A program made the position numbers and the translations under genes. Positions 1 through 64,000 of a stretch of DNA of 64,000 bases are shown here, piece by piece. Below the pieces are notes generated by a model. That model was given only the letters and a program-made list of their open reading frames with translations. It was not told the origin of the DNA and did no database searches. Source of the DNA: Salinarchaeum sp. Harcht-Bsk1 (GTDB taxonomy: Archaea; Halobacteriota; Halobacteria; Halobacteriales; Salinarchaeaceae); the NCBI RefSeq assembly GCF_000403645.1, contig NC_021313.1, positions 1,879,014 through 1,943,013 of the forward strand, given 5' to 3'. The first letter of the stretch is position 1, and each line of letters starts with the position of its first letter.

Positions 1-61
1 CGAGGCCGCGAGTTGGCCCGCGTGATCGCACGACGGCGGCCCGCTACCACCGTCCCGGAAC

Positions 62-69
62 CCTTTTGC
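62..69 (+). promoter_or_regulatory. TATA-like box of alaS
   Basis: A T-rich box (CCTTTTGC) is centred about 28 nt before the alaS ATG. This is the normal distance from a haloarchaeal TATA box to a transcription start, so the mRNA is probably leaderless. The box also supports the chosen start codon. Confidence 0.5.
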
Positions 70-93
70 ACGGCGACCGGCAGGTAGGTCCCA

Positions 94-2874
94 ATGAGCG
101 ACCTCGAGGAGGAGTACCGCCTCGACTACTTCGCGGAGGAGGACTTCGTCCGCCGCGAGTGCGTCGAGTGTGGCGACCACTTCTGGACGCGCGATCACGA
201 CCGCGAGACGTGCGGCGAGCCGCCCTGCGAGACGTACACCTTCATCGACGACCCCGGCTTCGCCGAGGAGTACACCCTGGAGGAGATGCGCGAGGCCTTC
301 CTCTCCTTCTTCGAGGAGCACGGCCACGAGCGCATCGACCCCTACCCCGTCGCCGCGAACCGCTGGCGCGACGACGTCCTGCTCACGCAGGCATCGATCT
401 ACGACTTCCAGCCGCTGGTCACGTCGGGCGAGACGCCGCCGCCGGCGAACCCGCTGTGCATCAGCCAGCCCTGCATCCGGATGCAGGACATCGACAACGT
501 CGGGACGACGGGGCGGCACACGATGGCCTTCGAGATGATGGCCCACCACGCGTTCAACGCCCGGGAGGATATCGAGGACGCGGAGCAGTACGCTTACGAG
601 GGCGAGGTCTACTGGAAGGACCGGACCGTCGAACTCTGCGAGGAGTTCTTCGCGTCACTCGGCGCGGATCGCGAGCGGATCACCTACATCGAGGATCCGT
701 GGGTCGGCGGCGGCAACGCCGGGCCGGCGATCGAGGTCATCTACGAGGGCGCGGAGCTCGCGACGCTCGTCTTCATGTCGATGACGCAGGATCCCGACGG
801 CGAGTACGAACTCAAGGACGGGAATCGCTACGCCCCGATGGACACCTACGTCGTCGACACCGGCTACGGCCTCGAGCGCTGGACCTGGGTCAGCCAGGGC
901 ACGCCGACGGTCTACGAGGCGATCTACCCCGACCAGATCGCATTCCTCAAGGACAACGCCGGGATCGAACTCACCGACGAGGAGGCCCAGATCGTCCACG
1001 ACGCCGCCGCGCTCGCCGGCAATATGGACATCGACGAGGCCGAGGACCTCGAGGCCGCACGCGACGAGATCGCCGCCGAGGTCGGCGTCGACGTCGCCGA
1101 CCTCGAGGCGCTGATGGAACCCCTCGAGACGATCTACGCGATCGCGGACCACTGCCGCACGCTCGCCTACATGTTCGGCGACGAGATCGTCCCATCGAAC
1201 GTCGGCACCGGCTACCTCGCGCGGATGGTCCTCCGCCGCACGAAGCGGCTCGTGGACGAGGTCGGCGTCGACGCGCCGCTCGACGAACTCGTCGACATGC
1301 AGGCCGAGCGTCTGGGCTACGAGAACCGCGACCACATCCGCGACGTCGTCCGCACGGAGGTCGAGAAGTACCGCGAGACGCTGGAGCGGGGCCGCCGCCG
1401 CGTCGAGGACCTGGCCGCCGAGCACGCCGAGGCCGGCGAGCCGATCCCGACCGAGGAGCTCGTCGAGCTCTACGACTCCCACGGCATCCAGCCGGACATG
1501 GTCGAGGACATCGCCGAGGCCCAGGGCGCCGACGTCGACGTGCCCGAGGACTTCTACGGCCAGGTCGCCGCTCGTCACGACCAGGAGACCGGCGGTATCT
1601 CCGCCGCGGACGCCGACGAGCGCTTCGCGGACCTCCCGGCCACGGAGAAACTCTACTACGACGACCAGCAGGGCACGGAGTTCGAGGCCGTCGTCCTCGA
1701 CGTGTTCGAGCGCCAGGAGGGCTACGACGTCGTGCTCGACCAGACGATGTTCTATCCCGAGGGCGGTGGCCAGCCGCCGGACCACGGCACGCTCGCCTCG
1801 GACGACCGCACCGTGGACGTGACCGACGTGCAGATCGAGGACGGCGTGATCCGCCACCGGACCGACGGCGAACTCGACAAGGGCGACATGGTCCGGGGCA
1901 AGATCGACGTCGATCGCCGTCGCCAGCTCATGCGCAACCACACCGCGACCCACGCGGTGATCCACGCCGCTCGCCAGGTGCTCGGCGACCACCTCCGGCA
2001 GGCCGGCGCCCAGAAGGGCGTCGACTCCTCCCGCATCGACGTCGCCCACTACGCCCGGATCTCCCGCGAGGAGGTCAAGCGGATCGAGTCCGTCGCGAAC
2101 GACCTCGTCATGGCGAACGTCCCGGTGAGCCAGGAGTGGCTCCACCGCAACGACGCCGAGGCCGAGTACGGCTTCGACCTCTACCAGGGCGGCGTGCCGC
2201 CGGGCGAGGAGATCCGCATCGTCACCGTCGACGCGGACGTCCAGGCCTGCGGAGGCACCCACGTCGCCCGCACCGGCGACGTCGGCGCGATCAAGATCCG
2301 CTCGACCGAGCGCGTCCAGGACGGCGTCGAGCGCCTGATCTTCTCCGCCGGCACCGCCGCGATCGAGGCCACCCAGGAGACCGAAGACGCCCTCTACGAG
2401 ACGGCCGACGCGCTCGACGTCGACCCGCAGGCGGCCCCCGAGACCGCCGCCCGGTTCTTCGAGGAGTGGAAGGAACGGGGCAAGCGCATCGAGGAGCTCC
2501 AGGAGGAACTCGCAGCGGCCCGCGCCGCGGGCGGTGACGACGACGCGGTCGAGATCGAGGTGGGCGACGCGACCGCCGTGATCCGCCGGATCGACGCCGA
2601 CATGGACGAACTCCGCGCGACCGCCAACGCGCTCGTCGAGGACGGCCAGATCGCCGTGCTGGGAAGCGGGGCCGAGGGCGCCCAGTTCGTCGTCGGCGTC
2701 CCCGACGGCTCCGCGGTCAACGCCGGCGAGGTCGTCAGCCAGCTCGCCGGTCGCGTCGGCGGCGGCGGTGGCGGCCCGCCGGACTTCGCGCAGGGCGGTG
2801 GTCCCGACGGCGAGAAGCTGGACGACGCCCTGGCGGACGCGCCCGATATCCTGCAGGCCGTCGTGGACGCCTGA
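94..2874 (+). CDS. alaS: Alanyl-tRNA synthetase
   Basis: Class II synthetase that charges tRNA-Ala in the cytoplasm; 926 aa, normal for archaeal AlaS. The N-terminus carries the Cys/His-rich segment seen in archaeal enzymes (Cys at about residues 24-27 and 41-46). The catalytic and tRNA-binding core follows. The editing domain is marked by the zinc-binding HTATH motif (616-620) and CGGTH (719-723). The protein ends in a DHHA1-like domain with a Gly-rich stretch near residue 895. The start is supported by the T-rich box about 28 nt upstream. The gene stands alone; the next gene is about 170 nt away. A long open frame on the opposite strand is a GC-bias shadow. Very confident. Confidence 0.97.
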
Positions 2875-3047
2875 GCTGGTCACCGGTTCGCTGCCGCTCG
2901 TTCGTTCGCTGCAACTCGCCCCCAGTCGGCAGCTACGGCACCAGCAACTGCTCCGCGTCGGGCCTGCATTCGGACCGACCTGTCTGCGAGCGAGCCGCCC
3001 CGTGGAAACTACACTTTTCCTCGTTCTCGCCGTCGTACGAAGTCGGA

Positions 3048-3371
3048 ATGGTCAACGTTAGCACGATCGACGGCATCGAGTACGGCTTCAGAATCATGAT
3101 CTATGCCGTCCTCGTCGTCCTGATCGCGATCGTCTTCGGCGCGATCAGCTGGATCCTGATCGACGCCGGCGGTGACCTGCTCACGGCGATCGGTGGAATC
3201 ATCGGCCTGGTCGGTGGTCTGATCGTCTACGCTGGTGCCCTCGGCGTGCTCTACAAGGTGATCGCCGACGGCGTCGAGCGCGGCGTCCAAGCCGCGAACG
3301 TGACGCTCCCTCGGCGACGAGCGGAGCCGGTCGAGGAAGAAGACGAGGTCGAGGCAGTGGAGGAGATCTAG
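3048..3371 (+). CDS. Small two-helix membrane protein, unknown function
   Basis: 107 aa. Two hydrophobic segments are visible: about residues 16-40 (IMIYAVLVVLIAIVFGAISW) and about 50-75. A charged tail rich in Arg then Glu (RRRAEPVEEEDEVEAVEE) follows. There is no enzymatic motif. A T-rich box (CACTTTTCC, about 3012) lies some 30 nt upstream. It stands between alaS and a convergent DUF1684-type gene. Acidic composition and codon use match its neighbours, so it is probably a genuine haloarchaeal membrane protein, but no role can be assigned. Confidence 0.75.
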   Translation: MVNVSTIDGIEYGFRIMIYAVLVVLIAIVFGAISWILIDAGGDLLTAIGGIIGLVGGLIVYAGALGVLYKVIADGVERGVQAANVTLPRRRAEPVEEEDEVEAVEEI

Positions 3372-3428
3372 CCACCGCTCGCCGAGGACGGGGACCGTTC
3401 GATCCAGGGCCCGAGCATCGAACCGACG

Positions 3429-3986
3429 CTACTGCCAATCCTTCTCGCCGGCCTCGATCGCGACCTCGAGCCAGTTCTCCTCGGGCGGGAGCGGACACGA
3501 AAAGGTCTCGCTGTAGGCACAGAAGGGCGAGTACGCGAGGTTGAAATCCAGCGGGATCACGTCGCCGGTCTCCAGCGCACGCTCGGTCGCTAAGTCCATG
3601 TACCGGCCGCCGTCGTAGGTCACGGGACCGGTGGTCTTGTCGCGGAAGGGGACGAAGATCGGCGCCTCCGCGAGGTCCTCGTCGGGCTGCTGGTAGCCGT
3701 GGAGTTCGACGTCGTTGCCGTTCAGTTCGAAGTCGAACGTCACCACGCGGTCGTAGCGCACGGAGCGGCCGTCGCTGGTGTCGAGTTCGAGCTGTTCGGG
3801 CTCGTCGTGGACGGTCACCTCGGCCTCGACGCGATACTCGGGATCCGGCTCGAAGTACGCCAGCCCGTCGAACTCGTCGCGTTTCTCTGGCGGAATCGGC
3901 GACTGGCGGTGCGTGTCGAGGAACTCGTCCTTCTCGGCGCGGCTGGCGCGAAGTTCGTCGGCCCAGCCCGGCGGCGTCTCGCTCAT
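3429..3986 (-). CDS. DUF1684 family protein
   Basis: 185 aa. The sequence fits the DUF1684 family: a central beta-rich region ending in PFRDKTTGPVTYDGGRYMDL, then LDFNLAYSPFCAYSETFSCPLPPEENWLEVAIEAGEK. This Tyr/Cys-containing C-terminus is the family hallmark. Biochemical function is not established. I start at ATG 3986 (MSETPPGW) because the open frame upstream to 4133 reads as Arg-rich, non-acidic sequence unlike a haloarchaeal protein. It converges with the small membrane gene ending at 3371. Confidence 0.88.
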   Translation of the reverse strand: MSETPPGWADELRASRAEKDEFLDTHRQSPIPPEKRDEFDGLAYFEPDPEYRVEAEVTVHDEPEQLELDTSDGRSVRYDRVVTFDFELNGNDVELHGYQQPDEDLAEAPIFVPFRDKTTGPVTYDGGRYMDLATERALETGDVIPLDFNLAYSPFCAYSETFSCPLPPEENWLEVAIEAGEKDWQ

Positions 3987-4155
3987 GACCGCCACTCCGC
4001 CAGGGAGCCGGATGAACCCCGCGGCTCGGGAGCGGGGCGTCGATCGGTTGCCACTGCAGCGTGCCGCTCGCTGCCGATGGCAGCCGGGCCGCTCGGAACG
4101 GAATCGCCCGATGCGGCCCCGTTCCACTTTCACCGAGCTTCCGGCGCTCGCTTAT

Positions 4156-4174
4156 CCGTTACCGACGGTAACGG
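4156..4174. repeat. Perfect 8-bp stem, 3-nt loop hairpin in a divergent intergenic region
   Basis: CCGTTACC, loop GAC, then GGTAACGG: a perfect inverted repeat between the DUF1684 gene (minus) and the short membrane ORF (plus). A second palindromic patch (CTCGCGAG) follows at about 4191. It could be an operator or a transcript hairpin. Its size resembles the GAGC hairpins near 23.1 kb, but the core is different. Confidence 0.5.
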
Positions 4175-4246
4175 ACTGTCACTCGCTGCGCTCGCGAGCG
4201 GATACCCGATCCTGGGTCGCTCGCGGGACCACGCCGAGCCCCAGCC

Positions 4247-4414
4247 ATGCCAGACCATCCACCCCCACTCTCGACTCGCGTTCGTCGCCTCGCCGCCGCA
4301 GCGGTCGCGCTGGCCGGCGCCTTCGTCGCCTACCAGACCGTCTACGGCTCGACCGTCCTCGCGGGCGTCGCCGTGCTCGCGATCCTCGCGCTCGCGGCGC
4401 TGGGCGTCCGGTAG
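4247..4414 (+). CDS. Short membrane protein (55 aa), unknown
   Basis: Reading ATG 4247 to TAG 4412-4414 gives a 55-residue peptide beginning MPDHPPPLSTRVRRLAAAA. It has two consecutive hydrophobic stretches (about 15-31 and 36-53) separated by a short YGS turn, so it would be a helical hairpin in the membrane. Such small proteins are common in haloarchaea and usually uncharacterised. It lies about 80 nt before mutY on the same strand. Moderate confidence because of length and lack of an obvious promoter. Confidence 0.55.
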   Translation: MPDHPPPLSTRVRRLAAAAVALAGAFVAYQTVYGSTVLAGVAVLAILALAALGVR

Positions 4415-4495
4415 CGCCGGCGATGCGTTCGCCCCGCCGGTCCAGCCCGTCCCGGACCACACGAGTAAAGCGGCCCCGTCGGCAAGCCGGCAGCA

Positions 4496-5512
4496 ATGAG
4501 CACCGAGGAGGACCCGGACGCGGCGTCGGACCGCGATGCGACCGACAGCGACGCCGACGCAACCGGCGCCGACCGCGACCTCCCCGACGGCGTCTCGCTC
4601 CCCGACGACCTCGACGCCGTGCAGGACGCGCTCCTCTCCTGGTACCGCGAGGACCACCGCTCGTTCCCCTGGCGCGAGACGACCGATCCCTACGCGATCC
4701 TCGTCTCGGAGGTGATGAGCCAGCAGACCCAGCTCTCCCGCGTCGAGACGGCCTGGCACGAGTTCCTCGAGCGCTGGCCCGACGCCGCGGCGCTCGCCGA
4801 CGCCGACCGCGCCGACGTCGTCGCGTTCTGGACCGACCACAGCCTCGGCTACAACAACCGGGCCAAGTACCTCCACGAGGCCGCGCGGCAGGTCACGGAC
4901 GGCGAGGCCGGCGGCGACGACCTCGCTGCCGGCGAGTTCCCGACGGATCCGGATGGCCTGCAGGACCTCCACGGCGTCGGCCCCTACACCGCCAACGCCG
5001 TCGCCTCCTTCGCGTTCAACGAGGGCGACGCCGTCGTCGACACGAACGTCAAGCGGGTCGTCTATCGCGCCTTCGACGTGCCGGACGACGACGCGGCGTT
5101 CGAGGCCGCGGCGGCGGAGCTCATGCCGGCCGGCGAGTCCCGGGACTGGAACAACGGGATCATGGAACTCGGCGGGGTGGCGTGTGAGAAGACGCCGAGT
5201 TGCGACGAGGCGGGGTGTCCCTGGCGGCAGTGGTGTCACGCCTACCGCACCGGCGACTTCACCGCGCCGGACGTGCCGACGCAGCCGCCCTACGAGGGCA
5301 GCCGCCGGCAGAAGCGCGCCCGGGTGCTCTCCGCGCTCAGCGAGCACGGCTCGCAAGCACTCGACGAGCTGGGGCCACGGGTACGAGTGGATTACGCGCC
5401 GGAGGGTGATGGGGATGGCAGCCGCGAGTGGCTCCGCGGGCTGGTCGAGGACCTCGAAGCTGACGAACTGGTGACGCTCGGCGAGAACGGAACCGTCGAA
5501 CTACGACGCTGA
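4496..5512 (+). CDS. mutY: A/G-specific adenine DNA glycosylase MutY
   Basis: 338 aa. Removes adenine mispaired with 8-oxoguanine in base-excision repair. Visible features: an acidic N-terminal tail (1-40); the catalytic-Glu motif SEVMSQQTQ (71-79, Glu72); a helix-hairpin-helix LHGVGPYTANAVASFAF (about 158-174) followed by the conserved Asp (VVDTNV, D182); and a four-Cys cluster C230, C236, C241, C247 that should bind 4Fe-4S. The C-terminal region (about 260-338) looks like a small winged-helix domain rather than the bacterial NUDIX-like 8-oxoG domain. An AGTAAAG box about 28 nt upstream supports ATG 4496. Confidence 0.95.
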   Translation: MSTEEDPDAASDRDATDSDADATGADRDLPDGVSLPDDLDAVQDALLSWYREDHRSFPWRETTDPYAILVSEVMSQQTQLSRVETAWHEFLERWPDAAALADADRADVVAFWTDHSLGYNNRAKYLHEAARQVTDGEAGGDDLAAGEFPTDPDGLQDLHGVGPYTANAVASFAFNEGDAVVDTNVKRVVYRAFDVPDDDAAFEAAAAELMPAGESRDWNNGIMELGGVACEKTPSCDEAGCPWRQWCHAYRTGDFTAPDVPTQPPYEGSRRQKRARVLSALSEHGSQALDELGPRVRVDYAPEGDGDGSREWLRGLVEDLEADELVTLGENGTVELRR

Positions 5513-5516
5513 TTCG

Positions 5517-6074
5517 CTACAGCCGCGTGCCGACGAAGCCGCCGATCCCGCCGAAGACGGCGGGGTAGACGATGCCCATCAGGAGTACCGTCACGAGGCC
5601 GAGTTCGGGTGCGACGTCGACGCTAATGCCCTGCTGGCTCTCGGACATCTCGAAGACGAACGTTCCGACGACGGTCAACACGACGTAGCCGATCGCCGTC
5701 GCTGCGCCAGCGATGGCGGCGTCGGTCTCGTCCTGAATGTCGAAGGTGCGCACGAGTGCGATACCAGCGCCGACCAACACGACGATCGGGATGATCTGAT
5801 AGAGGAGCTCCGGTGCCTCCAGCGAGGCCTCGCTGACGAAGTTCGAGGTCTGCGATTGCGTCTGGCCCATCATCGAGACCGTGGACTTCGAGTCGACGAA
5901 GTGTGCGCCGTAGAGAATGTTCCCCGCTCCCCCGACGAGGTCGTCGCCGTCCTCCATCGCCGCGACGACGATTGCCACGAGCGCGAAGCTCGCAACGTAT
6001 GCACCGAGGCCAGCGACGGCGCTCTGAACGATTGGAACGCGATCCAACAACTCTCCCCCACTCTGTGTGGACAT
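5517..6074 (-). CDS. Multi-pass membrane protein, unknown
   Basis: 185 aa with about four hydrophobic segments (near residues 19-41, 88-107, 117-142 and 155-180), so it is an integral membrane protein. The first loop and the segment around residues 45-85 are polar. No transporter or enzyme motif is recognised. The start at ATG 6074 is supported by a TATA-like element (CTTAACTATAG on the minus strand, about 6094-6106) some 25-30 nt upstream. The longer frame to 6140 would have to cross that promoter. It is convergent with mutY, with 4 nt between the stops. Confidence 0.75.
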   Translation of the reverse strand: MSTQSGGELLDRVPIVQSAVAGLGAYVASFALVAIVVAAMEDGDDLVGGAGNILYGAHFVDSKSTVSMMGQTQSQTSNFVSEASLEAPELLYQIIPIVVLVGAGIALVRTFDIQDETDAAIAGAATAIGYVVLTVVGTFVFEMSESQQGISVDVAPELGLVTVLLMGIVYPAVFGGIGGFVGTRL

Positions 6075-6189
6075 GGCCCGTGATTTTTGGGGACTATAGT
6101 TAAGAATAGTGGCGGTACACTGAAGGTACCTTGCGAGCATGTGGTGCGAAGCACTGGGCGTTTTTGTGACCGGTCGCCGTGGCTCCCGT

Positions 6190-6765
6190 ATGGACGCGCC
6201 ACACGTCGTCGGTATTCCAGGGAGCCTCCGCGAGGGTAGTTACACGCGAACCGCCACGCGACGTGCGCTCGACGGCGTCGAGCGTGCGGGCGGTACCGCC
6301 GAACTGGTCGACCTCCGCGACTACGACCTCCCCATCTTCGACGCCGACCACGACGCCGCGGCCGACGCTCCCGATCTCGCCACGACGGTTCGGGAGGCCG
6401 ACGCCGTCCTGCTGGGCACTCCGATGTACCACGGCTCCTACTCGTCGCCGCTGAAGACCGCGCTGGACTACTGTGGCTTCGACGAGTTCGAGGACGAGAC
6501 CGTCGGCCTCCTGGCCGTCTCCGGCGGCGGGTTCCCGACGCCCGCACTCGAGCACCTCCGCTCGGTCTGCCGCGCGCTCAACGCCTGGGTCATCCCCCAC
6601 CAGGTCGCGATCCCGAAGGCCTACGCCGCGATCGACGATGGCGAGATCGTCGACGACGACCTCGACGAGCGCACGCTGGTGCTGGGTCGCCGCGCCGTCC
6701 AGTACGCCGACATCGAGCCCGATCCGGACTCCTTCGAGAGTGACCAGAACGTGGGTGCGGAGTAG
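6190..6765 (+). CDS. NADPH-dependent FMN reductase family protein
   Basis: 191 aa flavodoxin-fold oxidoreductase. The N-terminal GIPGSLREGSYTR loop is the FMN-phosphate loop of the family. GTPMYHGSYSSPLKTALDY (about residues 77-95) is the second FMN-contacting signature, followed by the conserved glycine-rich AVSGGGFPTP segment. It probably reduces free flavin or quinone-type substrates with NAD(P)H; the substrate is unknown. ATG 6190 is preferred to 6139 because a GTTTTTGTG box lies about 27 nt upstream and homology begins at DAPHVVGIPGS. Confidence 0.9.
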   Translation: MDAPHVVGIPGSLREGSYTRTATRRALDGVERAGGTAELVDLRDYDLPIFDADHDAAADAPDLATTVREADAVLLGTPMYHGSYSSPLKTALDYCGFDEFEDETVGLLAVSGGGFPTPALEHLRSVCRALNAWVIPHQVAIPKAYAAIDDGEIVDDDLDERTLVLGRRAVQYADIEPDPDSFESDQNVGAE

Positions 6766-6949
6766 GACTCGGCCCGGAGTCGCCGCGGTCAGTCGATTTG
6801 GCGACGTCGGTGGTACGTCACGGCCGCTCGAGCGAGCGGCGTCCCTGGAGCAGCACGCTCGACGATTCCCGGACGGGCTCCCCGGCCGCCGTTCCCTCCG
6901 CCAGCCCGCTAACGTGGCGCCTAAATGAGCCTGCTCCCTACGCCTGACA

Positions 6950-7462
6950 ATGCACGAGGAGACGCGCTCCTGGGTGGAACTCCTCGCCCTGCAGCTCGCC
7001 GGCCTCGTCGTGGCCACGCACCTCTACTGGGGCCTCGATCGCTTCGCAGAGCAGCTTCGCTACGGCGTCTACGTCGACCCCCGACCGGTCCTGTTCGTCC
7101 TCTCCTCGGCCGCCATCATCGCCGGCGCGGCGTACGTCGCGCTCGGCGGCCGCCGGAAGCCGGTCTACGCGCTCGGCATCGCGCTCATGCTCGTCTACCT
7201 CTTCGGCTACTGGGGCTGGCACCTGATGGGCCACCTGCCCGCGCTGCCCTGGGTCGACGACCAGTCCCATCCCCATCCCGGGTGGGGTCCGTTCGAGACG
7301 CTGTACCGGCACCTCGCCGCCGACCACCTCGCCCTCGTCTCCAAACTGGCGGAGGCGACGCTCGCTCTCGTCCTCGGCGCCCTGTGGCTGGACGAGCGCA
7401 CCGCGGCCGAGGACGGGGCCGCGCTCGCAGACGAGACGAACAGCGAGGCTGACGCGCCGTGA
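6950..7462 (+). CDS. Four-helix membrane protein, unknown
   Basis: 170 aa. Hydrophobic segments at about residues 10-27, 45-65, 72-95 and 118-142, with the polar loop HPHPGWGPFETLYRH between the last two. A CCTAAATGA box about 28 nt upstream fits a leaderless mRNA starting at ATG 6950. The stop overlaps the GTG start of the YigZ-like gene (GTGA), so the two are translationally coupled and likely cotranscribed. No recognised family. Confidence 0.8.
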   Translation: MHEETRSWVELLALQLAGLVVATHLYWGLDRFAEQLRYGVYVDPRPVLFVLSSAAIIAGAAYVALGGRRKPVYALGIALMLVYLFGYWGWHLMGHLPALPWVDDQSHPHPGWGPFETLYRHLAADHLALVSKLAEATLALVLGALWLDERTAAEDGAALADETNSEADAP

Positions 7463-8115
7463 CCGACGACGAACCGCCGGACGTGGCCGGTTCGGACGGG
7501 GGCAGTGATGGCACTGCGGAGCCCTACGAGACGGTCGGCGAGCGCGCCAGCGCCGCCTTCGAGGTGCAGGGCTCCGAGTTCATCGGCTACGTCGCGCCCG
7601 TCGAGAGCGAGCAGGCTGCGGACGACTTCCTCGCGGAAATCGAGGCCGAGTACGCCGACGCGACCCACGTTGTCCCGGCCTATCGCGTCCGGACAGACGA
7701 GGGCTACCTCCGGGAGTACAGCTCCGACGACGGCGAACCCTCCGGCTCCGCGGGCAAGCCCGCGCTCAACGTCCTCCAGGGTCAGGATCTGGAGAACGTT
7801 GCCGTCGCCGTCGTGCGGTACTACGGAGGCACGAACCTCGGCGTGGGCGGACTGGTCTCCGCCTACGGCCGGGCGACGAAGGAGGCGATCGAGGCCGCGG
7901 GCGTCGAGGAGCGCCTGCCACAGGCCCGGTTCTCGATCACGGTCGAGTACGACGACTCCGGCGCCGTCCGCTCGGTGCTCGAGTCCGCCGACTCCAAGTT
8001 CGACGCTGCGTACGAGGAGCGGGTCTCCTTCGAGGTCACGGTGCCGGTCGGCGAGGCCGCTGGACTCCGGGATCGCATCCGGAGCACGACGAGTGGGCGG
8101 GCCGAAATCGAGTGA
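7459..8115 (+). CDS. IMPACT/YigZ family protein
   Basis: 218 aa. The central block matches the IMPACT (UPF0029) N-terminal domain: PAYRVRTDEGYLREYSSDDGEPSGSAGKP followed by VAVVRYYGGTNLGVGGLVSAYG. The C-terminal part (about 140-218) fits the DUF1949 ferredoxin-like domain. Eukaryotic IMPACT modulates GCN2; the archaeal and bacterial role is poorly defined but thought to be linked to translation or ribosomes. GTG start at 7459 overlaps the previous stop, consistent with coupling. The family assignment is firm. Confidence 0.93.
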   Translation: MTDDEPPDVAGSDGGSDGTAEPYETVGERASAAFEVQGSEFIGYVAPVESEQAADDFLAEIEAEYADATHVVPAYRVRTDEGYLREYSSDDGEPSGSAGKPALNVLQGQDLENVAVAVVRYYGGTNLGVGGLVSAYGRATKEAIEAAGVEERLPQARFSITVEYDDSGAVRSVLESADSKFDAAYEERVSFEVTVPVGEAAGLRDRIRSTTSGRAEIE

Positions 8116-8198
8116 CTGCGTCGGTGCTGTAGACGTAGCTTCGCCGCTCGTGTTCCGTCGCCCCGAACGCTTAGGTGTCCGCCGCGAAAGGCGCGGGT

Positions 8199-8609
8199 AT
8201 GCGCACGGTCGAGGTCTCCCGGTTCGTCCAGGCGCCGCCGTCGGTCGTCGAGCGCGCCCTCGATCCGGCGTCCATCGTCGAGTACGAGGGGAGCTTCGAC
8301 GTCCGGACCGTCGAGGAACGCGACGACGCCATCGTCGTGATCGCGGGCGGTACGGGCCTCGAACTCTCCTTCCGCTTCGAACTCCGCGAGAACGGCATCT
8401 ACTACGAGCAGGTCGAGGACGAGGACGCGCCGCTGGAGACGATGGAGACCGAACTCGCCTGGGCCGCCGAGAACGAGGGCACGCGCATCGACGCGACCTC
8501 GACGGTTGGCATGGGCGTCTGGCCTCGGCCGATCACTGACCGCATGGCGACCTGGAAACGCCGCGGCGAACTCCGTCGGCTGTTCGATTCCCTGGCCGAA
8601 AACGTGTGA
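8199..8609 (+). CDS. SRPBCC (START-like) family protein
   Basis: 136 aa. The opening TVEVSRFVQAPPSVVERALDPASIVEYEGSF is typical of SRPBCC/polyketide-cyclase-like folds: beta-1, then a helix that starts with a proline-rich turn. A C-terminal amphipathic helix (MATWKRRGELRRLFDSLAE) caps the cavity. Ligand unknown. I use ATG 8199 rather than the frame start at 8175 because GCTTAGGTG lies about 27 nt upstream of 8199, matching a leaderless transcript. Confidence 0.82.
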   Translation: MRTVEVSRFVQAPPSVVERALDPASIVEYEGSFDVRTVEERDDAIVVIAGGTGLELSFRFELRENGIYYEQVEDEDAPLETMETELAWAAENEGTRIDATSTVGMGVWPRPITDRMATWKRRGELRRLFDSLAENV

Positions 8610-8710
8610 GGGCGGCTGTGTCACGGCTTCCGAACCCCGTCGCCAGCGGCTCTGTACCCGCCGCGCACACCCGCCCCGGCGTTTAAGCCACTCTACGCCG
8701 AAGCCTGGCC

Positions 8711-8920
8711 ATGAGCATCCTTGGCACGGTCAAGGAGGTCTTCCAGGCCTCCAACCAGGCGACCACCACGGACGAATCGAAGGGCGCCTACTGGTGTCAC
8801 GACTGCCAGGAACGCGTTCGCGACGTCGACGTAAAGGGCGAGAGCACCCCGGACTGCCCGTCCTGCGGGGAGTCCATGGAGTTCGAACGCTCGACCGGTA
8901 CCGCGGGCTGTGCCTGTTGA
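8711..8920 (+). CDS. Small zinc-ribbon protein
   Basis: 69 aa. Two CxxC knuckles, CHDC (about 29-32) and CPSC (about 49-52), form a rubredoxin-like zinc ribbon. The C-terminus adds a CAC tripeptide. A GTTTAAGCC box about 27 nt upstream places the transcription start at the ATG. Haloarchaea encode many such one-domain zinc proteins; some have been linked to motility or biofilm phenotypes, but this one cannot be assigned. Confidence 0.8.
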   Translation: MSILGTVKEVFQASNQATTTDESKGAYWCHDCQERVRDVDVKGESTPDCPSCGESMEFERSTGTAGCAC

Positions 8921-8964
8921 GGACGGGTCGTCGCAGGTAACTGGCTGACTGCCCGGTGGAGCGC

Positions 8965-9141
8965 TTACTGGGTCATGATATAGGTCAGGACCATCAGGAG
9001 GAGCGTCGCGGTCGCGAGCCGCGTGAGCGTGAAGCCGACGACGCCGAGGAGGTCCAGCCCCCAGAGGACGATGTACGCAAACAGTCCCGAGAGCACGAGG
9101 TTCATCACGAAGTGAACGCGCGGGTCGCCGCGACTCTGCAT
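8965..9141 (-). CDS. Short membrane protein (58 aa), unknown
   Basis: The minus-strand frame from ATG 9141 to TAA 8965-8967 encodes 58 aa beginning MQSRGDPRVHFVMNLVLSG. Two hydrophobic helices (about 12-33 and 36-56) would form a membrane hairpin. The hydrophobic but well-ordered composition and the flanking positions, 45 nt from the zinc-ribbon gene stop, suggest a real gene. No function is recognised. Confidence 0.6.
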   Translation of the reverse strand: MQSRGDPRVHFVMNLVLSGLFAYIVLWGLDLLGVVGFTLTRLATATLLLMVLTYIMTQ

Positions 9142-9277
9142 GGGCGGGTCTGTGTCGCGATTCGTCTTAAGTCCCGGCGGTGACGGCAGGGGAGATGGGA
9201 GTGGATTCCGGGGCCGCCGTGCCGCCCTTACTCACCAGCGCCCATCGTTAACTCCCTACACGCCGTATTCACGGCCG

Positions 9278-9595
9278 ATGGAGCTCCGGAACAGCGAGGG
9301 CTCGCCGATCGACCCGGTGCCGTTCCTGGTCGTCGCGCTACTGGGCATCTGCGTCGCGATGGCGTGGGGCCCGCTCTACCTCAAGAGCCACGGCCTCGGG
9401 GAACTCCTCGCCATCGGGGTCTCGGGGGTCCTCGCCGTTGGCACCGTCGGCGCTGCCTTCTACCGATTCGTCTGGACGGAGAACCCCAACCGCCGCGAGG
9501 AGGTACCCGTCGGCGAGCGGTTCCGGACGCTGCTCTACGCAATGTTGCTGGGTATCCTGATCCTGCTCGCGCTGATCGCGCTGCTCTACGTCTGA
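9278..9595 (+). CDS. Three-helix membrane protein, unknown
   Basis: 105 aa. Hydrophobic segments at about residues 14-32, 42-63 and 85-104, with a polar loop WTENPNRREEVPVGERF between the second and third. A GTTAACT box lies about 28 nt before ATG 9278, which supports this start over 9140. It converges with the COG0523 gene. No family recognised. Confidence 0.75.
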   Translation: MELRNSEGSPIDPVPFLVVALLGICVAMAWGPLYLKSHGLGELLAIGVSGVLAVGTVGAAFYRFVWTENPNRREEVPVGERFRTLLYAMLLGILILLALIALLYV

Positions 9596-9650
9596 ATCGC
9601 CAACGACCAGGGTCCTCGCGCTGGCGTCGTCCTCCGCTCGATCGGTTTCC

Positions 9651-11120
9651 TCACGCCGTCGGATCGAACCCCTCGGACTCCCGCGGCGAGAACTCCAGGC
9701 GCTCGTCGTCCTCGTCGCTGGCCGGCAGCCCGACGGCGTCTGCAGGGTCGTTCTCGCCGAGCCAGCCGTCCTCCGGGTCCCACTCCTCGTCGGTGACCAG
9801 CGCGTCCTCCAGCGCTCCGAACAGTTCCTCCTCGGGCACGTCCCGGCCGATGAACACCAGTTCGCTCCGGCGGTCGCCGTGGGGCTCCTCCCAGGGCAGG
9901 TCGGGCGTGTTCGAGCGATAGAGGTCGGCCTCGACGTCGGGGAGGCTCGCGATCCAGGGGCCGACGCCTTCGACGCTCCCGGTCGGTCCGGCCTGGCTGT
10001 AGAGCAACGCAAGATCGTCCCGTCCCGCGGCCCAGAAGAGCCCTTTCGAGCGGACGACGGCGGGCGGGAGGTCGCCGAGCACCGCGAGCAGGCGTTGGGG
10101 GTGGAAGGGACGCCGGCGTCGGAACGCCACGGAGTCCACGCCGTAGACGGCCTCGGGATGGTCGTGATCGTGGTGGTCTTGGTCGCCGTGGCTGTCGTGG
10201 TGGTCGTGATCGTGGTCGTGACCGTCGTGCTCACCGTGGCCGCTGTCGTCACTGAGACCCTCCTGCTCGTGGCCGTGCTCCTCCTCGGGACTACTGTGCT
10301 CCAGACCGGTCCTCGCGTCCGAGAGTCCCCCGGCAGCCGACGCGTCCCGCTGTTCGGCGTACAGGCCCGTCTCGAGGATCAGATCGAGGTCGACGTCCCC
10401 GTGGACCGTCCGGTGGATCGGTGCGTCCGGATTGAGCGCGCCGAGCAGCGCCTCGATCTGCCCGAGGTGCTCGTCGTCGAGGAGATCGCACTTGTTCAAG
10501 AGCAGGACGTTCGCCGTCTCGACCTGCTCGATGACGAGGTCCGAGAGCGGCCGGTCGGTCGATCCTGGCGCAGTCTCGCGCTCGACGCGGCCCGCCAGCG
10601 ATCCGTCGTTCCCACCATCCTCGCCGTCGCGTGCACTCTCCTCGGCGTGGCTCGCACCCCCTTCGGGGTGGCCCGCAGCCTCCTCGTCGCCCCCGAAGGT
10701 CTCCCAGAATCGCGGGGCGTCCACGACCGTCACGAGCGTATCGAGGTCGTAGACGGCCGCCGCCCTGGAGTCGGTGACGAACAGCCGGCCGACGGGCCCC
10801 GGTTCCGAGATGCCAGAGGCCTCCACGACCAGCACGTCGAACTCGCGCTCCTCGGCGAGGCGGGCGACCTCGCTCTCGAGGTCGTCCTGGAGTTCACAGC
10901 AGATGCAGCCGTTCGAGAGCTCCGCGACCCCGCCGTCGGCGGCGAGGTCCGAGCCAGCGGCCAGCAGGTCGGCGTCGACGTTGACCTCGCCCATGTCGTT
11001 GACGAGCACGGCGATCCGCCGGTCGCCGGCGTCGGTGAGCAGGTGGTTCAGCACGGTGGTCTTGCCCGCTCCCAGCGGTCCGGCGAGCACCGTGACCGGA
11101 ATACCGTCGTTCCCTGCCAT
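9651..11120 (-). CDS. COG0523 (CobW/ZNG-like) GTP-dependent metal chaperone
   Basis: 489 aa G3E-family GTPase. Walker A GPLGAGKTT at 14-22, the metal-binding CxCC motif NGCICC (Cys72, 74, 75), Walker B-like VVEASGISEP and a guanine-specificity NKCD. Residues about 285-330 form a striking His/Asp-rich loop (repeated HDHDH/HGDQ units), and the CobW C-terminal domain follows. The family delivers Zn, Co or Ni to client enzymes; the His loop suggests zinc or nickel buffering. An additional acidic insert near residues 150-180 is typical of haloarchaeal versions. No cobalamin genes are nearby, so the metal cannot be specified. Confidence 0.92.
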   Translation of the reverse strand: MAGNDGIPVTVLAGPLGAGKTTVLNHLLTDAGDRRIAVLVNDMGEVNVDADLLAAGSDLAADGGVAELSNGCICCELQDDLESEVARLAEEREFDVLVVEASGISEPGPVGRLFVTDSRAAAVYDLDTLVTVVDAPRFWETFGGDEEAAGHPEGGASHAEESARDGEDGGNDGSLAGRVERETAPGSTDRPLSDLVIEQVETANVLLLNKCDLLDDEHLGQIEALLGALNPDAPIHRTVHGDVDLDLILETGLYAEQRDASAAGGLSDARTGLEHSSPEEEHGHEQEGLSDDSGHGEHDGHDHDHDHHDSHGDQDHHDHDHPEAVYGVDSVAFRRRRPFHPQRLLAVLGDLPPAVVRSKGLFWAAGRDDLALLYSQAGPTGSVEGVGPWIASLPDVEADLYRSNTPDLPWEEPHGDRRSELVFIGRDVPEEELFGALEDALVTDEEWDPEDGWLGENDPADAVGLPASDEDDERLEFSPRESEGFDPTA

Positions 11121-11226
11121 TGGTCTGGAAACGGAGCCGCGGCTACTTCAGCGTGTGGTAGGATCACACGCATTCGGCGCCGGAGAATCGCCTACGCTTA
11201 TCCCGAAACCGGCCGATGGACGCCCT

Positions 11227-11916
11227 ATGGCGCGCAACCTGACGGGGCGAATCGCGACTGGCGGGCTGGTCATCCTGATCGGTATCCTGTTGCTCCTCTC
11301 GACGACGAACACGGTGCCGACGGACTCGCTGTGGGACTGGGTCCCCGCCATCTTCGTGCTCCTGGGCGCCTGGGCGCTGCTCTCCAGTGGCTTCCGGAAC
11401 CTCACCGGTCCGGTGATGGTGATCGCGATCGCCGGCGCGTTCCTCGCGCGGAATCTGGAACTGATCGGCGAGTCGGCGATCGACACCTGGTGGCCGCTCT
11501 TTCTCGTCCTCTTCGGCGTGCTCCTGTTGATCGGCCGCCAGCGTCGCAGCCGAATCCACACCGAGATCGGCGAGGACGGCGAACTCACCACGATCGCCAT
11601 CTTCGGTGGCTCGGAACGCCGGATCACGACCGATCGGTTCGCCGGCGGCGAGGTCGTCGTCGCCTTCGGCGGCGCGGAGATCGACCTCACGGACGCCGAG
11701 ATCGACCGCCCGCCCGCGACCATCGAGGCCGTCGTGCTCTTCGGCGGCGCGGAGATCCTCGCGCCGGACGACTGGAACGTGAAACTCGACGTCCTGCCGC
11801 TCTTTGGCGGCGCGAGCGACGAGCGAAAGCGGCCTGACGAGGCGCCTCGGCGCGGCGACGGCCCCGATCTCGTGGTCACGGGCGTGGCCCTGTTCGGTGG
11901 AATCGAAGTGACGTGA
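11227..11916 (+). CDS. LiaF-like membrane protein
   Basis: 229 aa. The first about 95 residues hold four hydrophobic helices (LVILIGILLLLSTTN..., DWVPAIFVLLGAWALLSSG, GPVMVIAIAGAFLA, WWPLFLVLFGVLLLIGR), like the DUF5668/LiaF transmembrane module. The C-terminal half is a repeated beta-rich domain with three FGG(A/S) motifs (IAIFGGSERRI, VAFGGAEIDL, VLFGGAEI), the LiaF/DUF2154-type domain linked in bacteria to envelope stress. The role in archaea is unknown. GCTTATCCC about 28 nt upstream supports ATG 11227. Confidence 0.85.
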   Translation: MARNLTGRIATGGLVILIGILLLLSTTNTVPTDSLWDWVPAIFVLLGAWALLSSGFRNLTGPVMVIAIAGAFLARNLELIGESAIDTWWPLFLVLFGVLLLIGRQRRSRIHTEIGEDGELTTIAIFGGSERRITTDRFAGGEVVVAFGGAEIDLTDAEIDRPPATIEAVVLFGGAEILAPDDWNVKLDVLPLFGGASDERKRPDEAPRRGDGPDLVVTGVALFGGIEVT

Positions 11917-11923
11917 GAACCAG

Positions 11924-13333
11924 CTAGATAATCCGGTCTGTGACGAGCCCTGGTGAACGCCCGGTAACCCTTTCGTACAATTGCATCGCCTGTTGTTCAG
12001 TCATACTTGCGATGACATCAGCAACCAGCCGGGCACGGATTGTCCCCGCGTCAATATCACTATATCCGAGCTCCCCTTCATGAAGCATTGATATTTTCTC
12101 ATCAAAGGGATCTGGAATCATATCGGCGTACATGCTGTTCTCCGCAGAGGCCTCATACAGCGTATCATATAGCTCTTTTATCAACTTCGTATGCCCGTGC
12201 TGCTGGGCCACGAGGGCTGGATTTTCAAAAACATAGTATTTACACAGAAATTGGAGTAGCTTGACCTCATAAATGAGTGACTCTTCAATTTCTAGCCCAC
12301 CGGCTATGGACGGATCAATACGAAATGTCGTGTCTGAATTGCGGCCCAAGTACCTTTCAATGAGTTCGGAACTCATGAAGCTAAGCGCAGCAATATTTTT
12401 ACTAGATCCACTATATCTACCTTCCAAGAGACCGCTTGACCCCCCGCGATTGCTACCTTCCTGTTCCGCGATATCGGCTAGTTTTGGCAGTGAATTTGAT
12501 AGGAAGGATACTGCATCCCATGTTCCCACATCTACGTCACTCCAATCTTCAAATGCATCAATCAATTTAGCTTGTTCTTGTGTCTCCCTTGTGAGTTCTC
12601 CCAAAGGGATCAGCCCGGATTTATAGAAGTCTACTACGTCGTGAATCGCATAGGTTAGATCGTCTGCCCAATCCATTATTTTTGCCTCCAGACTTTTTGT
12701 CTCGGAACCACTGCCCGGCGTCCGGAGTTGTCTTACATCATCAACAATATGTTGCTCCGTTGAATAGTACCCCCACTTTTTACTTCGGTGCCCTGCTGTT
12801 TCTCTCTTCCAAGGATATTTTAAAATCGCATTAAGGCTCGCCAATGTTAGATCAAGTCCACTATGAGTGCTCCCGTATGGTGTGTGATGAATCGCGATAT
12901 TATTCACAATCCGGAATGATTGCGGGTTGCCCTCAAAACTATCTGGAATTCCCTCTCTGTCTAGCTTATCACGAAGTGCTTGCTCCGCTGCATGACCGAA
13001 GGGTGGATGGCCGAGATCATGAGCAAGGCAGGCTGTCTCGACTACATCCTCATCCAGACCACCTGCTTCTTCAATAACTGTCTCATCCGTATCATCAATG
13101 AGTAATTCTGCCAACCTCCGCCCCACCTGAGAAACCTTTAACGAATGTGTTAATCGATTGTGGTAGCCTCGTTCTGTGCTAACATGCACAACTTGTGCCA
13201 CTCCGGCCAGGCGGCGAAATGCAGGGGTATAGAGCACCCGGTCTCTATCTCGCTGAAATGGCGTACGGTTGTCGCCATCAGCACTTCCTGATACTATCCT
13301 TGTCTTTCTAAGTACCTCGTTATCCGGCGGCAT
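11924..13333 (-). CDS. HD-domain dGTPase-like triphosphohydrolase
   Basis: 469 aa, dNTP triphosphohydrolase family (Dgt/SAMHD1-type). The metal-binding HD signature is intact: His63 (NRLTHSLKV), His105-Asp106 (AHDLGHPPFGH) and a later Asp (IMDWADDLTYA, about 209). Expected activity is hydrolysis of dGTP or other dNTPs to nucleoside plus triphosphate. Base composition and codon choice (ATA, AAT, TTT, AGT) are far more AT-rich than any neighbour, indicating acquisition by transfer. It lies 15 nt downstream of a small gene on the same strand, likely one operon. Bacterial dGTPases can restrict phage by depleting nucleotides; an antiviral role here is inference. Confidence 0.88.
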   Translation of the reverse strand: MPPDNEVLRKTRIVSGSADGDNRTPFQRDRDRVLYTPAFRRLAGVAQVVHVSTERGYHNRLTHSLKVSQVGRRLAELLIDDTDETVIEEAGGLDEDVVETACLAHDLGHPPFGHAAEQALRDKLDREGIPDSFEGNPQSFRIVNNIAIHHTPYGSTHSGLDLTLASLNAILKYPWKRETAGHRSKKWGYYSTEQHIVDDVRQLRTPGSGSETKSLEAKIMDWADDLTYAIHDVVDFYKSGLIPLGELTRETQEQAKLIDAFEDWSDVDVGTWDAVSFLSNSLPKLADIAEQEGSNRGGSSGLLEGRYSGSSKNIAALSFMSSELIERYLGRNSDTTFRIDPSIAGGLEIEESLIYEVKLLQFLCKYYVFENPALVAQQHGHTKLIKELYDTLYEASAENSMYADMIPDPFDEKISMLHEGELGYSDIDAGTIRARLVADVIASMTEQQAMQLYERVTGRSPGLVTDRII

Positions 13334-13348
13334 AGAAATCGCGAGAAG

Positions 13349-13543
13349 CTATTCTTCAACCTGAAGTTCCCACTCTACAGTGTAGGAAACCTCGTCATCC
13401 TGCATTAGATTTCGGAGTGCGTTTAATAGCCTTTGGCGGCTCATGTCTGGCTCCATAACCGCCACAAAATCGTCCTGGTCCACAGGCTCTCTGCTACGGA
13501 GTTCCCTTTTCACACGCTCTTCTATGGGTTCGGTAGTTGCCAT
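13349..13543 (-). CDS. Small protein, first gene of the dGTPase operon
   Basis: 64 aa, acidic. It contains a helical stretch (EERVKRELRSREPVDQDDFVAVM) and then MSRQRLLNALRNLMQDDEVSYTVEWELQVEE. The latter reads like the recognition helix plus beta-wing of a small winged-helix domain, although that is only a visual guess. It shares the AT-rich composition of the downstream dGTPase gene (15-nt gap). It could regulate or partner the hydrolase. No family recognised. Confidence 0.65.
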   Translation of the reverse strand: MATTEPIEERVKRELRSREPVDQDDFVAVMEPDMSRQRLLNALRNLMQDDEVSYTVEWELQVEE

Positions 13544-13797
13544 CTGATTGAGTGTCCATCTTCCTGGGCAAAATAGCTTTGGCCAATTTACAATATTATG
13601 TGGTTTCTCGATGTGCTATATCTTGGTGGCATATAACTGGTTTCTCTGGCAGGCATCTAATCTATATTCTTGTTTTCTCGGAGGATGTTAACTCTGGATA
13701 TCACGGACACTGTTTGTTCCAGGCATAGTAGATTATGCAACGTTCTCCGAAGTGGGCTGATTCGAAACCTGTAGATTGGGGTGCAACAGCCGCCGCG
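13544..13797. other. AT-rich intergenic segment at the right edge of the dGTPase cassette
   Basis: About 190 nt (13550-13745) are clearly AT-rich, and the composition then switches abruptly to the GC-rich background near 13780, before the pheT stop codon at 13798. I see no ORF of useful size, tRNA, inverted terminal repeat or convincing direct repeat to mark an integration site. A T/A-rich box at 13568-13577 serves the cassette on the minus strand. Confidence 0.6.
13568..13577 (-). promoter_or_regulatory. Putative TATA box of the dGTPase cassette
   Basis: Read on the minus strand the box is GCTATTTTG, centred about 29-30 nt upstream of ATG 13543. That spacing gives a leaderless or near-leaderless transcript for the small gene and the dGTPase. 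The surrounding DNA is AT-rich, so the match is less specific than elsewhere. Confidence 0.4.
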
Positions 13798-15660
13798 CTA
13801 CGCCAGCGCGTCCCGGCGTAGCTCGAACGCGGCGACCGGCACTTCGAGGTCGTGCTCGACGAGGACCGCGGGATCGACTTCGCCGATCACGCCCGCGACC
13901 TCGCCGTCGACGACGACGTCGGCGACACGGCCGTCGAGGAAGCTCGGATGCTCGGTCGCTGGCGTCTCCAGTTCGACGTCGAACGCCGACGCGAGCGCCT
14001 GGAGCCGTCCGCGGGCGTCCTCGTAGGAGGCGTCGTGGCGTGCGACGACCGCGGCGACGGAGCGATGTTCCGCGACGCCGGTCGGCTCCGTCGGGTCGAC
14101 CTGCGCGACGAAGCCGACCTCCGCGAGGTCCTGTGGGTACTCCCGGTGGGTGTTGCCTTCGAGCACCTGTAGGAGCGATGGGAGCGCCCACGTCCGGAGC
14201 ACGGTGTAATCCTCGCTGTAGGCGGTCGCGATGGTGGGCGCCGGGGCGAAGCCGACGGCATCGTCGGCGACCTCGCGATCCGCGTGCTCGCCAGCGTGGC
14301 CCGAAATCTCCATCTCCTCGGCCTGGAGGTCGACGTGGCCGACCTCGGGGATGGGGAGACCCATCCGCCCGAACGTCTCGGCCTCGTTGGTCATGTGGAA
14401 GTTCAGCATGTCCTCGAAGCCGACGCCGACGAGCGTATCGCGGACCGCGCGCTCGTGCCGGGAGCGCTCGTGGCGGCCGCCGAGCGTCGAGACGTCGGGG
14501 TAGCTCGCGTCGAGTTCGTTGAAGCCATAGGCGCGGCCGACGTCGTCGATCAGGTCCTGGGCGTGGAGCACGTCGACGCGGTAGGCCGGGATCGCGACCT
14601 CGTACCCGGCCGCCACGTCGCCCTCCTCGCCAGCGTCGCCACGCTGGAGTTCGATCTGTTCGGCGTCCAGGCCGGACCGCTCCAGCAGGTCGAGCACCTC
14701 GTCGGGATCGAAGTCGACGCCGACGACGGACTCGACGCGCTCGTGGGCGACGGTCTTGCGATCGAGCGAGAGGTCGGGCCGCTCGATCGTGGTGCCGGCG
14801 TACTCGCCGCCGGCGTCGTCCGCGTAGCTGACGTCGACGGCCTCGATCGTCGCGCCGCGGGCGTCCATCGCGTAGCAGAGGATCGCGAGCATCCGGTCGA
14901 TCGTCCACTGGTCGGTGCCGGTCATCTCGACGAAGAGGTTCCGGCTCTCGGCGGTGACCTCCGTCCGGCGGCCGTTGATCGCCGGCGGGAAGGAGAAGAG
15001 GCCGAGGTCGTCGTAGATCGCGGGCATCCGCTCGTACTCCGCGACCAGGTCGGCGTACTCGCTGGCCATGTGGTGGGACTCGAGCGCCTCGCCGGGGGTC
15101 ATCTCCCGGTCGCTCTCGAGGGGGACGAACGTGTCGCCGTCGGGCGCGATACCGGTGTAGCGGACCGAGTTGTTCGGTTCGGCGGCGTCCTCTTCGTCCG
15201 TCGGACCCACGGCGCCCTTGAGCATCGTGAGGTCGTGGACGCCGATGGCGCCCTTCGCACGACCGCGGCCCATCGTCGCGTGAAGCTTCTCCTGCAACTG
15301 GATCAGCGACTCGAGCGCGTCCTCGTCGAGGTTCACGTCCCGGAGCACCGCACCGGTGACGTAGGGCCGCTCGTCGGGCACGTCGCTGTCGACCTCGATC
15401 GTCCAGTCGGGATCGGTCACGCTCGGCACGTACGCGCCGCGATCGTCGCCGTACTGGTAGCGCAGGGAGCGGGCGATCCCCTCGACGGAGAGGCGGTCGA
15501 GGCGGTCCGGCGCGAACTCGAGTTCGAGGTCGCCGTCCTCGGTCTTCCCCTCGAGTTCGAGACCGAGCGCGAACAGGTCGTCGATCAGTTCGTCCTCGGG
15601 CTTGTCCTCGTGGCCGGCGAGCGTCAGCAGTTCGTCGGTATCGATCTCGACGACGGGCAT
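13798..15660 (-). CDS. pheT: Phenylalanyl-tRNA synthetase beta subunit
   Basis: 620 aa, archaeal-type PheT. It pairs with PheS in a heterotetramer that charges tRNA-Phe. The N-terminal MPVVEIDTDELLTLAGHEDKPEDELIDDLFALGLELEG segment, the B3/B4 editing region (IGVHDLTMLKG...SRNLFVEMTGTDQWTIDRML), the B5 domain (about 285-390) and the catalytic-like module (DLIDDVGRAYGFNEL onward) are in order. There is no C-terminal anticodon-binding FDX domain, as expected for archaea. ATG 15660 overlaps the pheS stop (ATGA), so translation is coupled. Confidence 0.96.
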   Translation of the reverse strand: MPVVEIDTDELLTLAGHEDKPEDELIDDLFALGLELEGKTEDGDLELEFAPDRLDRLSVEGIARSLRYQYGDDRGAYVPSVTDPDWTIEVDSDVPDERPYVTGAVLRDVNLDEDALESLIQLQEKLHATMGRGRAKGAIGVHDLTMLKGAVGPTDEEDAAEPNNSVRYTGIAPDGDTFVPLESDREMTPGEALESHHMASEYADLVAEYERMPAIYDDLGLFSFPPAINGRRTEVTAESRNLFVEMTGTDQWTIDRMLAILCYAMDARGATIEAVDVSYADDAGGEYAGTTIERPDLSLDRKTVAHERVESVVGVDFDPDEVLDLLERSGLDAEQIELQRGDAGEEGDVAAGYEVAIPAYRVDVLHAQDLIDDVGRAYGFNELDASYPDVSTLGGRHERSRHERAVRDTLVGVGFEDMLNFHMTNEAETFGRMGLPIPEVGHVDLQAEEMEISGHAGEHADREVADDAVGFAPAPTIATAYSEDYTVLRTWALPSLLQVLEGNTHREYPQDLAEVGFVAQVDPTEPTGVAEHRSVAAVVARHDASYEDARGRLQALASAFDVELETPATEHPSFLDGRVADVVVDGEVAGVIGEVDPAVLVEHDLEVPVAAFELRRDALA

Positions 15661-17342
15661 CAGTAGATCACCTCCGCGTTCCGCAGGAAGTCCAGATCGG
15701 TCAGCGTGCCGTGGATGTCGCGGATGTCCTCGGCGCCGGTGACGAGCATGGCGAGCCGTTCCCCTGCCAGTCCCCAGGCCATCACGTCACAGTCGACGCC
15801 GAGTGGCTCCAGCATCTCCTCGCGGAAGATCCCGGAGTTGCCGATCTCGATCAGTTCGCCAGTCTCGGGATGTTCCCCGAACAGCTCGAAACTCGGCTCC
15901 GTGTAGGGGTTGTAGTGGGGTTTGAACTGGACGTCCGTGATCCCGAACTGGGCGTAGAACTCCTCGAAGGTGCCCATGAGGTCGCGGACCGACAGGTCCT
16001 CCGCCATCACCCAGCCCTCGATCTGGAAGAACTCGAGCAGGTGGGTCGCGTCGAGCGTGTCGTTGCGGTAGCCCTTCTCGACGCTGAAGAAGCGCTGGGG
16101 CGGTTCGAGGTCGCCCATCGCCTCGCCCGCGAGGTGCCGCGCGGTCAGCGAGGTCGTGTGCCCACGGAGCGCGAGGGCCTCCGCGAAGTCCTCGTCCCAG
16201 GGCGAGTGGTAGCCGTCGCCGTCGTCGCCGACGCCCTCGCGGTGGGCGCGCTCGACGCGCTCGACGAGGTCCTCGGGCAGGGACTCGATCCGGCTGGGGG
16301 TCTCCATCGCGAAGCGGTCCCAGTGGGTCCGCGCCGGGTGGTCCTGGGGCATGAACAGCGCGTCGTTGATCCAGAAGTCCGCGTCGACGTGCGGGCCCTG
16401 CATCTCCTCGAATCCCATCCCGACGAGCACGTCCTTCACGCGCTCGATGGTCTGGCGGAGGACGTGGGTGCGGCCGACGTGTGGCGTCTCCGCCTCGGCC
16501 TCGACGTTGTACGCCGCGAACTCCGAGGCCTCCCACTCGCCGCTTGTGAGGAGTTCCGGCGTCACCTGCCCGACGGTCTCGGCCTCGGAGACGCCCTCCA
16601 TCAGCGCTGTGACGCCGTCGTCGGTGAGCAGGACGGTGCGCTCGGTCGTCTCGGAGCGCTCGAGCAGGCCGCGGCGTTCGAGGTCGTCGATCGTGTCGGC
16701 GTCGACGTCGAGGTCGTTGCTTGTGCCGGGATCGTTGTCGAGGTCGTCGTGATAGGTTCGCTCGGCCGTTTCCGAGACCTCCGCGATCTGATCGATGAAC
16801 TCCTCGTCGGAGATCTCCTCCATCTTATACTCTGGATCGGTCGCGCCGCCGATCTCGGCGTCGTCACCTTCGTCGTCCGCTGTGTCGGAAGCCCCCGCGA
16901 CCGCGGCGAGCGCCTGCGCCTCCTCGTCGGCGTCGGGATCCGCGTCGGGATCGGCGCTCACGGCGCCGTCGTCGATCGATCCGTAGCCCTTCCGGGCGAA
17001 GTTCGCGAGCGCGATGTCGACCGCGTTCCCTCCGAGCCCGGCGGCGCCGATGACCTCCCCGAGCGAGATCGGCTCTTCGTCCGCGCCGGCGTCGAGGGCT
17101 GCGCGATAGAGCGCGACCTCGGGGAGGCCGTCGGCGAGGTAGGTCTCGCCCTCGTCGGTCAGCGCGACCCGCTCGCGCTCGATGGCCTCGACGGTGACGA
17201 GGCCGGCCTCTTCGAGGGCGAAGGCCGCGCCCGTAACCGTCTCCGGCGCGAGGTCGGTCTCGGCGGCGATTTCGTCGATTGACTGTGCGTCGTTCGCGCT
17301 CGCGGCGTTGAGGACCGCGACCTGTGCTGCTGGAAGTTCCAT
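15660..17342 (-). CDS. pheS: Phenylalanyl-tRNA synthetase alpha subunit
   Basis: 560 aa, the catalytic class II subunit. The N-terminal about 75 residues (LPAAQVAVLNAASANDAQSIDEIAAETDLAPETVTGAAFALEEAGLVTV) form a winged-helix module of archaeal/eukaryotic PheS, with further helical repeats to about 250 joined by an acidic linker (about 125-165). The catalytic core holds motif 2 (FFSVEKGYRNDTLDATHLLEFFQIEGWVM) and motif 3 (VMAWGLAGERLAMLVTG). It is the first gene of pheS-pheT, with a 4-nt overlap. Longer than many archaeal PheS because of the acidic linkers. Confidence 0.96.
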   Translation of the reverse strand: MELPAAQVAVLNAASANDAQSIDEIAAETDLAPETVTGAAFALEEAGLVTVEAIERERVALTDEGETYLADGLPEVALYRAALDAGADEEPISLGEVIGAAGLGGNAVDIALANFARKGYGSIDDGAVSADPDADPDADEEAQALAAVAGASDTADDEGDDAEIGGATDPEYKMEEISDEEFIDQIAEVSETAERTYHDDLDNDPGTSNDLDVDADTIDDLERRGLLERSETTERTVLLTDDGVTALMEGVSEAETVGQVTPELLTSGEWEASEFAAYNVEAEAETPHVGRTHVLRQTIERVKDVLVGMGFEEMQGPHVDADFWINDALFMPQDHPARTHWDRFAMETPSRIESLPEDLVERVERAHREGVGDDGDGYHSPWDEDFAEALALRGHTTSLTARHLAGEAMGDLEPPQRFFSVEKGYRNDTLDATHLLEFFQIEGWVMAEDLSVRDLMGTFEEFYAQFGITDVQFKPHYNPYTEPSFELFGEHPETGELIEIGNSGIFREEMLEPLGVDCDVMAWGLAGERLAMLVTGAEDIRDIHGTLTDLDFLRNAEVIY

Positions 17343-17668
17343 TGGTGTGTGCTGTGGATCGCTTCGATCGTGACTCGAACGCTGTGCCGGCGTCGCCGCC
17401 CGTCGACGCGCTCGGGCGTCGGGGCGGGCGAATCCATCGCAGCCGATTTCGTCCGGGCGGGCCGTTCGGGCCCGGGTCCCGGAGTCCGCCGGCCGTCACG
17501 CCGGCTGGAAAAACGCGAACCCCGCGGCAGCAGTCGCTGGGCGCACTGAACGCCGATCCGTGGGGTTCGACGGCATATCCGACCCCTCGAATCGCCGACG
17601 CAAAAGCGTTACGCGTCGCTGCGGCGGATCCAGCGGCCGTTCGACGCTGATCGGCACCGAGCGGTCGG
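17343..17668. other. Intergenic region upstream of pheST
   Basis: 326 nt between the pheS start and the stop of the SDR gene, both read on the minus strand. It must hold the pheST promoter, but I cannot pick a convincing TATA box. Open frames crossing it are Arg/Pro-rich and appear to be GC shadows. No RNA gene or repeat is recognised. Confidence 0.5.
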
Positions 17669-18400
17669 CTACTGGAACTGCATCCCGCCGTTGACGTTGA
17701 CGATCTCGCCCTGGACGTACTCGTTGCCCAGCAGGTACTCGATCGTGTCCGCGACCTCGGAGGGGTCGCACGCGTACTCCGGGAGGTGGGTGTCGAGGTT
17801 CTCGTGGCCGCGGAACTCGATTGCCTCGAGGAATGCGAGGATGTCGTCGTTCATGCTGGTCTCGACGGGACCGGGGGCGACGGCGTTGACCTGCACGCCG
17901 TCCTCCCCGTACTCACGGGCCAGCGCCCGGGTGAGCCCGTGGAGGCCGGCCTTGCTCGCCGCGTAACTGGCGTCGACGGTGCCCGCGGTGCCGCCGATCG
18001 AGGAGACGAAGACCACGTCGCCGCCGGGCTGGAGGTACTCGATGGCGGCCCGGGTGACGTAGAACGCGCCGGTGAGGTTCGTCCGGAGGACGCGATCCCA
18101 CTGCTCGTCGTCGAGGTCGTCCAGGCGGCCTGGATCGACGATCCCAGCGTTGTTGACGACGGCGTCGAGGCCACCGAGTTCGTCGGCGGCCGTATCGACC
18201 ATCTGCTCGACGGCATCAGAGTCCGTGACGTCTGCCTGTACGGTGACGGCCGCCGCATCCCGATCGCGGGCAGCGGCTGCGACGTCCGCCGCCGCGTCGG
18301 CAGACTCGTTGTAGCCGATCGCGACGTCGTGTTCCCCCGCGAGGGCGAGTGCCGTTGCACGACCGATCCCGCGACTACCGCCGGTGACGAGTACGTTCAT
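17669..18400 (-). CDS. Short-chain dehydrogenase/reductase (FabG-like)
   Basis: 243 aa classical SDR. The cofactor motif TGGSRGIGRA (6-15), the NNAGI motif, a catalytic Ser (VFVSSIGG) and the YAASK motif (SYAASKAGL) are all present. The C-terminal DPSEVADTIEYLLGNEYVQGEIVNVNGGMQFQ is typical of 3-oxoacyl-ACP reductase-like SDRs. Haloarchaea lack bacterial fatty-acid synthesis, so the true substrate is uncertain; acetoacetyl-CoA or another ketone is possible. It stands alone, transcribed toward pheS. Confidence 0.92.
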   Translation of the reverse strand: MNVLVTGGSRGIGRATALALAGEHDVAIGYNESADAAADVAAAARDRDAAAVTVQADVTDSDAVEQMVDTAADELGGLDAVVNNAGIVDPGRLDDLDDEQWDRVLRTNLTGAFYVTRAAIEYLQPGGDVVFVSSIGGTAGTVDASYAASKAGLHGLTRALAREYGEDGVQVNAVAPGPVETSMNDDILAFLEAIEFRGHENLDTHLPEYACDPSEVADTIEYLLGNEYVQGEIVNVNGGMQFQ

Positions 18401-18486
18401 CGTATCGACTGATTGTACTACCGACTGATACTCCTTTCGCGACGGCCGCCACCGCTGTCCACTGCTACATCGGAAGCGTCAATCAT

Positions 18487-18588
18487 CGCGCTGGATCGGT
18501 CGTTATGCTGGACCGATCCTCGCGCTGGATCGGCCGATTTGGCGGATCGATCGCCGCGTCGAACAGTCGATCTGCCGGATCAGTCGTC
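18487..18588. repeat. Degenerate 34-nt tandem repeat, three units, overlapping a gene end
   Basis: Units begin at 18487, 18521 and 18555, each opening with CGCG. The first two share CGCGCTGGATCGG and a later GGA(C/T)CGATC; the third is more diverged. The third unit contains the stop codon (18580-18582) of the adjacent minus-strand gene, so the array looks like outward duplication of that gene's 3' end. No ORF fits the repeats. Confidence 0.6.
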
Positions 18589-19065
18589 CTGCCACTCCTC
18601 GGGAACGGACGACTCAAGGTCCGCTTCCCCGGCGTCCGCCTCGTCGAGTTCCTCGGCCACGGCAAGTGCGTCCGCGACCTCGTCGTCGAGCGCGTCGAAG
18701 TCGTCGCCGTCGACCGCCGCGGGCTCCTCGGCCTCGTCGATGGCTCGCTCCAGTTCGACGAGCACGGCCGGCGTGGTCGTCGATTCGCCGGCGGACCCGT
18801 CCTCGACCCCGCAAGCGGACGCCCGGCTCGACGGATCCCCAGTCGACGGTACGCCACCCGAGGGCTCCTCGGTCGTCGAGCGTCGCTCCGGCCGGTCGAG
18901 GTCGCCCTCGAACAGCCGCCTCACTGCCCGGTCGCTGGTGGCGTCGCGTTCCGGTGCGCCGGCGCCGGTGACCAGCTCCTCGACCGACTCTGCGTCGTGG
19001 GCCTCGAAGACGGCCGCCGGGTCGGCCTCGACGTCGCGGGCCACCTCCGAGAGTCCGGGCTGCAT
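18580..19065 (-). CDS. Acidic protein of unknown function
   Basis: 161 aa. A short N-terminal helical region (LSEVARDVEADPAAVFEAHDAESVEELVTGAG) is followed by a low-complexity Ser/Thr/Glu linker (about 60-105). A strongly acidic helix follows (VLVELERAIDEAEEPAAVDGDDFDALDDEVADALAVAEELDEADAG). No enzyme or zinc motif. A TTAATATTTT box (minus strand AAAATATTAA) lies about 28 nt before ATG 19065, which supports expression. Its 3' end lies inside a tandem repeat. Function unknown. Confidence 0.7.
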   Translation of the reverse strand: MQPGLSEVARDVEADPAAVFEAHDAESVEELVTGAGAPERDATSDRAVRRLFEGDLDRPERRSTTEEPSGGVPSTGDPSSRASACGVEDGSAGESTTTPAVLVELERAIDEAEEPAAVDGDDFDALDDEVADALAVAEELDEADAGEADLESSVPEEWQDD

Positions 19066-19090
19066 ACTCGCGGACTCGTAGGCGTCCGGG

Positions 19091-19163
19091 TTAATATTTT
19101 CGCCTGTCAGACGTTAGTTCCTCTCGAAAACGGTATTGAACTTGCAGTGCGGCGTCAGACGTT
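19091..19163. promoter_or_regulatory. Divergent promoter region with a 10-bp direct repeat
   Basis: An AT-rich box at 19091-19100 serves the minus gene starting at 19065. GTCAGACGTT occurs at 19106-19115 and again at 19154-19163; the second copy is also part of an inverted repeat, GCGTCAG...CTGACGC (19152-19173). A second TATA-like element, TTATTT (19227-19232), lies about 27 nt before GTG 19256 on the plus strand. The duplicated decamer could be an operator shared by the divergent genes. Confidence 0.45.
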
Positions 19164-19255
19164 TGGCTGACGCACCGGTCTCGGCGTGGATGCTTCGGTT
19201 CTCGACGCGGCAGGTGGCCCCAACAGTTATTTGTCACTCCTCAGATGTGAAACTC

Positions 19256-20128
19256 GTGTCGTCGGACGGCGACCGCTCGGAACGCGGGGGCTGGGGCGCG
19301 GTGTTCGTCGCCAGCATGCTCTGCCTGGCTGTCGCCCTCGGGATAGTCGTTGCCAGGGCGGCGGCAGTTCCCATCGTGGGCGAGACGATCCGCTGGCCCA
19401 CCCTGTTCGCGATACCGCTGGTTGGCGGCCTGGTCGCTGGCGCTCGATTCCCCGGAAACCGCTCCTCGGCCGTCGGGAGCGCGCTCCTGGGTGCCGTCTG
19501 GCTCGGAGCGATCGCGTTCCACGTGGGGCTCGTGTCCCTGTTCGAGAGCCCGATCGTGTCGCCGGCGAGCAGCTGGCTGATCTTCACGGTCGCCTGGACG
19601 CCGTTCGCGATCGTGTTCGCCTGCATCGGCGGCCTGCTCGGGTCTGGGCTCGCGGCGCGCTGGATCGGACGCAGCGAGGACGTCGACGCTGACGCGCTGG
19701 TCGACGGTGGCGAGACGGTGCCACTCGGTCGCATCGCCCGGGCGACGCTCGAGGGCGTCGGCGTGATGGTCGCCGTCGCGGTCGCCGGCGTGTTCGTCGG
19801 GCCCCTCGCCGTGATCTTCGGTGCCCCCTTCGCTGGTGGCTTCGTCGCCGGCGGGCGCGCTCCCGGGGGCACCCTCGTCGGCGTCTTCACCGGACTGCTG
19901 GCCGGCGTCCTCTACGTCGTGACCCTCGCAGTGGCGTTCGTGCTGTGGCTCCGCTCGTTGACCTGGGTCGGGTACGGCATCGGGTTCGTCATCGTCTTCT
20001 ACTTCCTGGCGCTCCTCCTCACGCTGGTTCTCAGCGGGCTCGGTGGCCTGTTCGGCGCGCTCGCCAACGATTCGAGCGAGGACGCGGACGCGCAGGAAGG
20101 GGCGGCGGAGTCAGCGACGGAGCCCTGA
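19256..20128 (+). CDS. Multi-pass membrane protein, DUF5518-like
   Basis: 290 aa from GTG 19256. There are about six hydrophobic segments (near residues 14-36, 44-62, 70-92, 103-130, 165-205 and 215-262) with Gly-rich stretches such as GGFVAGGRAPGGTLVGVFTGLLAGVLY. The Gly-X-X-X-Gly pattern and the gene size resemble DUF5518 haloarchaeal membrane proteins; that family name is tentative. The start is uncertain: GTG 19256 sits about 27 nt after a TTATTT box, whereas GTG 19247 and a frame to 19136 are also open. Function unknown. Confidence 0.75.
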   Translation: MSSDGDRSERGGWGAVFVASMLCLAVALGIVVARAAAVPIVGETIRWPTLFAIPLVGGLVAGARFPGNRSSAVGSALLGAVWLGAIAFHVGLVSLFESPIVSPASSWLIFTVAWTPFAIVFACIGGLLGSGLAARWIGRSEDVDADALVDGGETVPLGRIARATLEGVGVMVAVAVAGVFVGPLAVIFGAPFAGGFVAGGRAPGGTLVGVFTGLLAGVLYVVTLAVAFVLWLRSLTWVGYGIGFVIVFYFLALLLTLVLSGLGGLFGALANDSSEDADAQEGAAESATEP

Positions 20129-20173
20129 CAGCGGTGAGCCTCGCCTCGGCGGATCATCTCGCTCGGGCGCCGT

Positions 20174-21880
20174 TCAGGCCCGCTTCCGCGGACTGTCCAG
20201 TTCGATCTCCAGTTCGTCGAGTTTGTCCGCCCACTCGGCGCGCTTCTCCTGGTGGTCCTCGAGGAACGCCTCCATCAGCTCCGCGGCCTGCTCCTTGCAG
20301 CCGCCACAGAGGCGTTCCCCGCCGACGCACTCCTCGTAGACCTCGGTGGCGAGTTCGTCGTCGTCCCCGGCCAGCAGGTAGGCGTAGAGTTCGTAGACGG
20401 GGCACTCGTCGGCGCGACCGCCGAGTTCGCGCTGTTCTTCGGCGGTCTCGCGGCCGCCCGTCGTCGCGGATTTGACCTTGTCGTAGCCCTCCTCCGGGTC
20501 GTCGAGCAGGCTGATGTGGGAGGCTGGGACCGAGGAGGACATCTTGCCCCCAGTCAGTCCGGTCATGAACCGGTGGTAGATCGAGGAGGGAAGCTGGAAG
20601 CCGTAGCCGCCGTTGTCGAGTTCGACGTCGCGGGAGAGTTTCTCGGCCTCCTCACGCGAGAGGTCGAAGGCGTCGACGTGCTCGTCGTAGACGCGCTTCT
20701 CGCCCTCGACGCCCTCGATCAGCGCGTCGAATGCCTCCTCGGTCGCGTTGCGATCGAGGATCCGGACGCGGGGCCGGAGCGGCTCCTTCCCGGCGTTCCG
20801 GAGTTTGCCGGCGATCGATTCGAGGACCTCGTGTTCGCCGGAGTCCCCGTCACCGTCTCCGCCCTGGAACGCCAGTGCCGCTACGTCGAGGTCGCCGGCC
20901 TCGTCGGCGGCTTCGAGCCACTCCGCGGCCTCGACGCACCGCGGCCGGTCCGGCTCGTCGGCGAAGGAATCGCGGGCTTCCCAGGCCCGGTCGAGCAGTT
21001 CGCGCTCGGCGGGCGTCGCCTCGAAGCTCGCGTACGCCTCGGTGACGCCGAAGTACCGGACGCGCGCTGCGAGGTCCCGCGCGAGTCGCATGTGTGGGTC
21101 CTGATCGGGACCGACCGGGATCACGGTCGGCTTCGGGCCGTCGACGAGCTGTGGGTAGAGGATGTCCGCCATCTGGGTGACGACGGACTGCATGTGGCTG
21201 ACGTCGGTGCCGCCGTGGAAGTCGTAGATCGCCTGGAGTTCGGAGTAGTTCGCCTCGACGCCGAGTTCGAAGGCGAGGTCCTGGACTGCGCGATTTTCGC
21301 TCTGGCGATAGAGGGTGCCCTCCTCGGGGTCGAACCCGAGCGCCAGCAGCGAGAGGACGTAGTCCGTCGCGTGCTCGTCGATCTCGTCCCAGGGGATCTC
21401 GCGGGCGCTGTGAGCCTCGAGGTCGGCGATCAGGCCGTAGGCGTCGCCGCCCTGCTCCTGGTGCCAGATGATCTCGTCGAAGACGAGTTTGTGGCCGATG
21501 TGGGGCTCGCCGGTGGGCATGAAGCCCGAGAGCGCGGCGAAGGGCTCGTCGTTGCGCATGGCGTCGGCGACGGCGCGGTAGTCGCGGTGGCCGAAGATGA
21601 CGCCGCGGCGCATGAGGTAGTGGGGATTCGGCACCTCGTCGAGGATCTCGTCGAACTCCTCGATGCCGAACTGCTCGAACAGTTTGCGGTAGTCCGAGAC
21701 CGTCGCGGAGCCCCACGGATCGAGGGTGGTCTCGTCGGCGCCTTCCGCGGTTCCACCATCCGTGAGAACCCGAGGCGACTCGTCGCCTTCGGCGTCAGCG
21801 GTCCCCCGCCACCACGCCGGAGCGGCGGCGTCGCTCCGGTCGTCGCGCTGTGCATCCGAGTCGGGGGACTCGCGGTGCAT
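20174..21880 (-). CDS. trpS: Tryptophanyl-tRNA synthetase
   Basis: 568 aa class I synthetase. The HIGH-type motif is TGEPHIGHKLVFDE and the KMSKS-type motif is GGKMSSSVPASHISL. A long acidic N-terminal tail (about 1-60) and an internal insert around residues 330-365 (EAADEAGDLDVAALAFQGGDGDGDSG) make it longer than bacterial TrpS. The C-terminus carries CVGGERLCGGCKEQAAELMEAFLEDHQEKR, a Cys-containing helical segment common in archaeal TrpS. The start at ATG 21880 is chosen because the frame upstream is Arg-rich non-coding. The distinction from TyrS rests on length and overall similarity. Confidence 0.92.
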   Translation of the reverse strand: MHRESPDSDAQRDDRSDAAAPAWWRGTADAEGDESPRVLTDGGTAEGADETTLDPWGSATVSDYRKLFEQFGIEEFDEILDEVPNPHYLMRRGVIFGHRDYRAVADAMRNDEPFAALSGFMPTGEPHIGHKLVFDEIIWHQEQGGDAYGLIADLEAHSAREIPWDEIDEHATDYVLSLLALGFDPEEGTLYRQSENRAVQDLAFELGVEANYSELQAIYDFHGGTDVSHMQSVVTQMADILYPQLVDGPKPTVIPVGPDQDPHMRLARDLAARVRYFGVTEAYASFEATPAERELLDRAWEARDSFADEPDRPRCVEAAEWLEAADEAGDLDVAALAFQGGDGDGDSGEHEVLESIAGKLRNAGKEPLRPRVRILDRNATEEAFDALIEGVEGEKRVYDEHVDAFDLSREEAEKLSRDVELDNGGYGFQLPSSIYHRFMTGLTGGKMSSSVPASHISLLDDPEEGYDKVKSATTGGRETAEEQRELGGRADECPVYELYAYLLAGDDDELATEVYEECVGGERLCGGCKEQAAELMEAFLEDHQEKRAEWADKLDELEIELDSPRKRA

Positions 21881-21957
21881 ACCCGAGCGTGGCGGTGGAT
21901 CGGCTAAAAGGGGTTCGCTTCCTCGCGAGCGGTTCCCACGGCGCTCGCGGCCGGAGC

Positions 21958-22662
21958 TCAGTATTCGAGCGCTTCGACGCCGTCCTCCCGACCGACGAGC
22001 ACGCGGTCCGCGAGGTCGACGAAGATCCCGTGATCCAGCACGCCCGGGATCCCGGAGCACGCGGTCGCGAGCGACGGCGGGTCGTCGATCTCGCCGAAAT
22101 CCGTGTCGAGGACGAGGTTCCCGTTGTCGGTGACGACCGGGCCGCTCTTCTCCGTGGCGTCACGGAGCGTCGGCTCGCCGCCGATGTCGCGCAACTCCTC
22201 GGCGACCGTCGTTCGCGCGGCGGGGAGGACCTCCACCGGCACCGCGGCGTCGAGCGTCGGTACGAGCTTCGAGGGATCGACGACGATCAGGAGTTCCTCG
22301 GCCGCGGCGTCGACGATTTTCTCGCGGGCGTGGCAGCCGCCACCGCCCTTGATCAGCGGCGGCGCCCCGATCGCGGATGCGGAATCCGCGTCCGTCGCGA
22401 CCTGGTCCGCGCCGTCGATCGCCACTTCGACCGCCTCAACCTGATCGAGATCGACGACCGGGATGCCGACGTTGAGTGCGATCTCCCGTGACTGGTGGGA
22501 TGTCGGGACGCCCTGGATATCCAGGCCAGAATCGACCCGCTCGCCCAGCGCGCGAATCGCCGCGGCCGCCGTCGAGCCCGAGCCGAGTCCGACGACGTCG
22601 CCGTCGTCGACGGCCTCGACGGCCCGCTCGCCCGCCCGACGCTTCAGCGTGGCTGCGTCCAT
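21958..22662 (-). CDS. rpiA: Ribose-5-phosphate isomerase A
   Basis: 234 aa. Interconverts ribose-5-phosphate and ribulose-5-phosphate. RpiA signatures: VGLGSGSTAAAAI (about 25-37), DGADQVATDADSASAIGAPPLIKGGGGCHAREKIV and the following VDPSKLV. Length matches the family. A T-rich box (CCTTTGTAGTCC on the minus strand, about 22685) lies some 25-28 nt upstream. It sits just downstream of the hairpin-rich gap that follows maeB and may have its own promoter. Confidence 0.96.
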   Translation of the reverse strand: MDAATLKRRAGERAVEAVDDGDVVGLGSGSTAAAAIRALGERVDSGLDIQGVPTSHQSREIALNVGIPVVDLDQVEAVEVAIDGADQVATDADSASAIGAPPLIKGGGGCHAREKIVDAAAEELLIVVDPSKLVPTLDAAVPVEVLPAARTTVAEELRDIGGEPTLRDATEKSGPVVTDNGNLVLDTDFGEIDDPPSLATACSGIPGVLDHGIFVDLADRVLVGREDGVEALEY

Positions 22663-22987
22663 GTCGCGGGGATGAACGTGGGACTACAAAGGCGTTGGTT
22701 CCTAGGGAAAGGATCTGTGGACTGTAGTGGTGGACCAATATGCGGGACAACGTCCTTCGAAATCCCCCGAGCGCTCGGAGACCCGGGGCTCGCTGCGCGC
22801 TTCACTCGCTCCCGCTGGTCGCTCGCTCCAGTGCTTGCTTCGCCCGGGGACCGCCGAGCCCCGGCCCCTTTCGATGCCCACCCACTGCATCCTCAATCCT
22901 CCCCAACCTCCTGTGCTGCTCGGGTTCACTTCGCTCACCACTGCGCTGCTCGTCCACCGGAAGACTCGCTACGCTCGCCTTCCGAGC

Positions 22988-23010
22988 CTTCGTTCGCTTC
23001 GCTCACGAAG
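22988..23010. repeat. Hairpin with an 11-nt TCGCTTCGCTC loop (copy 1)
   Basis: Arms CTTCGT (22988-22993) and ACGAAG (23005-23010) enclose TCGCTTCGCTC. The same loop recurs at 63602-63612 with arms CCTCGT/ACGAGG: two stem positions differ on each side, yet pairing is kept. This covariation suggests a selected structure. Confidence 0.6.
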
Positions 23011-23040
23011 ACCTCGCACGCCACGCGGCTGCTGACGCCT

Positions 23041-23060
23041 ACGTCGGAGCAAGCTCCGAC
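23041..23060. repeat. GAGC-core hairpin, copy a
   Basis: Perfect 9-bp stem CGTCGGAGC / GCTCCGACG with loop AA. The inner GAGC/GCTC is shared with the hairpins at 23161, 23187 and 63573, while the outer arm differs. Confidence 0.65.
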
Positions 23061-23160
23061 GAGGTTCGCCTCGCTTCGCTCGGCTCACAGCCGCGAAACG
23101 CGCGCCACCGCACCTCCACCGGGATTTTGCACCCTCGATTTACACTCCGGGTGGGGCTGA

Positions 23161-23179
23161 GCGAGAGCGAAGCTCTCGC
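23161..23179. repeat. GAGC-core hairpin, copy b
   Basis: Perfect 8-bp stem GCGAGAGC / GCTCTCGC with loop GAA. Only 7 nt separate it from the next copy. Confidence 0.65.
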
Positions 23180-23186
23180 GAGGCAC

Positions 23187-23218
23187 GGAAGAGCTCCGCT
23201 CTTCCGGTACTCCGGAAG
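23187..23218. repeat. GAGC-core hairpin, copy c, with an overlapping alternative stem
   Basis: Perfect 8-bp stem GGAAGAGC / GCTCTTCC with loop TCC (23187-23205). Its right arm can pair instead with the following sequence: CTTCCGG / CCGGAAG (23201-23207 and 23212-23218, loop TACT). The two structures are mutually exclusive, as in an attenuator or switch. Confidence 0.6.
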
Positions 23219-23361
23219 GGGCCGACCGCTCCGGGAAGCACGACGACGTAAGGACCGCAGCCGACCGAAGGGAGGCGAGGACCGCAGCGAGTCGCGCGAC
23301 CGGAGCGGGAGGGGGCTTCCGAAGGCGGTTAATTAGGCGACGTCTGAATCGCCGCCCGAAC

Positions 23362-25635
23362 TCACTCTTCCTGCGCGTCCACCACCGCGACGCCGGCCAG
23401 ATTCACGATGTCCTTGACCTCGTCGCCGCGCTGGAGCACGTGCACGGGCTGGTCCATGCCGACGAGCATCGGGCCCACGGCTTCCGCCCCACCGAGCCGT
23501 TGCAGGAGCTTGTACCCGATGTTGCCGGCCTCGAGATTGGGGAACACGAGCACGTTCGCGGGGTCGTCGAGCTCCGAGAACTCGTAGGTGCCCTCGAGCA
23601 GCTCCTCGACGACAGCGGTGTCCGCCTGCATCTCGCCGTCGACGGGGAAGTCGATCTCCGGGTCCTCGCGCAGCCGGCGGGCGGCCTCGCGGGGCTTGAC
23701 GGTGCCGGGGGTGTTCACGGAACCGAAGTTCGAGTACGAGAGCAGCGCAGCCCTTGGCTCGACGTTGAACCGTCGAGCGAGCTCCGCCGTGTGGCGGGTG
23801 ATCTCCTCGAGCACGTCCTCGTCGGGGTCCTGGTTGACGGTGGCGTCGGCGACGAACACGACCTTGTTCCGGAAGGTCAGCAGGTAGACCCCGGCGGCGT
23901 AGTTGGCCTCGGGTGCGGTACCGAGCACCTGGAGCGGCGGCCGGAGCGCGGAGGGGTAGTGGTGCGTGAGGCCGGTGAGCATCGCGTCGGCGTCGCCGGC
24001 GTCGACCATCACCGAGGCGTAGTAGTTCGACTCCTCGATGAGCTCCTCGGCCTCGCTGCGGGTGATACCCTTGCGTCGGCGGGCCTCGTAGAGCCGCTCG
24101 GCGTACTCCTCGCGCTTCTCGGCGCCGATCCCGCCGTTGCTCTCGGGGTCGACGACCTCCGGGTCGTAGCGCAGGCCGAGCTCCCGGCAGGTCTCGTCGA
24201 TGCGGGACTCGTCGCCGATGAGCACGGGCTCGGCGATCCCCTGCTCCTCGAGCTGTGCGGCGGCGCGGATGATCTTCTCGTCGCCGCCCTCCGCGAGCGC
24301 GACGCGCTTGGGATCGGATTTCGCCTTGTTGAGCACGACGCGCATCATCTCGCGGGAACCGCCGAGGCGGGCCTCGAGGCGCTCCTCGTACTCCTCGGAG
24401 TCGATCTCCTCGACGCGTGCCGCGCCGGATTCGATCGCGGCCTCAGCAACGGCGGGCGCGACCTCGAAGAGGACGCGGGGATCCAGCGGCTTCGGGATGA
24501 TGTAGTCGGGGCCGAACTGGAGCGGCTGGTCGCCGTAGGCCTTCCGCACGGCGTCGGGAACGTCGGTGCGAGCGAGTTCGGCCAGGGCCTCCGCCGCCGC
24601 GACCTTCATCGGCTCGTTGATGTCCCTCGCCCGGACGTCGAGCGCGCCGCGGAAGATGAAGGGGAAGCCCAGCACGTTGTTGACCTGGTTCGGGTAGTCG
24701 GATCGCCCGGTCGCGACCACGACCGTGTCGTCGCGAGCGGCCTTGGCCTCGTCGTACCCGATCTCCGGGTCGGGGTTCGCCATCGCGAACACCATCGGAT
24801 CCCGGGCCATCGACCGGACCATCTCCTCGTCGACGATCCCGCTGACGGAGAGACCGACGAACGCGTCGGCGTCGACCATTGCGTCCGCGAGGTCGCCGCC
24901 CTCGCGCTCCGTCGCGAACTCCGCCTTGTACTCGTTGACGTCGCCGGCCGCGGCCCGCTCGGCCGTGATGATCCCCGAGGAGTCACACATCGTGATCCGG
25001 TCGGGGTCGACCCCGAGCGAGACGAAGAAGCGGGCCGTGGCGATCGCGCTCGCGCCAGCGCCGGAGAAGACGACGTCGAGTTCGCCCAGGTCCTTCTCGA
25101 CGACCCGCGCCGCGTTCACGAGCGCCGCGCCGGAGATGATCGCCGTCCCGTGCTGGTCGTCGTGGAACACCGGGATGTCCATCCGCTCGCGGAGGGTCTC
25201 CTCGATCTCGAAGCAGTCGGGCGCCGCGATGTCCTCGAGGTTGATCCCGCCGAAGGTCGGCTCCATGGCCGCGATCGCCTCGATCATCGCTTCGGGATCG
25301 TCGAGGTCGAGTTCGAGGTCGAACACGTCGATGTCGGCGAAGCGCTTGAAGAGGACGCCCTTCCCCTCCATCACCGGCTTCGACGCCGCCGCGCCGATGT
25401 CGCCGAGGCCCAGGACCGCGGAGCCGTTCGAGACGACGCCGACCATGTTGCCTTTCGCGGTGTACGTGTAGGCGTCGTCGACGTTCTCGTCGATCTCCCG
25501 GCAGGGACCCGCGACGCCGGGCGAGTACGCGAGGCTGAGGTCGCGCTGCGTGTTGGTGGGCTTCGTCGTCGCGATCTCGATCTTGCCCGGGGGATCGGAT
25601 CGGTGGTACTCCAGAGAGTCGTCTTCGAGGGACAT
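23362..25635 (-). CDS. maeB: Malic enzyme with C-terminal phosphotransacetylase-like domain
   Basis: 757 aa two-domain protein. Residues 1-about 420 form the malic enzyme: the [15 protein letters not shown] loop, catalytic region ([22 protein letters not shown]), metal-binding DDQHGTA and the Rossmann motif [17 protein letters not shown]. Residues about 425-757 match a phosphate acetyl/butyryltransferase domain, which in this MaeB family is usually regulatory rather than catalytic. It decarboxylates malate to pyruvate with NAD(P)+. A GATTTTTCAC box on the minus strand about 30 nt upstream supports ATG 25635. Its 3' flank is the hairpin-rich gap. Confidence 0.95.
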
Positions 25636-25850
25636 GGAGATGGTGACGGGGGCAGGTGTGAAAAATCCATGCGGGAACTCGGATTCGAATTTCTAGCGTG
25701 GCGGATTCTGTTGCTGCCGCTGTCGCGGCGACCGCCGAAGACGAAGAGCGCGCGATGCGCTCCCGGAATCCGGAGGCGATCCCGAACCCGCTGCATCCGC
25801 TCCGAGGGAGGACGGCAGCCCCAGTTCCACGCCCTGCAATCGAGGAAAAG

Positions 25851-25858
25851 ACCTATTC
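25851..25858 (+). promoter_or_regulatory. TATA-like box of hisI
   Basis: ACCTATTC is centred about 27 nt upstream of ATG 25882, preceded by a purine-rich GAGGAAAAG that fits a BRE. It indicates a leaderless hisI mRNA and rules out the much longer upstream frame. Confidence 0.55.
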
Positions 25859-25881
25859 CCGGCACTGCCCTGCTGGCGAGC

Positions 25882-26277
25882 ATGCACGACGACGCCCTCC
25901 GGACCGACGGCGGGGAGCCGCCGGAACTCGATTTCGGCGAGTCCGGGCGCATCCCTGCGATCGCCCAGGACGCAGCCTCCGGCGAGGTCCTGATGCTCGC
26001 CTACGTCACGCGGGAGGCCGTTGAGACGACCCGCGAGACGGGCCGGGCGCACTACTACAGCCGGAGCCGAGAGGAGCTCTGGGAGAAGGGCGCGACGAGC
26101 GGCCACACCCAGGAAGTCCGGGAGATCCGCGTGGACTGCGACGGCGACGCGATCCTCTACCTCGTCGACCAGGAGGGCGGCGCCTGCCACACCGGCTACG
26201 AGTCCTGCTTCTACCGGACCGTCGACGGCGAGATCGTCGGCGAGCGGGTGTTCGACCCCGACGACGTCTACGAGTGA
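25882..26277 (+). CDS. hisI: Phosphoribosyl-AMP cyclohydrolase
   Basis: 131 aa, third step of histidine synthesis (PR-AMP to ProFAR). Family blocks: [59 protein letters not shown], then the Zn/Mg-binding [15 protein letters not shown]. It is the single-domain archaeal form with no HisE fusion. The start is supported by the TATA-like box. The plus-strand frame stays open far upstream, antisense to maeB, but that part is a shadow. No other his gene is in the window. Confidence 0.95.
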
Positions 26278-26367
26278 CGCCATGACGAGTTCCGATCCGA
26301 CTCCCGAATCCACGCCGATCCGATCGGTGTGCCGACGCCGATCCGATCCACGAGCCGAGGACGATCT

Positions 26368-27552
26368 ATGAGCGAACGAGACCACCCCGGCGACGCCGGC
26401 ACGACGGGCACGGTCGAGCGCCCGACCGTCAGCGACGACGCCCTCGCGGAACTCGAAGCGGCCGCCGAGGACTACCGCGCCGCCAAGGCCGCGATCGAGG
26501 ACGTCGGTCGCGACACGCTCGAGACGCTCGACGACCGCTACCGCACGGCGAACGACCTCCTCGTCGAGTTCCAGGACAAGGCGACCGACACGGGCGCCAA
26601 AGAGTTCGTCCAGTTCGCGACGTTCAAGCAACGCTTTACCGACCACGTCGAGGGGCTGGACGACGACCTGCCGCGCCGAGAGGCGTTCGAGCACGCCCTC
26701 GAAGCGGTAGACAAGACCCGCCTCAGCGAGGACGACTTCCAGCGCGCGCTCGACGCACTCGAACCGGCCGCCGCGCTCGCCGAGCGCCTCGACGACGAGA
26801 CGGCCGCACGCGATCGGCTCGTCGCCGCGATCACCGACGCCCGCAAGGCGAAGCAGTCTCACCAGGATTCCATCGATCGCTGCGAGCGCCTCCTGGAACT
26901 GGGCGAGGCCGACCTCGACGCGCCGGTCGAGGACCTCCGCGATCCGATCGAGACGTGGAACGACGCCGTGAGCGAGGCCATCCGGATACAGCGGACCGAC
27001 GCGCCGGCCCGCGAGCTGTTCGACCTCCTCGAACGCACCGGGCGCTACCCGCTCGTCGACCTCGACGCGCCGCCGGAGCCACTGGCGGAGTACGTGCAGA
27101 CCAACCCACCGGGCGAGGAGCCCGTCGCTCGCCTGCTGGAGTACGCCGACTTCTCCCGGTCGAAGCTCGATCACTACGTCGAGGATCCCGGCGCCTTCCG
27201 CCGCGCGGTGGCAACCGAGCGCACCTACCTCGAACGCCTCGACGCCGACGGCCTCACGGTCGGCTGGCCACCACCGCCAGCGGACGAGGTGCCCTGGCTG
27301 GTCCGGGAGCTCCAGGGTGCGGCTGCGGGCCTGGTCGACGAGGAGGCGAACGCTGCGCTGCGATCCGTCGCCGAAATGGCGCGCGAGGGCGACGAGTACG
27401 AGCGACTCCGGACCGCCGCCGTCGCCCGCCACCAGCTGGACGAGGAGGCTCGCGAGCGACTCCGCTCCGGTGCCGTCGAAGCCGAACTCACCGAGCACGA
27501 GGCGGCAGTCGAGGCGCTCCAGACTGCACTGGCGGACGCGCCGGACCCCTGA
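26368..27552 (+). CDS. Haloarchaeal helical/coiled-coil protein, unknown
   Basis: 394 aa, almost wholly alpha-helical and acidic. Long heptad-like stretches occur at about 25-180 (LEAAAEDYRAAKAAIEDVGRDTLETLDDRY...; ETAARDRLVAAITDARKAKQSHQDSIDRCERLLELGEADL) and 320-390. A short central Pro-containing region (LVDLDAPPEPLAEYVQTNPPGEEPVARLLEYADFSRSKLDHYVEDP) lies between. No catalytic motif or membrane segment. It resembles the haloarchaea-restricted DUF7118 type, a tentative assignment. ATG 26368 follows hisI by about 90 nt on the same strand and may be cotranscribed. Confidence 0.8.
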   Translation: MSERDHPGDAGTTGTVERPTVSDDALAELEAAAEDYRAAKAAIEDVGRDTLETLDDRYRTANDLLVEFQDKATDTGAKEFVQFATFKQRFTDHVEGLDDDLPRREAFEHALEAVDKTRLSEDDFQRALDALEPAAALAERLDDETAARDRLVAAITDARKAKQSHQDSIDRCERLLELGEADLDAPVEDLRDPIETWNDAVSEAIRIQRTDAPARELFDLLERTGRYPLVDLDAPPEPLAEYVQTNPPGEEPVARLLEYADFSRSKLDHYVEDPGAFRRAVATERTYLERLDADGLTVGWPPPPADEVPWLVRELQGAAAGLVDEEANAALRSVAEMAREGDEYERLRTAAVARHQLDEEARERLRSGAVEAELTEHEAAVEALQTALADAPDP

Positions 27553-27647
27553 CGCGGGCAGAGACGCCGCGCCGATCCACGGACCCGGCGGTCACTCCCC
27601 GCCGCCCGACCACAACGCATTACCGACGCGACCACTTCCCGCCGACA

Positions 27648-28064
27648 ATGGCAACCCAGCCCTGCGACGGCTGCGGTCGGCCGGTCTCCGTCGCCGGGGG
27701 CATCGCGAACCTCTGGAGCTTCGAGCGGTCCACGACCGACGGGCTCCAGCTCGAACTCGCCGACGGCACTGATCACTTCCTCTGTTTCGAGTGCGTCGAC
27801 GACCTCCCCGACGACGCCGCCGAGGCAGACGTCGACGCCCTGCCGGACCGGCCGCCCGACGAGCCCATCGGCCGGCCGGAGTGGGCCGAGGATGCCGACG
27901 GTGGGCTGCAGTTTGCGTTCGTCGGAACCGGCCTCGGAGCCCTCGCAGGCGCCGGAATCGGCATCCTGACCGGGTCGCTCGAGTACTGGTTCGTCACCGG
28001 CGCCGCGATCGGCCTGCTCCTCGCGTTGCTGGTCGAACGGTTTCTCTCCAGAACCGACGGCTGA
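27648..28064 (+). CDS. Zinc-finger membrane protein, unknown
   Basis: 138 aa. An N-terminal zinc ribbon is formed by CDGC (Cys6, Cys9) and a second pair CFEC near residue 46-49. An acidic Pro-rich linker follows, then two hydrophobic helices (about 86-105 and 109-130) separated by the short loop SLEYW. It would be anchored in the membrane with the zinc ribbon in the cytoplasm. No family recognised. Confidence 0.75.
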   Translation: MATQPCDGCGRPVSVAGGIANLWSFERSTTDGLQLELADGTDHFLCFECVDDLPDDAAEADVDALPDRPPDEPIGRPEWAEDADGGLQFAFVGTGLGALAGAGIGILTGSLEYWFVTGAAIGLLLALLVERFLSRTDG

Positions 28065-28189
28065 GCGACGCTGTCCACTCGAAACGAAGGGGTCGGAGCA
28101 TTCTCGACAGCTGACGAACTGGTGACCAGCGAGCCAGTCGGTTCGGGCGACAATCGGTTCGGGCGAGACCTTGCTACGAGCGCCCCGAT

Positions 28190-29368
28190 TCAGAACTGCT
28201 GCTGGACGATCTCGAGGGTCTCCTCGCGGTCGTCCCAGTCGACGAAGATCGCGACGGAGGTCGCGGAGGTGATCAGGTCGCGGATGTTGATGTGGGCATC
28301 GCCGAGCGGGTTGACGATGTCCGTGAGCACGCCGGGCCGGTTCGGGAGCTGTCCGCCGGTGACCCGGATCACGGCGACGTCGTCGGAGACGGTGACGCTC
28401 GAGAGTGGCTCCTGGGAGACGACCTCGTCGTGGAGCACCGCCTCGGCGGCCTCGGCCTGGGACTGGTCGACGTAGTAGGTGATCGAGTCCATCCCGGAGG
28501 CGACCGCGTCGACGTTGATGTCGTTCTCGCCGAGTGCGGTCGAGAGCCGCTGGAGGATGCCGGGGCTGTTCCGGATCGCGCGGCCCGCGACGGTCATGCA
28601 GGCCAGCGCTTCTTCGCGCATGTCGACGAGGTTGCGGAACTCGCCCTCGATGCGGGTACCCCCTCGGAGGAGGTCGCCGTGCTGGTAGTGGGTGACGCGG
28701 ACGTCCATGCGGTCGTCCTTGTAGGCGAGCGCGGAGGGCGCGACGACCTCGGCGCCGCGGAAGGAGAGGTTCCGAAGTTCGTCGACGGTGATCTCGCCGA
28801 CGTTCCGGGCGCCTTCGACGACCGTCGGATCGCCGGTCATGACGCCTTCGACGTCGGTGACGATGACGACCTCGTCGGCGTTCATGTACTTGCCGAGCAT
28901 GACGGCGGTGGTGTCGGAACCACCGCGGCCGAGCGTGGTCACGTCGCCGTCGACGGTCTCGGCGAGGAACCCGGTGATGACGGGCACGACGCCGTCCATG
29001 ACCGCCGCGAGCGCCTGGGCGGCCTCCTCCGTCTTCTCGACGTCGAGTTCGCCGTGGGCGTCCGTGATGACGGGCCAGAGCTCCGAGCCCGGTTCGAGGA
29101 ACATCGCGTCGACGCCGCGAGACGCCAGCGCGGCCTTGAGCATCCGCACCGAGGTCCGCTCGCCCATGCTGACGATCTGGGCGCGGTCGGCCTCGTCGGT
29201 CTCGAAGGTGATCTCGTCGAGGAGTTCGTCGGTCGTGCTGCCCATCGCCGATGCGACGACGGCGACCTCGTGGCCCTCCTCGATGGCGCTCGCGACGGTG
29301 TCCGCTGCTCGCTCGATTCGCTCGCCGGTACCGAGGCTGGTGCCGCCGAACTTCGCGACTACGCGCAT
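28190..29368 (-). CDS. lysC: Aspartate kinase
   Basis: 392 aa. Phosphorylates aspartate, the first step toward Thr, Met and (where present) Lys. The amino-acid-kinase domain starts VAKFGGTSLG (Lys6 to Gly13) and contains GRGGSDTTAVMLGKYM, plus VEGVMTGDPTVVEGARNV in the nucleotide site. Two C-terminal ACT domains (about 265-392: GRAIRNSPGILQRLSTALGENDINVDAV and GGQLPNRPGVLTDIVNPLGDAHINI) imply feedback control. Monofunctional. The symbol is by function; many haloarchaea name it lysC although lysine feedback is unproven. Confidence 0.95.
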   Translation of the reverse strand: MRVVAKFGGTSLGTGERIERAADTVASAIEEGHEVAVVASAMGSTTDELLDEITFETDEADRAQIVSMGERTSVRMLKAALASRGVDAMFLEPGSELWPVITDAHGELDVEKTEEAAQALAAVMDGVVPVITGFLAETVDGDVTTLGRGGSDTTAVMLGKYMNADEVVIVTDVEGVMTGDPTVVEGARNVGEITVDELRNLSFRGAEVVAPSALAYKDDRMDVRVTHYQHGDLLRGGTRIEGEFRNLVDMREEALACMTVAGRAIRNSPGILQRLSTALGENDINVDAVASGMDSITYYVDQSQAEAAEAVLHDEVVSQEPLSSVTVSDDVAVIRVTGGQLPNRPGVLTDIVNPLGDAHINIRDLITSATSVAIFVDWDDREETLEIVQQQF

Positions 29369-29497
29369 ACTACCACCGCTTCGGTCTGTCCCGAATCCGT
29401 GTGTCCCGTGCTCATGCCCCCGTGTATCCCGGGGCCCCGGATAACTGTGTCCATCCCGCGTCTCGCCGAGGGCGGCGGCGATCGGGCCCCGGCGCGC

Positions 29498-30790
29498 TCA
29501 GTCCGGGGACTGGTCGTCTCGATCCTCTCCCGAGACCGTCGACTGCTCGGAGGCCGGGCCGCCCGCCTCGGCGTTCGCCCGGTCGTCGGTCCCGTCCGGC
29601 ACGTCTTCCCCGCTTTCACCGTCGTCGTCCCCACCTTCCCCGTCGGCACCGCTCCCATCGTCGCCGTTCCCTCCGCCGTCCGCGGCGTCCGACTCCTCGG
29701 TCTCGTCGTTCGCGTCGCCCTCGTCCGTTCCGGTTTCCTCGCTCTCCGCATCGCTCGCTTCGGCGTCCGCCCCGGCCCGTTCGATCTGCGCCTCGGGATC
29801 GAAGGGGACCAGTCCTCGCCCCGCCGTGAACTCGTAGGCGATCCAGCGCTGGTAGGAGAGCACCCCGTCGAGCTTCCGGACCCGCATGCGCTTGACGAGG
29901 CCGTCCGCAACGATCTCGCCGTCGAGCTTGCAATCGATCAGCCCGTCCGCGACGTAGGCCAGATCGTGGGGGAATGCGCCGGCGTCGCCGCCGTACGTCG
30001 CGCCGGCGAAGACCGGGACGAAGCGGGCCTTGCAGACGTCGGCCCGGAGGTCCTTCACGAAGTCGTACGCCTGGACTGGCTGGACGAGCGAGCCGAACTC
30101 CGTCAGCGAGTCGATCACGACGATTCCGGTCTCGACCATCGGCTCGCGGCCGGGATCGGCCGCCGAGGCACCTCGCTGGAGCTTCGCCGCAGCGCCCCCG
30201 TCGCCGTCGAGGACGGTCTCGAGTTTGTTCGCGATCTCGTCGGCGTCGGTCGGATCCCGGACCCGCTCGGTCGCGGGTGCGACGGCAGTCGCGAGGTGCG
30301 TGTTCCAGGGACTCACCGCGCCGTGGGGCTCGCCGTGGTCGGCCATCCGGTAGCTGAAGCAATCGACGAACCGGAGCTGTCCGGATTCGAGGTAGGGGAG
30401 GACGTTCCAGTCGAGCGTGACGAACCGCTCGACGACCGACGACGGGGGCTCCTGGAACGTGACGAGTACCGCCGGTTCGTCGCGCTGGAGCGCTCGCCAG
30501 ACGAGTTCGGCCTGCAGCGCCCCGACGCGGGTGCCGGCCTGGGCGGAACAGAGCAGAAAGGCGTTCCGCGGGCAGCCCTGGGGCAACACGGCATCGATGG
30601 CCTCGACGCCAGGAGAGAACCGCCGGTGGCCGTGATAGCGCGTGAACACCCGGTCCGCGCTGGCCATCGCGTCCCGGCAGTGCGTCGAGCAGAAGACGTA
30701 CCTCTCGCCGCCGATCTCCGCCTCGATCGTGCCCGCCGGCCGGGGAAGCCGGCAGAAGTCACAGTACGACGGCGCGGACTCGTCGCTCAT
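29498..30790 (-). CDS. TRASH zinc finger plus RAD55/KaiC-like ATPase-fold protein (P-loop degenerate)
   Basis: 430 aa. N-terminal treble-clef TRASH-like finger: Cys10, Cys13, Cys34, Cys38 (YCDFC...VFCSTHC). Then a RecA/KaiC-like domain (about 60-330): FSPGVEAIDAVLPQGCPRNAFLLCSAQAGTR, VLVTFQEPPSSVVERFVTLDW and GIVVIDSLTEFGSLV (Walker B-like). Where KaiC has GxxGxGKT this protein has CSAQAGTRVG, with no P-loop lysine, so ATP hydrolysis is doubtful. The C-terminal about 75 residues are an extremely acidic, disordered tail. Such proteins are often annotated HTR-like or RAD55-family in haloarchaea. A GTTTTTGG box (minus) supports ATG 30790. Confidence 0.82.
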   Translation of the reverse strand: MSDESAPSYCDFCRLPRPAGTIEAEIGGERYVFCSTHCRDAMASADRVFTRYHGHRRFSPGVEAIDAVLPQGCPRNAFLLCSAQAGTRVGALQAELVWRALQRDEPAVLVTFQEPPSSVVERFVTLDWNVLPYLESGQLRFVDCFSYRMADHGEPHGAVSPWNTHLATAVAPATERVRDPTDADEIANKLETVLDGDGGAAAKLQRGASAADPGREPMVETGIVVIDSLTEFGSLVQPVQAYDFVKDLRADVCKARFVPVFAGATYGGDAGAFPHDLAYVADGLIDCKLDGEIVADGLVKRMRVRKLDGVLSYQRWIAYEFTAGRGLVPFDPEAQIERAGADAEASDAESEETGTDEGDANDETEESDAADGGGNGDDGSGADGEGGDDDGESGEDVPDGTDDRANAEAGGPASEQSTVSGEDRDDQSPD

Positions 30791-30932
30791 GTCGAGTACA
30801 CGTCGTGGGCACGGACCAAAAACCGTGGGGCGCGGTAGCGCCGCGCGATCGTTCGGCGGCCGATCGACCGAGACCGGGTCGTGTGTCACTCCGGCACAGA
30901 CTTTTATTCGAGGCCCTCCCTAGGGGCCAGCA

Positions 30933-31358
30933 ATGCAGGTCCGCGACGCCGTCGAGGACGACGCGGCGGCGATGGCGGCGATCGCCGACGCACCACAGGA
31001 CGTGATGCGGAATCTCGTCCACGACCGGACGGTGCGTGTCGCCGAACCCGACATCGTCGACGACGACCCCAACGAAGACGCCGGCGCCCGCGATCCCCAG
31101 CTCCTCGGCTTCGTGAGCTTCGACGCGAGGCAGGACGCCGTCCACGTCACCCAGCTCGACGGGACGGACGAGGCCTGCGAGCTTCTCCTCTCCGAGCCCG
31201 TCCGCTTCGCCGAGCGGGAGTCGATGGCCGTCGAGTTGCTCGTGTCGGAGGCACAGGACGGCGTGGCGGACGCGGCTCGGAACCAGGGCTTCGCCGACGT
31301 CGGACCCGGCCCGCGCTTCGAGGGCGTGCCAACGACGCGATATCGGCTGGAGCCGTAA
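30933..31358 (+). CDS. GNAT-like acetyltransferase-fold protein
   Basis: 141 aa. Opens MQVRDAVEDDAAAMAAIADAP, the usual beta-1/alpha-1 of GNAT N-acetyltransferases. It continues with a beta-strand region (LLGFVSFDARQDAVHVTQLDG) and ends in AARNQGFADVGPGPRFEGVPTTRYRLEP, which mimics the last strands of the fold. The acetyl-CoA pyrophosphate loop (R/QxxGxG/A) is not visible, so activity is uncertain. CTTTTATTCG about 27 nt upstream supports ATG 30933 and a leaderless mRNA. Confidence 0.72.
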   Translation: MQVRDAVEDDAAAMAAIADAPQDVMRNLVHDRTVRVAEPDIVDDDPNEDAGARDPQLLGFVSFDARQDAVHVTQLDGTDEACELLLSEPVRFAERESMAVELLVSEAQDGVADAARNQGFADVGPGPRFEGVPTTRYRLEP

Positions 31359-31442
31359 TCCCGTCGCGCTCGCTTCTTCGCACCCCTCCTGCTCACTCCA
31401 CGGCCGGGTATCGACGGCTTTCAGTCCAGGTGCCGACGGCAT

Positions 31443-32102
31443 TCAGTCGCCGAGCAGCGACCCGAGCGAGCGCGAACGGACGCCGCAGCTCTCGGCGTAC
31501 TCGCAGGGCTCGCACTTGGCGTCGTTCTCGATCCTGCTCGGCGGACCGTCGAGTTCCGCGGCCGCCCGCAACGCCGACCTGTACTGCGATTTCCGCCGGG
31601 TCGTCAGCTCCACCGATCGGATCACGCCGTGGGTGGGGTACTCGACGATCGCCGATTCGACCGGCCGCTGGCGCTCCCACGCCAGGGCCTTCGCCGCGGC
31701 GACGGCCTGCACGGAGTGGGGTTCCCACACACCGGTCGGGGGCGGGTCGCCCGGCGAGACGATCGCGGGCCGCGGCGGATCGCCCACGAGCTTGTGCGCG
31801 ATGCCGCGAGCCTCCTTCCCCGTCAGGAGGACGTTACGCGCGATCGGATCGACGACGTCCGGCCAGCAGTCGAGTCGCTCGCGGGTCCGCTGGAGCGTCC
31901 TGCGGTACGTCGGCGGTGGTTTCTCGATCGGTAGCTCCCGCAACGTCGCGTCGTCAGCCGCCAGCAACTCGGGATAGCAGGTCGCGAGGTCCCGACGCTC
32001 GGTGACGACTTCCGGCGGCGAGCGATCCGGCTCCCGTCGGCGGTAGTACAGTTTTCGGGGGCAGTATGCGGCGACGCGGAGGTCGCTGAACGCGACGGAC
32101 AT
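31443..32102 (-). CDS. Stand-alone Cas4-like (PD-(D/E)XK/Dna2-type) protein, catalytic motifs unclear
   Basis: 219 aa. The N-terminus SVAFSDLRVAAYCPRKLYYRRR and C-terminus SRIENDAKCEPCEYAESCG carry the one-plus-three cysteine pattern (Cys14, then three Cys near 203-212) that binds Fe-S in Cas4/Dna2-like nucleases. The final strands (VIRSVELTTRRKSQYRSALRAA) also fit. The central nuclease signature (D...ExK) is not clearly present; the matching region reads GDPPPTGVWEPHSVQAVAAAKALAWE. There is no CRISPR array or other cas gene in the window, so it is not a CRISPR adaptation locus. It may be a degenerate repair nuclease. Confidence 0.75.
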   Translation of the reverse strand: MSVAFSDLRVAAYCPRKLYYRRREPDRSPPEVVTERRDLATCYPELLAADDATLRELPIEKPPPTYRRTLQRTRERLDCWPDVVDPIARNVLLTGKEARGIAHKLVGDPPRPAIVSPGDPPPTGVWEPHSVQAVAAAKALAWERQRPVESAIVEYPTHGVIRSVELTTRRKSQYRSALRAAAELDGPPSRIENDAKCEPCEYAESCGVRSRSLGSLLGD

Positions 32103-32253
32103 GGACCGCGTTCGCCGCGGAATCGGGCATAAAGCTGTGGCCGGTGCTGCTCCAGTGCGGTTGCGACAGTGGTGCGGGAGCGGTGACGATCCCAGCAGCA
32201 CTGCACTGCGAGCGGCCGAGCGACCGGCGGGAGCGAGGTCGACTCGCGGCCTT

Positions 32254-32338
32254 TTTTTGGTCCAGATTTTTGGAGGAGGGTTCCCGCAGGTCGATCTTTG
32301 ATCGACCGAGGAAACCCTCCTCGAAAAAAGGTGGGTTA
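32254..32338 (-). terminator. 3' element (copy A) downstream of the Cmi4-like gene: T-run, stem-loops, A-rich tail
   Basis: Read on the minus strand from the stop codon: TAA, CACCTTTTTTC, a 10-bp stem GAGGAGGGTT/AACCCTCCTC enclosing an apical stem GGTCGATC-AAA-GATCGACC, then AAAAATCTGGACCAAAAA. The T-run 8 nt after the stop is a normal archaeal terminator. The rest is shared with the element that follows phoU at 63490, with the apical stem changed but still paired. It could be a structured 3' UTR or processed RNA. Confidence 0.65.
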
Positions 32339-32941
32339 GAACGACACGTCCGTCTCCATCCCTTCTGTCGCGTCGTCGAGACCGTCCTGCCTGGCCTCCT
32401 GCGTGAGGGGGCCGGCCAGATCGGCGTCGCCGAGGATGGAGTCGAACTCGTCGCGATAGCGGTCGTTCGCACGGCGCGATTCGTCCTGGGCCTCGACCAC
32501 GCGGCGATAGCGCCGGACGGTCGACTCGCTGACGTCGAACTCGTCGGCGAGATCACTCGTGGCGACGTCCTCGCCGCCGCTGGTAACGCGCTTGCGGAAC
32601 GCCTCGACGTCGAAGGGCGCGTCGAGGTCGCGCTCGCGCACGAGGTGGAGGTCGAGACGAGCGCGGAAGACGGTACGTCGTTCGACGTCGAGTTCGCGGG
32701 CGAGGTCGGCGTCGCTCGCGCCGTCGTAGAAGCTCACGGCGAGCTCGCAGAGCTGACCGTCGGTCAGCTCGGTCTCGAAGTCGTACCGGTCGCGCATCTC
32801 GGCGACGAGGTCGGCGAGGCGCTCTCGTGCCGCCTCGTCGTCGGTGAGGGACCCCTTGGTGGCGGCCTGGGACTCGGTGACGGTGTCGGAGTCCGTGACG
32901 TCCATGAAGATGTCGCGGAGCTCCTCCGTTTTCTCGTCCAT
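32336..32941 (-). CDS. Conditioned medium-induced protein 4-like regulator (two HTH segments)
   Basis: 201 aa, acidic, no cysteine. It opens MDEKTEELRDIFMDVTDSDTVTESQ, which I associate with the haloarchaeal family annotated 'conditioned medium-induced protein 4'; the name is from memory and the mechanism is unknown. Two helix-turn-helix-like segments are visible: GASDADLARELDVERRTVFRARLDL (about 73-97) and VATSDLADEFDVSESTVRRYRRVVEAQ (about 125-151). That suggests a DNA-binding regulator. A TATA box (ACATATAC on the minus strand, 32971-32978) lies about 30 nt upstream, with repeated GGCAGA motifs above it. Confidence 0.8.
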   Translation of the reverse strand: MDEKTEELRDIFMDVTDSDTVTESQAATKGSLTDDEAARERLADLVAEMRDRYDFETELTDGQLCELAVSFYDGASDADLARELDVERRTVFRARLDLHLVRERDLDAPFDVEAFRKRVTSGGEDVATSDLADEFDVSESTVRRYRRVVEAQDESRRANDRYRDEFDSILGDADLAGPLTQEARQDGLDDATEGMETDVSF

Positions 32942-32970
32942 GGGCTACCCAGTCGTCTACGCCCCGCGAC

Positions 32971-33057
32971 GTATATGTCTTCTGCCATTGCCGGAACGCC
33001 TGCTGGTGGTTTCTGCCCACGAGTGGGGATATCTGCCCGAACGCAGTACTGTCTGCC
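32971..33057 (-). promoter_or_regulatory. Promoter of the Cmi4-like gene with four GGCAGA direct repeats
   Basis: TATA-like ACATATAC at 32971-32978 (minus strand). Directly upstream, GGCAGA (TCTGCC on plus) occurs at 32981-32986, 33012-33017, 33032-33037 and 33052-33057. The last three are exactly 20 bp apart, about two helical turns. Such phased direct repeats next to a TATA/BRE are plausible binding sites for a regulator on one DNA face. Confidence 0.5.
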
Positions 33058-33136
33058 ATTTCCGTCGGCGGGTCGCTGCCCCTCGAACCACGGCCGAGAG
33101 ACCGGAAGGCTGATCCTACCCGTCGACCCGGCGGAT

Positions 33137-35479
33137 TCAGTCGCCGTTCGCGTCCTCGCGCGCGTCCTCCAGCCCCAGCGCCTCGACGAGCAGTTCCGCG
33201 ACGTCGACGACGTCCAGGTCGTCCTCGAAGCCGCCGGTCTTGCGGCCGTCCTCGAACATCGTGGTACAGAGCGGGCACGCGACGACGAACTTCTCGACGG
33301 CGTCGCCAGCGGCCGTGTCCTGGTTCGCCTCCCGTAGCCGTTCCTCGCTGGGCTTGGTCTCCTCGTCGTGCTCGGTCCACACGCCGCCGCCCCCGCCGCC
33401 ACAGCAGAAGGAATCGGAGCGATTGCGCGGCATCTCGTGCAGGTCGCAACCCGCGGCGGTCAGCAGGTCCCGCGGCGGTTCGTAGACGCCGTTGTATCGC
33501 CCGAGGTGGCACGGGTCGTGGAAGGTGACGGTGTAGTCGAGTTCGTCGCCGGCGAGGCCGAGGTCGCCGCGCGCCTGGAGGTCGGCGAGCACCTGCGTCC
33601 AGTGTTTCACGTCGATTTCGCCGTCGGCGTTCCACTGCTCGTCGAACTCGAAGGGCATCACGGGGTCGTCCGCGAACTCGCCGAAGTCGACCTCCGGGTA
33701 CTCGTTCTTGATCGTGTTGAACGAGTGCGGGTCGGTGCAGACGATGGTCTCGAACTCGCAGTCCTCGAAGGTCTCGACGTGGTGGCCCGCGAGTTCGAGG
33801 AAGAGGAACTCCTCGCCGATCCGCCGGACGTCGTTGCCGTCCATCTTCTCGTCGTCGTAGACGATCCCCCAGTCGACGCCGGCTTCGTCGAAGAGTTTCG
33901 CGAGCGAGCGAGCGACCTGCTTGTTCCGATCGTCGTAGCTCGGGAAGTCGCCGACGTACCAGAGGAACTCGACGGACTCCTCGCGGGCGTCGGTCGGCTC
34001 GAGGTCGAGTGGATCCGCCCAGTCCGCGCGCTTGGACTGGGACTCGCCGAAGCTGTTGCCCTTCTGCATCACGTCCTGGAAGACGTCCTGGACGTTGGGA
34101 TCGACCGCGCCCTCGTCGACGAGCTGCCGGTTCATCCGCGTGAAGGAGGTGAGGTGCTCGATCTCGACCGGGCAGGCGTCCATGCAGGCCATGCAGGCCA
34201 TACAGGACTCCATGGCGTCCCTGTCGATGACGGCGTCGTCCTCGTCGGGCTCGACCGGCTCTCGGTTGGTCCCGGCCGTGGTCGGGGAGGCGTGCTCGGG
34301 AATCCCGGGTTCGGGGTCGCCGGTCGCTCCACCGGCGTCAGCGGTGGCGGCTCCACCGTCCGTCATCGTTCCCCCGTCCGCCATCGTCCCGCCATCAGCC
34401 CGGAGCCCGTCGAACTCCCCGACGATCGGGCGCTCCGGGCCGCCATCCTCCAGCGACTCGCGGTAGTTCTTGAGGTCGAGGATCACGTTCCGGGGATCGA
34501 GCGGCCTGCCGGAGGCGTTCGCGGGACAGACCGAGGAACAGCGACCGCAGTTCGTGCAGGCGTCCTGATCGAGCTGTTCCTTCCAGGTGAAGTGGTCGAC
34601 GTCCGTGGCGTTCTCGTGGTCGAGGTCCGCCGGAATGCCGGGGAGGCGGGCACCCGCCTCGTCGTCCTGCGCGACGACGTTCGCGAACGAGGAGAGCATG
34701 TGGAACGCCTTGAAGTAGGGAATCAGCGCGATGAACGCCAGCGCGTGGAAGGCGTGGATCCACCAGACGGCGGGGTAGATCGTGGCGGCGTCCTCGGCGG
34801 TGAGGCCGGCGCCCTCGAAGGCCAGCGCGAGCCCGTAGCCGACGAAGCTCACGACCTCGAAGTCGGGAACGCCACGGCCGAGGATCCCCAGCGCTTCGAG
34901 GAGGAAGCCGCCGACGCCGAGGACGAACAGCGTCCAGACGAAGGCGTCGTCGGCGACGGAGACGCGGGGGCCCCAGAGCCGCTCGGAGCGGATCCAGTAG
35001 CGGCGATACATCGCCATTGCGACGCCGACGACGAACAGGAGGCCCATCGCGTCCATCACGACCTCGTAAGCGCGGTAGAAGTCGCCGGTCCAGAAGGAGG
35101 TGTCCATGAGGGGCTGGATCACGTCCATGTCGATCGCGAGAATCGAAGTGCCGACGAAGAGGGTGAGAAAGCCCCAGAGGAGGAAGGTGTGCATCACGCC
35201 GGCGTAGGGATCCCGATCGAACAGGGGTGCGTTCGAGCCGATGTCGGTCACGGCGCGACGGATTCGCCCGGGGAGATTCGCGAGGCGGTCCCGCGGATCC
35301 TCCCGCCCTCGAGTCCAGCGGCTGACGCGGAGGTAGACGCCGCGCACGAAGATCCCGATCGCGATCGCCGCGAGCAGGTAGAAGAGGATCTCCCCGACGT
35401 GGCTGATCTCGAAGAAGGTCGGCCGCGTCACGTCGTCGCCGGACTGCAAGACCGCCGTTCCCGCCGCCCAGAATGTCAT
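33137..35479 (-). CDS. Membrane-anchored heterodisulfide reductase-like Fe-S oxidoreductase
   Basis: 780 aa fusion. Residues 1-about 275 contain five or six transmembrane helices like the NarI/DsrM cytochrome-b-type subunit. Two ferredoxin-like 4Fe-4S motifs follow: CTNCGRCSSVCPANASG (about 305) and CMACMACMDACPVEI (about 430), separated by a low-complexity acidic linker. The C-terminal half is an HdrD/GlpC-type CCG domain (CHLGRYNG...CCGGGGGGVW and CPLCTTM). It probably passes electrons between a soluble donor and the quinone pool. No methanogen Hdr genes are nearby; the substrate is unknown. Confidence 0.9.
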   Translation of the reverse strand: MTFWAAGTAVLQSGDDVTRPTFFEISHVGEILFYLLAAIAIGIFVRGVYLRVSRWTRGREDPRDRLANLPGRIRRAVTDIGSNAPLFDRDPYAGVMHTFLLWGFLTLFVGTSILAIDMDVIQPLMDTSFWTGDFYRAYEVVMDAMGLLFVVGVAMAMYRRYWIRSERLWGPRVSVADDAFVWTLFVLGVGGFLLEALGILGRGVPDFEVVSFVGYGLALAFEGAGLTAEDAATIYPAVWWIHAFHALAFIALIPYFKAFHMLSSFANVVAQDDEAGARLPGIPADLDHENATDVDHFTWKEQLDQDACTNCGRCSSVCPANASGRPLDPRNVILDLKNYRESLEDGGPERPIVGEFDGLRADGGTMADGGTMTDGGAATADAGGATGDPEPGIPEHASPTTAGTNREPVEPDEDDAVIDRDAMESCMACMACMDACPVEIEHLTSFTRMNRQLVDEGAVDPNVQDVFQDVMQKGNSFGESQSKRADWADPLDLEPTDAREESVEFLWYVGDFPSYDDRNKQVARSLAKLFDEAGVDWGIVYDDEKMDGNDVRRIGEEFLFLELAGHHVETFEDCEFETIVCTDPHSFNTIKNEYPEVDFGEFADDPVMPFEFDEQWNADGEIDVKHWTQVLADLQARGDLGLAGDELDYTVTFHDPCHLGRYNGVYEPPRDLLTAAGCDLHEMPRNRSDSFCCGGGGGGVWTEHDEETKPSEERLREANQDTAAGDAVEKFVVACPLCTTMFEDGRKTGGFEDDLDVVDVAELLVEALGLEDAREDANGD

Positions 35480-35568
35480 GGTTTGACACCTGCGGCGGCA
35501 CGGCTTAAAAGTTCGCCCTGACGGCCACCCACCCCGCCACCATCGTGCGATAATTTACAACTGGTTTT

Positions 35569-35636
35569 GAGTTCCCTCAGCTTTGGGCGTCGAGTTCCCC
35601 CGGTTCTGGGTGTCGAGTTTCCCTGGTTGGGTCTTC
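35569..35636. repeat. 23-nt tandem repeat, three units
   Basis: Units start at 35569, 35592 and 35615, each opening GAGTT(C/T)CC and ending in a GGG(C/T)(G/C/T)TC-like segment. A partial fourth match (CTGGTTTTGAGTT) precedes them. The array ends 23 nt from the moaB stop codon, in the gap before the Fe-S oxidoreductase gene. The unit length is not a multiple of three, and no frame runs through it cleanly. Confidence 0.6.
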
Positions 35637-35659
35637 TCCCGGATCGACCGCGGCGCGCC

Positions 35660-36355
35660 TCACTCCTCCTCGATGTCGTGGGGTCTGGACAGCCCGGCGA
35701 GGTGACCGACCTCCGGTTCGACGACCTCGGCCGTGCCGGTTCGCGCCGCCGACTCGCTCCCGGGCAGGCAGAACACGGGAACGCCGTCGGCGATCCCCGC
35801 GAGCGCCCGGGTGCCGACGACGCGCGTGCCGATCTCCTCGCGGGATTTCGCCCGGAACAGCTCCCCGAACCCCGGCAGTTCCTTCTCGAAGAGCGGCCGG
35901 ACGGCCTCGGGCGTGACGTCCGCCGGCGCGACGCCGGTCCCACCGGTCGTGACCACGGCGTCGACGTCCTTGCGATTCACGAGAGCGCTCACCGCCGACT
36001 GGACGCCGTCGTAGTCGTCGTTCACGAGTTCGCGAGTCGCGATTTCGTGCCCCTCGCCTTCCAGCACTTCGACGATCGCGTCGCCCGAGGCGTCGTCGTC
36101 GATCGAGCGGGAGGTCGAGACCGTGAGGACAGCGGCCGAGACGGTCTCGAGGTCGTCGGCGTGGTGATCGTGGTCGGCGTGTTCGCTGCCGTGGTCATGT
36201 TCATCCTCGGCTGGGTCGTCGTCCCCCGTTTCGCTCGATCCGTCGGACGAGGGGTCCTCCCCGGTCGTCTCATCTGGATCGTCGGCGTCGTCCCGGTCCT
36301 CGCTCTCGTCGCCGCCGAGCGAGCGCCGGGTGTCCCGGGATTGAAAGTCGACCAT
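35660..36355 (-). CDS. moaB: Molybdenum cofactor biosynthesis protein MoaB
   Basis: 231 aa. The C-terminal about 165 residues are a MoaB/MogA molybdopterin-adenylation domain: [21 protein letters not shown], the [33 protein letters not shown] motif and [13 protein letters not shown]. The N-terminal about 65 residues are a low-complexity acidic extension containing a His-rich run ([18 protein letters not shown]), which could bind divalent metal. ATG 36355 is the first plausible start; the frame upstream is a shadow of the prepilin peptidase gene. Acts in molybdopterin cofactor synthesis. Confidence 0.93.
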
Positions 36356-36432
36356 ACCCGTGGTTGTGCGGCCGGTGGGGTAAACCCACGGCTGCTGGCG
36401 TGACGCCGTCCACGTCGTGATCGTCCCTCCGA

Positions 36433-37479
36433 TCAGGCGAGTCCGAGGGCAGAGAGCACCCCGAAGAGTACGTCGCCGTAGACCAGCGCGAGCACGAGTC
36501 CGAGGAACACGGGGACGATAAACGGGATGCCCGGTGAGATCCAGACCGCGTCGCGCTCGGCGGCGACGTCGAGGCCGCCCCGTAATTTTGCTGGATCGGT
36601 GCCGTACGCGCCGCCGTCGAGATCGTCGAGAAACGCCTGGGCTCCCCAGGGATCGTCGTAGTCGTCGGGGGCGGAATCCGCAGCGTCCGTCGCCGTTCCA
36701 TCCGCAGCCGCCGCACCACCGTCGGTCACGAGTGCTTCCTCCGCTGCCACCGCGCCGTCGCTCGGTGGATTGGGATCCTCGGGCAGCGTCGCCGGATCGC
36801 GGAGTTCGTCGGCGTTCGCGCGGAGGTCCGCGAGGTCGATCCCCCGCCAGCGGAGGTACATCCGGAGTGCGTCGAGGTCGAGGCCGTCGCGGCTGAACCC
36901 GTCGGGCGTCTCGAGCAGTCGGCCGTGGGCGCCGGGGAGCGCCCGCCAGTCGACCTTCTTGCCCACGACCATCCAGCGCGAGGTGTTCCCCTTCGCGAGA
37001 TTCAGGAGTGCGAGCGCGGCTGGGTACGCCATCCCGACGACGACCGCGTTGGTGAGGATCGTGAAGGCGAACGCGCCGGCGGTCGTGTCCACCAGTGGGT
37101 AGGCGGTGCCGTCGACGAAGAACTCCGGAAAGACCGGGAAGAGGATCGAGAGCGTCGCCAACGCCTTGACGTCCGCGCCGCCGAAGCCGCCGAGCAGCCA
37201 GAACGCGTAGACCAGCGGGACGACGACGCCGACGCTCAGCCCCGCGCCGATCAGGAACAACCGCCAGGTGTTGCCACCGACCTGGCTGTAGTGGTGGGCG
37301 TCGAGCGCGAGCAGGACGAACCCGAGCACCGCCAGCGGCGGCCAGAGCCGATTCGGCACCCGCCGGATCTGGACGTCGGTCCACGCCGCCCAGGCGAACG
37401 CCGGCAACGCGAGCAGGCGGAGGAGGTCCGTGGGCCGGGCGAGTACCGGTCCGACCTCGACCAGGGACTCGTGGAACAC
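36433..37479 (-). CDS. Archaeal prepilin peptidase (A24, PibD/FlaK family)
   Basis: About 348 aa from GTG 37479. It is an aspartyl membrane protease that cleaves class III signal peptides of archaellins and pilins. The two catalytic Asp are in TDVQIRRVPNRLW (Asp35) and GGFGGADVKALA (Asp103). Six or so transmembrane helices occur, plus a large cytoplasmic acidic insert (about 185-290) before the last helix. The frame is open to 37665, but that extra N-terminus is non-acidic and begins without a membrane segment, so I prefer the GTG. Start uncertain. No pilin genes are nearby. Confidence 0.85.
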   Translation of the reverse strand: MFHESLVEVGPVLARPTDLLRLLALPAFAWAAWTDVQIRRVPNRLWPPLAVLGFVLLALDAHHYSQVGGNTWRLFLIGAGLSVGVVVPLVYAFWLLGGFGGADVKALATLSILFPVFPEFFVDGTAYPLVDTTAGAFAFTILTNAVVVGMAYPAALALLNLAKGNTSRWMVVGKKVDWRALPGAHGRLLETPDGFSRDGLDLDALRMYLRWRGIDLADLRANADELRDPATLPEDPNPPSDGAVAAEEALVTDGGAAAADGTATDAADSAPDDYDDPWGAQAFLDDLDGGAYGTDPAKLRGGLDVAAERDAVWISPGIPFIVPVFLGLVLALVYGDVLFGVLSALGLA

Positions 37480-37808
37480 GGACGGAACGGCGACGGGGAG
37501 GCGTTTCAACGTTCCGGCTACGGTGGGAACGCCACCGACGCTCCCGGACGGATGGCGATGCGTGCGAACCGCCTGCTCTCCGATCGCGCTCAGGTGCTCG
37601 TCGGACGCCTGCGCGTCACCGAACGTGTTCCCGAACGCGTTCTTAGCGCCCGAGAATCCCGGCATCGGTTAATGCGTTCCAGCCGAAGCTACGGCTACGA
37701 TGCAACGCCAACTGGTCCCACGCCGTCCGGCACCGCCCGGCAGCCCTCCCCCGGTCAGAACGTCACCGAGTGTGGCTCGCACGACCGCCGCTGGCCACGA
37801 CCACGGCG
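37480..37808. other. Divergent intergenic region between prepilin peptidase and cydA
   Basis: About 330 nt if the GTG start of the peptidase is right. A GTTAATG element near 37671 could be a plus-strand TATA box. A 38-codon reading frame (37700-37816) beginning MQRQLVPRRPAPP ends with a TGA that overlaps the cydA ATG; it is basic and Pro-rich and is probably leader sequence. No RNA gene or repeat seen. Confidence 0.45.
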
Positions 37809-39278
37809 ATGCCTGAGCCAGGCGCACTCCTCGTCGCAGCCGACGCCGCAGGAACGACGCTTCCCGTCTTCCTCGACCCCGAGCTAGCGAGCCGAATGCA
37901 GTTCGGGTGGACGATCAGCGTCCACATCCTCTTCGCGGCGCTCTCGATCGGCCTCGCTCCCTTCATCGTCTACTTCACGTATCGCGAGGTGTACGGCGAC
38001 GCCGAGCGCTACACGCACCTCCGGGAGTTCTGGCTCAAGATCTTCGCCGTGGGTTTCGTGATGGGGACGGTCACGGGCATCCCGATGAGTTTCCAGTTCG
38101 GGACGAACTGGCCCAGATTCGCGGAGGTCTCCGGCGAACTCATCGGCGGTCCGCTCGCCTTCGAGGCGAAGATGGCGTTCTTCCTCGAGGCGGTCTTCCT
38201 CGGCGTCCTGCTGTTCGGCAAGGGGCGCGTCTCCGACCGGCAGTACGTCCTCTCCTCGGTCCTCGTCGGCGTCGGCGCGTGGCTCTCCGGCTTCTGGATC
38301 CTCGTCGTCAACGCGTGGATGCAGACGCCGCGGGGGTACGAACTGGTCCAGCGCAACGGGATGGAGGTCGCACAGCTGACCGACCCGGCGGCGGCGTTCC
38401 TCAACCCCCGGTTCCCCTGGATGTACGTCCACATGATGAACGCGAGCGTGATCGCCGTCGCGCTGGTCGTGGCGGGCGTCTCGGCCTTCTTCCTCTGGCG
38501 AGAGCGCGAGTCGGACGCGTGGCTGTCCGCGCTCCGGGTCGCCGTGGTCATCCTGCTGATCACGGCGCCGTTCCAGGCCGTCCACGGCGACGCCTACGGG
38601 CGCCACGTCGAGGAGACCCAGCCCCAGAAGTTCGCGGCGATGGAGGCCCACTACGAGACCGGCAGTGCCGACCTCCACCTCTTCGCGATTCCGAAGGAGC
38701 CGTCTGCGATCACGGACCCGAGAGCCGACAACCTCTGGACGATCAGTCTGCCGGGGCTGGGATCGTATCTCGCCGCCGGGGACTTCGACGAGCCGGTGCA
38801 AGGACTGAACGAGTACGAGGAGAACCCGCCGGTGGCGATCGTGTTCTGGTCGTTCCGGTTCATGGTCGGCCTCGGGTTCCTCTTCATCGGGCTCGCGCTC
38901 TGGGGCGGGATCCTCGCCTGGCGCCGGAGCCTGACCGACAGCGACCGGTACCTCCAGGCCACGATGCTCGCGTCGCCGCTCGGATTCGCCGCCCTTGTCA
39001 CCGGCTGGTACGTCACGGAGATCGGTCGGCAGCCCTGGGTCGTGCAGGGCGTCCTCCGCACGGAGAACGCCGTCTCGACCGGGCTCACGTCCGGACAGGC
39101 GACGGCCACGCTGGTGGGGTTCGTCGTGCTGTACGTCCTCCTGATCGGCGCCTTCCTCTACGTCGTCAAGCTGATCGTCGAGACCGAACTCTCCCGCGTC
39201 GAGGGGCGGGAGACCGATCCGTCGGTCTGGCGCAGGGTTCCGATCCTCGGTCGCGTAGCGGGAGGTGAGGCGGAGTGA
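37809..39278 (+). CDS. cydA: Cytochrome bd ubiquinol oxidase subunit I
   Basis: 489 aa integral membrane oxidase subunit with nine hydrophobic helices. The first helix region FGWTISVHILFAALSIG carries a haem-ligand His. TGIPMSFQFGTNWPRF and the GRQPWVVQGVLRT motif near residue 410 are diagnostic of CydA. The quinol-binding loop is short, so it resembles the cyanide-insensitive (CIO/short Q-loop) type. With CydB it reduces O2 using quinol (menaquinol in haloarchaea) at high affinity. ATG 37809 gives a short N-terminal stretch before helix 1. Overlaps cydB. Confidence 0.95.
   Translation: MPEPGALLVAADAAGTTLPVFLDPELASRMQFGWTISVHILFAALSIGLAPFIVYFTYREVYGDAERYTHLREFWLKIFAVGFVMGTVTGIPMSFQFGTNWPRFAEVSGELIGGPLAFEAKMAFFLEAVFLGVLLFGKGRVSDRQYVLSSVLVGVGAWLSGFWILVVNAWMQTPRGYELVQRNGMEVAQLTDPAAAFLNPRFPWMYVHMMNASVIAVALVVAGVSAFFLWRERESDAWLSALRVAVVILLITAPFQAVHGDAYGRHVEETQPQKFAAMEAHYETGSADLHLFAIPKEPSAITDPRADNLWTISLPGLGSYLAAGDFDEPVQGLNEYEENPPVAIVFWSFRFMVGLGFLFIGLALWGGILAWRRSLTDSDRYLQATMLASPLGFAALVTGWYVTEIGRQPWVVQGVLRTENAVSTGLTSGQATATLVGFVVLYVLLIGAFLYVVKLIVETELSRVEGRETDPSVWRRVPILGRVAGGEAE
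39261..39268 (+). promoter_or_regulatory. Strong Shine-Dalgarno site of cydB
   Basis: GGAGGTGA lies inside the 3' end of cydA, 6 nt before GTG 39275. It is a full match to the haloarchaeal anti-SD and fixes the GTG as the cydB start, in contrast to the leaderless genes around it. Confidence 0.7.
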
Positions 39279-40363
39279 GTGGAGCCGTCGGCACCGAGGC
39301 GGCCAGCGGCGCACTGCGTGGCGTCGCCGAGGCTTCAGCGCTCGACGGTAGCGCAGCCGCCAGCCCCACACCGCTTCTCGTCCCCGACGAGTACCTCTTC
39401 GACGGCCTGCCAGAGTTCTGGTTCGCGCTCGTCCTCGGCACGCTCGCAGCCTACGTCGCCCTCGACGGATTCGACTTCGGCGTCGGCATGTGGTACGCGA
39501 CCCGCGACGACGAGCACGACCGGGAGCAGTTCCTCGCCGCCTTCGGCCCCGTCTGGGACGCCAACGAGGTCTGGCTGGTCGCGTTCGGGACGACGCTCCT
39601 CGGCGCGTTCCCGGCCGCCTACGCCGCCCTCCTCAGCGAGCACTACCTACTGGCACTCGGCGCGGTGGCCGCCCTGCTCTTCCGGGGCGTCGCCCCCGAA
39701 CTCAGGGAGCAACGCGAGGACCAGCGGTGGCGGCGGGCCTGCGATCGGCTGTTCGTCGCGGGCAGCACGCTCTCGCCCCTCCTGCTCGGCACGCTCGTCG
39801 GTAGCTGGGTGTTCGGCACGGGGACGCTCTCCCTGCCGGCGATCCTCACCGGCGTCGGGCTGATCGCACTCTCCCTGACCACCGGCGCGGCCTACCTCGC
39901 GGTGAAGACAGCGGCTCCACTCCGGGACGAACTGACGCGGTACGGCCAGTTCGCGACCGCGGGCTACCTCGCGGGCGTCGTGGTCCTGCTCGCTGTGCTG
40001 TTCGCGCTCGACCCCCGGGGGATCACGACCGACTTGCTCTCGGCGCCCGTGCTCGCCATCGTCCTCGGGAGCGTCGGGCTCGGGGTCGGCGGCGTCGCGC
40101 TCGCTCGCAGAGAGCGCCACCGCGAGTGGTTCGCGAGCACGCTCGGCCTCGCCGTCCTGCTCGGCCTGCTCGTCGCCGTCTTGCTGTACCCGGAGGTGTA
40201 TCCAGCGACGGGACTCACGGTCACGGACGCCGCGGTGTCCCCGATCGCGCTCAACCTCATGACGATCCTCGGGCTGCCGGTGCTGGTGCTCGTCGGGGGC
40301 TACTTCGTCTACCTCTACTCGGTGTTCGGCGGGACGGTGGAGTCGGAGGGCTACGGCGGGTAG
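39275..40363 (+). CDS. cydB: Cytochrome bd ubiquinol oxidase subunit II
   Basis: 362 aa, eight or nine transmembrane helices. CydB signatures: LDGFDFGVGMW (near residue 67) and PVWDANEVWLVAFG. It stabilises the haem-bearing CydA. GTG start at 39275 overlaps the cydA stop (GTGA) with a clear Shine-Dalgarno site, so the two are cotranslated. The N-terminal about 35 residues before the first helix are Ser/Ala-rich. No cydC/D-type or cydX gene follows. Confidence 0.95.
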   Translation: MSGAVGTEAASGALRGVAEASALDGSAAASPTPLLVPDEYLFDGLPEFWFALVLGTLAAYVALDGFDFGVGMWYATRDDEHDREQFLAAFGPVWDANEVWLVAFGTTLLGAFPAAYAALLSEHYLLALGAVAALLFRGVAPELREQREDQRWRRACDRLFVAGSTLSPLLLGTLVGSWVFGTGTLSLPAILTGVGLIALSLTTGAAYLAVKTAAPLRDELTRYGQFATAGYLAGVVVLLAVLFALDPRGITTDLLSAPVLAIVLGSVGLGVGGVALARRERHREWFASTLGLAVLLGLLVAVLLYPEVYPATGLTVTDAAVSPIALNLMTILGLPVLVLVGGYFVYLYSVFGGTVESEGYGG

Positions 40364-40448
40364 GAGCGGGGCGTCTTGTTGCTTCGCGTCGTGTCTTCGT
40401 TCCGACCGAACGTGTGTGATCGGAGCGACGGTCGGGGCTGCGTCGTCG

Positions 40449-40895
40449 CTACTCGATCTCGATGTGGTGGGCCTCCTCGACTTCCGCTCGGGGGAGCGTG
40501 ATCGTCAGGACGCCGTTCTCCATCGTCGCGGTGACCTCGTCCTTCTCGACCTCGGCCGGCAGTTCGATCGAGCGATGGGCGGACTGCTCCTGTCGCTCCC
40601 GGCGGACGTAGCGTTCGCCTTCCTCGGCGACCTCGGTCTCGCGCTCGGCGTCGATGCGGAGCGTGGAGTCGGTCACCTGGATGTCGACGTCGTCGCGTTC
40701 GAAGCCGGGGAGGTCGACGGCGACGACGTAGGCCTCGTCGCGTTCAACGAGGTCGGTCGCCATCGACTCCGCACCGAGGGCGAGTTCGCCGAAGGGCTCG
40801 TCGAACGACCAGGCCTCGGCGGTCTCGTCGTACTGTTCGCTCATTCGCTCGAAGAATCGCTGGAGTTCCGTGAAGGGGTTCATTCGTTGGCTCAT
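40449..40895 (-). CDS. Small heat-shock protein (Hsp20/alpha-crystallin)
   Basis: 148 aa. The alpha-crystallin domain spans about 48-135, with LVERDEAYVVAVDLPGFERDDVDIQVTDSTLRIDAERE and the ENGVLTITLPRAEVEE motif. The C-terminal IEIE corresponds to the I-X-I oligomerisation tail. The Met/Phe-rich N-terminus (MNPFTELQRFFERMSEQ) is typical. It holds unfolding proteins in an ATP-independent way. ATG 40895 is used; ATG 40883 is also possible and GTG 40904 is unlikely. A TATA box at 40931-40940 fits. Confidence 0.92.
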   Translation of the reverse strand: MSQRMNPFTELQRFFERMSEQYDETAEAWSFDEPFGELALGAESMATDLVERDEAYVVAVDLPGFERDDVDIQVTDSTLRIDAERETEVAEEGERYVRRERQEQSAHRSIELPAEVEKDEVTATMENGVLTITLPRAEVEEAHHIEIE

Positions 40896-40930
40896 CGGGG
40901 ACACCGACCGAAACTCCGCGCCGGGACGGG

Positions 40931-40940
40931 AATAGTATAC
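40931..40940 (-). promoter_or_regulatory. TATA box of the hsp20 gene
   Basis: On the minus strand GTATACTATT, the best TATA-like match in this gap. A transcription start 25-28 nt downstream would fall near 40909, leaving a leader of about 14 nt before ATG 40895. Confidence 0.5.
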
Positions 40941-41010
40941 TGTGCGTGTCGCCGCGACTCGACGGAAAGCGGAGCTTACCCGCCGCGCTCAGGGTTGCTT
41001 CGGCAGTTCC

Positions 41011-41150
41011 ACCGCTCCGGGGCCTCCGACGCTCTGGCGCATCCGTCGGTCCAGCGACTCCGGTGCATCCCTCGCTCCAGCGACTCCCTCGATCCGGAGC
41101 CTTCGTCGGTCCAGCGCCTCCGTCGCTCCGGCACTTCCTTCGATCCGCCA
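41011..41150. repeat. Degenerate repeat of about 30 nt in the gap before the glycerate kinase gene
   Basis: The 343-nt gap 40896-41238 has no credible gene. Its middle is built from diverged units with the core TCCAGCG(A/C)CTCC near 41050, 41075 and 41110, and a fainter one (GCTCCGGGGCCTCC) near 41014. The copies at 41041 and 41101 are exactly 60 nt apart (TCGTCGGTCCAGCG core). ATTCATTG at about 41212 is a likely TATA box for the next gene. Confidence 0.45.
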
Positions 41151-41238
41151 GCCGCTCGCAGCAAGTTAGCCGATCCTCGCCTCCCGCGAGCGGCCTGTCG
41201 ACCCCAGATTCATTGTCGCGATCGTCCTCCGTGGACGT

Positions 41239-42708
41239 ATGGATGGGTCGTCGCCGATCGCCGTTCGCGATCGCGAGCGGTTCGAAGCGTCGCCAGCGGC
41301 TGCCCTCGCCGTCGACTGCCTGCTTGCTGGCATCGAGGCCGCACAGCCGAGCGCCGTGATCGACGAGCGCGTCTCCCTCGACGGCGCGACGCTCGCGATC
41401 GACGGGACGACCTACGACCTCGACGCCGCCGACCGGGTGCTCGTCGTCGGTGGCGGCAACGCCGCCGGGCGCGTCGCGAGTGCACTCGAAGGCGTCCTCG
41501 GCGAACGGATCGACGACGGGATCGTGGTGACCGACGACCCGGTTCCGCTCGATCGCGTCGCGTCGATCACTGGCGCGCATCCGGTCCCCGACGATGCCGC
41601 CATGGACGGCGCGAATCAGGTACTCGACCTCGTCGACGGCGCCACCGAACGGGATCTCGTGCTCGGCGTGATCACGGGCGGTGGCAGCGCGCTCCTCCCG
41701 GCGCCCGCCGGCGACGTCTCCCTCGCCGACCTCCAGGACCTGACCGACGCGCTCGTCCGGAGCGGCGCCACCATCGACGAGATCAACGCCGTCCGGAAGC
41801 ACGTCTCGGCGCTGAAAGGCGGTCGCCTCGCACGGGCCGCTGCCCCCGCGACGGTTGCCACGCTCGTCTTCAGCGACGTCGTCGGCGACGATCCCGCGAC
41901 CGTCGCCAGCGGCCCCTTCTCGCCGGACCCGACGAGCTATGCCGAGGCCCGCTCCGTGCTCGAACGGCACGGGATCGACGCACCCGGCTCGATACGCCGC
42001 CGACTCGACCGCGGCGCTGCTGCGGGAACGACCGGTGCGGCCGCGGAAACGACCGACGCGGCCGTGGGAGCTACCGACGCGACGGCTGGGGATTCTGACG
42101 CGACTGCTGGCAATTCCGACGCCGCCGAAGCGCCGACCGAAACCCCTGGTCCCGACGAACCGGCGTTCGACGCCGTCGACGTACACGTGCTCGCCTCGAA
42201 CGACGCCGCGATCGACGCTGCGGCCGAAGCGGCCCGCGACGCCGGCTTCGACTCGCTCGTGCTCTCGACGCGGATCGAGGGGGAGGCCCGGGAGGTCGGA
42301 ACCGTCCACGCCGCGATCGCCGATGAGGTCCGGGCGAGCGGCCGGCCGATCGAGCCGCCGGCGGTCCTCCTCTCCGGCGGCGAGACGACGGTGACCCTCG
42401 GCGACGCCAGCGGTGCCGGCGGGCCAAACCAGGAGGTCGCGCTCGCGGCGGCGCTCGACCTGGCCGATCCGTCCACGGTGATCGCGAGCGTCGACACCGA
42501 CGGCATCGACGGCGCAACCGACGCGGCGGGTGCGCTGGTGACCGGAGACACGGTCGGCGAGGAGGTATCCGCGGCCACCGCGAGGGCCGCCCTCGACGCC
42601 CACGACGCGTACCCGGTGCTCGACGACGCTGGTGCGTTGCTCCGGACCGGTCCCACTGGGACAAACGTCAACGATCTTCGCGTGATCGTGGTTCTGAACG
42701 AGCGGTAG
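41239..42708 (+). CDS. Glycerate kinase, GckA/MOFRL family
   Basis: 489 aa. It matches the DUF4147 plus MOFRL two-domain glycerate 2-kinase: RVLVVGGGNAAGRVASALEGVLG, the GGGSALLPAPAGDVSLADLQDLTDALVRSGATIDEINAVRKHVSALKGGRLA block, and C-terminal LSGGETTVTLGDASGAGGPNQEVALAAAL with SVDTDGIDGATDAAGALV. The product (2-phosphoglycerate) feeds glycolysis. A low-complexity Ala/Thr/Asp insert (about 255-305) separates the domains and appears recently expanded (AETTDAAVGATDATAGDSDATAG). A TATA-like box about 27 nt upstream supports ATG 41239. Confidence 0.92.
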   Translation: MDGSSPIAVRDRERFEASPAAALAVDCLLAGIEAAQPSAVIDERVSLDGATLAIDGTTYDLDAADRVLVVGGGNAAGRVASALEGVLGERIDDGIVVTDDPVPLDRVASITGAHPVPDDAAMDGANQVLDLVDGATERDLVLGVITGGGSALLPAPAGDVSLADLQDLTDALVRSGATIDEINAVRKHVSALKGGRLARAAAPATVATLVFSDVVGDDPATVASGPFSPDPTSYAEARSVLERHGIDAPGSIRRRLDRGAAAGTTGAAAETTDAAVGATDATAGDSDATAGNSDAAEAPTETPGPDEPAFDAVDVHVLASNDAAIDAAAEAARDAGFDSLVLSTRIEGEAREVGTVHAAIADEVRASGRPIEPPAVLLSGGETTVTLGDASGAGGPNQEVALAAALDLADPSTVIASVDTDGIDGATDAAGALVTGDTVGEEVSAATARAALDAHDAYPVLDDAGALLRTGPTGTNVNDLRVIVVLNER

Positions 42709-42760
42709 CGGGCGCTCTCCGTAGCTCTCGACAGCCCCGATCCGGTCTGTCCGCCACCGA

Positions 42761-43807
42761 CTACTCGTTCACCGGAACGACCAGCCCCTCGCCGTGTCGG
42801 ACGAACGACGTTCCGAGCCCGTCCGAGCGATCGCGGATCGTCTCCCGGAGCCACTGCGCCGTCGCCGGACTCGCGACGCGAACCGCTCGATTCTCGATCT
42901 CCGTCGGCGTGAGGTGTAGCGCCGTGATCGACCGGTCCTCCACGTCGACGCGGGCTTCGAACAGGAAGCTCCGGTCGTTCCGGAGGGTCTGGTTCACGGC
43001 GTAGTCGTCGACGAAGTCACCGCAGTCGTACAGGATCGGGACGCCCTCGTAGATCTCGATCCCCTGGACGACGTGGGCGCTGTGGCCGTGCAGCAGGTCG
43101 ACCCCCTGCTCGACCAGCCAGTGGGCGAACCGGCGGAACCGCTCGGGTGGCTCGGCCACCATGTTCGGGCCCCAGTGCAAGGAGGCGACGAGCAGGTCCG
43201 GATCGGCCGCGTTCGCCCGCTCGATCGCGCTCTCGACCGCGGCTCTGGTCTCGGCGTCGTCGACGTCGATCTCGACGTGAGCGGTCCCGGGCGAGGTCGC
43301 CGTCGCGGCGTACTCCGGCGTGTTGTCGGTCAGCGAGACGACGGCGACCGAGAGCGGCTCCGGCGCCTCCGGTTCGGTGCCTTCCTCAGCTACTTCGTCC
43401 GCCGTTCCGATCTCGAACGTCGCCGGCGCGAACGCCTCTTGCTCCGTCCGCCCCGCGCCGGCGTGGGGGATCCCGGCCTCGTCGAGGTGGTCGAGGGTGT
43501 CGAACAGCGCCGGCTCCTCGAAATCGAGCACGTGGTTGTTCGCGAGCGAGCAGTAGCTCGTCCCGGCGGCCTCGAGGGCGGGAATCGCCCAATCGGGATC
43601 CGCCCGGAAGTGGAAGGCGCGGCGGGTTCGTCGCCACTTCGTCCCGCGGGTCGAGAGACAGCACTCGAGGTTGAGCAGGAGGCCGTCGAGATCCCGTAGC
43701 TGTGAGAGCACGTCGCCCCAGACGGCGGTCGGCGGGCGGTCCTGCTGGGCCTCGTCCACGAGTCTGCCGAGCATGACGTCGCCGGTCAGCCCCAGCCGGA
43801 GGGCCAT
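42761..43807 (-). CDS. CapA family metallophosphatase-like protein
   Basis: 348 aa. It fits the CapA/PGA-synthesis fold related to metallophosphoesterases: LTGDVMLGRLVDE at the N-terminus, the LANNHVLDFEEPAL motif (near residue 90), LLVASLHWGPNM and DLLHGHSAHVVQGIEIYEGVPILYDCGDFVDDY. Bacterial CapA/PgsA takes part in poly-gamma-glutamate capsule formation; no pgs genes are here, so the real substrate is unknown. No signal peptide is visible. The stop lies about 50 nt from the convergent glycerate kinase stop. Confidence 0.9.
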   Translation of the reverse strand: MALRLGLTGDVMLGRLVDEAQQDRPPTAVWGDVLSQLRDLDGLLLNLECCLSTRGTKWRRTRRAFHFRADPDWAIPALEAAGTSYCSLANNHVLDFEEPALFDTLDHLDEAGIPHAGAGRTEQEAFAPATFEIGTADEVAEEGTEPEAPEPLSVAVVSLTDNTPEYAATATSPGTAHVEIDVDDAETRAAVESAIERANAADPDLLVASLHWGPNMVAEPPERFRRFAHWLVEQGVDLLHGHSAHVVQGIEIYEGVPILYDCGDFVDDYAVNQTLRNDRSFLFEARVDVEDRSITALHLTPTEIENRAVRVASPATAQWLRETIRDRSDGLGTSFVRHGEGLVVPVNE

Positions 43808-43999
43808 GGGCGCACTACTACGGCGCGTGGGAAGGTAACGCTTCGCACGAAACAGGTCTGTCGCGAGCAGTCGGTGGCCGTCGACTCCAGGACGATGCGG
43901 AAAAGCGCGGGGTGCGTCCGAGCGGTGCTGCCGCTCGAGCGTACTGTCCTCGGAAGGAGGGAGTCCGCAGATTCGGCAGGCGTCCTGCCGAGAGCGGCC

Positions 44000-44389
44000 T
44001 CAGATGACGCGGTTCTGCAGGTAGTCGAGGTGCTTGGCGTTGTAGACGATCTTGACGTCGTCGGCAGCGGGGCTGCCGATGCAGGTCAGGCGGACGTTCT
44101 TCTCGTCGACCTCCTCGTCGGAGAGGATCTGCTGCATGTCCATGTCGATGTCGCCCTCGAGGACGATGGCGGCACAGTTCGCACAGGCGCCGGCGCGACA
44201 CGAGAAGGGCCAGTCGTAGCCCTGGGCCTCGGCGGCCTCGAGGATGTACTCGCCCTCGTTGACGTCGAGCGTGCCGTAATCCTCGTCACTGAGGTCCATA
44301 TCGGCCGCCTCTGCGAAGACGTCGTCGTCGTACATGTCCCAGCCCTCGTCGTCCACCACGTCGTAGTTGAGGTATTCTACGGTCGGCAT
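44000..44389 (-). CDS. fer: Halophilic plant-type 2Fe-2S ferredoxin
   Basis: 129 aa. The cluster ligands are Cys64, Cys69, Cys72 and Cys103 ([12 protein letters not shown]...RLTCIGSP), the chloroplast-type pattern. The acidic insert near the N-terminus ([31 protein letters not shown]) is the known hyper-acidic adaptation of haloarchaeal ferredoxins. It carries electrons for 2-oxoacid:ferredoxin oxidoreductases. ATG 44389 matches the conserved MPTVEYLNY start; the 8-residue upstream extension is not needed. Confidence 0.95.
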
Positions 44390-44658
44390 CAGCCGGGAAT
44401 TCAGCGCCCGCACTGTTCAACCTTGCTGTTCCGCCCTGCACGCGCGTCCAGAATTCGTGGCGGCACGCGTGCTGGGGTGGCGATCCGGAACCCCGTGTCT
44501 GTAGCGAGCTCCCCGATCGATCTCGATGTGGTACCCGACCCGCTTCGACGCGGACTCGATGGTGGTGCGCCGTCAGCTGCCTTTGGAAACGTGGCTATTC
44601 ACCGAGATTGATTCACCCCTCGCATCACTACGGCGGATCTGAAGTAACTAGACCAAGG

Positions 44659-44665
44659 ATTTATA
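44659..44665 (+). promoter_or_regulatory. Consensus TATA box before the coiled-coil gene
   Basis: ATTTATA is the best consensus haloarchaeal TATA in the window, centred about 32 nt before ATG 44694, giving a leader of only a few nt. The rest of the 304-nt gap (44390-44693) holds no gene or RNA that I can support. Confidence 0.65.
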
Positions 44666-44693
44666 CCGGTATCACGTTAGCAAGTAGCACACT

Positions 44694-45548
44694 ATGGTTG
44701 GAGACCACTCACGGGGTGATCCGACGGCAGACGCCGGCGACGAATCGTCGGGGGGAGAGGGCGAGGACACGTCGGTGCCGTTCGGTGGGGAACAAGTCGC
44801 CGAAGGCGAAGAGTTCGAGGAGTTTCGCACCGACGTGAACCGGGCGTTTCCCGAGGACGAACTCTCACTGGAGGAGCTCATGGCCCTCCCTCCCGGCGAG
44901 GGTGCCGCGGAGACCGACGATCCAGCGCCCGCAGCGCCCGACCGGACCGACGGCGCAGGGCCCGATTCCGAGCCGGCCGACGTCGACGAATCGCCGCCGG
45001 CCGCCGCCGAGTCGCCGCCGGACGACGTCCTCGCCCGGTTCGTCGACGCCGTCGACAGCCGCGACCTCACCGAGACCGAGCGCGACCGGCTCCGCAGCGC
45101 GCTGGGCCTCGAGACGACCACGAGCACCGAGGTCCGCGTCCGGCACCTCCAGTCGAACCTTGCCGACCTCGAGGCCTACGTCGACGCGATGGAAGCGTTC
45201 ATCGACGAGCGCGGCACTGCCAGAACGCTGCTGGACCGGCACGAGGGCCGCGTAGAGGATCTGCGGAGCACGCTCGACCGGCACGACGAGGGGCTGGCCG
45301 AACTCCGGACCGGCTTCGTCGACCACGAGCAGCGGATCGAGACGACCGACAGCCGCGTCGGGGCCGTCGAGGAGCGGGTCGACGAGCTAGAGGCCGACCG
45401 CGACAGGCTCGACGCGTGCGTGGAGTCGATCGAACTGCTCGTCCAGTACGCCGAGGAGTTCGGTGCTCGACTCGACGACGTCGAGGAGTGGCAGGACCGG
45501 GTGGAACGGGCGTTCGCGGAGGTTCCCGGGCCCGAGTCGAGCAGCTGA
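44694..45548 (+). CDS. Acidic coiled-coil protein, unknown
   Basis: 284 aa. The N-terminal half (1-130) is acidic, with disordered Pro/Ala/Asp stretches around a short conserved-looking helix (FEEFRTDVNRAFPEDELSLEELMALPPGE). The C-terminal half (about 135-280) is a long predicted coiled coil (VRVRHLQSNLADLEAYVDAMEAFIDE...RVGAVEERVDELEADRDRLDACVESIELL). No membrane segment. It is probably a structural or scaffold protein. The strong TATA box immediately upstream suggests active expression. Family not recognised. Confidence 0.8.
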   Translation: MVGDHSRGDPTADAGDESSGGEGEDTSVPFGGEQVAEGEEFEEFRTDVNRAFPEDELSLEELMALPPGEGAAETDDPAPAAPDRTDGAGPDSEPADVDESPPAAAESPPDDVLARFVDAVDSRDLTETERDRLRSALGLETTTSTEVRVRHLQSNLADLEAYVDAMEAFIDERGTARTLLDRHEGRVEDLRSTLDRHDEGLAELRTGFVDHEQRIETTDSRVGAVEERVDELEADRDRLDACVESIELLVQYAEEFGARLDDVEEWQDRVERAFAEVPGPESSS

Positions 45549-45606
45549 TCCGCGGTCGGACGCAGCGTCGGTATCGGATCGACGCCGCCCGGGCAGCTGC
45601 ACCCGA

Positions 45607-46530
45607 TCAGACGACCTGGTTCCGGAGGGTGCGCCCCTCCTCGAGCCGCTCGACGTTGTCGAGGACGATCTCGGCGATGTCGCGGAAGTAGTCTCGCGTC
45701 CGAGCGGCAGAGTGGGGCGTCACGATGACCTCGTCCAGCTCCCAGAGCGGTGAGTCCGCGGGAAGTGGTTCCTCCTGGAACACGTCCAGGGCGGCGCCGG
45801 CGAGGTCGTCGTTCTCGAGGGCACTGACGAGCGCGTCCTGCACGACGACGCTGCCACGCGCGACGTTGATCAGGTACGCGTCGTCGTCCATCGCGGCGAG
45901 CTCCGCGGGGCCGATGAGCCGTCGCGTCGCGGGCGTCAGCGGCACCGCGAGCACGACGAACGTCGCGTCGAGCAACGCGGTGTGGAGGTCTTCCTGGCCG
46001 TAGACCTCGTCGACGATCGGCACGGGGTCGGGTGAGCGCCGGACGCCCCAGACGTCCATCCCGAGCCAGGTCGCCCGCTCCGCGACGGCCTGGCCGATCG
46101 TACCCAGCCCGACGACGCACACCGACTCGTCTTCGAGCGTGAACGGGCGGTCCCAGTCCGGCTCGATCCACTCGCCGCGGTCCTGGGCGCTCCGGTAGGC
46201 GTGGAGGTTGCGGGCGAACGCGGTCATGTAGCCGAGCACCGTCTCGCCGACGCTCGCGCCGTGGATCCCGGTGCTGTTCGTGAGCGTCAGCCCCTCGGCC
46301 TCGAACTCGTTCTGCGGGAAGCGATCGACGCCGGCCTGGATCGAGTGGACCCACTCGACGGCGTCGAAGAAGTACTCCCGGTGGGCGAAGGTGACGACGC
46401 CGTCGCAAGCGCCCAGTTCGATCGGATCGTCGCCGACCAACTCGGCCTCGACGCCCGCCTCGGTGAGGGCGGTCTGGAGCTCCGCGGGCGGGAACACCGC
46501 CTCGACCGACTCGTGGATACCCAGCTTCAT
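45607..46530 (-). CDS. D-isomer 2-hydroxyacid dehydrogenase family protein
   Basis: 307 aa. The NAD-binding motif VVGLGTIGQAVAERATWLGMDVWGVRR (about 140-165) is present. Catalytic residues appear as ARGSV (Arg), the following acidic residue in DVFQEEPLP, and His in TPHSAA. The N-terminal substrate domain is short. It could act on 2-ketoacids such as glyoxylate, hydroxypyruvate or phosphoglycerate; family membership alone does not decide. CTTTATACC on the minus strand (about 46553-46560) lies 27 nt before ATG 46530, indicating a leaderless transcript. Confidence 0.92.
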   Translation of the reverse strand: MKLGIHESVEAVFPPAELQTALTEAGVEAELVGDDPIELGACDGVVTFAHREYFFDAVEWVHSIQAGVDRFPQNEFEAEGLTLTNSTGIHGASVGETVLGYMTAFARNLHAYRSAQDRGEWIEPDWDRPFTLEDESVCVVGLGTIGQAVAERATWLGMDVWGVRRSPDPVPIVDEVYGQEDLHTALLDATFVVLAVPLTPATRRLIGPAELAAMDDDAYLINVARGSVVVQDALVSALENDDLAGAALDVFQEEPLPADSPLWELDEVIVTPHSAARTRDYFRDIAEIVLDNVERLEEGRTLRNQVV

Positions 46531-46681
46531 GCAGGGGACTGCGGCAGGCAGGTATAAAGTCGAACTGGCGAACTGAACTGCACCCGACGCTGGCGGCGTT
46601 GTTCGCGGGCGTCTGGACCTACCGACTCGTCGCGACCGACGCTCCCGGCGGTCTTAACCCGACGAGGTACCAAAACGGACC

Positions 46682-47437
46682 GTGATCGTCGTCGCGACCG
46701 AGGACTTCGAGGTCTACCACGACGTCGTGGCGGAGCTACGCGACCGCGACGCCGCCTTCACGACGGTCGAGCCCGGCGAGGCGCTCCCCGAACGCGCGAC
46801 TGTCCTCATCGTCGCGGCCGACGAGATGGACGACGTCCGTGCGGCGCACCCGGATCTCGGCCCCGAGGTCGAGGTCGTCGGCGCCGAGCCCGGCGAGGCG
46901 CGGACGGCGGTCGAGGCGGCGCTCCAGCTCGCCCGCAGCGAAGGCGGGCAGCTCGTCGTCGGCGTCGATCCGGGCGACCGGCCGGGGATCGCGGTGCTCG
47001 TCGGCGACACCGTCGTCGCCGCCTACCACGTCCCGCTCGCGCAGGTCGCGGAGATCGTTCGCGAGGAGGTCGCGGACGCGCCGGACCCGATCGTGCGGAT
47101 CGGCGACGGCGCGCGCCTCCAGGGCTCGCGACTGATCGACGCCCTGGGCGACGTCCGCGTCGAACTCGTCGACGAGACGGGGACGACGCCGTCGCTCGGC
47201 GCTGGCGCGAGCGGTCTCGGCGACGTGATCGCGGCCGTCAACATCGCCCAGCGCGAGGGCGAGGTGATCGAAGAGCGCGACGTCGAACCGACGGTCGGCG
47301 AACTCCGGCGCATTCAGGAGCGCTCCCGCGAGCGTGGCGAGGACAACCGGGCGATCGACGAACTCCTCGCCCGGCGCGTCGCGAGCGGCGAACTCACCGT
47401 GGAGGAAGCGCTCGACACGCACCGGGAGGAGCGGTAG
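46682..47437 (+). CDS. Possible RNase H-fold protein, unknown
   Basis: 251 aa from GTG 46682. Residues 1-75 look like a small alpha/beta domain. Residues about 85-195 begin GGQLVVGVDPGDRPGIAVLVGDTVVAAYHVPL, the beta-hairpin and first-Asp pattern of RuvC/YqgF-like RNase H folds. DPIVRIGDGARLQGSRLIDALGDVRVELVDETG then resembles the second strand and helix. A helical C-terminus ends in Arg/Glu-rich DELLARRVASGELTVEEALDTHREER. If active it would be a nuclease, but the later catalytic acids are not obvious. CTTAACCC about 27 nt upstream supports the GTG. Confidence 0.72.
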   Translation: MIVVATEDFEVYHDVVAELRDRDAAFTTVEPGEALPERATVLIVAADEMDDVRAAHPDLGPEVEVVGAEPGEARTAVEAALQLARSEGGQLVVGVDPGDRPGIAVLVGDTVVAAYHVPLAQVAEIVREEVADAPDPIVRIGDGARLQGSRLIDALGDVRVELVDETGTTPSLGAGASGLGDVIAAVNIAQREGEVIEERDVEPTVGELRRIQERSRERGEDNRAIDELLARRVASGELTVEEALDTHREER

Positions 47438-47442
47438 CTGCG

Positions 47443-47582
47443 GAGCTATCGTCGTCGTCGTGGAGTTGCAATCGTGGCGGAGCTACTGTCGTCGCGGAAT
47501 TGCAGTCGTCGCGGAATTGCAGTCGTCGCGGAATTGCAGTCGTCGGGAAGCCGCAGTCTTCGGGAAGCCGCAGTCGTCGCGG
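47443..47582. repeat. 17-nt minisatellite-like array, about eight units
   Basis: Starts 6 nt after the stop at 47437. Regular 17-nt units occur at 47463, 47480, 47497, 47514, then 47531 (16 nt), 47547 and 47564. The unit consensus is GAATTGCAGTCGTCGCG, identical at 47497 and 47514. The first unit (47443) is 20 nt. There are no spacers, so it is not CRISPR. The rest of the gap to 47765 shows nothing clear. In the sense direction it would lie in the 3' flank of the RNase H-like gene. Confidence 0.7.
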
Positions 47583-47765
47583 CCGGAGCTGTGGGGGATC
47601 GGGTGTTTCTGACGGGATAGCACCCCGAACTCGAGCGTGCGCCGTCGAGTTCGGACGAGCGACGAAAGGCCGCCCGGCCGCATGGCGTCGGCCGGACCGC
47701 GTATGCCAGACAAGTGGGATCGCACTGTGGGCGATCGAGGGTGGTCGGCGCGACGTGGACGGGGC

Positions 47766-47972
47766 CTACCCTGCGGATCGCGCCTCCGTCCAGGTGCAAT
47801 CAGGGCAGTCCAGGCGGCCGTGGCAGTTGATCGTCGCGGTGCCACACCGCGGGCAGTCGTCGGCACCGGGCGTCACGGCCAGCACGTTGGAGGTCGTCGG
47901 GGCGGTGGCCGGCGACGATTCCGAGGGGGCATTCGGCCCGGCGCCGGGTCGTGTGTGGTCTGTGGTGGGCAT
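47766..47972 (-). CDS. Small zinc-finger protein
   Basis: 68 aa from ATG 47972. The N-terminal about 38 residues are Pro/Ser/Thr-rich and disordered. The C-terminus CPRCGTATINCHGRLDCPDCTW is a compact zinc ribbon (CxxC...CxxC, with one extra Cys). A CTTATC box on the minus strand (about 48000-48006) lies some 28-30 nt upstream. GTG 47978 is an alternative start two codons earlier. It is one of three zinc-ribbon proteins in the window. Confidence 0.7.
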   Translation of the reverse strand: MPTTDHTRPGAGPNAPSESSPATAPTTSNVLAVTPGADDCPRCGTATINCHGRLDCPDCTWTEARSAG

Positions 47973-48105
47973 CCACACGAACGGTCCGCATTTCCACTGA
48001 TAAGGCTATCCCTGATACGGATGCAGACTATTCTACGAATATAAGGTGTATCCAGTCTCCAATAGCGGAGATATCTTGACGGACGCTGAAAATCGTCCGC
48101 CGCAC

Positions 48106-49548
48106 TCACTCGCCCTCCCGTCCGGCGCGGGCCGCGGCCTCCGCCCGGCGTGCGACCTCGCGGAACGCGAGTCCGGTCTCCCGGGCGACCGCCGCCGCGT
48201 CGTCGTACTCTGCACTGACGTCGAAGATCGACCCGTCGGCGTCGGTGCCGACCTTGACCTCGATCGGGAACGACTCGCCGTCGACCTCGACGGTCACCGA
48301 TTCGATTCGACGCTCTGCGACCCAGCGGTGGGCAGCGCCGGCCTCTCGAACGCCCAGCGATCCGGTCTCCTCGGCGAGTGTGCGGGCGACCGCCGCCGAG
48401 TCCGCCGGATCGACGATCACCTTGACGAGGTGGCCGGGTCGCGACTTCTTCATCGTCGTCGGCACGATCGTCACGTCCTTGGCGCCCACGGCGGCCAGCG
48501 AGTCCTGCAGATCGCCGAGCACCTCCGGCGCGACGTCGTCGACGTTCGTCTCGAGGACGGAAATCGGCTGGCACTCGAACTCGCCGCGCTCCTCGCCGAC
48601 GATCGCGCGGAGGACGTTCGGCCGGTCGCCGAGGTCGTAGCCGCCGGCGCCGTAGCCCGAGCCGGCCACGCGCAGCGGCGGCACGCGGGTGCGGCCCTCC
48701 GCGACGTGGGCGAGGATCGCCGCGCCGGTCGGGGTCAACAGCTCGCGATCGACGGGGCCGTGCTCGAGTTCCCAGTCAGCGCGCTCGGCGAGTTCCACGA
48801 CGGCCGGCGCGGGGACGGGGTAGGTGCCGTGACTCGATTCGTCCTCGCCGCCGCCGGCAGCGACGGGCGTGGTGACGACGGAATCGACGTCGAGGTCGTC
48901 GAGGAGGAGCGCCGCCCCGACGACGTCGGCGATCGCGTCGTCGGCCCCGACTTCGTGGAAGTGCGTGGCGTCGAGGTCGGTGCCGTGGACGGCCGCCTCG
49001 GCCTCGCCCAGCAGTTCGAATATCGCCAGCGCGTCCTCCCGTGCGGCCTCGGGAATCGGGAGGTCTGCGACGATCTCCCGGACCTCGGCGTAGGTGCGGT
49101 GGGGACCGTGCCCCTCTGCGGGCGTGGCGTCACCGTCGTCCGCCGCCTCGTCGTGGGACCGGTCGTGACCGTGGTCGTGATCGTGGCCGGAATCGTGGTG
49201 GTGTGAGTGCTCGTGGTCGTGGCCGTGACCGTGATCGTGCTCCCCGTGATCGTGGCTGTGTTCGTCTGACCGATCGTGGTGGTGTGCGTGTTCGTGCTCT
49301 CCGTCATCGTGGTGGCCGTGCGACGAATCCGTGCCGTCTCCTCCGTCGGAGCCGTCCGAATCGTCGAGGAGCACGCGAACGCGTGTCGCGGAGATCCCTA
49401 CCTCCTCGACGGTCTCGACGTCGTATTCGATCGGGAGTGCGTCCTCGACCGGCGCGAGCACCGCCCGATCGGCACCGGCGGCGAGCAGGGCACCGAGCAG
49501 GAGGTCGCCGCTCGCACCGGTCCGGCCGTCGAACGCGAGCGTGGTCAT
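48106..49548 (-). CDS. larC: LarC, nickel-insertion protein for the nickel-pincer cofactor
   Basis: 480 aa. It opens [26 protein letters not shown], the LarC1 signature. [28 protein letters not shown] is the conserved central motif, and the LarC2 domain follows (from about residue 260). Residues about 65-145 form a large His/Asp-rich insert ([19 protein letters not shown]...), suited to holding Ni. LarC inserts Ni into the pyridinium-thiocarboxylate cofactor of lactate racemase-like enzymes. larA, larB and larE are not in the window. ATG 49548 starts the conserved region. Confidence 0.92.
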
Positions 49549-49654
49549 GTCGAACCCGACGCAGGCGGTGCCGAAAAGCACCGTGGTCGGCAGGGCGCTC
49601 GCGTTAGGAGCAGACGGCCAGCGAGCGCCGGACTGTTCGGTGGGGCCGCGACCG

Positions 49655-50083
49655 CTACGCCGGGCCGTCGCCGCGAACGTTCTCGCCAGCGTCGGTCGCG
49701 ATCACTCGCCCCTCGAGGAGTCCCCACCCCGCCGCGACGAGGAGGACGACGCCGCCGAGCAGCGTGAGCCAGAGTCCGGCCTTCGGATCGTGCGTCCCGA
49801 GGTCGCTGACCTGCGAGTAGGCGTCGTAGCCGACGATCACCGTCACCGCGCCAGCGAGCGCGGCGGCGACGGGTGCGATCAGGTCCCACTCGAAGGTGAC
49901 GCCGAACGCGAGCGTGGCCAGCACGACGCCGGCAGTGATGTAGCCGTCCTCGTGCTGGAGGCCGGTGGTGGACTCGCCGAGTGCGGCGTACCACGGAAGG
50001 AGTGCGCCGACGATCACCGCCATGACGCCTGCCAGCGCGAGGTACGCGCTCCAGGGCACCTCGTCGGGATCCGTGTAGACCAT
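49655..50083 (-). CDS. Four-helix membrane protein, unknown
   Basis: 142 aa. Hydrophobic helices at about 13-33, 47-63, 67-88 and 102-122. A short acidic N-terminus ([14 protein letters not shown]) and a polar tail containing [17 protein letters not shown] flank them. No transporter motif. ATG 50083 is preferred over the frame start at 50269, which would add an Arg-rich non-acidic segment. It lies just downstream, on the minus strand, of the cdc48 promoter region. Function unknown. Confidence 0.78.
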
Positions 50084-50455
50084 CGTGTTCGGCGCAGGGG
50101 CCCGCTCCCTATCAATTGTCCGGGTGCGGCGGGTCGATGCGACGCCGCGACCCGACCTGCGTGGTTCATCGCTACGATGTGTGCCACCCTGCAGTCGGCC
50201 AGCGGATCTACGGACGCCGACATTCCTAAGGTGACGGGGGTTGCAGTTAGGCACGTTAGCACGAACCATGAATCAGGGACAGCAGGGTGGCGGCGCGCAC
50301 GCCGGACGCGAGTCCGCGTCCGTGCGTGCAGTCGTTACGACGCGAGACGGCCCACGGCTGGACCGGCGACGCCCCCGACGGACGGCAACGCTTGCACGCA
50401 CCAGCACAAGACCTATCGGGCACCGACCCCGAGCAAGCGACAACCTACTCCACCG
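50084..50455. other. Divergent intergenic region upstream of cdc48
   Basis: 372 nt. ACCTATCGG at about 50411-50419 is a plausible TATA box for cdc48, with a leader of about 14 nt. A 63-codon frame from ATG 50268 ([18 protein letters not shown]) ends in a TGA overlapping the cdc48 ATG, but it is Arg/Thr-rich and unlike other genes here. I treat it as non-coding leader. No RNA gene seen. Confidence 0.5.
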
Positions 50456-52681
50456 ATGAACGAAGTCCAACTCGAAGTTGCGAAGGCCTACCCCAACGAC
50501 TCGGGGCGAGGCATCGCCCGGCTGGATCCGGACACGCTGCTCCACCTGAAGCTCTCCCCCGGCGACATCATCGAGATCGAGGGGGCTAACTCCACGGCGG
50601 CGAAGGTCTGGCGCGCCGACCGCCAGGACTGGAACACCGACACCGTCCGCATCGACGGGTTCACCCGCCAGAACGCCGACGTCGGGATCGGCGAGCGCGT
50701 CGAGATCCGGAAGGCCGAAGCGACGAAGGCCGACTCGCTCGTGCTCGCGCCGCCCGAGGAGGCGTCGGTGCAGTTCGGCTCCGACGCCGCGGGCATGGTC
50801 AAGCGGCAGATCCTCAAGCGCCCGGTCGTCGAGCGCGACATCGTCCCGGTGATGTCCTCGACGAACCACCCGTTCATGCGCTCGCCGGGGCAGGCGATCC
50901 CGCTGATCGCCGTCGAGACCGAGCCCGAGGGCGTCGTCCTCGTCACGGAGGACACCGACGTCGAACTCCGCGAGGAGCCCATCTCCGGGTTCGAGAAGAC
51001 CGGCGGCGGCATCACCTACGAGGACATCGGCGGCCTCTCCGGCGAGATCCAGCGCGTCCGCGAGATGGTCGAACTGCCGATGAAGCACCCGCAGATCTTC
51101 AAGAAGCTGGGGATCGAGCCGCCACAGGGCGTCCTGCTCCACGGCCCGCCCGGGACTGGCAAGACCCTCCTGGCGAAAGCCGTCGCCAACGAGACCTCCG
51201 CCTCCTTCTTCTCTATCGCGGGGCCGGAGATCATCTCGAAGTACTACGGGGAGAGCGAGCAACAGCTCAGGGAGATCTTCGAGGACGCGACCGAGGAGTC
51301 GCCGTCGATCATCTTCATCGACGAGCTCGACTCCATCGCGCCCAAACGGGAGGACGTCACCGGCGAGGTGGAGCGCCGGGTCGTCGCCCAGCTACTGACG
51401 ATGATGGACGGCCTCGAATCGCGGGGCCAGGTCATCGTCATCGCGGCGACGAACCGCGTCGACTCCGTCGATCCCGCGCTCCGGCGGCCGGGCCGGTTCG
51501 ACCGCGAGATCGAGATCGGCGTCCCCGATGAGACGGGCCGCGAGGAGATCCTCCAGATCCACACTCGCGGCATGCCCCTCTCCGACGACGTCGACCTCGG
51601 TCACCTCGCCGACGAGACCCACGGCTTCGTCGGCGCCGACATCGAGAGTCTGACGAAGGAGGCAGCGATGAAGGCCCTGCGGCGCTACCTCCCCGAGATC
51701 GACCTCGACGAGGAGGACATCCCGCCGAGCCTCATCGACCGGATGATCGTCAAGCGGGACGACTTCCGGGGCGCGCTCGCGGAGGTCGAGCCCTCCGCGA
51801 TGCGGGAGGTGCTCGTCGAGTTACCGAAGGTGTCCTGGGACGACGTCGGCGGCCTCGAGGAGGCGAAACGCGACATCAAGGAGTCCGTCGAGTGGCCGAT
51901 GCGCGACCCCGAGCGGTTCACCCGCATGGGAATCGAGCCGCCGAAGGGCATCCTGCTCTACGGCCCGCCCGGCACCGGGAAGACGCTGATGGCGAAGGCC
52001 GTCGCCAACGAGACGAACGCGAACTTCATCTCGGTGCGGGGCCCGCAACTGCTCTCGAAGTGGGTCGGCGAGTCGGAGAAGGCGATCCGTCAGACGTTCC
52101 GAAAGGCCCGGCAGGTCGCTCCGACCGTCATCTTCTTCGACGAACTCGACTCCCTGGCGCCGAACCGGAGCCAGGAGATGGGCAGTAACGTCTCCGAGCG
52201 GGTCGTCAACCAGCTCCTGACCGAACTCGACGGGCTCGAGGAGATGGAGCACGTCATGGTCATCGGCGCGACCAACCGGCCGGACATGATCGACCCCGCG
52301 CTCATCCGCTCGGGCCGCTTCGACCGCCTCGTGATGGTCGGCCAGCCCGACCAGGAGGGCCGCGAGCAGATCCTCCGGATCCACACCGACGACACGCCGC
52401 TGGCCGCGGACGTCAGTCTCCGCGAGATCGCCGAGCGCTCCGACGGCTACGTCGGCTCCGACCTCGAGACGATCGCCCGGGAGGCCGCCATCGAGGCGCT
52501 CCGGGACGACGACGACGCCGAGGAGGTCCAGATGAAGCACTTCCGGGCCGGCATGGAGTCCGTCCGCCCGACGATCACCGAGGACCTGCTGGAGTACTAC
52601 GACTCCGTCGAGGAGGAGTTCCGCGGCGGCAGCGCGGAGCCCGGCAGAGGGCGGCGCGGGAGTCGGATCGGGTTCCAGTGA
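50456..52681 (+). CDS. cdc48: Cdc48/VCP-like AAA ATPase
   Basis: 741 aa, type II AAA protein. The N domain (1-about 190) has the double-psi-barrel start [28 protein letters not shown]. Ring D1: Walker A GPPGTGKT at about 230-237, Walker [15 protein letters not shown], Arg finger [16 protein letters not shown]. Ring D2: Walker A at about 503-510, [14 protein letters not shown] and [15 protein letters not shown]. It forms a hexameric unfoldase, probably feeding the proteasome or remodelling complexes. The acidic C-terminal tail lacks the eukaryotic HbYX-like end. No adaptor genes adjacent. Confidence 0.96.
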
Positions 52682-52772
52682 ACGGCCGTCTGCGGTAGCG
52701 CAGCGCCGTTTTCCGTCCGTTGGGTATCGGCACCGTTTTTCTGATTCACCGAGCAGCTTCGCCTACAGCCAT

Positions 52773-53225
52773 ATGGCCACGGCCCGATCCATCCGCGAGG
52801 ACGAACTCGCCGAGCTACTGGAACTCTACGAGATGCTCAGCAGCCGGAACGAGTCGCTCGATTCCTCGGACCCGGAACTCCGCGAGGAGTTCGACCGGAT
52901 GCGCACCGACGACTCGCTGACCATCGTCGCGGTCGAGCACGACGACCACCTCGTCGCGACCTGCACGGTCTCGGTGACGCGAAATCTCACCCGCGACGGG
53001 CGACCCTGGGCGGTGATGGAGAACGTGGTGACCCACGAGGACTATCGCGGCGAGGGCTTCGGTACGGCCGCAGTCGAGTACGGGTTCGACGTCGCGGAGC
53101 AGGCCGGCTGCTACAAGGTCATGCTGCTCACCGGCCGGGAATCGGAGTCCGTGCTCGGATTTTACGAGGACTGCGGGTTCGATCCCGACGAGAAGCGCGG
53201 GTTCGTCCGATACCTCGACGAGTAG
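52773..53225 (+). CDS. GNAT family N-acetyltransferase
   Basis: 150 aa. Clear GNAT fold: ATARSIREDELAELLELYEML at the start, the acceptor strand WAVMENVVTHEDYRGEGFGTAAVEYGFDVAEQAG with the acetyl-CoA loop (YRGEGFGT, about 90-97), then CYKVMLLTGRESESVLGFYEDCGFDPDEKRGFVRYL. The Q/RxxGxG/A pyrophosphate motif is intact, so it is probably active. Substrate unknown. A T-run (CCGTTTTTCTG) before it may serve as its promoter element and as the terminator of cdc48. Confidence 0.9.
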   Translation: MATARSIREDELAELLELYEMLSSRNESLDSSDPELREEFDRMRTDDSLTIVAVEHDDHLVATCTVSVTRNLTRDGRPWAVMENVVTHEDYRGEGFGTAAVEYGFDVAEQAGCYKVMLLTGRESESVLGFYEDCGFDPDEKRGFVRYLDE

Positions 53226-53305
53226 TCGAGCCACCGCGAGCGCACTGCGGCGTCGCCGCTCGGGTTCGAGAACGTTTTTTGCCGCCGCCACCGGCAGGAC
53301 TGACC

Positions 53306-55288
53306 ATGCACGTGGGCGCGTGGCCAGCGTTCGCTATCGTCCTCCAGGCCGCGGCCGAACCGCCCGCACTGACGACCGGCATGCTGGTCGTCTTCGGTAT
53401 CGTCCTCGCGGCGCTCGTCCTGTTCGTCTGGGAGCCGGTGCCGATCGACGTCACCGCGATCGCGGTGCTGGTCGCGCTCGTCGCGCTCGGCGACTGGACG
53501 GAACTGACGATCGAGGAGGGACTCTCGGGCTTCTCGAGTCCGGCGACCATCGCCGTGCTCGCGATGTTCATCCTGAGCGAGGGGATCCGGCGGACCGGCC
53601 TCGTCAGCGTGATCGGTCGGGAGATCGCCGACCGCTACGGCAACAGCCCGATCAAGCAGCTGGGAGCGGTGCTGGGGCTCGCCGGCGGCACGGCAGGGTT
53701 CATCAACAACACCCCGGTCGTGGCGGTGATGATCCCGATGGTCGACGAACTGGCCGATCGCACGGGGACCTCGCCGTCGAAACTGCTGATGCCCGTCTCC
53801 TTCGCGGCCATGATGGGCGGCACGCTAACGCTGATCGGGACCTCGACGAACCTGCTCGCGAGCGACGTGTACGCCCAGCTCGGCCCGCAGTACGACGCCT
53901 TCTCGATGTTCGAGTTCACCGCGCTCGGGGTGCTGGTGCTCGCCGTCGGTTCGGTCTACCTCTTCCTCGTCGCGCCGCGGCTCATCCCCGAGCGCGTACC
54001 GGCCCGGGAGCCCCTGACCGAGGAGTTCGAGATGACCGAGTACCTCACGGAGGTCGTCGTGCGCGGGGATTCGACGTTCGTCGGTGACACCGTCGAGGGC
54101 TGTCTCGCCGAGCTCGACGTCGACGCGGACATCGTCCAGCTCGTCCGCACGGACGCCGCGTTCAGCGAGCCGCTTGCCCGGAAGACCATCCAGGCCGACG
54201 ACGTCCTCGTGCTCCGGACCGACCGGGAGAGCCTGGTAACGATCATCGAACACGAGGGCCTGGAGCTCGCCCCGGACGCACGGAAGGGCGACGCCGCACC
54301 CCCGACGGTCGGCGCCGACGCTGCCAGCGTGGACGACGACGCGCTCGAGGAACTCGTCGAGGAGGCCCTCGAGGTGGAAGACGTCACCGACGAGTTGCTC
54401 ACCGCCGACGACGAAGCCGTGGAGGCCGTCGACGACCAGCGACTCGTCGAGGTGGTGATCGCGCCGGACTCCAGGCTCGTCGGCGAGACGCTCGAGTCCC
54501 TCCACTTCCGGCAGCGCTACGACGCCTCCGTGCTGGCGATCCGTCGCGGCGGCGAGATCATCCACGCACGGATGGACGAACGCTCGCTTCGTGCGGGTGA
54601 CACCTTGCTCGTCCAGGCGACCGAGGAGACGGTCAGCAGGCTCGCGATCGACCGCGAGTTCATCGTCGCGGGCGAGTTCGACCTGCCGCAGTACCGGGAG
54701 GAGAAGCTCCCGATCGCGCTCGGCATCGTCGCAGCCGTCGTCGCGATCGCCGGGCTGGGGATCGCCTCGATCGCGCTGTCAGCGCTAGCGGGCGTCGTCG
54801 CGATGGTCGTCACCCGGTGTCTCCGCCCCGGCGAGGTGTACGACGCGGTGGACTGGAACGTGGTCGTGCTGCTGGCGGGGCTCCTCCCGCTCGGCCTCGC
54901 GATGGAGCAGACCGGCGCGGCGGCGTTCCTGGCGGGGCACGTCGTCCAGTCGGCAGGAGGGTTGACGCCGATCCTGTTGCTCGGTGTGTTCTACCTGCTG
55001 ACCGCGGTGCTGACGAACGTCGTCAGCAACAACGCCTCCGTCGTGCTGTTGATTCCGGTCGCGGTCGACGTCGCTGTGGCGACCGGTGCGGACCCCTTCG
55101 CGTTCGCGATCGCGGTGACGTTCGCGGCGTCGACGGCGTTCATGACGCCGATGGGCTACCAGACCAACCTGATGGTCTACGGCCCGGGTGGCTATCGCTT
55201 CATGGACTTCGTCCGCGTCGGCGCTCCCCTGCAGTTGTTGCTCGCGGTCGTCACCGTGCTGGGCATCTGGGGCATCTGGGGCGTGTAG
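53306..55288 (+). CDS. SLC13/DASS-type carrier with two TrkA-C (RCK_C) domains
   Basis: 660 aa. The N-terminal half has about six helices, including FINNTPVVAVMIPMVDELADRTGTSPSKLLMPVSFAAMMGGTLTLIGTSTNLL, the Na+/substrate SNT-type motif of the DASS family. Two cytoplasmic RCK_C domains sit in the middle (about 245-335 and 385-460), joined by an acidic linker. The C-terminal half repeats the carrier fold (NVVVLLAGLLPLGLAMEQTGAAAFLAG ... LTNVVSNNASVVLLIPVAVDVAVATGADPFAFAIAVTFAASTAFMTPMGYQTNLMVYGPGGYRF). It imports an anion or dicarboxylate, possibly sulfate; the substrate is not determined. ATG 53306 is chosen over TTG 53279. Confidence 0.9.
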   Translation: MHVGAWPAFAIVLQAAAEPPALTTGMLVVFGIVLAALVLFVWEPVPIDVTAIAVLVALVALGDWTELTIEEGLSGFSSPATIAVLAMFILSEGIRRTGLVSVIGREIADRYGNSPIKQLGAVLGLAGGTAGFINNTPVVAVMIPMVDELADRTGTSPSKLLMPVSFAAMMGGTLTLIGTSTNLLASDVYAQLGPQYDAFSMFEFTALGVLVLAVGSVYLFLVAPRLIPERVPAREPLTEEFEMTEYLTEVVVRGDSTFVGDTVEGCLAELDVDADIVQLVRTDAAFSEPLARKTIQADDVLVLRTDRESLVTIIEHEGLELAPDARKGDAAPPTVGADAASVDDDALEELVEEALEVEDVTDELLTADDEAVEAVDDQRLVEVVIAPDSRLVGETLESLHFRQRYDASVLAIRRGGEIIHARMDERSLRAGDTLLVQATEETVSRLAIDREFIVAGEFDLPQYREEKLPIALGIVAAVVAIAGLGIASIALSALAGVVAMVVTRCLRPGEVYDAVDWNVVVLLAGLLPLGLAMEQTGAAAFLAGHVVQSAGGLTPILLLGVFYLLTAVLTNVVSNNASVVLLIPVAVDVAVATGADPFAFAIAVTFAASTAFMTPMGYQTNLMVYGPGGYRFMDFVRVGAPLQLLLAVVTVLGIWGIWGV

Positions 55289-55515
55289 GCCGCCCGCGGG
55301 CCGAACGGGAGCAGCGTTCGTCGGCGTCCTGATTATGACTTGATAATTGACCGATTTCCCAACACAGATTGCCGGTTTCGCTCCGGAATCGATACCCTCA
55401 ACGGACGCCACTGGTAGGAAGTGAGATTCGTTGTCCATTTCATTTACTTAATTCATTAACCTTGTTAGTAATTTGATCAAAATCATTACCACAATGCAGT
55501 TTGAGGATCCATAGG

Positions 55516-57789
55516 ATGAGTACTCGAATCCTTACGGCACCGTATCGACGAGTAAAGGGAAGCTACCTCCTCAAACTCCTCTTGCTGTTCGGCGTGGTGG
55601 TTCTCCTCATCGGCGGCGTCGGCGGCCTGATCTACGTACAGACGGCGGACGCGCTCGAAGCCGACGCGGAAACACGCATGGAGAAGACGGCGAGCCTCCA
55701 GGCCTCGACACTCGCGAACTGGGTCGATTCCACCGAGAACCACGCCAGCCTGCTCTCCCAGGAGGAGTCGGTTGCAGCCGGGGACACCGAAGCGATGGAG
55801 TCCGTGCTCGCGAACTATGCCGAGCGCGCGCCACCAGGGGTCACCGCGGTCCACTACGTCGATCAGACCGGGCAGGTCCAGGCCAGTTCGGCCGCGGACG
55901 CCGTGGGTCGCACCTACGATACCGAGTGGTCGTCGTCCCCGCCCGCCGACGGGACGACGATGAGCAATCCCTACGAGGATCCGGGCGTTCACCACAGCGC
56001 GGTTGCCGCGGTCGCTGGGACCGGCGACGACGGCGCGGTCGTGCTCGTCGCGAACCTCACGGCCGTCTCGGGCACGCTCGAGCGACCCTCCGACGCCCAT
56101 CACTCCCACACGCACGTCGTGAACGAGCAGGGGACGGTCGTCCTGAGTCACCACGGGCACAGCATCGGCGAACAGAACATGGGGCCGGCAGACGAACTGA
56201 GCGTGGACTCCATGGCGGTCCGCCAGGGGCTCGCCGGCCAGACCGGCTACACCCAGATGACGATGGACGGGGAAGCAATGGGGATGGGCTTCACCCGCGT
56301 CGAGGGCACCGACTGGGTGCTCATGGCCCACGTCCCGACCCACGAGGCGTTCGCGTTGCAGGAGGAGATTTCCAAATCGCTCGTCCTGTTGCTGGTCGTC
56401 GCCCTCGGCGGTCTCGGTGCGATCGGCGTGCTCGTCGGCCGGAACACCACGAAATCGATCCGGGAACTCGCCGCCGGAGCGGAGACGATCGAGCAGGGCG
56501 ACCTCGAGCAGAAACTCGAGAGCGACCGAACCGACGAGATCGGCCAGCTCTACGACTCCTTCGACGGCATGCGGGTCTCGCTTCGCGACTCGCTGGCGGA
56601 GACCGAAGAGGCTCGCAAGGCCGCCGAGCACCGCCGCGAGGAGGTCGCGGCGATGGCCGACGAACTCGAAGCGACGGCAGACGAACTGGCTACCGTCGCC
56701 GAATCGGCCGCCCACGGCGATCTGACCGAGGAGATGGACGCGGACGTCGACAACGAGTCCATGGAACGCATCGCCAGCGAGTTCAACGAGATGACCGACG
56801 AGATTCAGGAGACCGTCGCCGAGATCCGGCAGTTCTCCGATCGCGTCGCTGCACACGGCGAGCAGGTCACCGCGAGCGCCGAGGAGGTCGAGGGCGCGAG
56901 CAAGCAGGTGTCGGTCTCCGTCCAGGCGATCGCCGACAAGACCGAGCGCCAGCACGAGACCTACGACGCGGTCAAGGCCCGGATGGAGGACATGACCGCC
57001 ACGACGGAGGAGATCGCCTCCCAGAGCGACCAGGTCGCCGAACTCGCCCAGCAGACCGCGACGACCGGCGAGGCCGGCCAGACCGCAGCACGCGAGGCCT
57101 CCGGCGCGATGTCGAAGATCGATGCCGACGCCGAGCGCGCCGTCGAAGAGTTCGACCAGCTCCGGGATCAGCTCGAGCGCGTCGAGGAGATCGCCGAGTC
57201 CATCGGCGAACTCGCCAGCCAGACCAACATGCTCGCACTCAACGCAAACATCGAGGCCTCCCGCACGGCCGGCTCCGAGGACGACAAGGCCGGCTTCGGT
57301 GCGGTCGCCCAGGAGGTCAAGGAGATGGCGAGTGACACGCGCGAGTCCGCGACGGAGATCGAGGACCTCGTCGAGGCGATCCGCGAGCAGACCGAAGCCA
57401 CCGCGGCGGAGATCGAATCGACGCGCAGCGAGGTCGCCAGCCACGCCGAGACGATCGAGGAGGCGACCGACGCGCTCGACGGGGTCGCCCAGTACGCCGA
57501 GCAGACCTACGACGGGATGGACGAGATCACGACGGCCAGCCAGACGCAGGCGACCTCCGCCGAGGAGGTGCTCGCGATGGTCGAGGACGCCGCCGAACTC
57601 AGCGAGTCCGTCCACGAGGAGGCCGGCCGGGTCGCCGCTGCCGCCGAGGAGCAGACCAGCGCGCTCTCGACGGTCACCGAGGAGGCGAGTTCCCTGACCC
57701 ACGAGACCCGGCAACTCCGCCAGCACCTCGAGGCGTTCCAGATCGAGGCGGAGGTCGAGCCCGAGGGCGTGCCCGCTGCCGGGGAGTAG
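55516..57789 (+). CDS. Methyl-accepting chemotaxis transducer (haloarchaeal Htr)
   Basis: 757 aa. TM1 about 19-41, an extracellular sensor domain to about 280 (dCache-like, with a His-rich loop SDAHHSHTHVV), TM2 about 284-305, HAMP (to about 360), adaptation helices, and the conserved hairpin tip (SIGELASQTNMLALNANIEASRTAGSEDDKAGFGAVAQEVKEMA, about 565-605). It signals to CheA/CheW to bias archaellum rotation. The ligand is unknown. ATG 55516 gives the expected Arg-flanked first helix. The upstream gap (55289-55515) is AT-rich with TTTACTTA and similar TATA-like blocks. Confidence 0.95.
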   Translation: MSTRILTAPYRRVKGSYLLKLLLLFGVVVLLIGGVGGLIYVQTADALEADAETRMEKTASLQASTLANWVDSTENHASLLSQEESVAAGDTEAMESVLANYAERAPPGVTAVHYVDQTGQVQASSAADAVGRTYDTEWSSSPPADGTTMSNPYEDPGVHHSAVAAVAGTGDDGAVVLVANLTAVSGTLERPSDAHHSHTHVVNEQGTVVLSHHGHSIGEQNMGPADELSVDSMAVRQGLAGQTGYTQMTMDGEAMGMGFTRVEGTDWVLMAHVPTHEAFALQEEISKSLVLLLVVALGGLGAIGVLVGRNTTKSIRELAAGAETIEQGDLEQKLESDRTDEIGQLYDSFDGMRVSLRDSLAETEEARKAAEHRREEVAAMADELEATADELATVAESAAHGDLTEEMDADVDNESMERIASEFNEMTDEIQETVAEIRQFSDRVAAHGEQVTASAEEVEGASKQVSVSVQAIADKTERQHETYDAVKARMEDMTATTEEIASQSDQVAELAQQTATTGEAGQTAAREASGAMSKIDADAERAVEEFDQLRDQLERVEEIAESIGELASQTNMLALNANIEASRTAGSEDDKAGFGAVAQEVKEMASDTRESATEIEDLVEAIREQTEATAAEIESTRSEVASHAETIEEATDALDGVAQYAEQTYDGMDEITTASQTQATSAEEVLAMVEDAAELSESVHEEAGRVAAAAEEQTSALSTVTEEASSLTHETRQLRQHLEAFQIEAEVEPEGVPAAGE

Positions 57790-57860
57790 CGCTGCAGCCC
57801 CTGCGACGGTGGGTGGCGGTTTATGAACGACCGGACGAAACGTCCGGGCCAGAGACGACC

Positions 57861-58127
57861 ATGACCGAATCGACCGGCGGAGCGGACGGCAAGCCGCTCC
57901 GGACGCGCGTCTGGCAGCTAGCCGTTTCGATCGTGCTCCTCACTGGCGTCACCGTGATCGTGGGCTACGGCGGCGGCCTCCTGCTGTGGCTCAGCGCCCG
58001 ACTCGGCGGCCCGGATCCGATGACCGACGACGGCGACCTGCTCCGGGATCGGCTGCTCGACTGGCCGGAGCGCAACCGCGAGTTCATGCGCACCGACGGC
58101 CACGGCGAGTTGCCGCTGCGACCCTGA
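57861..58127 (+). CDS. Small single-helix membrane protein, unknown
   Basis: 88 aa from ATG 57861. One hydrophobic segment (about 18-48, VWQLAVSIVLLTGVTVIVGYGGGLLLWLSARLGG) and a polar acidic C-terminus with WPERNREFMRTDGHGELPLRP. A GGTTTATGA box about 35-40 nt upstream is a possible promoter. It lies between the transducer and the convergent phosphate transporter. Function unknown. Confidence 0.65.
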   Translation: MTESTGGADGKPLRTRVWQLAVSIVLLTGVTVIVGYGGGLLLWLSARLGGPDPMTDDGDLLRDRLLDWPERNREFMRTDGHGELPLRP

Positions 58128-58204
58128 GGAGCGGTACATCCGCTACTGGGGTCCTCGTGGCGATCTGGATCCTGCGGGAATCGATCTCGACGGACGTCCG
58201 GCGA

Positions 58205-59386
58205 TTAGAGCACGCCCAGACGATTGCCGATCGCGAACGCGCCGTAGGACAGCAGGGTCGCCATCCCGGGGCCGATGATCCAGAAGGAGACGAACCGGAC
58301 GACTGCGTCGGGGTCGAACAACTGATCGACGGCCTGCATATCTTCGGGCGTCTCCTCGCCGATGCGCGACGGTTCCTCGGGCGTCTCGGAGGTGATGGCG
58401 TCGACGGAGATCGCCGTCTCGGCCTCCCCGGTCACGATCTCCTTCGCCGTAGCGGTACGGGTGGCACGGCCCCAGCCGAGCCCGACGATCGTCATGACCG
58501 TCGACATCGCGAGGCTGATCGGCACGCCGAGCCAGGACGCGATCGTCGTGATCGACGCTGCGACGACCATCACGATCGTCGCGGCGAGGAGCGGGAGCGC
58601 GGTGAGGTCGTTGCCGACGGACTCCATCGTTCGCCGGGCGATCGTGAACGCGCCAAGGCCGATCGCGGCCGTCGCGAGGAAGACGCCGGCGCTGACGCTG
58701 ACCGCGCCGCCGCCGACGAGCGGCGCCACGGCGTTTGCGACGTTGCTCGCGCCGGCGCTGAAGGACATGTAGCAGGCGATCGCGAAGACGATCATCGTAC
58801 TCGCGAACTCCTTGGGGGTCGTGCCCGGCCCGAGGTGGGGCAGCGGGATCGGTCCCCGCCAGTCGTAGTCGACGAGTGGCCCCTCGGACTGATCGAGTGA
58901 GAACCGTCGATCGAGGTAGGGGTAGAGGTACCGGCCGATGACTCCGCCGCACCAGAAGCCAGTAATCGGCGCGAGGATCCACCAGACGACGATGCCGCCC
59001 AGCACGGCCATGTCGAGGTCCCCGGTCGCGAGACCGAAACCGGCGATCGAGCCGACGGCAGTCATCGAGGTCGAGACGGGGACGCCGTAGACGTTCGCGG
59101 CGAGCATCCCCAGCCCGATGAACGCGAGGACGACGATGCTCGCCTCCAGCGAGAACGCGGACTGGGGGACGAGTTCGCCGCCGAGCGTCTCGATGACGTT
59201 CCGGCCGATCGTCCAGCCCCCGAGGAACACGAAGAACGTCATCACCGTCGCCGCGAGCGTCTTGTTGATGATCTTCGCGCCGACGGAGGGCCCCCAGGCC
59301 ACCCCGGTCGAGGACCCGCCGATGTTGAACCCGACGAAGACGGCGGCGAGCACGCCGAGGACGAGCAGCGGATCGGTCACGGTCAC
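58205..59386 (-). CDS. PiT family inorganic phosphate transporter
   Basis: About 393 aa from GTG 59386. The protein shows the PiT internal duplication: an N-terminal repeat beginning VFVGFNIGGSSTGVAWGPSVGAKIINKTLAATVMTFFVFLGGWTIGRNVIETLGG, and a second signature SFSAGASNVANAVAPLVGGGAVSV (the GANDVANA motif, with GASNVANA). Ten or so helices with a central cytoplasmic loop; the last helix ends IGNRLGVL. It couples phosphate (or metal-phosphate) to Na+ or H+. The start is GTG; GTG 59380 and TTG 59392 are alternatives. A CTTAACT box about 24-27 nt upstream fits GTG 59386. It sits near the AbrB-PhoU, PstB and PhoU genes. Confidence 0.93.
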   Translation of the reverse strand: MTVTDPLLVLGVLAAVFVGFNIGGSSTGVAWGPSVGAKIINKTLAATVMTFFVFLGGWTIGRNVIETLGGELVPQSAFSLEASIVVLAFIGLGMLAANVYGVPVSTSMTAVGSIAGFGLATGDLDMAVLGGIVVWWILAPITGFWCGGVIGRYLYPYLDRRFSLDQSEGPLVDYDWRGPIPLPHLGPGTTPKEFASTMIVFAIACYMSFSAGASNVANAVAPLVGGGAVSVSAGVFLATAAIGLGAFTIARRTMESVGNDLTALPLLAATIVMVVAASITTIASWLGVPISLAMSTVMTIVGLGWGRATRTATAKEIVTGEAETAISVDAITSETPEEPSRIGEETPEDMQAVDQLFDPDAVVRFVSFWIIGPGMATLLSYGAFAIGNRLGVL

Positions 59387-59484
59387 AGCCAATACACGGT
59401 TTCCAGTTAAGTCACGCGTTGTCGGTAGTCGGCCGGGCCGCTCGTCGCTGCGAAGTCGGGGCCACAGAACGGTGACGGGACCGC

Positions 59485-59730
59485 TCAGGGAATCAGCTGC
59501 TCGCCGTCGTCGTCGTAGATCGCGATGGCGTCGACCGGACAGGCTCGCGCAGCGAACTTCGCGTCGAGTTCGGCGCCATCCGGCACTTCCCGAACGAACA
59601 CGTCCTCGTCCGCTTCCTCGCTCTCGGCCAGCACGGCCTTGCCGGCGTCCTCGTCCTTCTCGAAGGCGTCCCACTCCGCGACGCACTGGAACATCCCGAT
59701 ACACACGTCGCGATCGTACTCCACGCGCAT
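59485..59730 (-). CDS. 3Fe-4S-type ferredoxin
   Basis: 81 aa. Three cysteines in ferredoxin positions: Cys10, Cys16 (CIGMFQC) and Cys64 (ACPVDAIAIY). The usual fourth ligand is absent, so a [3Fe-4S] cluster is likely (CxxGxxxC...CP pattern of the Fer4_13/P450-partner type). The acidic composition is normal for the organism. It could donate electrons to a monooxygenase or other enzyme; no partner is adjacent. It lies about 100 nt upstream of the phosphate transporter gene on the same strand. Confidence 0.85.
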   Translation of the reverse strand: MRVEYDRDVCIGMFQCVAEWDAFEKDEDAGKAVLAESEEADEDVFVREVPDGAELDAKFAARACPVDAIAIYDDDGEQLIP

Positions 59731-59853
59731 GGATCGGGCTTGGCGGGAGGCGACTAAAGACGTGGCGACCCGGACCGCGCCGAGCGGATCGAAACAGTCC
59801 CCTCGCTGGCCCCCACACCAGCGCTTAAGGCCGAACCGGCCCGACGCTCGGAC

Positions 59854-60234
59854 GTGAAACAGATCATCGACACGAACGCGGCGCCGGAGGCTGTCGGCGC
59901 GTACAGCCAGGGAGCGAGCAACGGCGATCTCGTGTTTACTGCCGGGCAGATTCCGCTGACGCCGGACGGACGGCTGCTCGACGACGCGTCGATCGCCGAG
60001 CAGACCGAGCAGGCGCTCGACAACCTCGTCGCCGTGCTCGCCGAGGGCGGAGCCGAGCCAGCGGACGTCCTCAAGGTCACCGTCTACCTCGACGACATCG
60101 AGGACTTCGAGGAGATGAACGAGACGTACGCGGGCTACTTCGAGCAGGAGCCGCCCGCCCGGAGCGCCGTCGGCGTCGAGTCCCTGCCGAAGGGCGCGGG
60201 CGTCGAGATCGAAGCGATCGCGGCCGTGGAGTGA
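59854..60234 (+). CDS. RidA family enamine/imine deaminase
   Basis: 126 aa, the YjgF/YER057c/UK114 family. APEAVGAYSQGASNGDLVFTAGQIPLTPDGRL, EQTEQALDNLVAVLAEGGAEPADVLKVTVYLDDIEDFEEMNETYAGYF and PARSAVGVESLPKGAGVEIEAIAAVE are the three family blocks, with the catalytic-type Arg in ARSAVGV. It hydrolyses reactive enamines made by PLP enzymes. GTG start at 59854 is supported by a CTTAAGG box about 27 nt upstream. Its TGA overlaps the ATG of the next small gene (TGATG). Confidence 0.95.
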   Translation: MKQIIDTNAAPEAVGAYSQGASNGDLVFTAGQIPLTPDGRLLDDASIAEQTEQALDNLVAVLAEGGAEPADVLKVTVYLDDIEDFEEMNETYAGYFEQEPPARSAVGVESLPKGAGVEIEAIAAVE

Positions 60235-60428
60235 TGGACCCGGCCAGGAAGTCTGCCCTCCTCTGGGCGATCGTCGGCGCGCTCAGCTTCGGCGTGCTCT
60301 ACCAGGGGTACGTGATCGCGGGTGCGGCGTTCGACGGGCGCGTGCTCGCCGGGGGCATGGTCGTCGTCGGCGTGGTCACGGCGGTCCTCGCGCCGGTCGT
60401 GGAGCAGCGACTCCACGCGTCGATCTGA
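60234..60428 (+). CDS. Small two-helix membrane protein, unknown
   Basis: 64 aa. Helices at about 8-27 and 33-53 (LLWAIVGALSFGVLYQGYVIAGAAFDGRVLAGGMVVVGVVTAVLAPVVEQRLHASI). The ATG overlaps the ridA stop, so it is translationally coupled. The 3' end of this gene forms the first unit of a tandem repeat. Function unknown. Confidence 0.7.
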   Translation: MDPARKSALLWAIVGALSFGVLYQGYVIAGAAFDGRVLAGGMVVVGVVTAVLAPVVEQRLHASI

Positions 60429-60540
60429 GCACTGCCGGAACAAGCTCCGCGCGCGGCCTGATTGCTCTGGAACGAGTTCCACGCGCCGGTCTGAGAACTG
60501 TTAGGAGCGCCACGCATCGGGCTGATTACTGCCGGAAAGA
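60411..60540. repeat. Tandem repeat of 31-34-nt units starting within a gene 3' end
   Basis: Four diverged units begin at 60411, 60445, 60477 and 60508. Each starts with a (C/T)(T/G)CC(A/G)CGC-type block, then has a CTGA element and a GGAAC or GGAG(C) segment. Unit 1 contains the last codons and stop of the small membrane gene, so the array seems to be outward copying of that gene's end. The AbrB-PhoU gene ends 35 nt further on. Confidence 0.6.
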
Positions 60541-60574
60541 CGGCGTCGCGCCGTACTGTCGCTGTCCCCCGTGC

Positions 60575-61573
60575 TCAGGGCGGCTTCGGCGCGGCGTTCT
60601 GCAGCGCGGTCTCGGCGACGTTGCCGCCGTAGTCCGCGCTCCGGGAGAGGGAGTCGACGACGAGCCCCAGGAGCTGTGCCTCGTGGGCGTCACGTTCCCG
60701 GAGGAGTTCGTCGATGTGCCGGGCGTGCTGGTCGATGTCGAGAATCGAGTCCGTCGCATCGCGAGCCAGCGTGGTCGAGCGCTCGCTGTCCTCCTCGAGC
60801 AGCGCGTCCATCGCGGTGTCGATGACGTCGGCGGCGTCGTCGTGGAGCTCCGTCAGCGCCGCCGCGACCTCGTCGTCGATGTCGCCGAGCTGTTCGGCGA
60901 GCTTCGCGATCTTCGCGGCGTGGTCGGCGATCCGTTCGAGCTGGCGGGCGCTCGAGTGGTAGTCGAAGCAGACCTCGCGTGGGAGCCCGAGTTCCTCCGT
61001 CGCGCTCGGCGAGCGGAGCGTCGCCCGGAAGACCCGGGAGACGACGAACCAGAGGCGGTCGACGTCGTCGTCGCGGTCGACCACGCTCGCGGCGAGGTCG
61101 TCGTCGTTCTCGAGCAGTCCCGTGATGGCGTCCTCGAGCATCCCGAGCGCGATGAGGCGCATCCTGGTGACCGCGTTGTCCACGGACAGTTCCGAGGAGT
61201 CGAGCAGGTCCTGGACGACGACCCGGTCGCTGGTCTCTTCGATGACCTCGACGCCGACGAGCCCCTGGGCGGCGTCGCGGATCGCCTGCCGCTGATCGGC
61301 CGAAATGGCGTCGCCCTCGAGGGTCACGATGTCGAACCCGCTGACGTACATCGTCATCACGGCGCGGGTCAGTCGATCGCCCTCGAGGTCCCCGATCTCG
61401 AGCGTTCCCTCGGTCCGTCCGGACTCGCGACGCGGCGTGAGTACGAGCGCGTTCGACTCGTGGTGGAACTCGACCTCGCTCCCGGCCTCGACGCCGTTCT
61501 CGGTCGCCCACTCCTTCGGAAGGGACACGGTAAACGTCGAACCCCCCGTGAGCTGGACCTTTCGCGTCTCCAT
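60575..61573 (-). CDS. AbrB-PhoU phosphate regulator
   Basis: 332 aa. The N-terminal about 45 residues are a SpoVT-AbrB DNA-binding domain (METRKVQLTGGSTFTVSLPKEWATENGVEAGSEVEF). Two PhoU-like helical repeats follow (about 85-205 and 215-325), the second containing SSARQLERIADHAAKIAKLAEQLGDIDDEVAAALTELHDDAADVIDTAMDALLEEDSE. Haloarchaeal proteins of this type regulate phosphate genes. A minus-strand GAACTTATGG box (61597-61606) lies about 28 nt before ATG 61573. It is divergent from pstB across a short regulatory gap. Confidence 0.93.
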   Translation of the reverse strand: METRKVQLTGGSTFTVSLPKEWATENGVEAGSEVEFHHESNALVLTPRRESGRTEGTLEIGDLEGDRLTRAVMTMYVSGFDIVTLEGDAISADQRQAIRDAAQGLVGVEVIEETSDRVVVQDLLDSSELSVDNAVTRMRLIALGMLEDAITGLLENDDDLAASVVDRDDDVDRLWFVVSRVFRATLRSPSATEELGLPREVCFDYHSSARQLERIADHAAKIAKLAEQLGDIDDEVAAALTELHDDAADVIDTAMDALLEEDSERSTTLARDATDSILDIDQHARHIDELLRERDAHEAQLLGLVVDSLSRSADYGGNVAETALQNAAPKPP

Positions 61574-61596
61574 ACGCGGCAGTTGGACTGCAGGTC

Positions 61597-61705
61597 CATA
61601 AGTTCACGCAATCATATATAGCGGCAGATACCTGCCCCAGACTGGGCGAATCCCTCTAATTGGGGCCGTAGCTACGTCGGGGTTGATATTGCTCCATGGC
61701 AATAT
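61597..61705. promoter_or_regulatory. Divergent promoter region of AbrB-PhoU and pstB, with palindromes
   Basis: Minus TATA-like box 61597-61606 for AbrB-PhoU, an ATATATA patch at 61614-61620, and a 7-bp inverted repeat ATATTGC/GCAATAT with a 6-nt spacer at 61686-61705. The latter runs into ATATATAG, so a bound regulator would touch the plus-strand promoter. GGCAG/CTGCC at 61622-61635 is another small palindrome. This gap is where pstS, pstC and pstA would usually lie. Confidence 0.5.
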
Positions 61706-61818
61706 ATAGTGATATCGAGCGCTAATAGCAGCGTATTTAGAGCGATAGAGACAAGCGCGGGCAAGCGGGCGGCGGCTCCGCCGAAGCGATGGCGGACGTC
61801 CCGCGGAAGCATCTCACA

Positions 61819-62730
61819 ATGACCGACACCGCACCACCGAGCGCGTCCGCGTCGGGTTCCGACGACGAGGGCGCGACAGCAGAGGCCGCGACGTCCGAGG
61901 GGACAATGGACGAGGGAAGCGAGGACGCACTGATCGACACCGACGTATCGACCGACGTCACCGAGGGAGAACGCCAGGCCGAGACCGTCATCGACACTCG
62001 AGATCTCTCGGTGTACTACGGCGACGAGCAGGCGCTCATGCCCACGACGATGGAGATTCCCGAGCGCCGCGTCACCGCGATCATCGGCCCGTCGGGCTGT
62101 GGGAAGTCCACCTTCCTGCGCTCGATCAACCGAATGAACGACCTCATCGACGGCTGTACCGTCGAGGGCGAACTCAACTTCCGGGGCAAGAACGTCTACG
62201 ACGAGGACGTCGATCCCGTCGCTCTCCGGCGCACCATCGGCATGGTGTTCCAGAAGCCCAACCCGTTCCCGAAGTCGATCAGGGACAACGTCGCCTACGG
62301 CCTCCGCGTTCAGGACAAGGACGACGACGTCGACGAGAAGGTCGAGCAGGCGCTCAAACGCGCCGCACTCTGGGACGAGGTCAAGGACCAGCTGGACTCC
62401 TCCGGGCTCGACCTCTCCGGGGGCCAGCAACAGCGCCTCTGTATCGCCCGGGCGATCGCACCCGACCCCGAGGTCATCCTCATGGACGAGCCCGCTTCCG
62501 CGCTCGACCCCGTCGCAACCTCGAAGGTCGAGGATCTCATCACCGAACTCGCGGAGGACTACACGGTCATCGTCGTCACTCACAACATGCAGCAGGCGGC
62601 GCGGATCTCCGACAAGACCGCCGTGTTCCTCACCGGAGGCGAACTCGTCGAGTTCGACGACACCCAGCAGATCTTCGAGAACCCGGAGGACCAGCGCGTC
62701 GAGGACTACATCACGGGCAAGTTCGGGTGA
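61819..62730 (+). CDS. pstB: Phosphate ABC transporter ATP-binding protein PstB
   Basis: 303 aa from ATG 61819 (ATG 61789 would add ten residues). An acidic N-terminal tail of about 60 residues precedes the ABC domain: Walker [10 protein letters not shown] (about 94-102), [14 protein letters not shown] signature, Walker [14 protein letters not shown] and the H-loop VVTHNMQQ. The PstB-specific [11 protein letters not shown] and [20 protein letters not shown] segments confirm the subfamily. It energises phosphate import with PstS/PstC/PstA, none of which are adjacent. phoU follows 81 nt downstream, likely in the same operon. Confidence 0.94.
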
Positions 62731-62811
62731 CCGTGGCCGCTCGACGGCGTCGCTGACACACGCACCGAGGGCAAGCTATACCCGCAATCACGGTAGACGA
62801 CACACTAACAC

Positions 62812-63492
62812 ATGGCACGGAAGGATTACCAGCAGAAACTCGACGATCTCCGGGACGACGTACTGTACATGAGCGAGCTCGTCCTCGAACGGCTACGCGA
62901 CGGCCTCGACGCACTCGACCGCAAGGACGAGGATCTCGCTCGGGACGTCATCGAGGGCGACCACGAGATCAACCAGCTCTACCTCGACCTCGAACAGGAC
63001 TGCATCGACCTGCTGGCCCTCCAGCAGCCCGTCGCCGGCGATCTCCGCTTCATCGCCTCGTCGTTCAAGATCATCACCGATCTCGAACGGATCGGCGACC
63101 TCGCGACCAACCTCGCTGGCTACGCCGAGGACGCCGAACAGGATCGCTATCCAGACGTCGACATCCAGTCCATCGGGGATCAGGTCATCCAGATGATCGA
63201 GGACACGATGACCGCCTTTGCCCAGGAAGACGTCGAGGCCTGTCGCGAGATCTCCGCCCGCGACGACGACATCGACGCGCTCTGTGAGCGCGCTAGCCAG
63301 ACCGTCGTCCGCGACCTCATCGAGCGCGAGGTCGGCCCCGACGCTCCCCAGTCGGAGATCGAGGGCATCATGCAGGACGTCTCCCGGCTCCTCCTGACGA
63401 TCCGCGACCTCGAACGCGTGGGCGACCACGCCGTCAACATCGCCGCACGGACGCTCTACATGGTCGAGAGCGACGACGAGCTCATCTACTAG
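62812..63492 (+). CDS. phoU: Phosphate signalling protein PhoU
   Basis: 226 aa with two PhoU helical repeats (about 8-100 and 110-220), including DLERIGDLATNLAGYAED and RDLERVGDHAVNIAARTLYMVESDDELIY, the E/DxxxD metal motifs. It attenuates Pst import and phosphate signalling. A CTATACCC box about 30 nt upstream suggests an own promoter in addition to readthrough from pstB. Its stop codon is the first base block of the conserved 3' element. Confidence 0.95.
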   Translation: MARKDYQQKLDDLRDDVLYMSELVLERLRDGLDALDRKDEDLARDVIEGDHEINQLYLDLEQDCIDLLALQQPVAGDLRFIASSFKIITDLERIGDLATNLAGYAEDAEQDRYPDVDIQSIGDQVIQMIEDTMTAFAQEDVEACREISARDDDIDALCERASQTVVRDLIEREVGPDAPQSEIEGIMQDVSRLLLTIRDLERVGDHAVNIAARTLYMVESDDELIY

Positions 63493-63568
63493 CACCTTTT
63501 TTCTCGTCGGGTGTCCTCGCGCCTCCGGCGCTGCGGGCACCACTCCTCGAAAAAATCTGCACCAAAAA
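63490..63568 (+). terminator. 3' element (copy B) downstream of phoU
   Basis: From the TAG stop: CACCTTTTTTC (T6 at 63497-63502), GGGTGTCCTCG, an apical stem GCGCC-TCC-GGCGC, TGCGGG, ACCACTCCTC, then AAAAATCTGCACCAAAAA. The order and sequence match copy A at 32254-32338. The outer stem is weaker here (GGTG/CACC only). The T-run makes it a plausible transcription terminator; the conserved downstream part suggests a further role. Confidence 0.65.
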
Positions 63569-63572
63569 CGCC

Positions 63573-63618
63573 GCGGGAGCGGAGCTCCCGCGAGCCCTCG
63601 TTCGCTTCGCTCACGAGG
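63573..63618. repeat. GAGC-core hairpin (copy d) and TCGCTTCGCTC-loop hairpin (copy 2)
   Basis: GCGGGAGC / GCTCCCGC (63573-63580, 63584-63591, loop GGA) immediately follows the phoU 3' element. At 63596-63618 the arms CCTCGT/ACGAGG enclose TCGCTTCGCTC, matching the hairpin at 22988 with compensating stem changes. The two hairpin types occur together at both loci. Confidence 0.6.
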
Positions 63619-63710
63619 AAGGCGCGGACTCGTCGCTTCGCTCCTCGCCCGCGTGAACCGCTCGATCCCTGTTGTCGCTCGCGGATGCTGGAGGCGGGTA
63701 TCCTTCGGAG

Positions 63711-63923
63711 CTACTCCTGCCGTTCGTGCCCCGACCGCGCCTCCTCGCTCCCAATCCCGGGTTCAGTGACGGGGTCGATTCCCTCGGCTTCGAGCCGGCG
63801 ATTCTCCTGCTCGACGCGCATGCTCAGGAGTCGCTGAATCTCCCGGAGACGGAAGCCGACCGTTCGCAGTTCGTCGATCTCGGTCACGGTTCGATCGGAA
63901 CGGCGTGGCTGTTGATCGGCCAT
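63711..63923 (-). CDS. Small helical protein, unknown
   Basis: 70 aa (MADQQPRRSDRTVTEIDELRTVGFRLREIQRLLSMRVEQENRRLEAEGIDPVTEPGIGSEEARSGHERQE). It is predicted helical from about 12 to 45 with a possible coiled-coil segment, and has an acidic tail. No zinc or membrane motif. It lies beyond the phoU 3' element on the opposite strand. The acidic composition suggests a real gene, but no family is recognised. The window ends about 80 nt after its start. Confidence 0.55.
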   Translation of the reverse strand: MADQQPRRSDRTVTEIDELRTVGFRLREIQRLLSMRVEQENRRLEAEGIDPVTEPGIGSEEARSGHERQE

Positions 63924-64000
63924 AACCGTGATACATCGTCTCAGGGCAAGAGCGTTCGCGAGAGCACGCAGTAACCGATCGGACGTCGTGTGGATAGCAG

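Follow-up and report, generated by a model that had tools for sequence, protein, structure and literature searches.

A covarying, terminator-like element at gene 3' ends of Salinarchaeum sp. Harcht-Bsk1 and other haloarchaea

Bacterial intrinsic terminators that act in both directions are arranged as an A-run, a hairpin and a T-run. In archaea, haloarchaea included, the T-tract is an established stop signal; according to the available text of a study in Haloferax volcanii, termination in a reporter reached 95% with the T-stretch motif of intergenic transcript ends and 59% with an inserted sequence that forms a hairpin (PMC7237163). Here we describe a structured element that occurs twice in a 64-kb stretch of the Salinarchaeum sp. 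Harcht-Bsk1 genome (the window) and has its T-tract just downstream of the gene, the position that defines archaeal T-tract terminators.

Copy 1 (32254..32335, minus strand; sense CCCACCTTTTTTCGAGGAGGGTTTCCTCGGTCGATCAAAGATCGACCTGCGGGAACCCTCCTCCAAAAATCTGGACCAAAAA) lies directly 3' of the TAA codon (32336-32338) that ends the gene of a 201-aa helix-turn-helix (HTH) protein (32336..32941, minus strand), and the start of copy 2 (63491..63568, plus strand; sense AGCACCTTTTTTCTCGTCGGGTGTCCTCGCGCCTCCGGCGCTGCGGGCACCACTCCTCGAAAAAATCTGCACCAAAAA) overlaps the TAG stop codon (63490-63492) of phoU (62812..63492, plus strand; start derived from the 226-aa length of the protein). A preliminary description of the window had placed the two copies at these stop codons, correctly. 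Its phoU label is borne out by TIGR02135, which scores above its cut-off; the name 'Cmi4-like', given to the other gene, could not be confirmed, with matches to HTH domains only and no NCBIfam name. Both copies carry CCTTTTTT, the T-run, in the 5' arm (32323..32330, minus strand; 63495..63502, plus strand), a candidate transcription stop judged by its sequence and by the fold, in which the run of copy 1 has an A-run partner. Past the hairpin, each copy ends in a conserved unpaired A5 (32254..32258, minus strand; 63564..63568, plus strand), which reads T5 on the opposite strand. The predicted RNA folds have energies of -43.1 kcal/mol for copy 1 and -29.5 kcal/mol for copy 2. With filters off, a covariance model (R1) built from nine genomic copies, both window copies included, scored copy 1 at 86.5 bits and copy 2 at 87.7 bits, compared with 10.2 bits for the best unrelated match in the window, and the tail pattern of the element, found twice in the window, appeared in 0 of 100 shuffles. 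The shuffles, this score gap and the estimate for placement at stop codons given below reject chance as an explanation. Further GC-rich inverted repeats adjoin the element at window positions 63569-63660 and 3' of many other copies in this genome, giving a longer composite 3' region.

The element is predicted to fold, in most copies of this genome, as a single long hairpin of about 80 nt (~81 nt). On the sense strand, the stop codon is followed by 0-2 nt, NNA, CC, T5-6, C, a 5-nt loop (with pairing in some copies), GGGTKTCC and TCG; beyond a variable stem-loop come CTGC, GGGMACC, a loop, G, A5-6, TC, TNN, 3 nt and the unpaired A5. Pairs form between the T-run of the 5' arm and the A-run of the 3' arm, between GGGT(T/G)TCC and GGG(A/C)ACC, with T-A/G-C covariation, and between the NNA that precedes the T-run and the TNN that follows the A-run (CCA:TGG, GGA:TCC, GCA:TGC, GTA:TAC, CGA:TCG); in some copies (loci L066 and L098) pairing extends into the stop codon or flanking bases. 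The apical stem of the preliminary description was drawn correctly, but it is only the tip of a hairpin whose other three helices pair as well. Most copies keep an asymmetric core, TTCCTC / TGYGGGA, in which a U-G wobble, a mismatch and a bulge are conserved. In a class-wide alignment collected with the model alone, the wobble is present in 28 of 32 rows, and the T-run and the A-run hardly vary (30-32 of 32 rows).

Covariation was scored in three alignments: 22 hits in the loci of this genome, 65 haloarchaeal copies, for which part of the rows were picked with a pattern that fixes the core, and the 32 class-wide hits. Across the three, pairing holds in 91-93% of cells, as against 44-57% with the partners slid by 1-3 columns, both sides have changed in 16-18 of 27 pairs, and the covariation score was reached by 0 of 500 shuffles; because the alignments were fitted to the model structure and each contains 1-3 antisense or partial rows, these pair counts lean somewhat toward structure. 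The covariation suggested by the two window copies therefore holds in larger samples. Whole-helix shifts with pairing kept are a more direct case for structure than the alignment counts. The copy after mvaD (L077) has, in place of the T-run and the A-run, different arms that are still complementary; in L262, GGG:CCC is flipped to CCC:GGG; and in L281, the core helix reads TCTCC:GGGGA. A simple T-run terminator is rejected as a full account since distant pairs covary, in line with the earlier suggestion that the element is more than that.

By pattern searches and R1, we located ~24 sense copies in the single 3,255,260-base contig of this genome, which disposes of the possibility that only two exist. 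Eighteen of the 24 begin -3 to +2 nt from a protein stop, T-run side first, with a chance probability of ~1e-39 by a rough binomial estimate. The T-run side starts within 3 nt of a stop in 18/24 copies here, 17/23 in a sister species and 15/30 in the class-wide set, and the corresponding counts for the A-run side are 0, 0 and 0; among our 24 copies, no convergent gene stop lies within 40 nt on that side. In the stop-adjacent copies of this genome, T5-6 starts within ~10 nt of the stop, L077 excepted. By gene calls from a home-made ORF heuristic, the downstream neighbours of the 24 copies are convergent in 14 cases and tandem in 10, the latter rejecting an exclusive two-way terminator for convergent genes.

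The hosts are mostly core genes, and such genes would be expected to be highly expressed. They encode EF-2, a thermosome subunit, the proteasome-activating nucleotidase (PAN), transcription factor S (TFS), two glutamine synthetases, RadA, DnaJ, phosphoenolpyruvate carboxylase (PEPC), aconitase, two PhoU-domain proteins, acyl-CoA dehydrogenase, MvaD, a DUF429 protein, a zinc-type alcohol dehydrogenase (by inspection), a CysD-like protein and the HTH protein. Six of the 24 copies have no adjacent protein stop, and five of these have a tRNA gene in the locus: one directly follows tRNA-Pro (L078), and in L079, L080, L082 and L084 the tRNA gene is at some distance or on the opposite strand. The sixth, L083, has neither. 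Since copies directly follow tRNA genes, the element is common to mRNA and stable-RNA genes. The copies after TFS and PAN face each other 1.4 kb apart (contig 2361000-2361082, plus strand; 2362512-2362594, minus strand), and their identical sequence makes recent copying or gene conversion likely. Shorter relatives with the same T-run/A-run frame and without the TTCCTC/TGCGGG core were also seen (L083, L231, L106:2407-2470, L173:3174-3238, L116:5349-5419).

At E<=1e-5, the covariance model matched 76 of 116 haloarchaeal genomes and 33 of 46 genera, with at most 25 matches each; these counts are lower bounds because only some candidates were scored. The prediction that further copies would be found in this genome and in related Halobacteria is borne out. 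In a phylum-wide draw of 60 genomes, 7 of the 10 haloarchaeal genomes matched and none of the 50 others did. A pattern scan of named genomes found the element in Halosimplex, Halobellus, Natronomonas, Haloarcula, Halobaculum, Halorussus, Halobacterium, Halorientalis and others; a few matches in bacteria are probably due to chance. Our close comparisons covered one same-genus genome, the sister species, with 20-27 matches after largely the same genes, and one other genome of the family, with no match. At TFS, the end pair is CCA:TGG here and GGA:TCC in the sister species, different yet compensated. EF-2, DnaJ, CDC48/PAN-type ATPases, PhoU and the HTH gene are hosts in more than one genus; for the HTH gene, relatives with the element immediately 3' of their stop codon come from the sister species, Halobaculum saliterrae and two further genomes of one genus. 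EF-2 genes of most other genera lack it, which rejects conservation after EF-2 across the class and indicates that its presence is patchy and that it is not required there. Three copies lie on haloarchaeal plasmids, one of them directly after an ABC-transporter gene, and a virus-borne origin is rejected as no phage record matches. No Rfam family matched the window or the elements of 24 further loci; a Haloarcula contig (L145:6213-6312) matches the L4-Archaeoglobi ribosomal leader at 78.4 bits.

Several copies bear signs of copying. The outer parts of the element are much alike within a genus, as homogenised types, and three sister-species copies have one nested palindromic insertion in common with outer arms that differ. 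In the sister-species phoU copy (L104:1501-1583), the core is inverted relative to the gene, with the orientation of T-run, A-run and tail kept. To judge by these sequences, the nested insertion and inverted core point to cores having moved from site to site by gene conversion or transposition, and homogenisation with patchy presence may be compatible with a REP-like or mobile origin. Homogenisation, patchiness at orthologous genes and the shared insertion lend partial support to the mobile 3' cassette that the preliminary description held possible. Such signs do not by themselves remove a function, as position, orientation and compensated pairing are kept. Downstream of a cdc48-type ATPase (window ~52320-52680, plus strand) we found, in place of the element, a different GC-rich stretch and a later T-run, and the sister ortholog has the element after its stop; the flanks are too diverged for an empty-site comparison. 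A second palindromic repeat family (GGTTCGAGAGAGCGAAGCTCTCTCG...; L071/L054 at 1406-1430, L229:1943-1967, L232:1663-1687, L160:169-193) occurs downstream of radA here, in the apical loop of sister-species elements and on a Halosimplex contig.

On balance, we think it probable that the element is a structured gene-3'-end module of haloarchaea that defines transcript ends as a T-first terminator. Its structure and position were observed directly, and termination is what we infer from them. A polymerase leaving the gene would meet the T5-6(C) tract first, and polymerases that read through would transcribe a very stable hairpin, pulling the U-tract into a duplex that could complete termination or shield the 3' end from exonucleases. 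Read from the opposite strand, the A-run of the hairpin and the A5 beyond it would be two T-tracts, which could stop transcription arriving from the far side. The order of T-run, hairpin and A-run, the reverse of the bacterial one, is expected if the T-tract does the stopping and not an upstream hairpin. Against this reading, RNA-level selection on the 3' arm would be difficult to account for if most transcripts already ended at the first T-run; moreover, the copy after mvaD lacks the T-run yet keeps a compensated hairpin, and most EF-2 genes of other genera do without the element. The hairpin may act in RNA, by finishing termination or protecting the end, or in DNA, as the sequence fits either. 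A bolder form of the terminator reading is doubtful but conceivable: class-wide T-first terminators whose TTCCTC / TGYGGGA loop would bind a dedicated factor and which would insulate core genes in both directions, a layout undescribed in bacteria or other archaea.

Among other explanations, an element of 3'-UTR stability survives best, although we consider it unlikely. Here the T-run would be read through, the transcript would end past the hairpin, and this structure, conserved internal loop included, would block 3' exonucleases or bind a protein. Selection on both arms and the imperfect core, with its wobble, mismatch and bulge, fit a folded RNA, and core genes would benefit from stable transcripts; yet a T-run that hardly varies is a terminator sequence, an mRNA stabiliser is not needed where the element directly follows a tRNA gene, and the core of the sister-species phoU copy is inverted. 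Less likely again is a REP/BIME-like DNA palindrome spread by copying, for example a site for a topoisomerase or chromatin protein that absorbs supercoils downstream of active genes. An extragenic, palindromic, multi-copy repeat 3' of genes, with homogenised genus-specific types, patchy presence at orthologues and one inverted core, speaks for it; the fixed orientation and register to the stop argue against it, and a double-strand binding site would not usually have arms that covary and so few fixed bases. The genome has no match to the Y1 (RAYT, GTAG-type REP) transposase PF01797, which was matched in control genomes, and a RAYT-driven REP is rejected on that ground. A selfish miniature mobile element with terminators as its insertion sites, its complementarity a product of palindromic copying by template switching and of no host function, is very improbable: the shared nested insertion, the cdc48 difference between the two species and the short mobile repeats of Haloquadratum that target palindromes (PMC3119063) speak for it, but the same genes are hosts in several genera, pairing runs into the stop codon in some copies, palindrome-perfecting copying would erase the conserved mismatches, and no target duplication or clean empty site was seen.

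A terminator of this type bears on how archaeal transcription ends and on whether RNA structure contributes. A family that can be defined by sequence, is found in most sampled haloarchaeal genomes and has a covarying structure provides a test set of natural variants, and the covariance model could annotate transcript ends from sequence alone. Searches of open-access papers found no description of the element. Among described systems, the Short mobile repeats and MITEs of Haloquadratum likewise belong to haloarchaea, are short and palindromic, and carry no transposase gene; their main short-repeat families insert into the palindromes of other mobile elements (PMC3119063), whereas this element sits at core-gene 3' ends and has evolved by compensatory change. 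REP/BIME and CGTC-tagged palindromic repeats are, like it, numerous extragenic palindromes capable of forming hairpins, and with ~24 copies here and 20-27 in the sister species the element is such a multi-copy palindrome; those repeats, however, measure 20-40 bp (PMC3733652), compared with ~81 nt in fixed register at stop codons. No GTAG/CGTC end tag is found at the end of the element, CGTC occurring only inside some copies. The bacterial bidirectional intrinsic terminator shares the palindrome and the matched A- and T-tracts readable on both strands, but the alignments, on inspection, have T-tract, hairpin and A-tract in this order, and the bacterial form lacks the conserved asymmetric core and the extra A5. 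Closest are the Haloferax volcanii terminators, in which, as far as the available text describes them, a T-stretch and then a C follow soon after the gene, some sites with hairpins; these hairpins lie upstream of the stop site, whereas the T-tract here is inside the 5' arm, and the same text reports T-stretches and hairpins with no shared family, in contrast to a family that spans many genes and genera (PMC7237163). By the tests made, this structured, terminator-like 3'-end element falls outside both the REP and the bacterial-terminator families, and most likely it is a kind of transcript-end (terminator) element that had not been catalogued before.

Follow-up and report, generated by a model that had tools for sequence, protein, structure and literature searches.

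In Salinarchaeum sp. Harcht-Bsk1, a gene encoding a conserved protein with two predicted helix-turn-helix (HTH) units, here called the cmi4-like gene, is preceded by four copies of the hexamer GGCAGA, and on balance we favour reading this region as an ordinary promoter whose upstream hexamers are not conserved. A haloarchaeal BRE/TATA promoter of the usual kind would drive the gene, and the distance from TATA to ATG suggests that its mRNA is nearly leaderless. The hexamer closest to the gene lies at the BRE position, where orthologues have an element of the RRCAGR or CRACAG type, and may be kept there for contact with TFB or for an overlapping factor. The stretch further upstream would have changed after the neighbouring Fe-S gene had been inverted in the genus, in that order, and for the three copies that it carries a conserved regulatory role is unlikely.

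The hexamer array and its rarity

The window, i.e. the whole stretch of 64,000 nucleotides that was analysed, carries GGCAGA four times on its minus strand (TCTGCC on the plus strand) in the region upstream of the cmi4-like gene. The ATG of this gene is at 32941, and the intergenic region that separates it from the Fe-S gene measures 195 bp. The features referred to below are as follows.

32336..32941, minus strand: cmi4-like gene, 201 aa, two predicted HTH units (Pfam, AlphaFold2)
32972..32978, minus strand: TATA-like box ACATATA; the proximal GGCAGA is followed by AG and then by ACATATA
32981..32986, minus strand: GGCAGA copy 4, the proximal one; it occupies the BRE position and matches the RRCAGR of orthologue promoters
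33012..33017, minus strand: GGCAGA copy 3
33032..33037, minus strand: GGCAGA copy 2
33052..33057, minus strand: GGCAGA copy 1 (distal)
33137..35479, minus strand: Fe-S oxidoreductase gene (CCG and 4Fe-4S domains), upstream of cmi4 and co-oriented with it
31443-32105: Cas4-like gene (Pfam DUF83/Cas4), directly downstream of cmi4

The earlier note had described four direct copies, three of them at 20-bp spacing, which end beside the TATA box; both coordinates and spacings were confirmed, the starts of the copies being 31, 20 and 20 bp apart. Spacings of 20, 20 and 31 bp are near whole helical turns, as an operator would show, and this counts against an ordinary promoter. The 14-bp spacers between copies are mutually dissimilar as judged by eye, so the array is no obvious tandem duplication; an origin by tandem duplication was rejected by eye because the spacers do not match. 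A search of window positions 31000-36000 against Rfam for an RNA element gave no match at the gathering threshold.

In phased direct-repeat operators, a short box recurs unchanged every two helical turns ahead of a core promoter. The window has identical short boxes in the same arrangement; it differs from such operators in that its boxes are not conserved in the relatives examined, show no excess of pairs in the genome and are candidate sites only. A young operator, specific to the species or the genus, is the alternative that fares best, and we consider it possible though clearly short of probable. Here GGCAGA-type boxes on the same face of the DNA, with two helical turns from one to the next, would be bound by a regulator. 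As the last of them would overlap the BRE, the regulator, once bound, would either block or help TFB/TBP. The exact phasing speaks for it, as do the dissimilar spacers and the rarity of the array in shuffled sequence: when the 195-bp intergenic region was shuffled 20,000 times with its dinucleotides preserved, no shuffle held a hexamer four times together with three equally spaced copies. Intact hexamers amid dissimilar spacers, with this count of 0 in 20,000, are a further point against the ordinary promoter. In the same shuffles, some hexamer occurred four times in 40, four copies fell inside 82 bp in 5, and three copies were equally spaced in 8; GGCAGA itself occurred four times in none of another 20,000 dinucleotide shuffles of the region.

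Since GGCAGA had been chosen after looking, the test for any hexamer was also applied to real stretches and set against the shuffles. It was passed by 7 distinct stretches among 236 called noncoding, the array's own included (59.6 kb from the window and 79 loci, delimited by naive ORF calls, so that some may be coding), and this speaks against an operator. One tandem array of the window is among the other stretches that passed, and the stretch at locus L060 looks like one. The array is thus rare for GGCAGA, but only mildly unusual once the hexamer may be chosen freely.

Searches of whole genomes also argue against an operator. Of 392 genomes of the order, 3 have exact GGCAGA triplets at 20 bp (7 matches, those outside the window being perfect 20-bp tandem repeats), whereas 6 have the reversed control of the pattern (10 matches). 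The pair pattern is not in excess: the genome of the species has six matches, two of them in the array, and the reversed control also has six, so a regulon that shares the array was rejected. One of the four matches elsewhere in the genome straddles the end of an ORF and two lie inside apparent coding ORFs. A literature search found no paper joining GGCAGA and haloarchaea.

Related promoters and gene order

We compared the 200 bp upstream of the gene with those of 79 relatives from named genomes, whose loci were picked out with peptide patterns rather than sampled at random, and of 15 further relatives; all 95 sequences, including that of the window, are distinct. Of the 94 orthologue promoters, 5 have a single GGCAGA on the gene strand and 89 have none there; on the opposite strand, one copy is found in 7 of the 94. 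At least two exact copies within 200 bp occur in none of the 94, and the array is likewise absent from all of them, which weighs against an operator. The earlier note had named conservation upstream of orthologues as a check on its proposal, and the array failed this check, with no exact copy in the congener and no orthologue promoter having two.

The single congener compared (L002) encodes a protein 91-92% identical to that of the window, and exact GGCAGA is absent from its promoter; that just one congener was compared counts against the ordinary-promoter reading. When the two promoters were aligned with the first setting, the boxes kept 4, 5, 4 and 5 of their 6 bases, from distal to proximal. 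Identical bases then amount to 18/24 in boxes and 38/53 in spacers (11/14, 10/14 and 17/25), and as these values are alike, the boxes have been preserved no better than the spacers, contrary to what an operator would lead one to expect. A third setting leaves 4, 6, 1 and 5 of 6 bases of the boxes identical. The congener's counterpart of copy 2 is the one-mismatch hexamer GCCAGA and that of proximal copy 4 is TGCAGA, while the 14-mer GCAGAAGACATATA around the TATA-like box is identical in both species.

The congener's promoter contains four hexamers with one mismatch to GGCAGA, at -96, -63, -46 and -21, two of which align with copies 2 and 4. With these it ranks second to the window, which has five hexamers within one mismatch; two of the 93 other promoters have three and the rest at most two. 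This rank favours a young operator and counts against an ordinary promoter, and a loose cluster of such hexamers at genus level is possible; the congener's copies are, however, at other spacings than those of the window. Among the species examined, the exact array and its phasing were found in that of the window alone. As no relative examined has such an array, a local quirk is likelier than a conserved cell-density switch.

Gene order sets the genus apart as well. The Fe-S gene is divergent from cmi4 in 65 of the 66 loci in which it was seen, out of the 79 loci of relatives, and within these 66 loci and the window it is co-oriented with cmi4 only in the congener and in the window; these neighbour counts use 3-kb flanks, and flank limits and contig ends hide some genes. 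The upstream part of the array lies where the Fe-S gene is inverted in the genus Salinarchaeum. This different upstream neighbour may explain why the promoter has little likeness to those of other orthologues.

The element at the BRE position

The proximal GGCAGA is the sole copy of the array located where relatives keep a similar element. A total of 35 orthologue promoters out of the 94 have RRCAGR 25-62 bp ahead of the ATG, with 4.8 expected from shuffles, a contrast that is overstated, as are the Fisher contrasts, because the orthologues share descent; copies of RRCAGR further upstream number 7, with 12.7 expected. The element is over-represented, while adjacent genes and surrounding sequence turn over. 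Among the 48 of 80 promoters that matched a list of TATA words, the TATA position being picked by a simple score, 31 have [GA]ACA at the BRE position, as compared with 3 of 30 control promoters, which rest on naive ORF calls. The fourth place of the element is C in 31 cmi4 promoters and another letter in 7, as compared with C in 2 and another letter in 20 of the control intergenic strands, which likewise depend on naive ORF calls (p 4.7e-08, with relatedness ignored).

Across species, then, a TATA-like box is kept together with a BRE-type element immediately before it. The haloarchaeal promoter proposed in the available part of PMC4983044 has CGAAA as BRE and TTWT as TATA. The region studied here resembles it in that a TATA-like box precedes the ATG by 31-37 bp and has a BRE-like element directly upstream of it; it differs in that cmi4 promoters prefer RACA(G) over GAAA, the window having CAGAAG.

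How closely the element is tied to cmi4 can be gauged in a genus of 18 genomes centred on genome G057. The 15-mer SRACAGRTTTTTATA occurs there eight times, in eight genomes, every time at the cmi4 promoter, and is absent from the other 10 of the 18; its variants with a letter other than C occur once in the same genomes, not at cmi4. When the TATA part was relaxed, 11 of 31 places were at cmi4 (reversed control: 12 places). The relaxed variants without C were at cmi4 in 0 of 106 places, a weak comparison because the reversed control gave 87 and most of the 106 matches are probably due to chance. The element is favoured by cmi4, yet not exclusive to it, and the proximal copy is best read as the form that it takes in this species.

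A bolder proposal is that RACAG/RRCAGR at the BRE position is an operator that competes with TFB, perhaps for Cmi4, and that it has been multiplied here into a phased array of four sites. We regard this as doubtful. If it were true, the array would turn a conserved autoregulatory switch into a graded or cooperative one. In any case the element at the BRE position is the better lead, as it offers a definite site for probing autoregulation or a special TFB/TBP pairing; the upstream repeats, in the role claimed for them, matter little, as they follow no conserved rule.

The encoded protein, its name and its neighbourhood

Of 293 genomes searched in the order, 282 have a member of the cmi4-like family, and the species' own genome has one match. 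The two HTH-like segments that the earlier note had seen in the protein are borne out by the AlphaFold2 model (mean pLDDT 83.3, pTM 0.70), which predicts a leading helix, three-helix HTH units at residues 61-97 and 112-157 and a last helix at 161-186, with low confidence at both ends (residues 1-30 and 171 onwards; blocks of at most 61). In the second HTH, Pfam HTH_23 matches with an E-value of 8e-07, and HTH_11 is also above the cut-off. These Pfam matches are to general HTH-type models, and no NCBIfam model matches the protein at its cut-off. The predicted fold is of the HTH kind expected of a site-specific transcription factor, for which operator binding is putative. A fold search of the PDB with the model gave no match at E <= 0.001, the VIA-align hits (best Z-score 6.4) were for the most part HTH proteins and sigma factors and uninformative, and a sequence search of solved structures gave no confident relative (best E 0.047).

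Seventeen residues are invariant in 49 sequences, namely 11 within residues 1-30 together with G187, L188, D77, R95, H99 and L100. The last four lie in or flank the first HTH, the second HTH being largely variable in these sequences, and 13 of the 17 fall in the N- and C-terminal tails of low confidence.

The earlier note had called the gene Cmi4-like, and public annotation does use the family name: a plasmid homologue from Halomarina (WP_254538888.1; 37.0% identity, E 2e-19, 84% of the query) is annotated as 'conditioned medium-induced protein 4', which makes the name plausible. Homology to a protein that bears the Cmi4 name is thereby established; this protein is a plasmid paralogue, as distinct from the Hf. 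volcanii gene, and its function is putative. Seven Cmi4 homologues lie on plasmids of Haladaptatus, Halococcus and Halomarina; five are named 'response regulator receiver protein', one is hypothetical and one bears the Cmi4 name. The Pfam matches listed for the cmi4 family (22 in one set, 25 of 47 in another) include no receiver domain, so the label 'response regulator receiver protein' may be wrong.

Of four papers in the collection searched that contain the word cmi4, three deal with other subjects, to judge by their titles; the fourth, PMC3462420, states in the available part that the Hf. volcanii gene has been disrupted in a pyrE2 strain. Literature searches found no paper on a density role of cmi4 or on its induction by conditioned medium, and none for 'conditioned medium-induced protein'; 'cmi' is absent from the main text, in the part available, of a 2025 paper on quorum sensing in Hf. 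volcanii (PMC12240190). The density role proposed for the cmi4-like gene derives from a name, and a quorum input has no support in this analysis.

Autoregulation tied to cell density, with the GGCAGA boxes of the promoter bound by the Cmi4-like protein itself, is very improbable: the two predicted HTH units, the homologue's name, the over-representation of proximal RRCAGR at cmi4 promoters and the invariance of D77, R95, H99 and L100, which is compatible with a fixed DNA site, have to be set against a protein found in nearly all genomes of the order and an array found in no other promoter, a second HTH that varies, invariant residues that mostly lie in low-confidence tails, and a density role that the literature search did not find. 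As the exact array is not conserved in orthologues, the earlier proposal that the repeats are an operator for autoregulation or a quorum-like input goes unsupported.

On the downstream side, the Cas4-like gene follows cmi4 in 49 of the 79 loci. On the upstream side, a bioY gene is divergent from cmi4 in 35 of the 79. An inverted repeat, CGTCAACC...GGTTGAC/GGTTTAC, was found about 80-120 bp upstream of cmi4 in 16 of the 79 loci (L005, L008, L009, L011 and L012 among them). It was set aside as a cmi4 operator, since it adjoins the start of the divergent BioY-family gene, an assignment that Pfam confirmed for L009, and since it resembles a BirA box. This likeness at a BioY-family promoter makes it a candidate haloarchaeal biotin operator; no title on such an operator was among the literature matches listed.

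Two other parts of the window stand out. A tandem array with a 17-bp unit and 7.6 copies lies at 47454-47582, just past the end of a 251-aa ORF. The block at 12001-14000 has a GC content of 0.496, as compared with 0.639-0.708 in the other 2-kb blocks, and was perhaps acquired; the ORF at 11924-13333 (minus strand) in this stretch encodes HD and HD_assoc domains.
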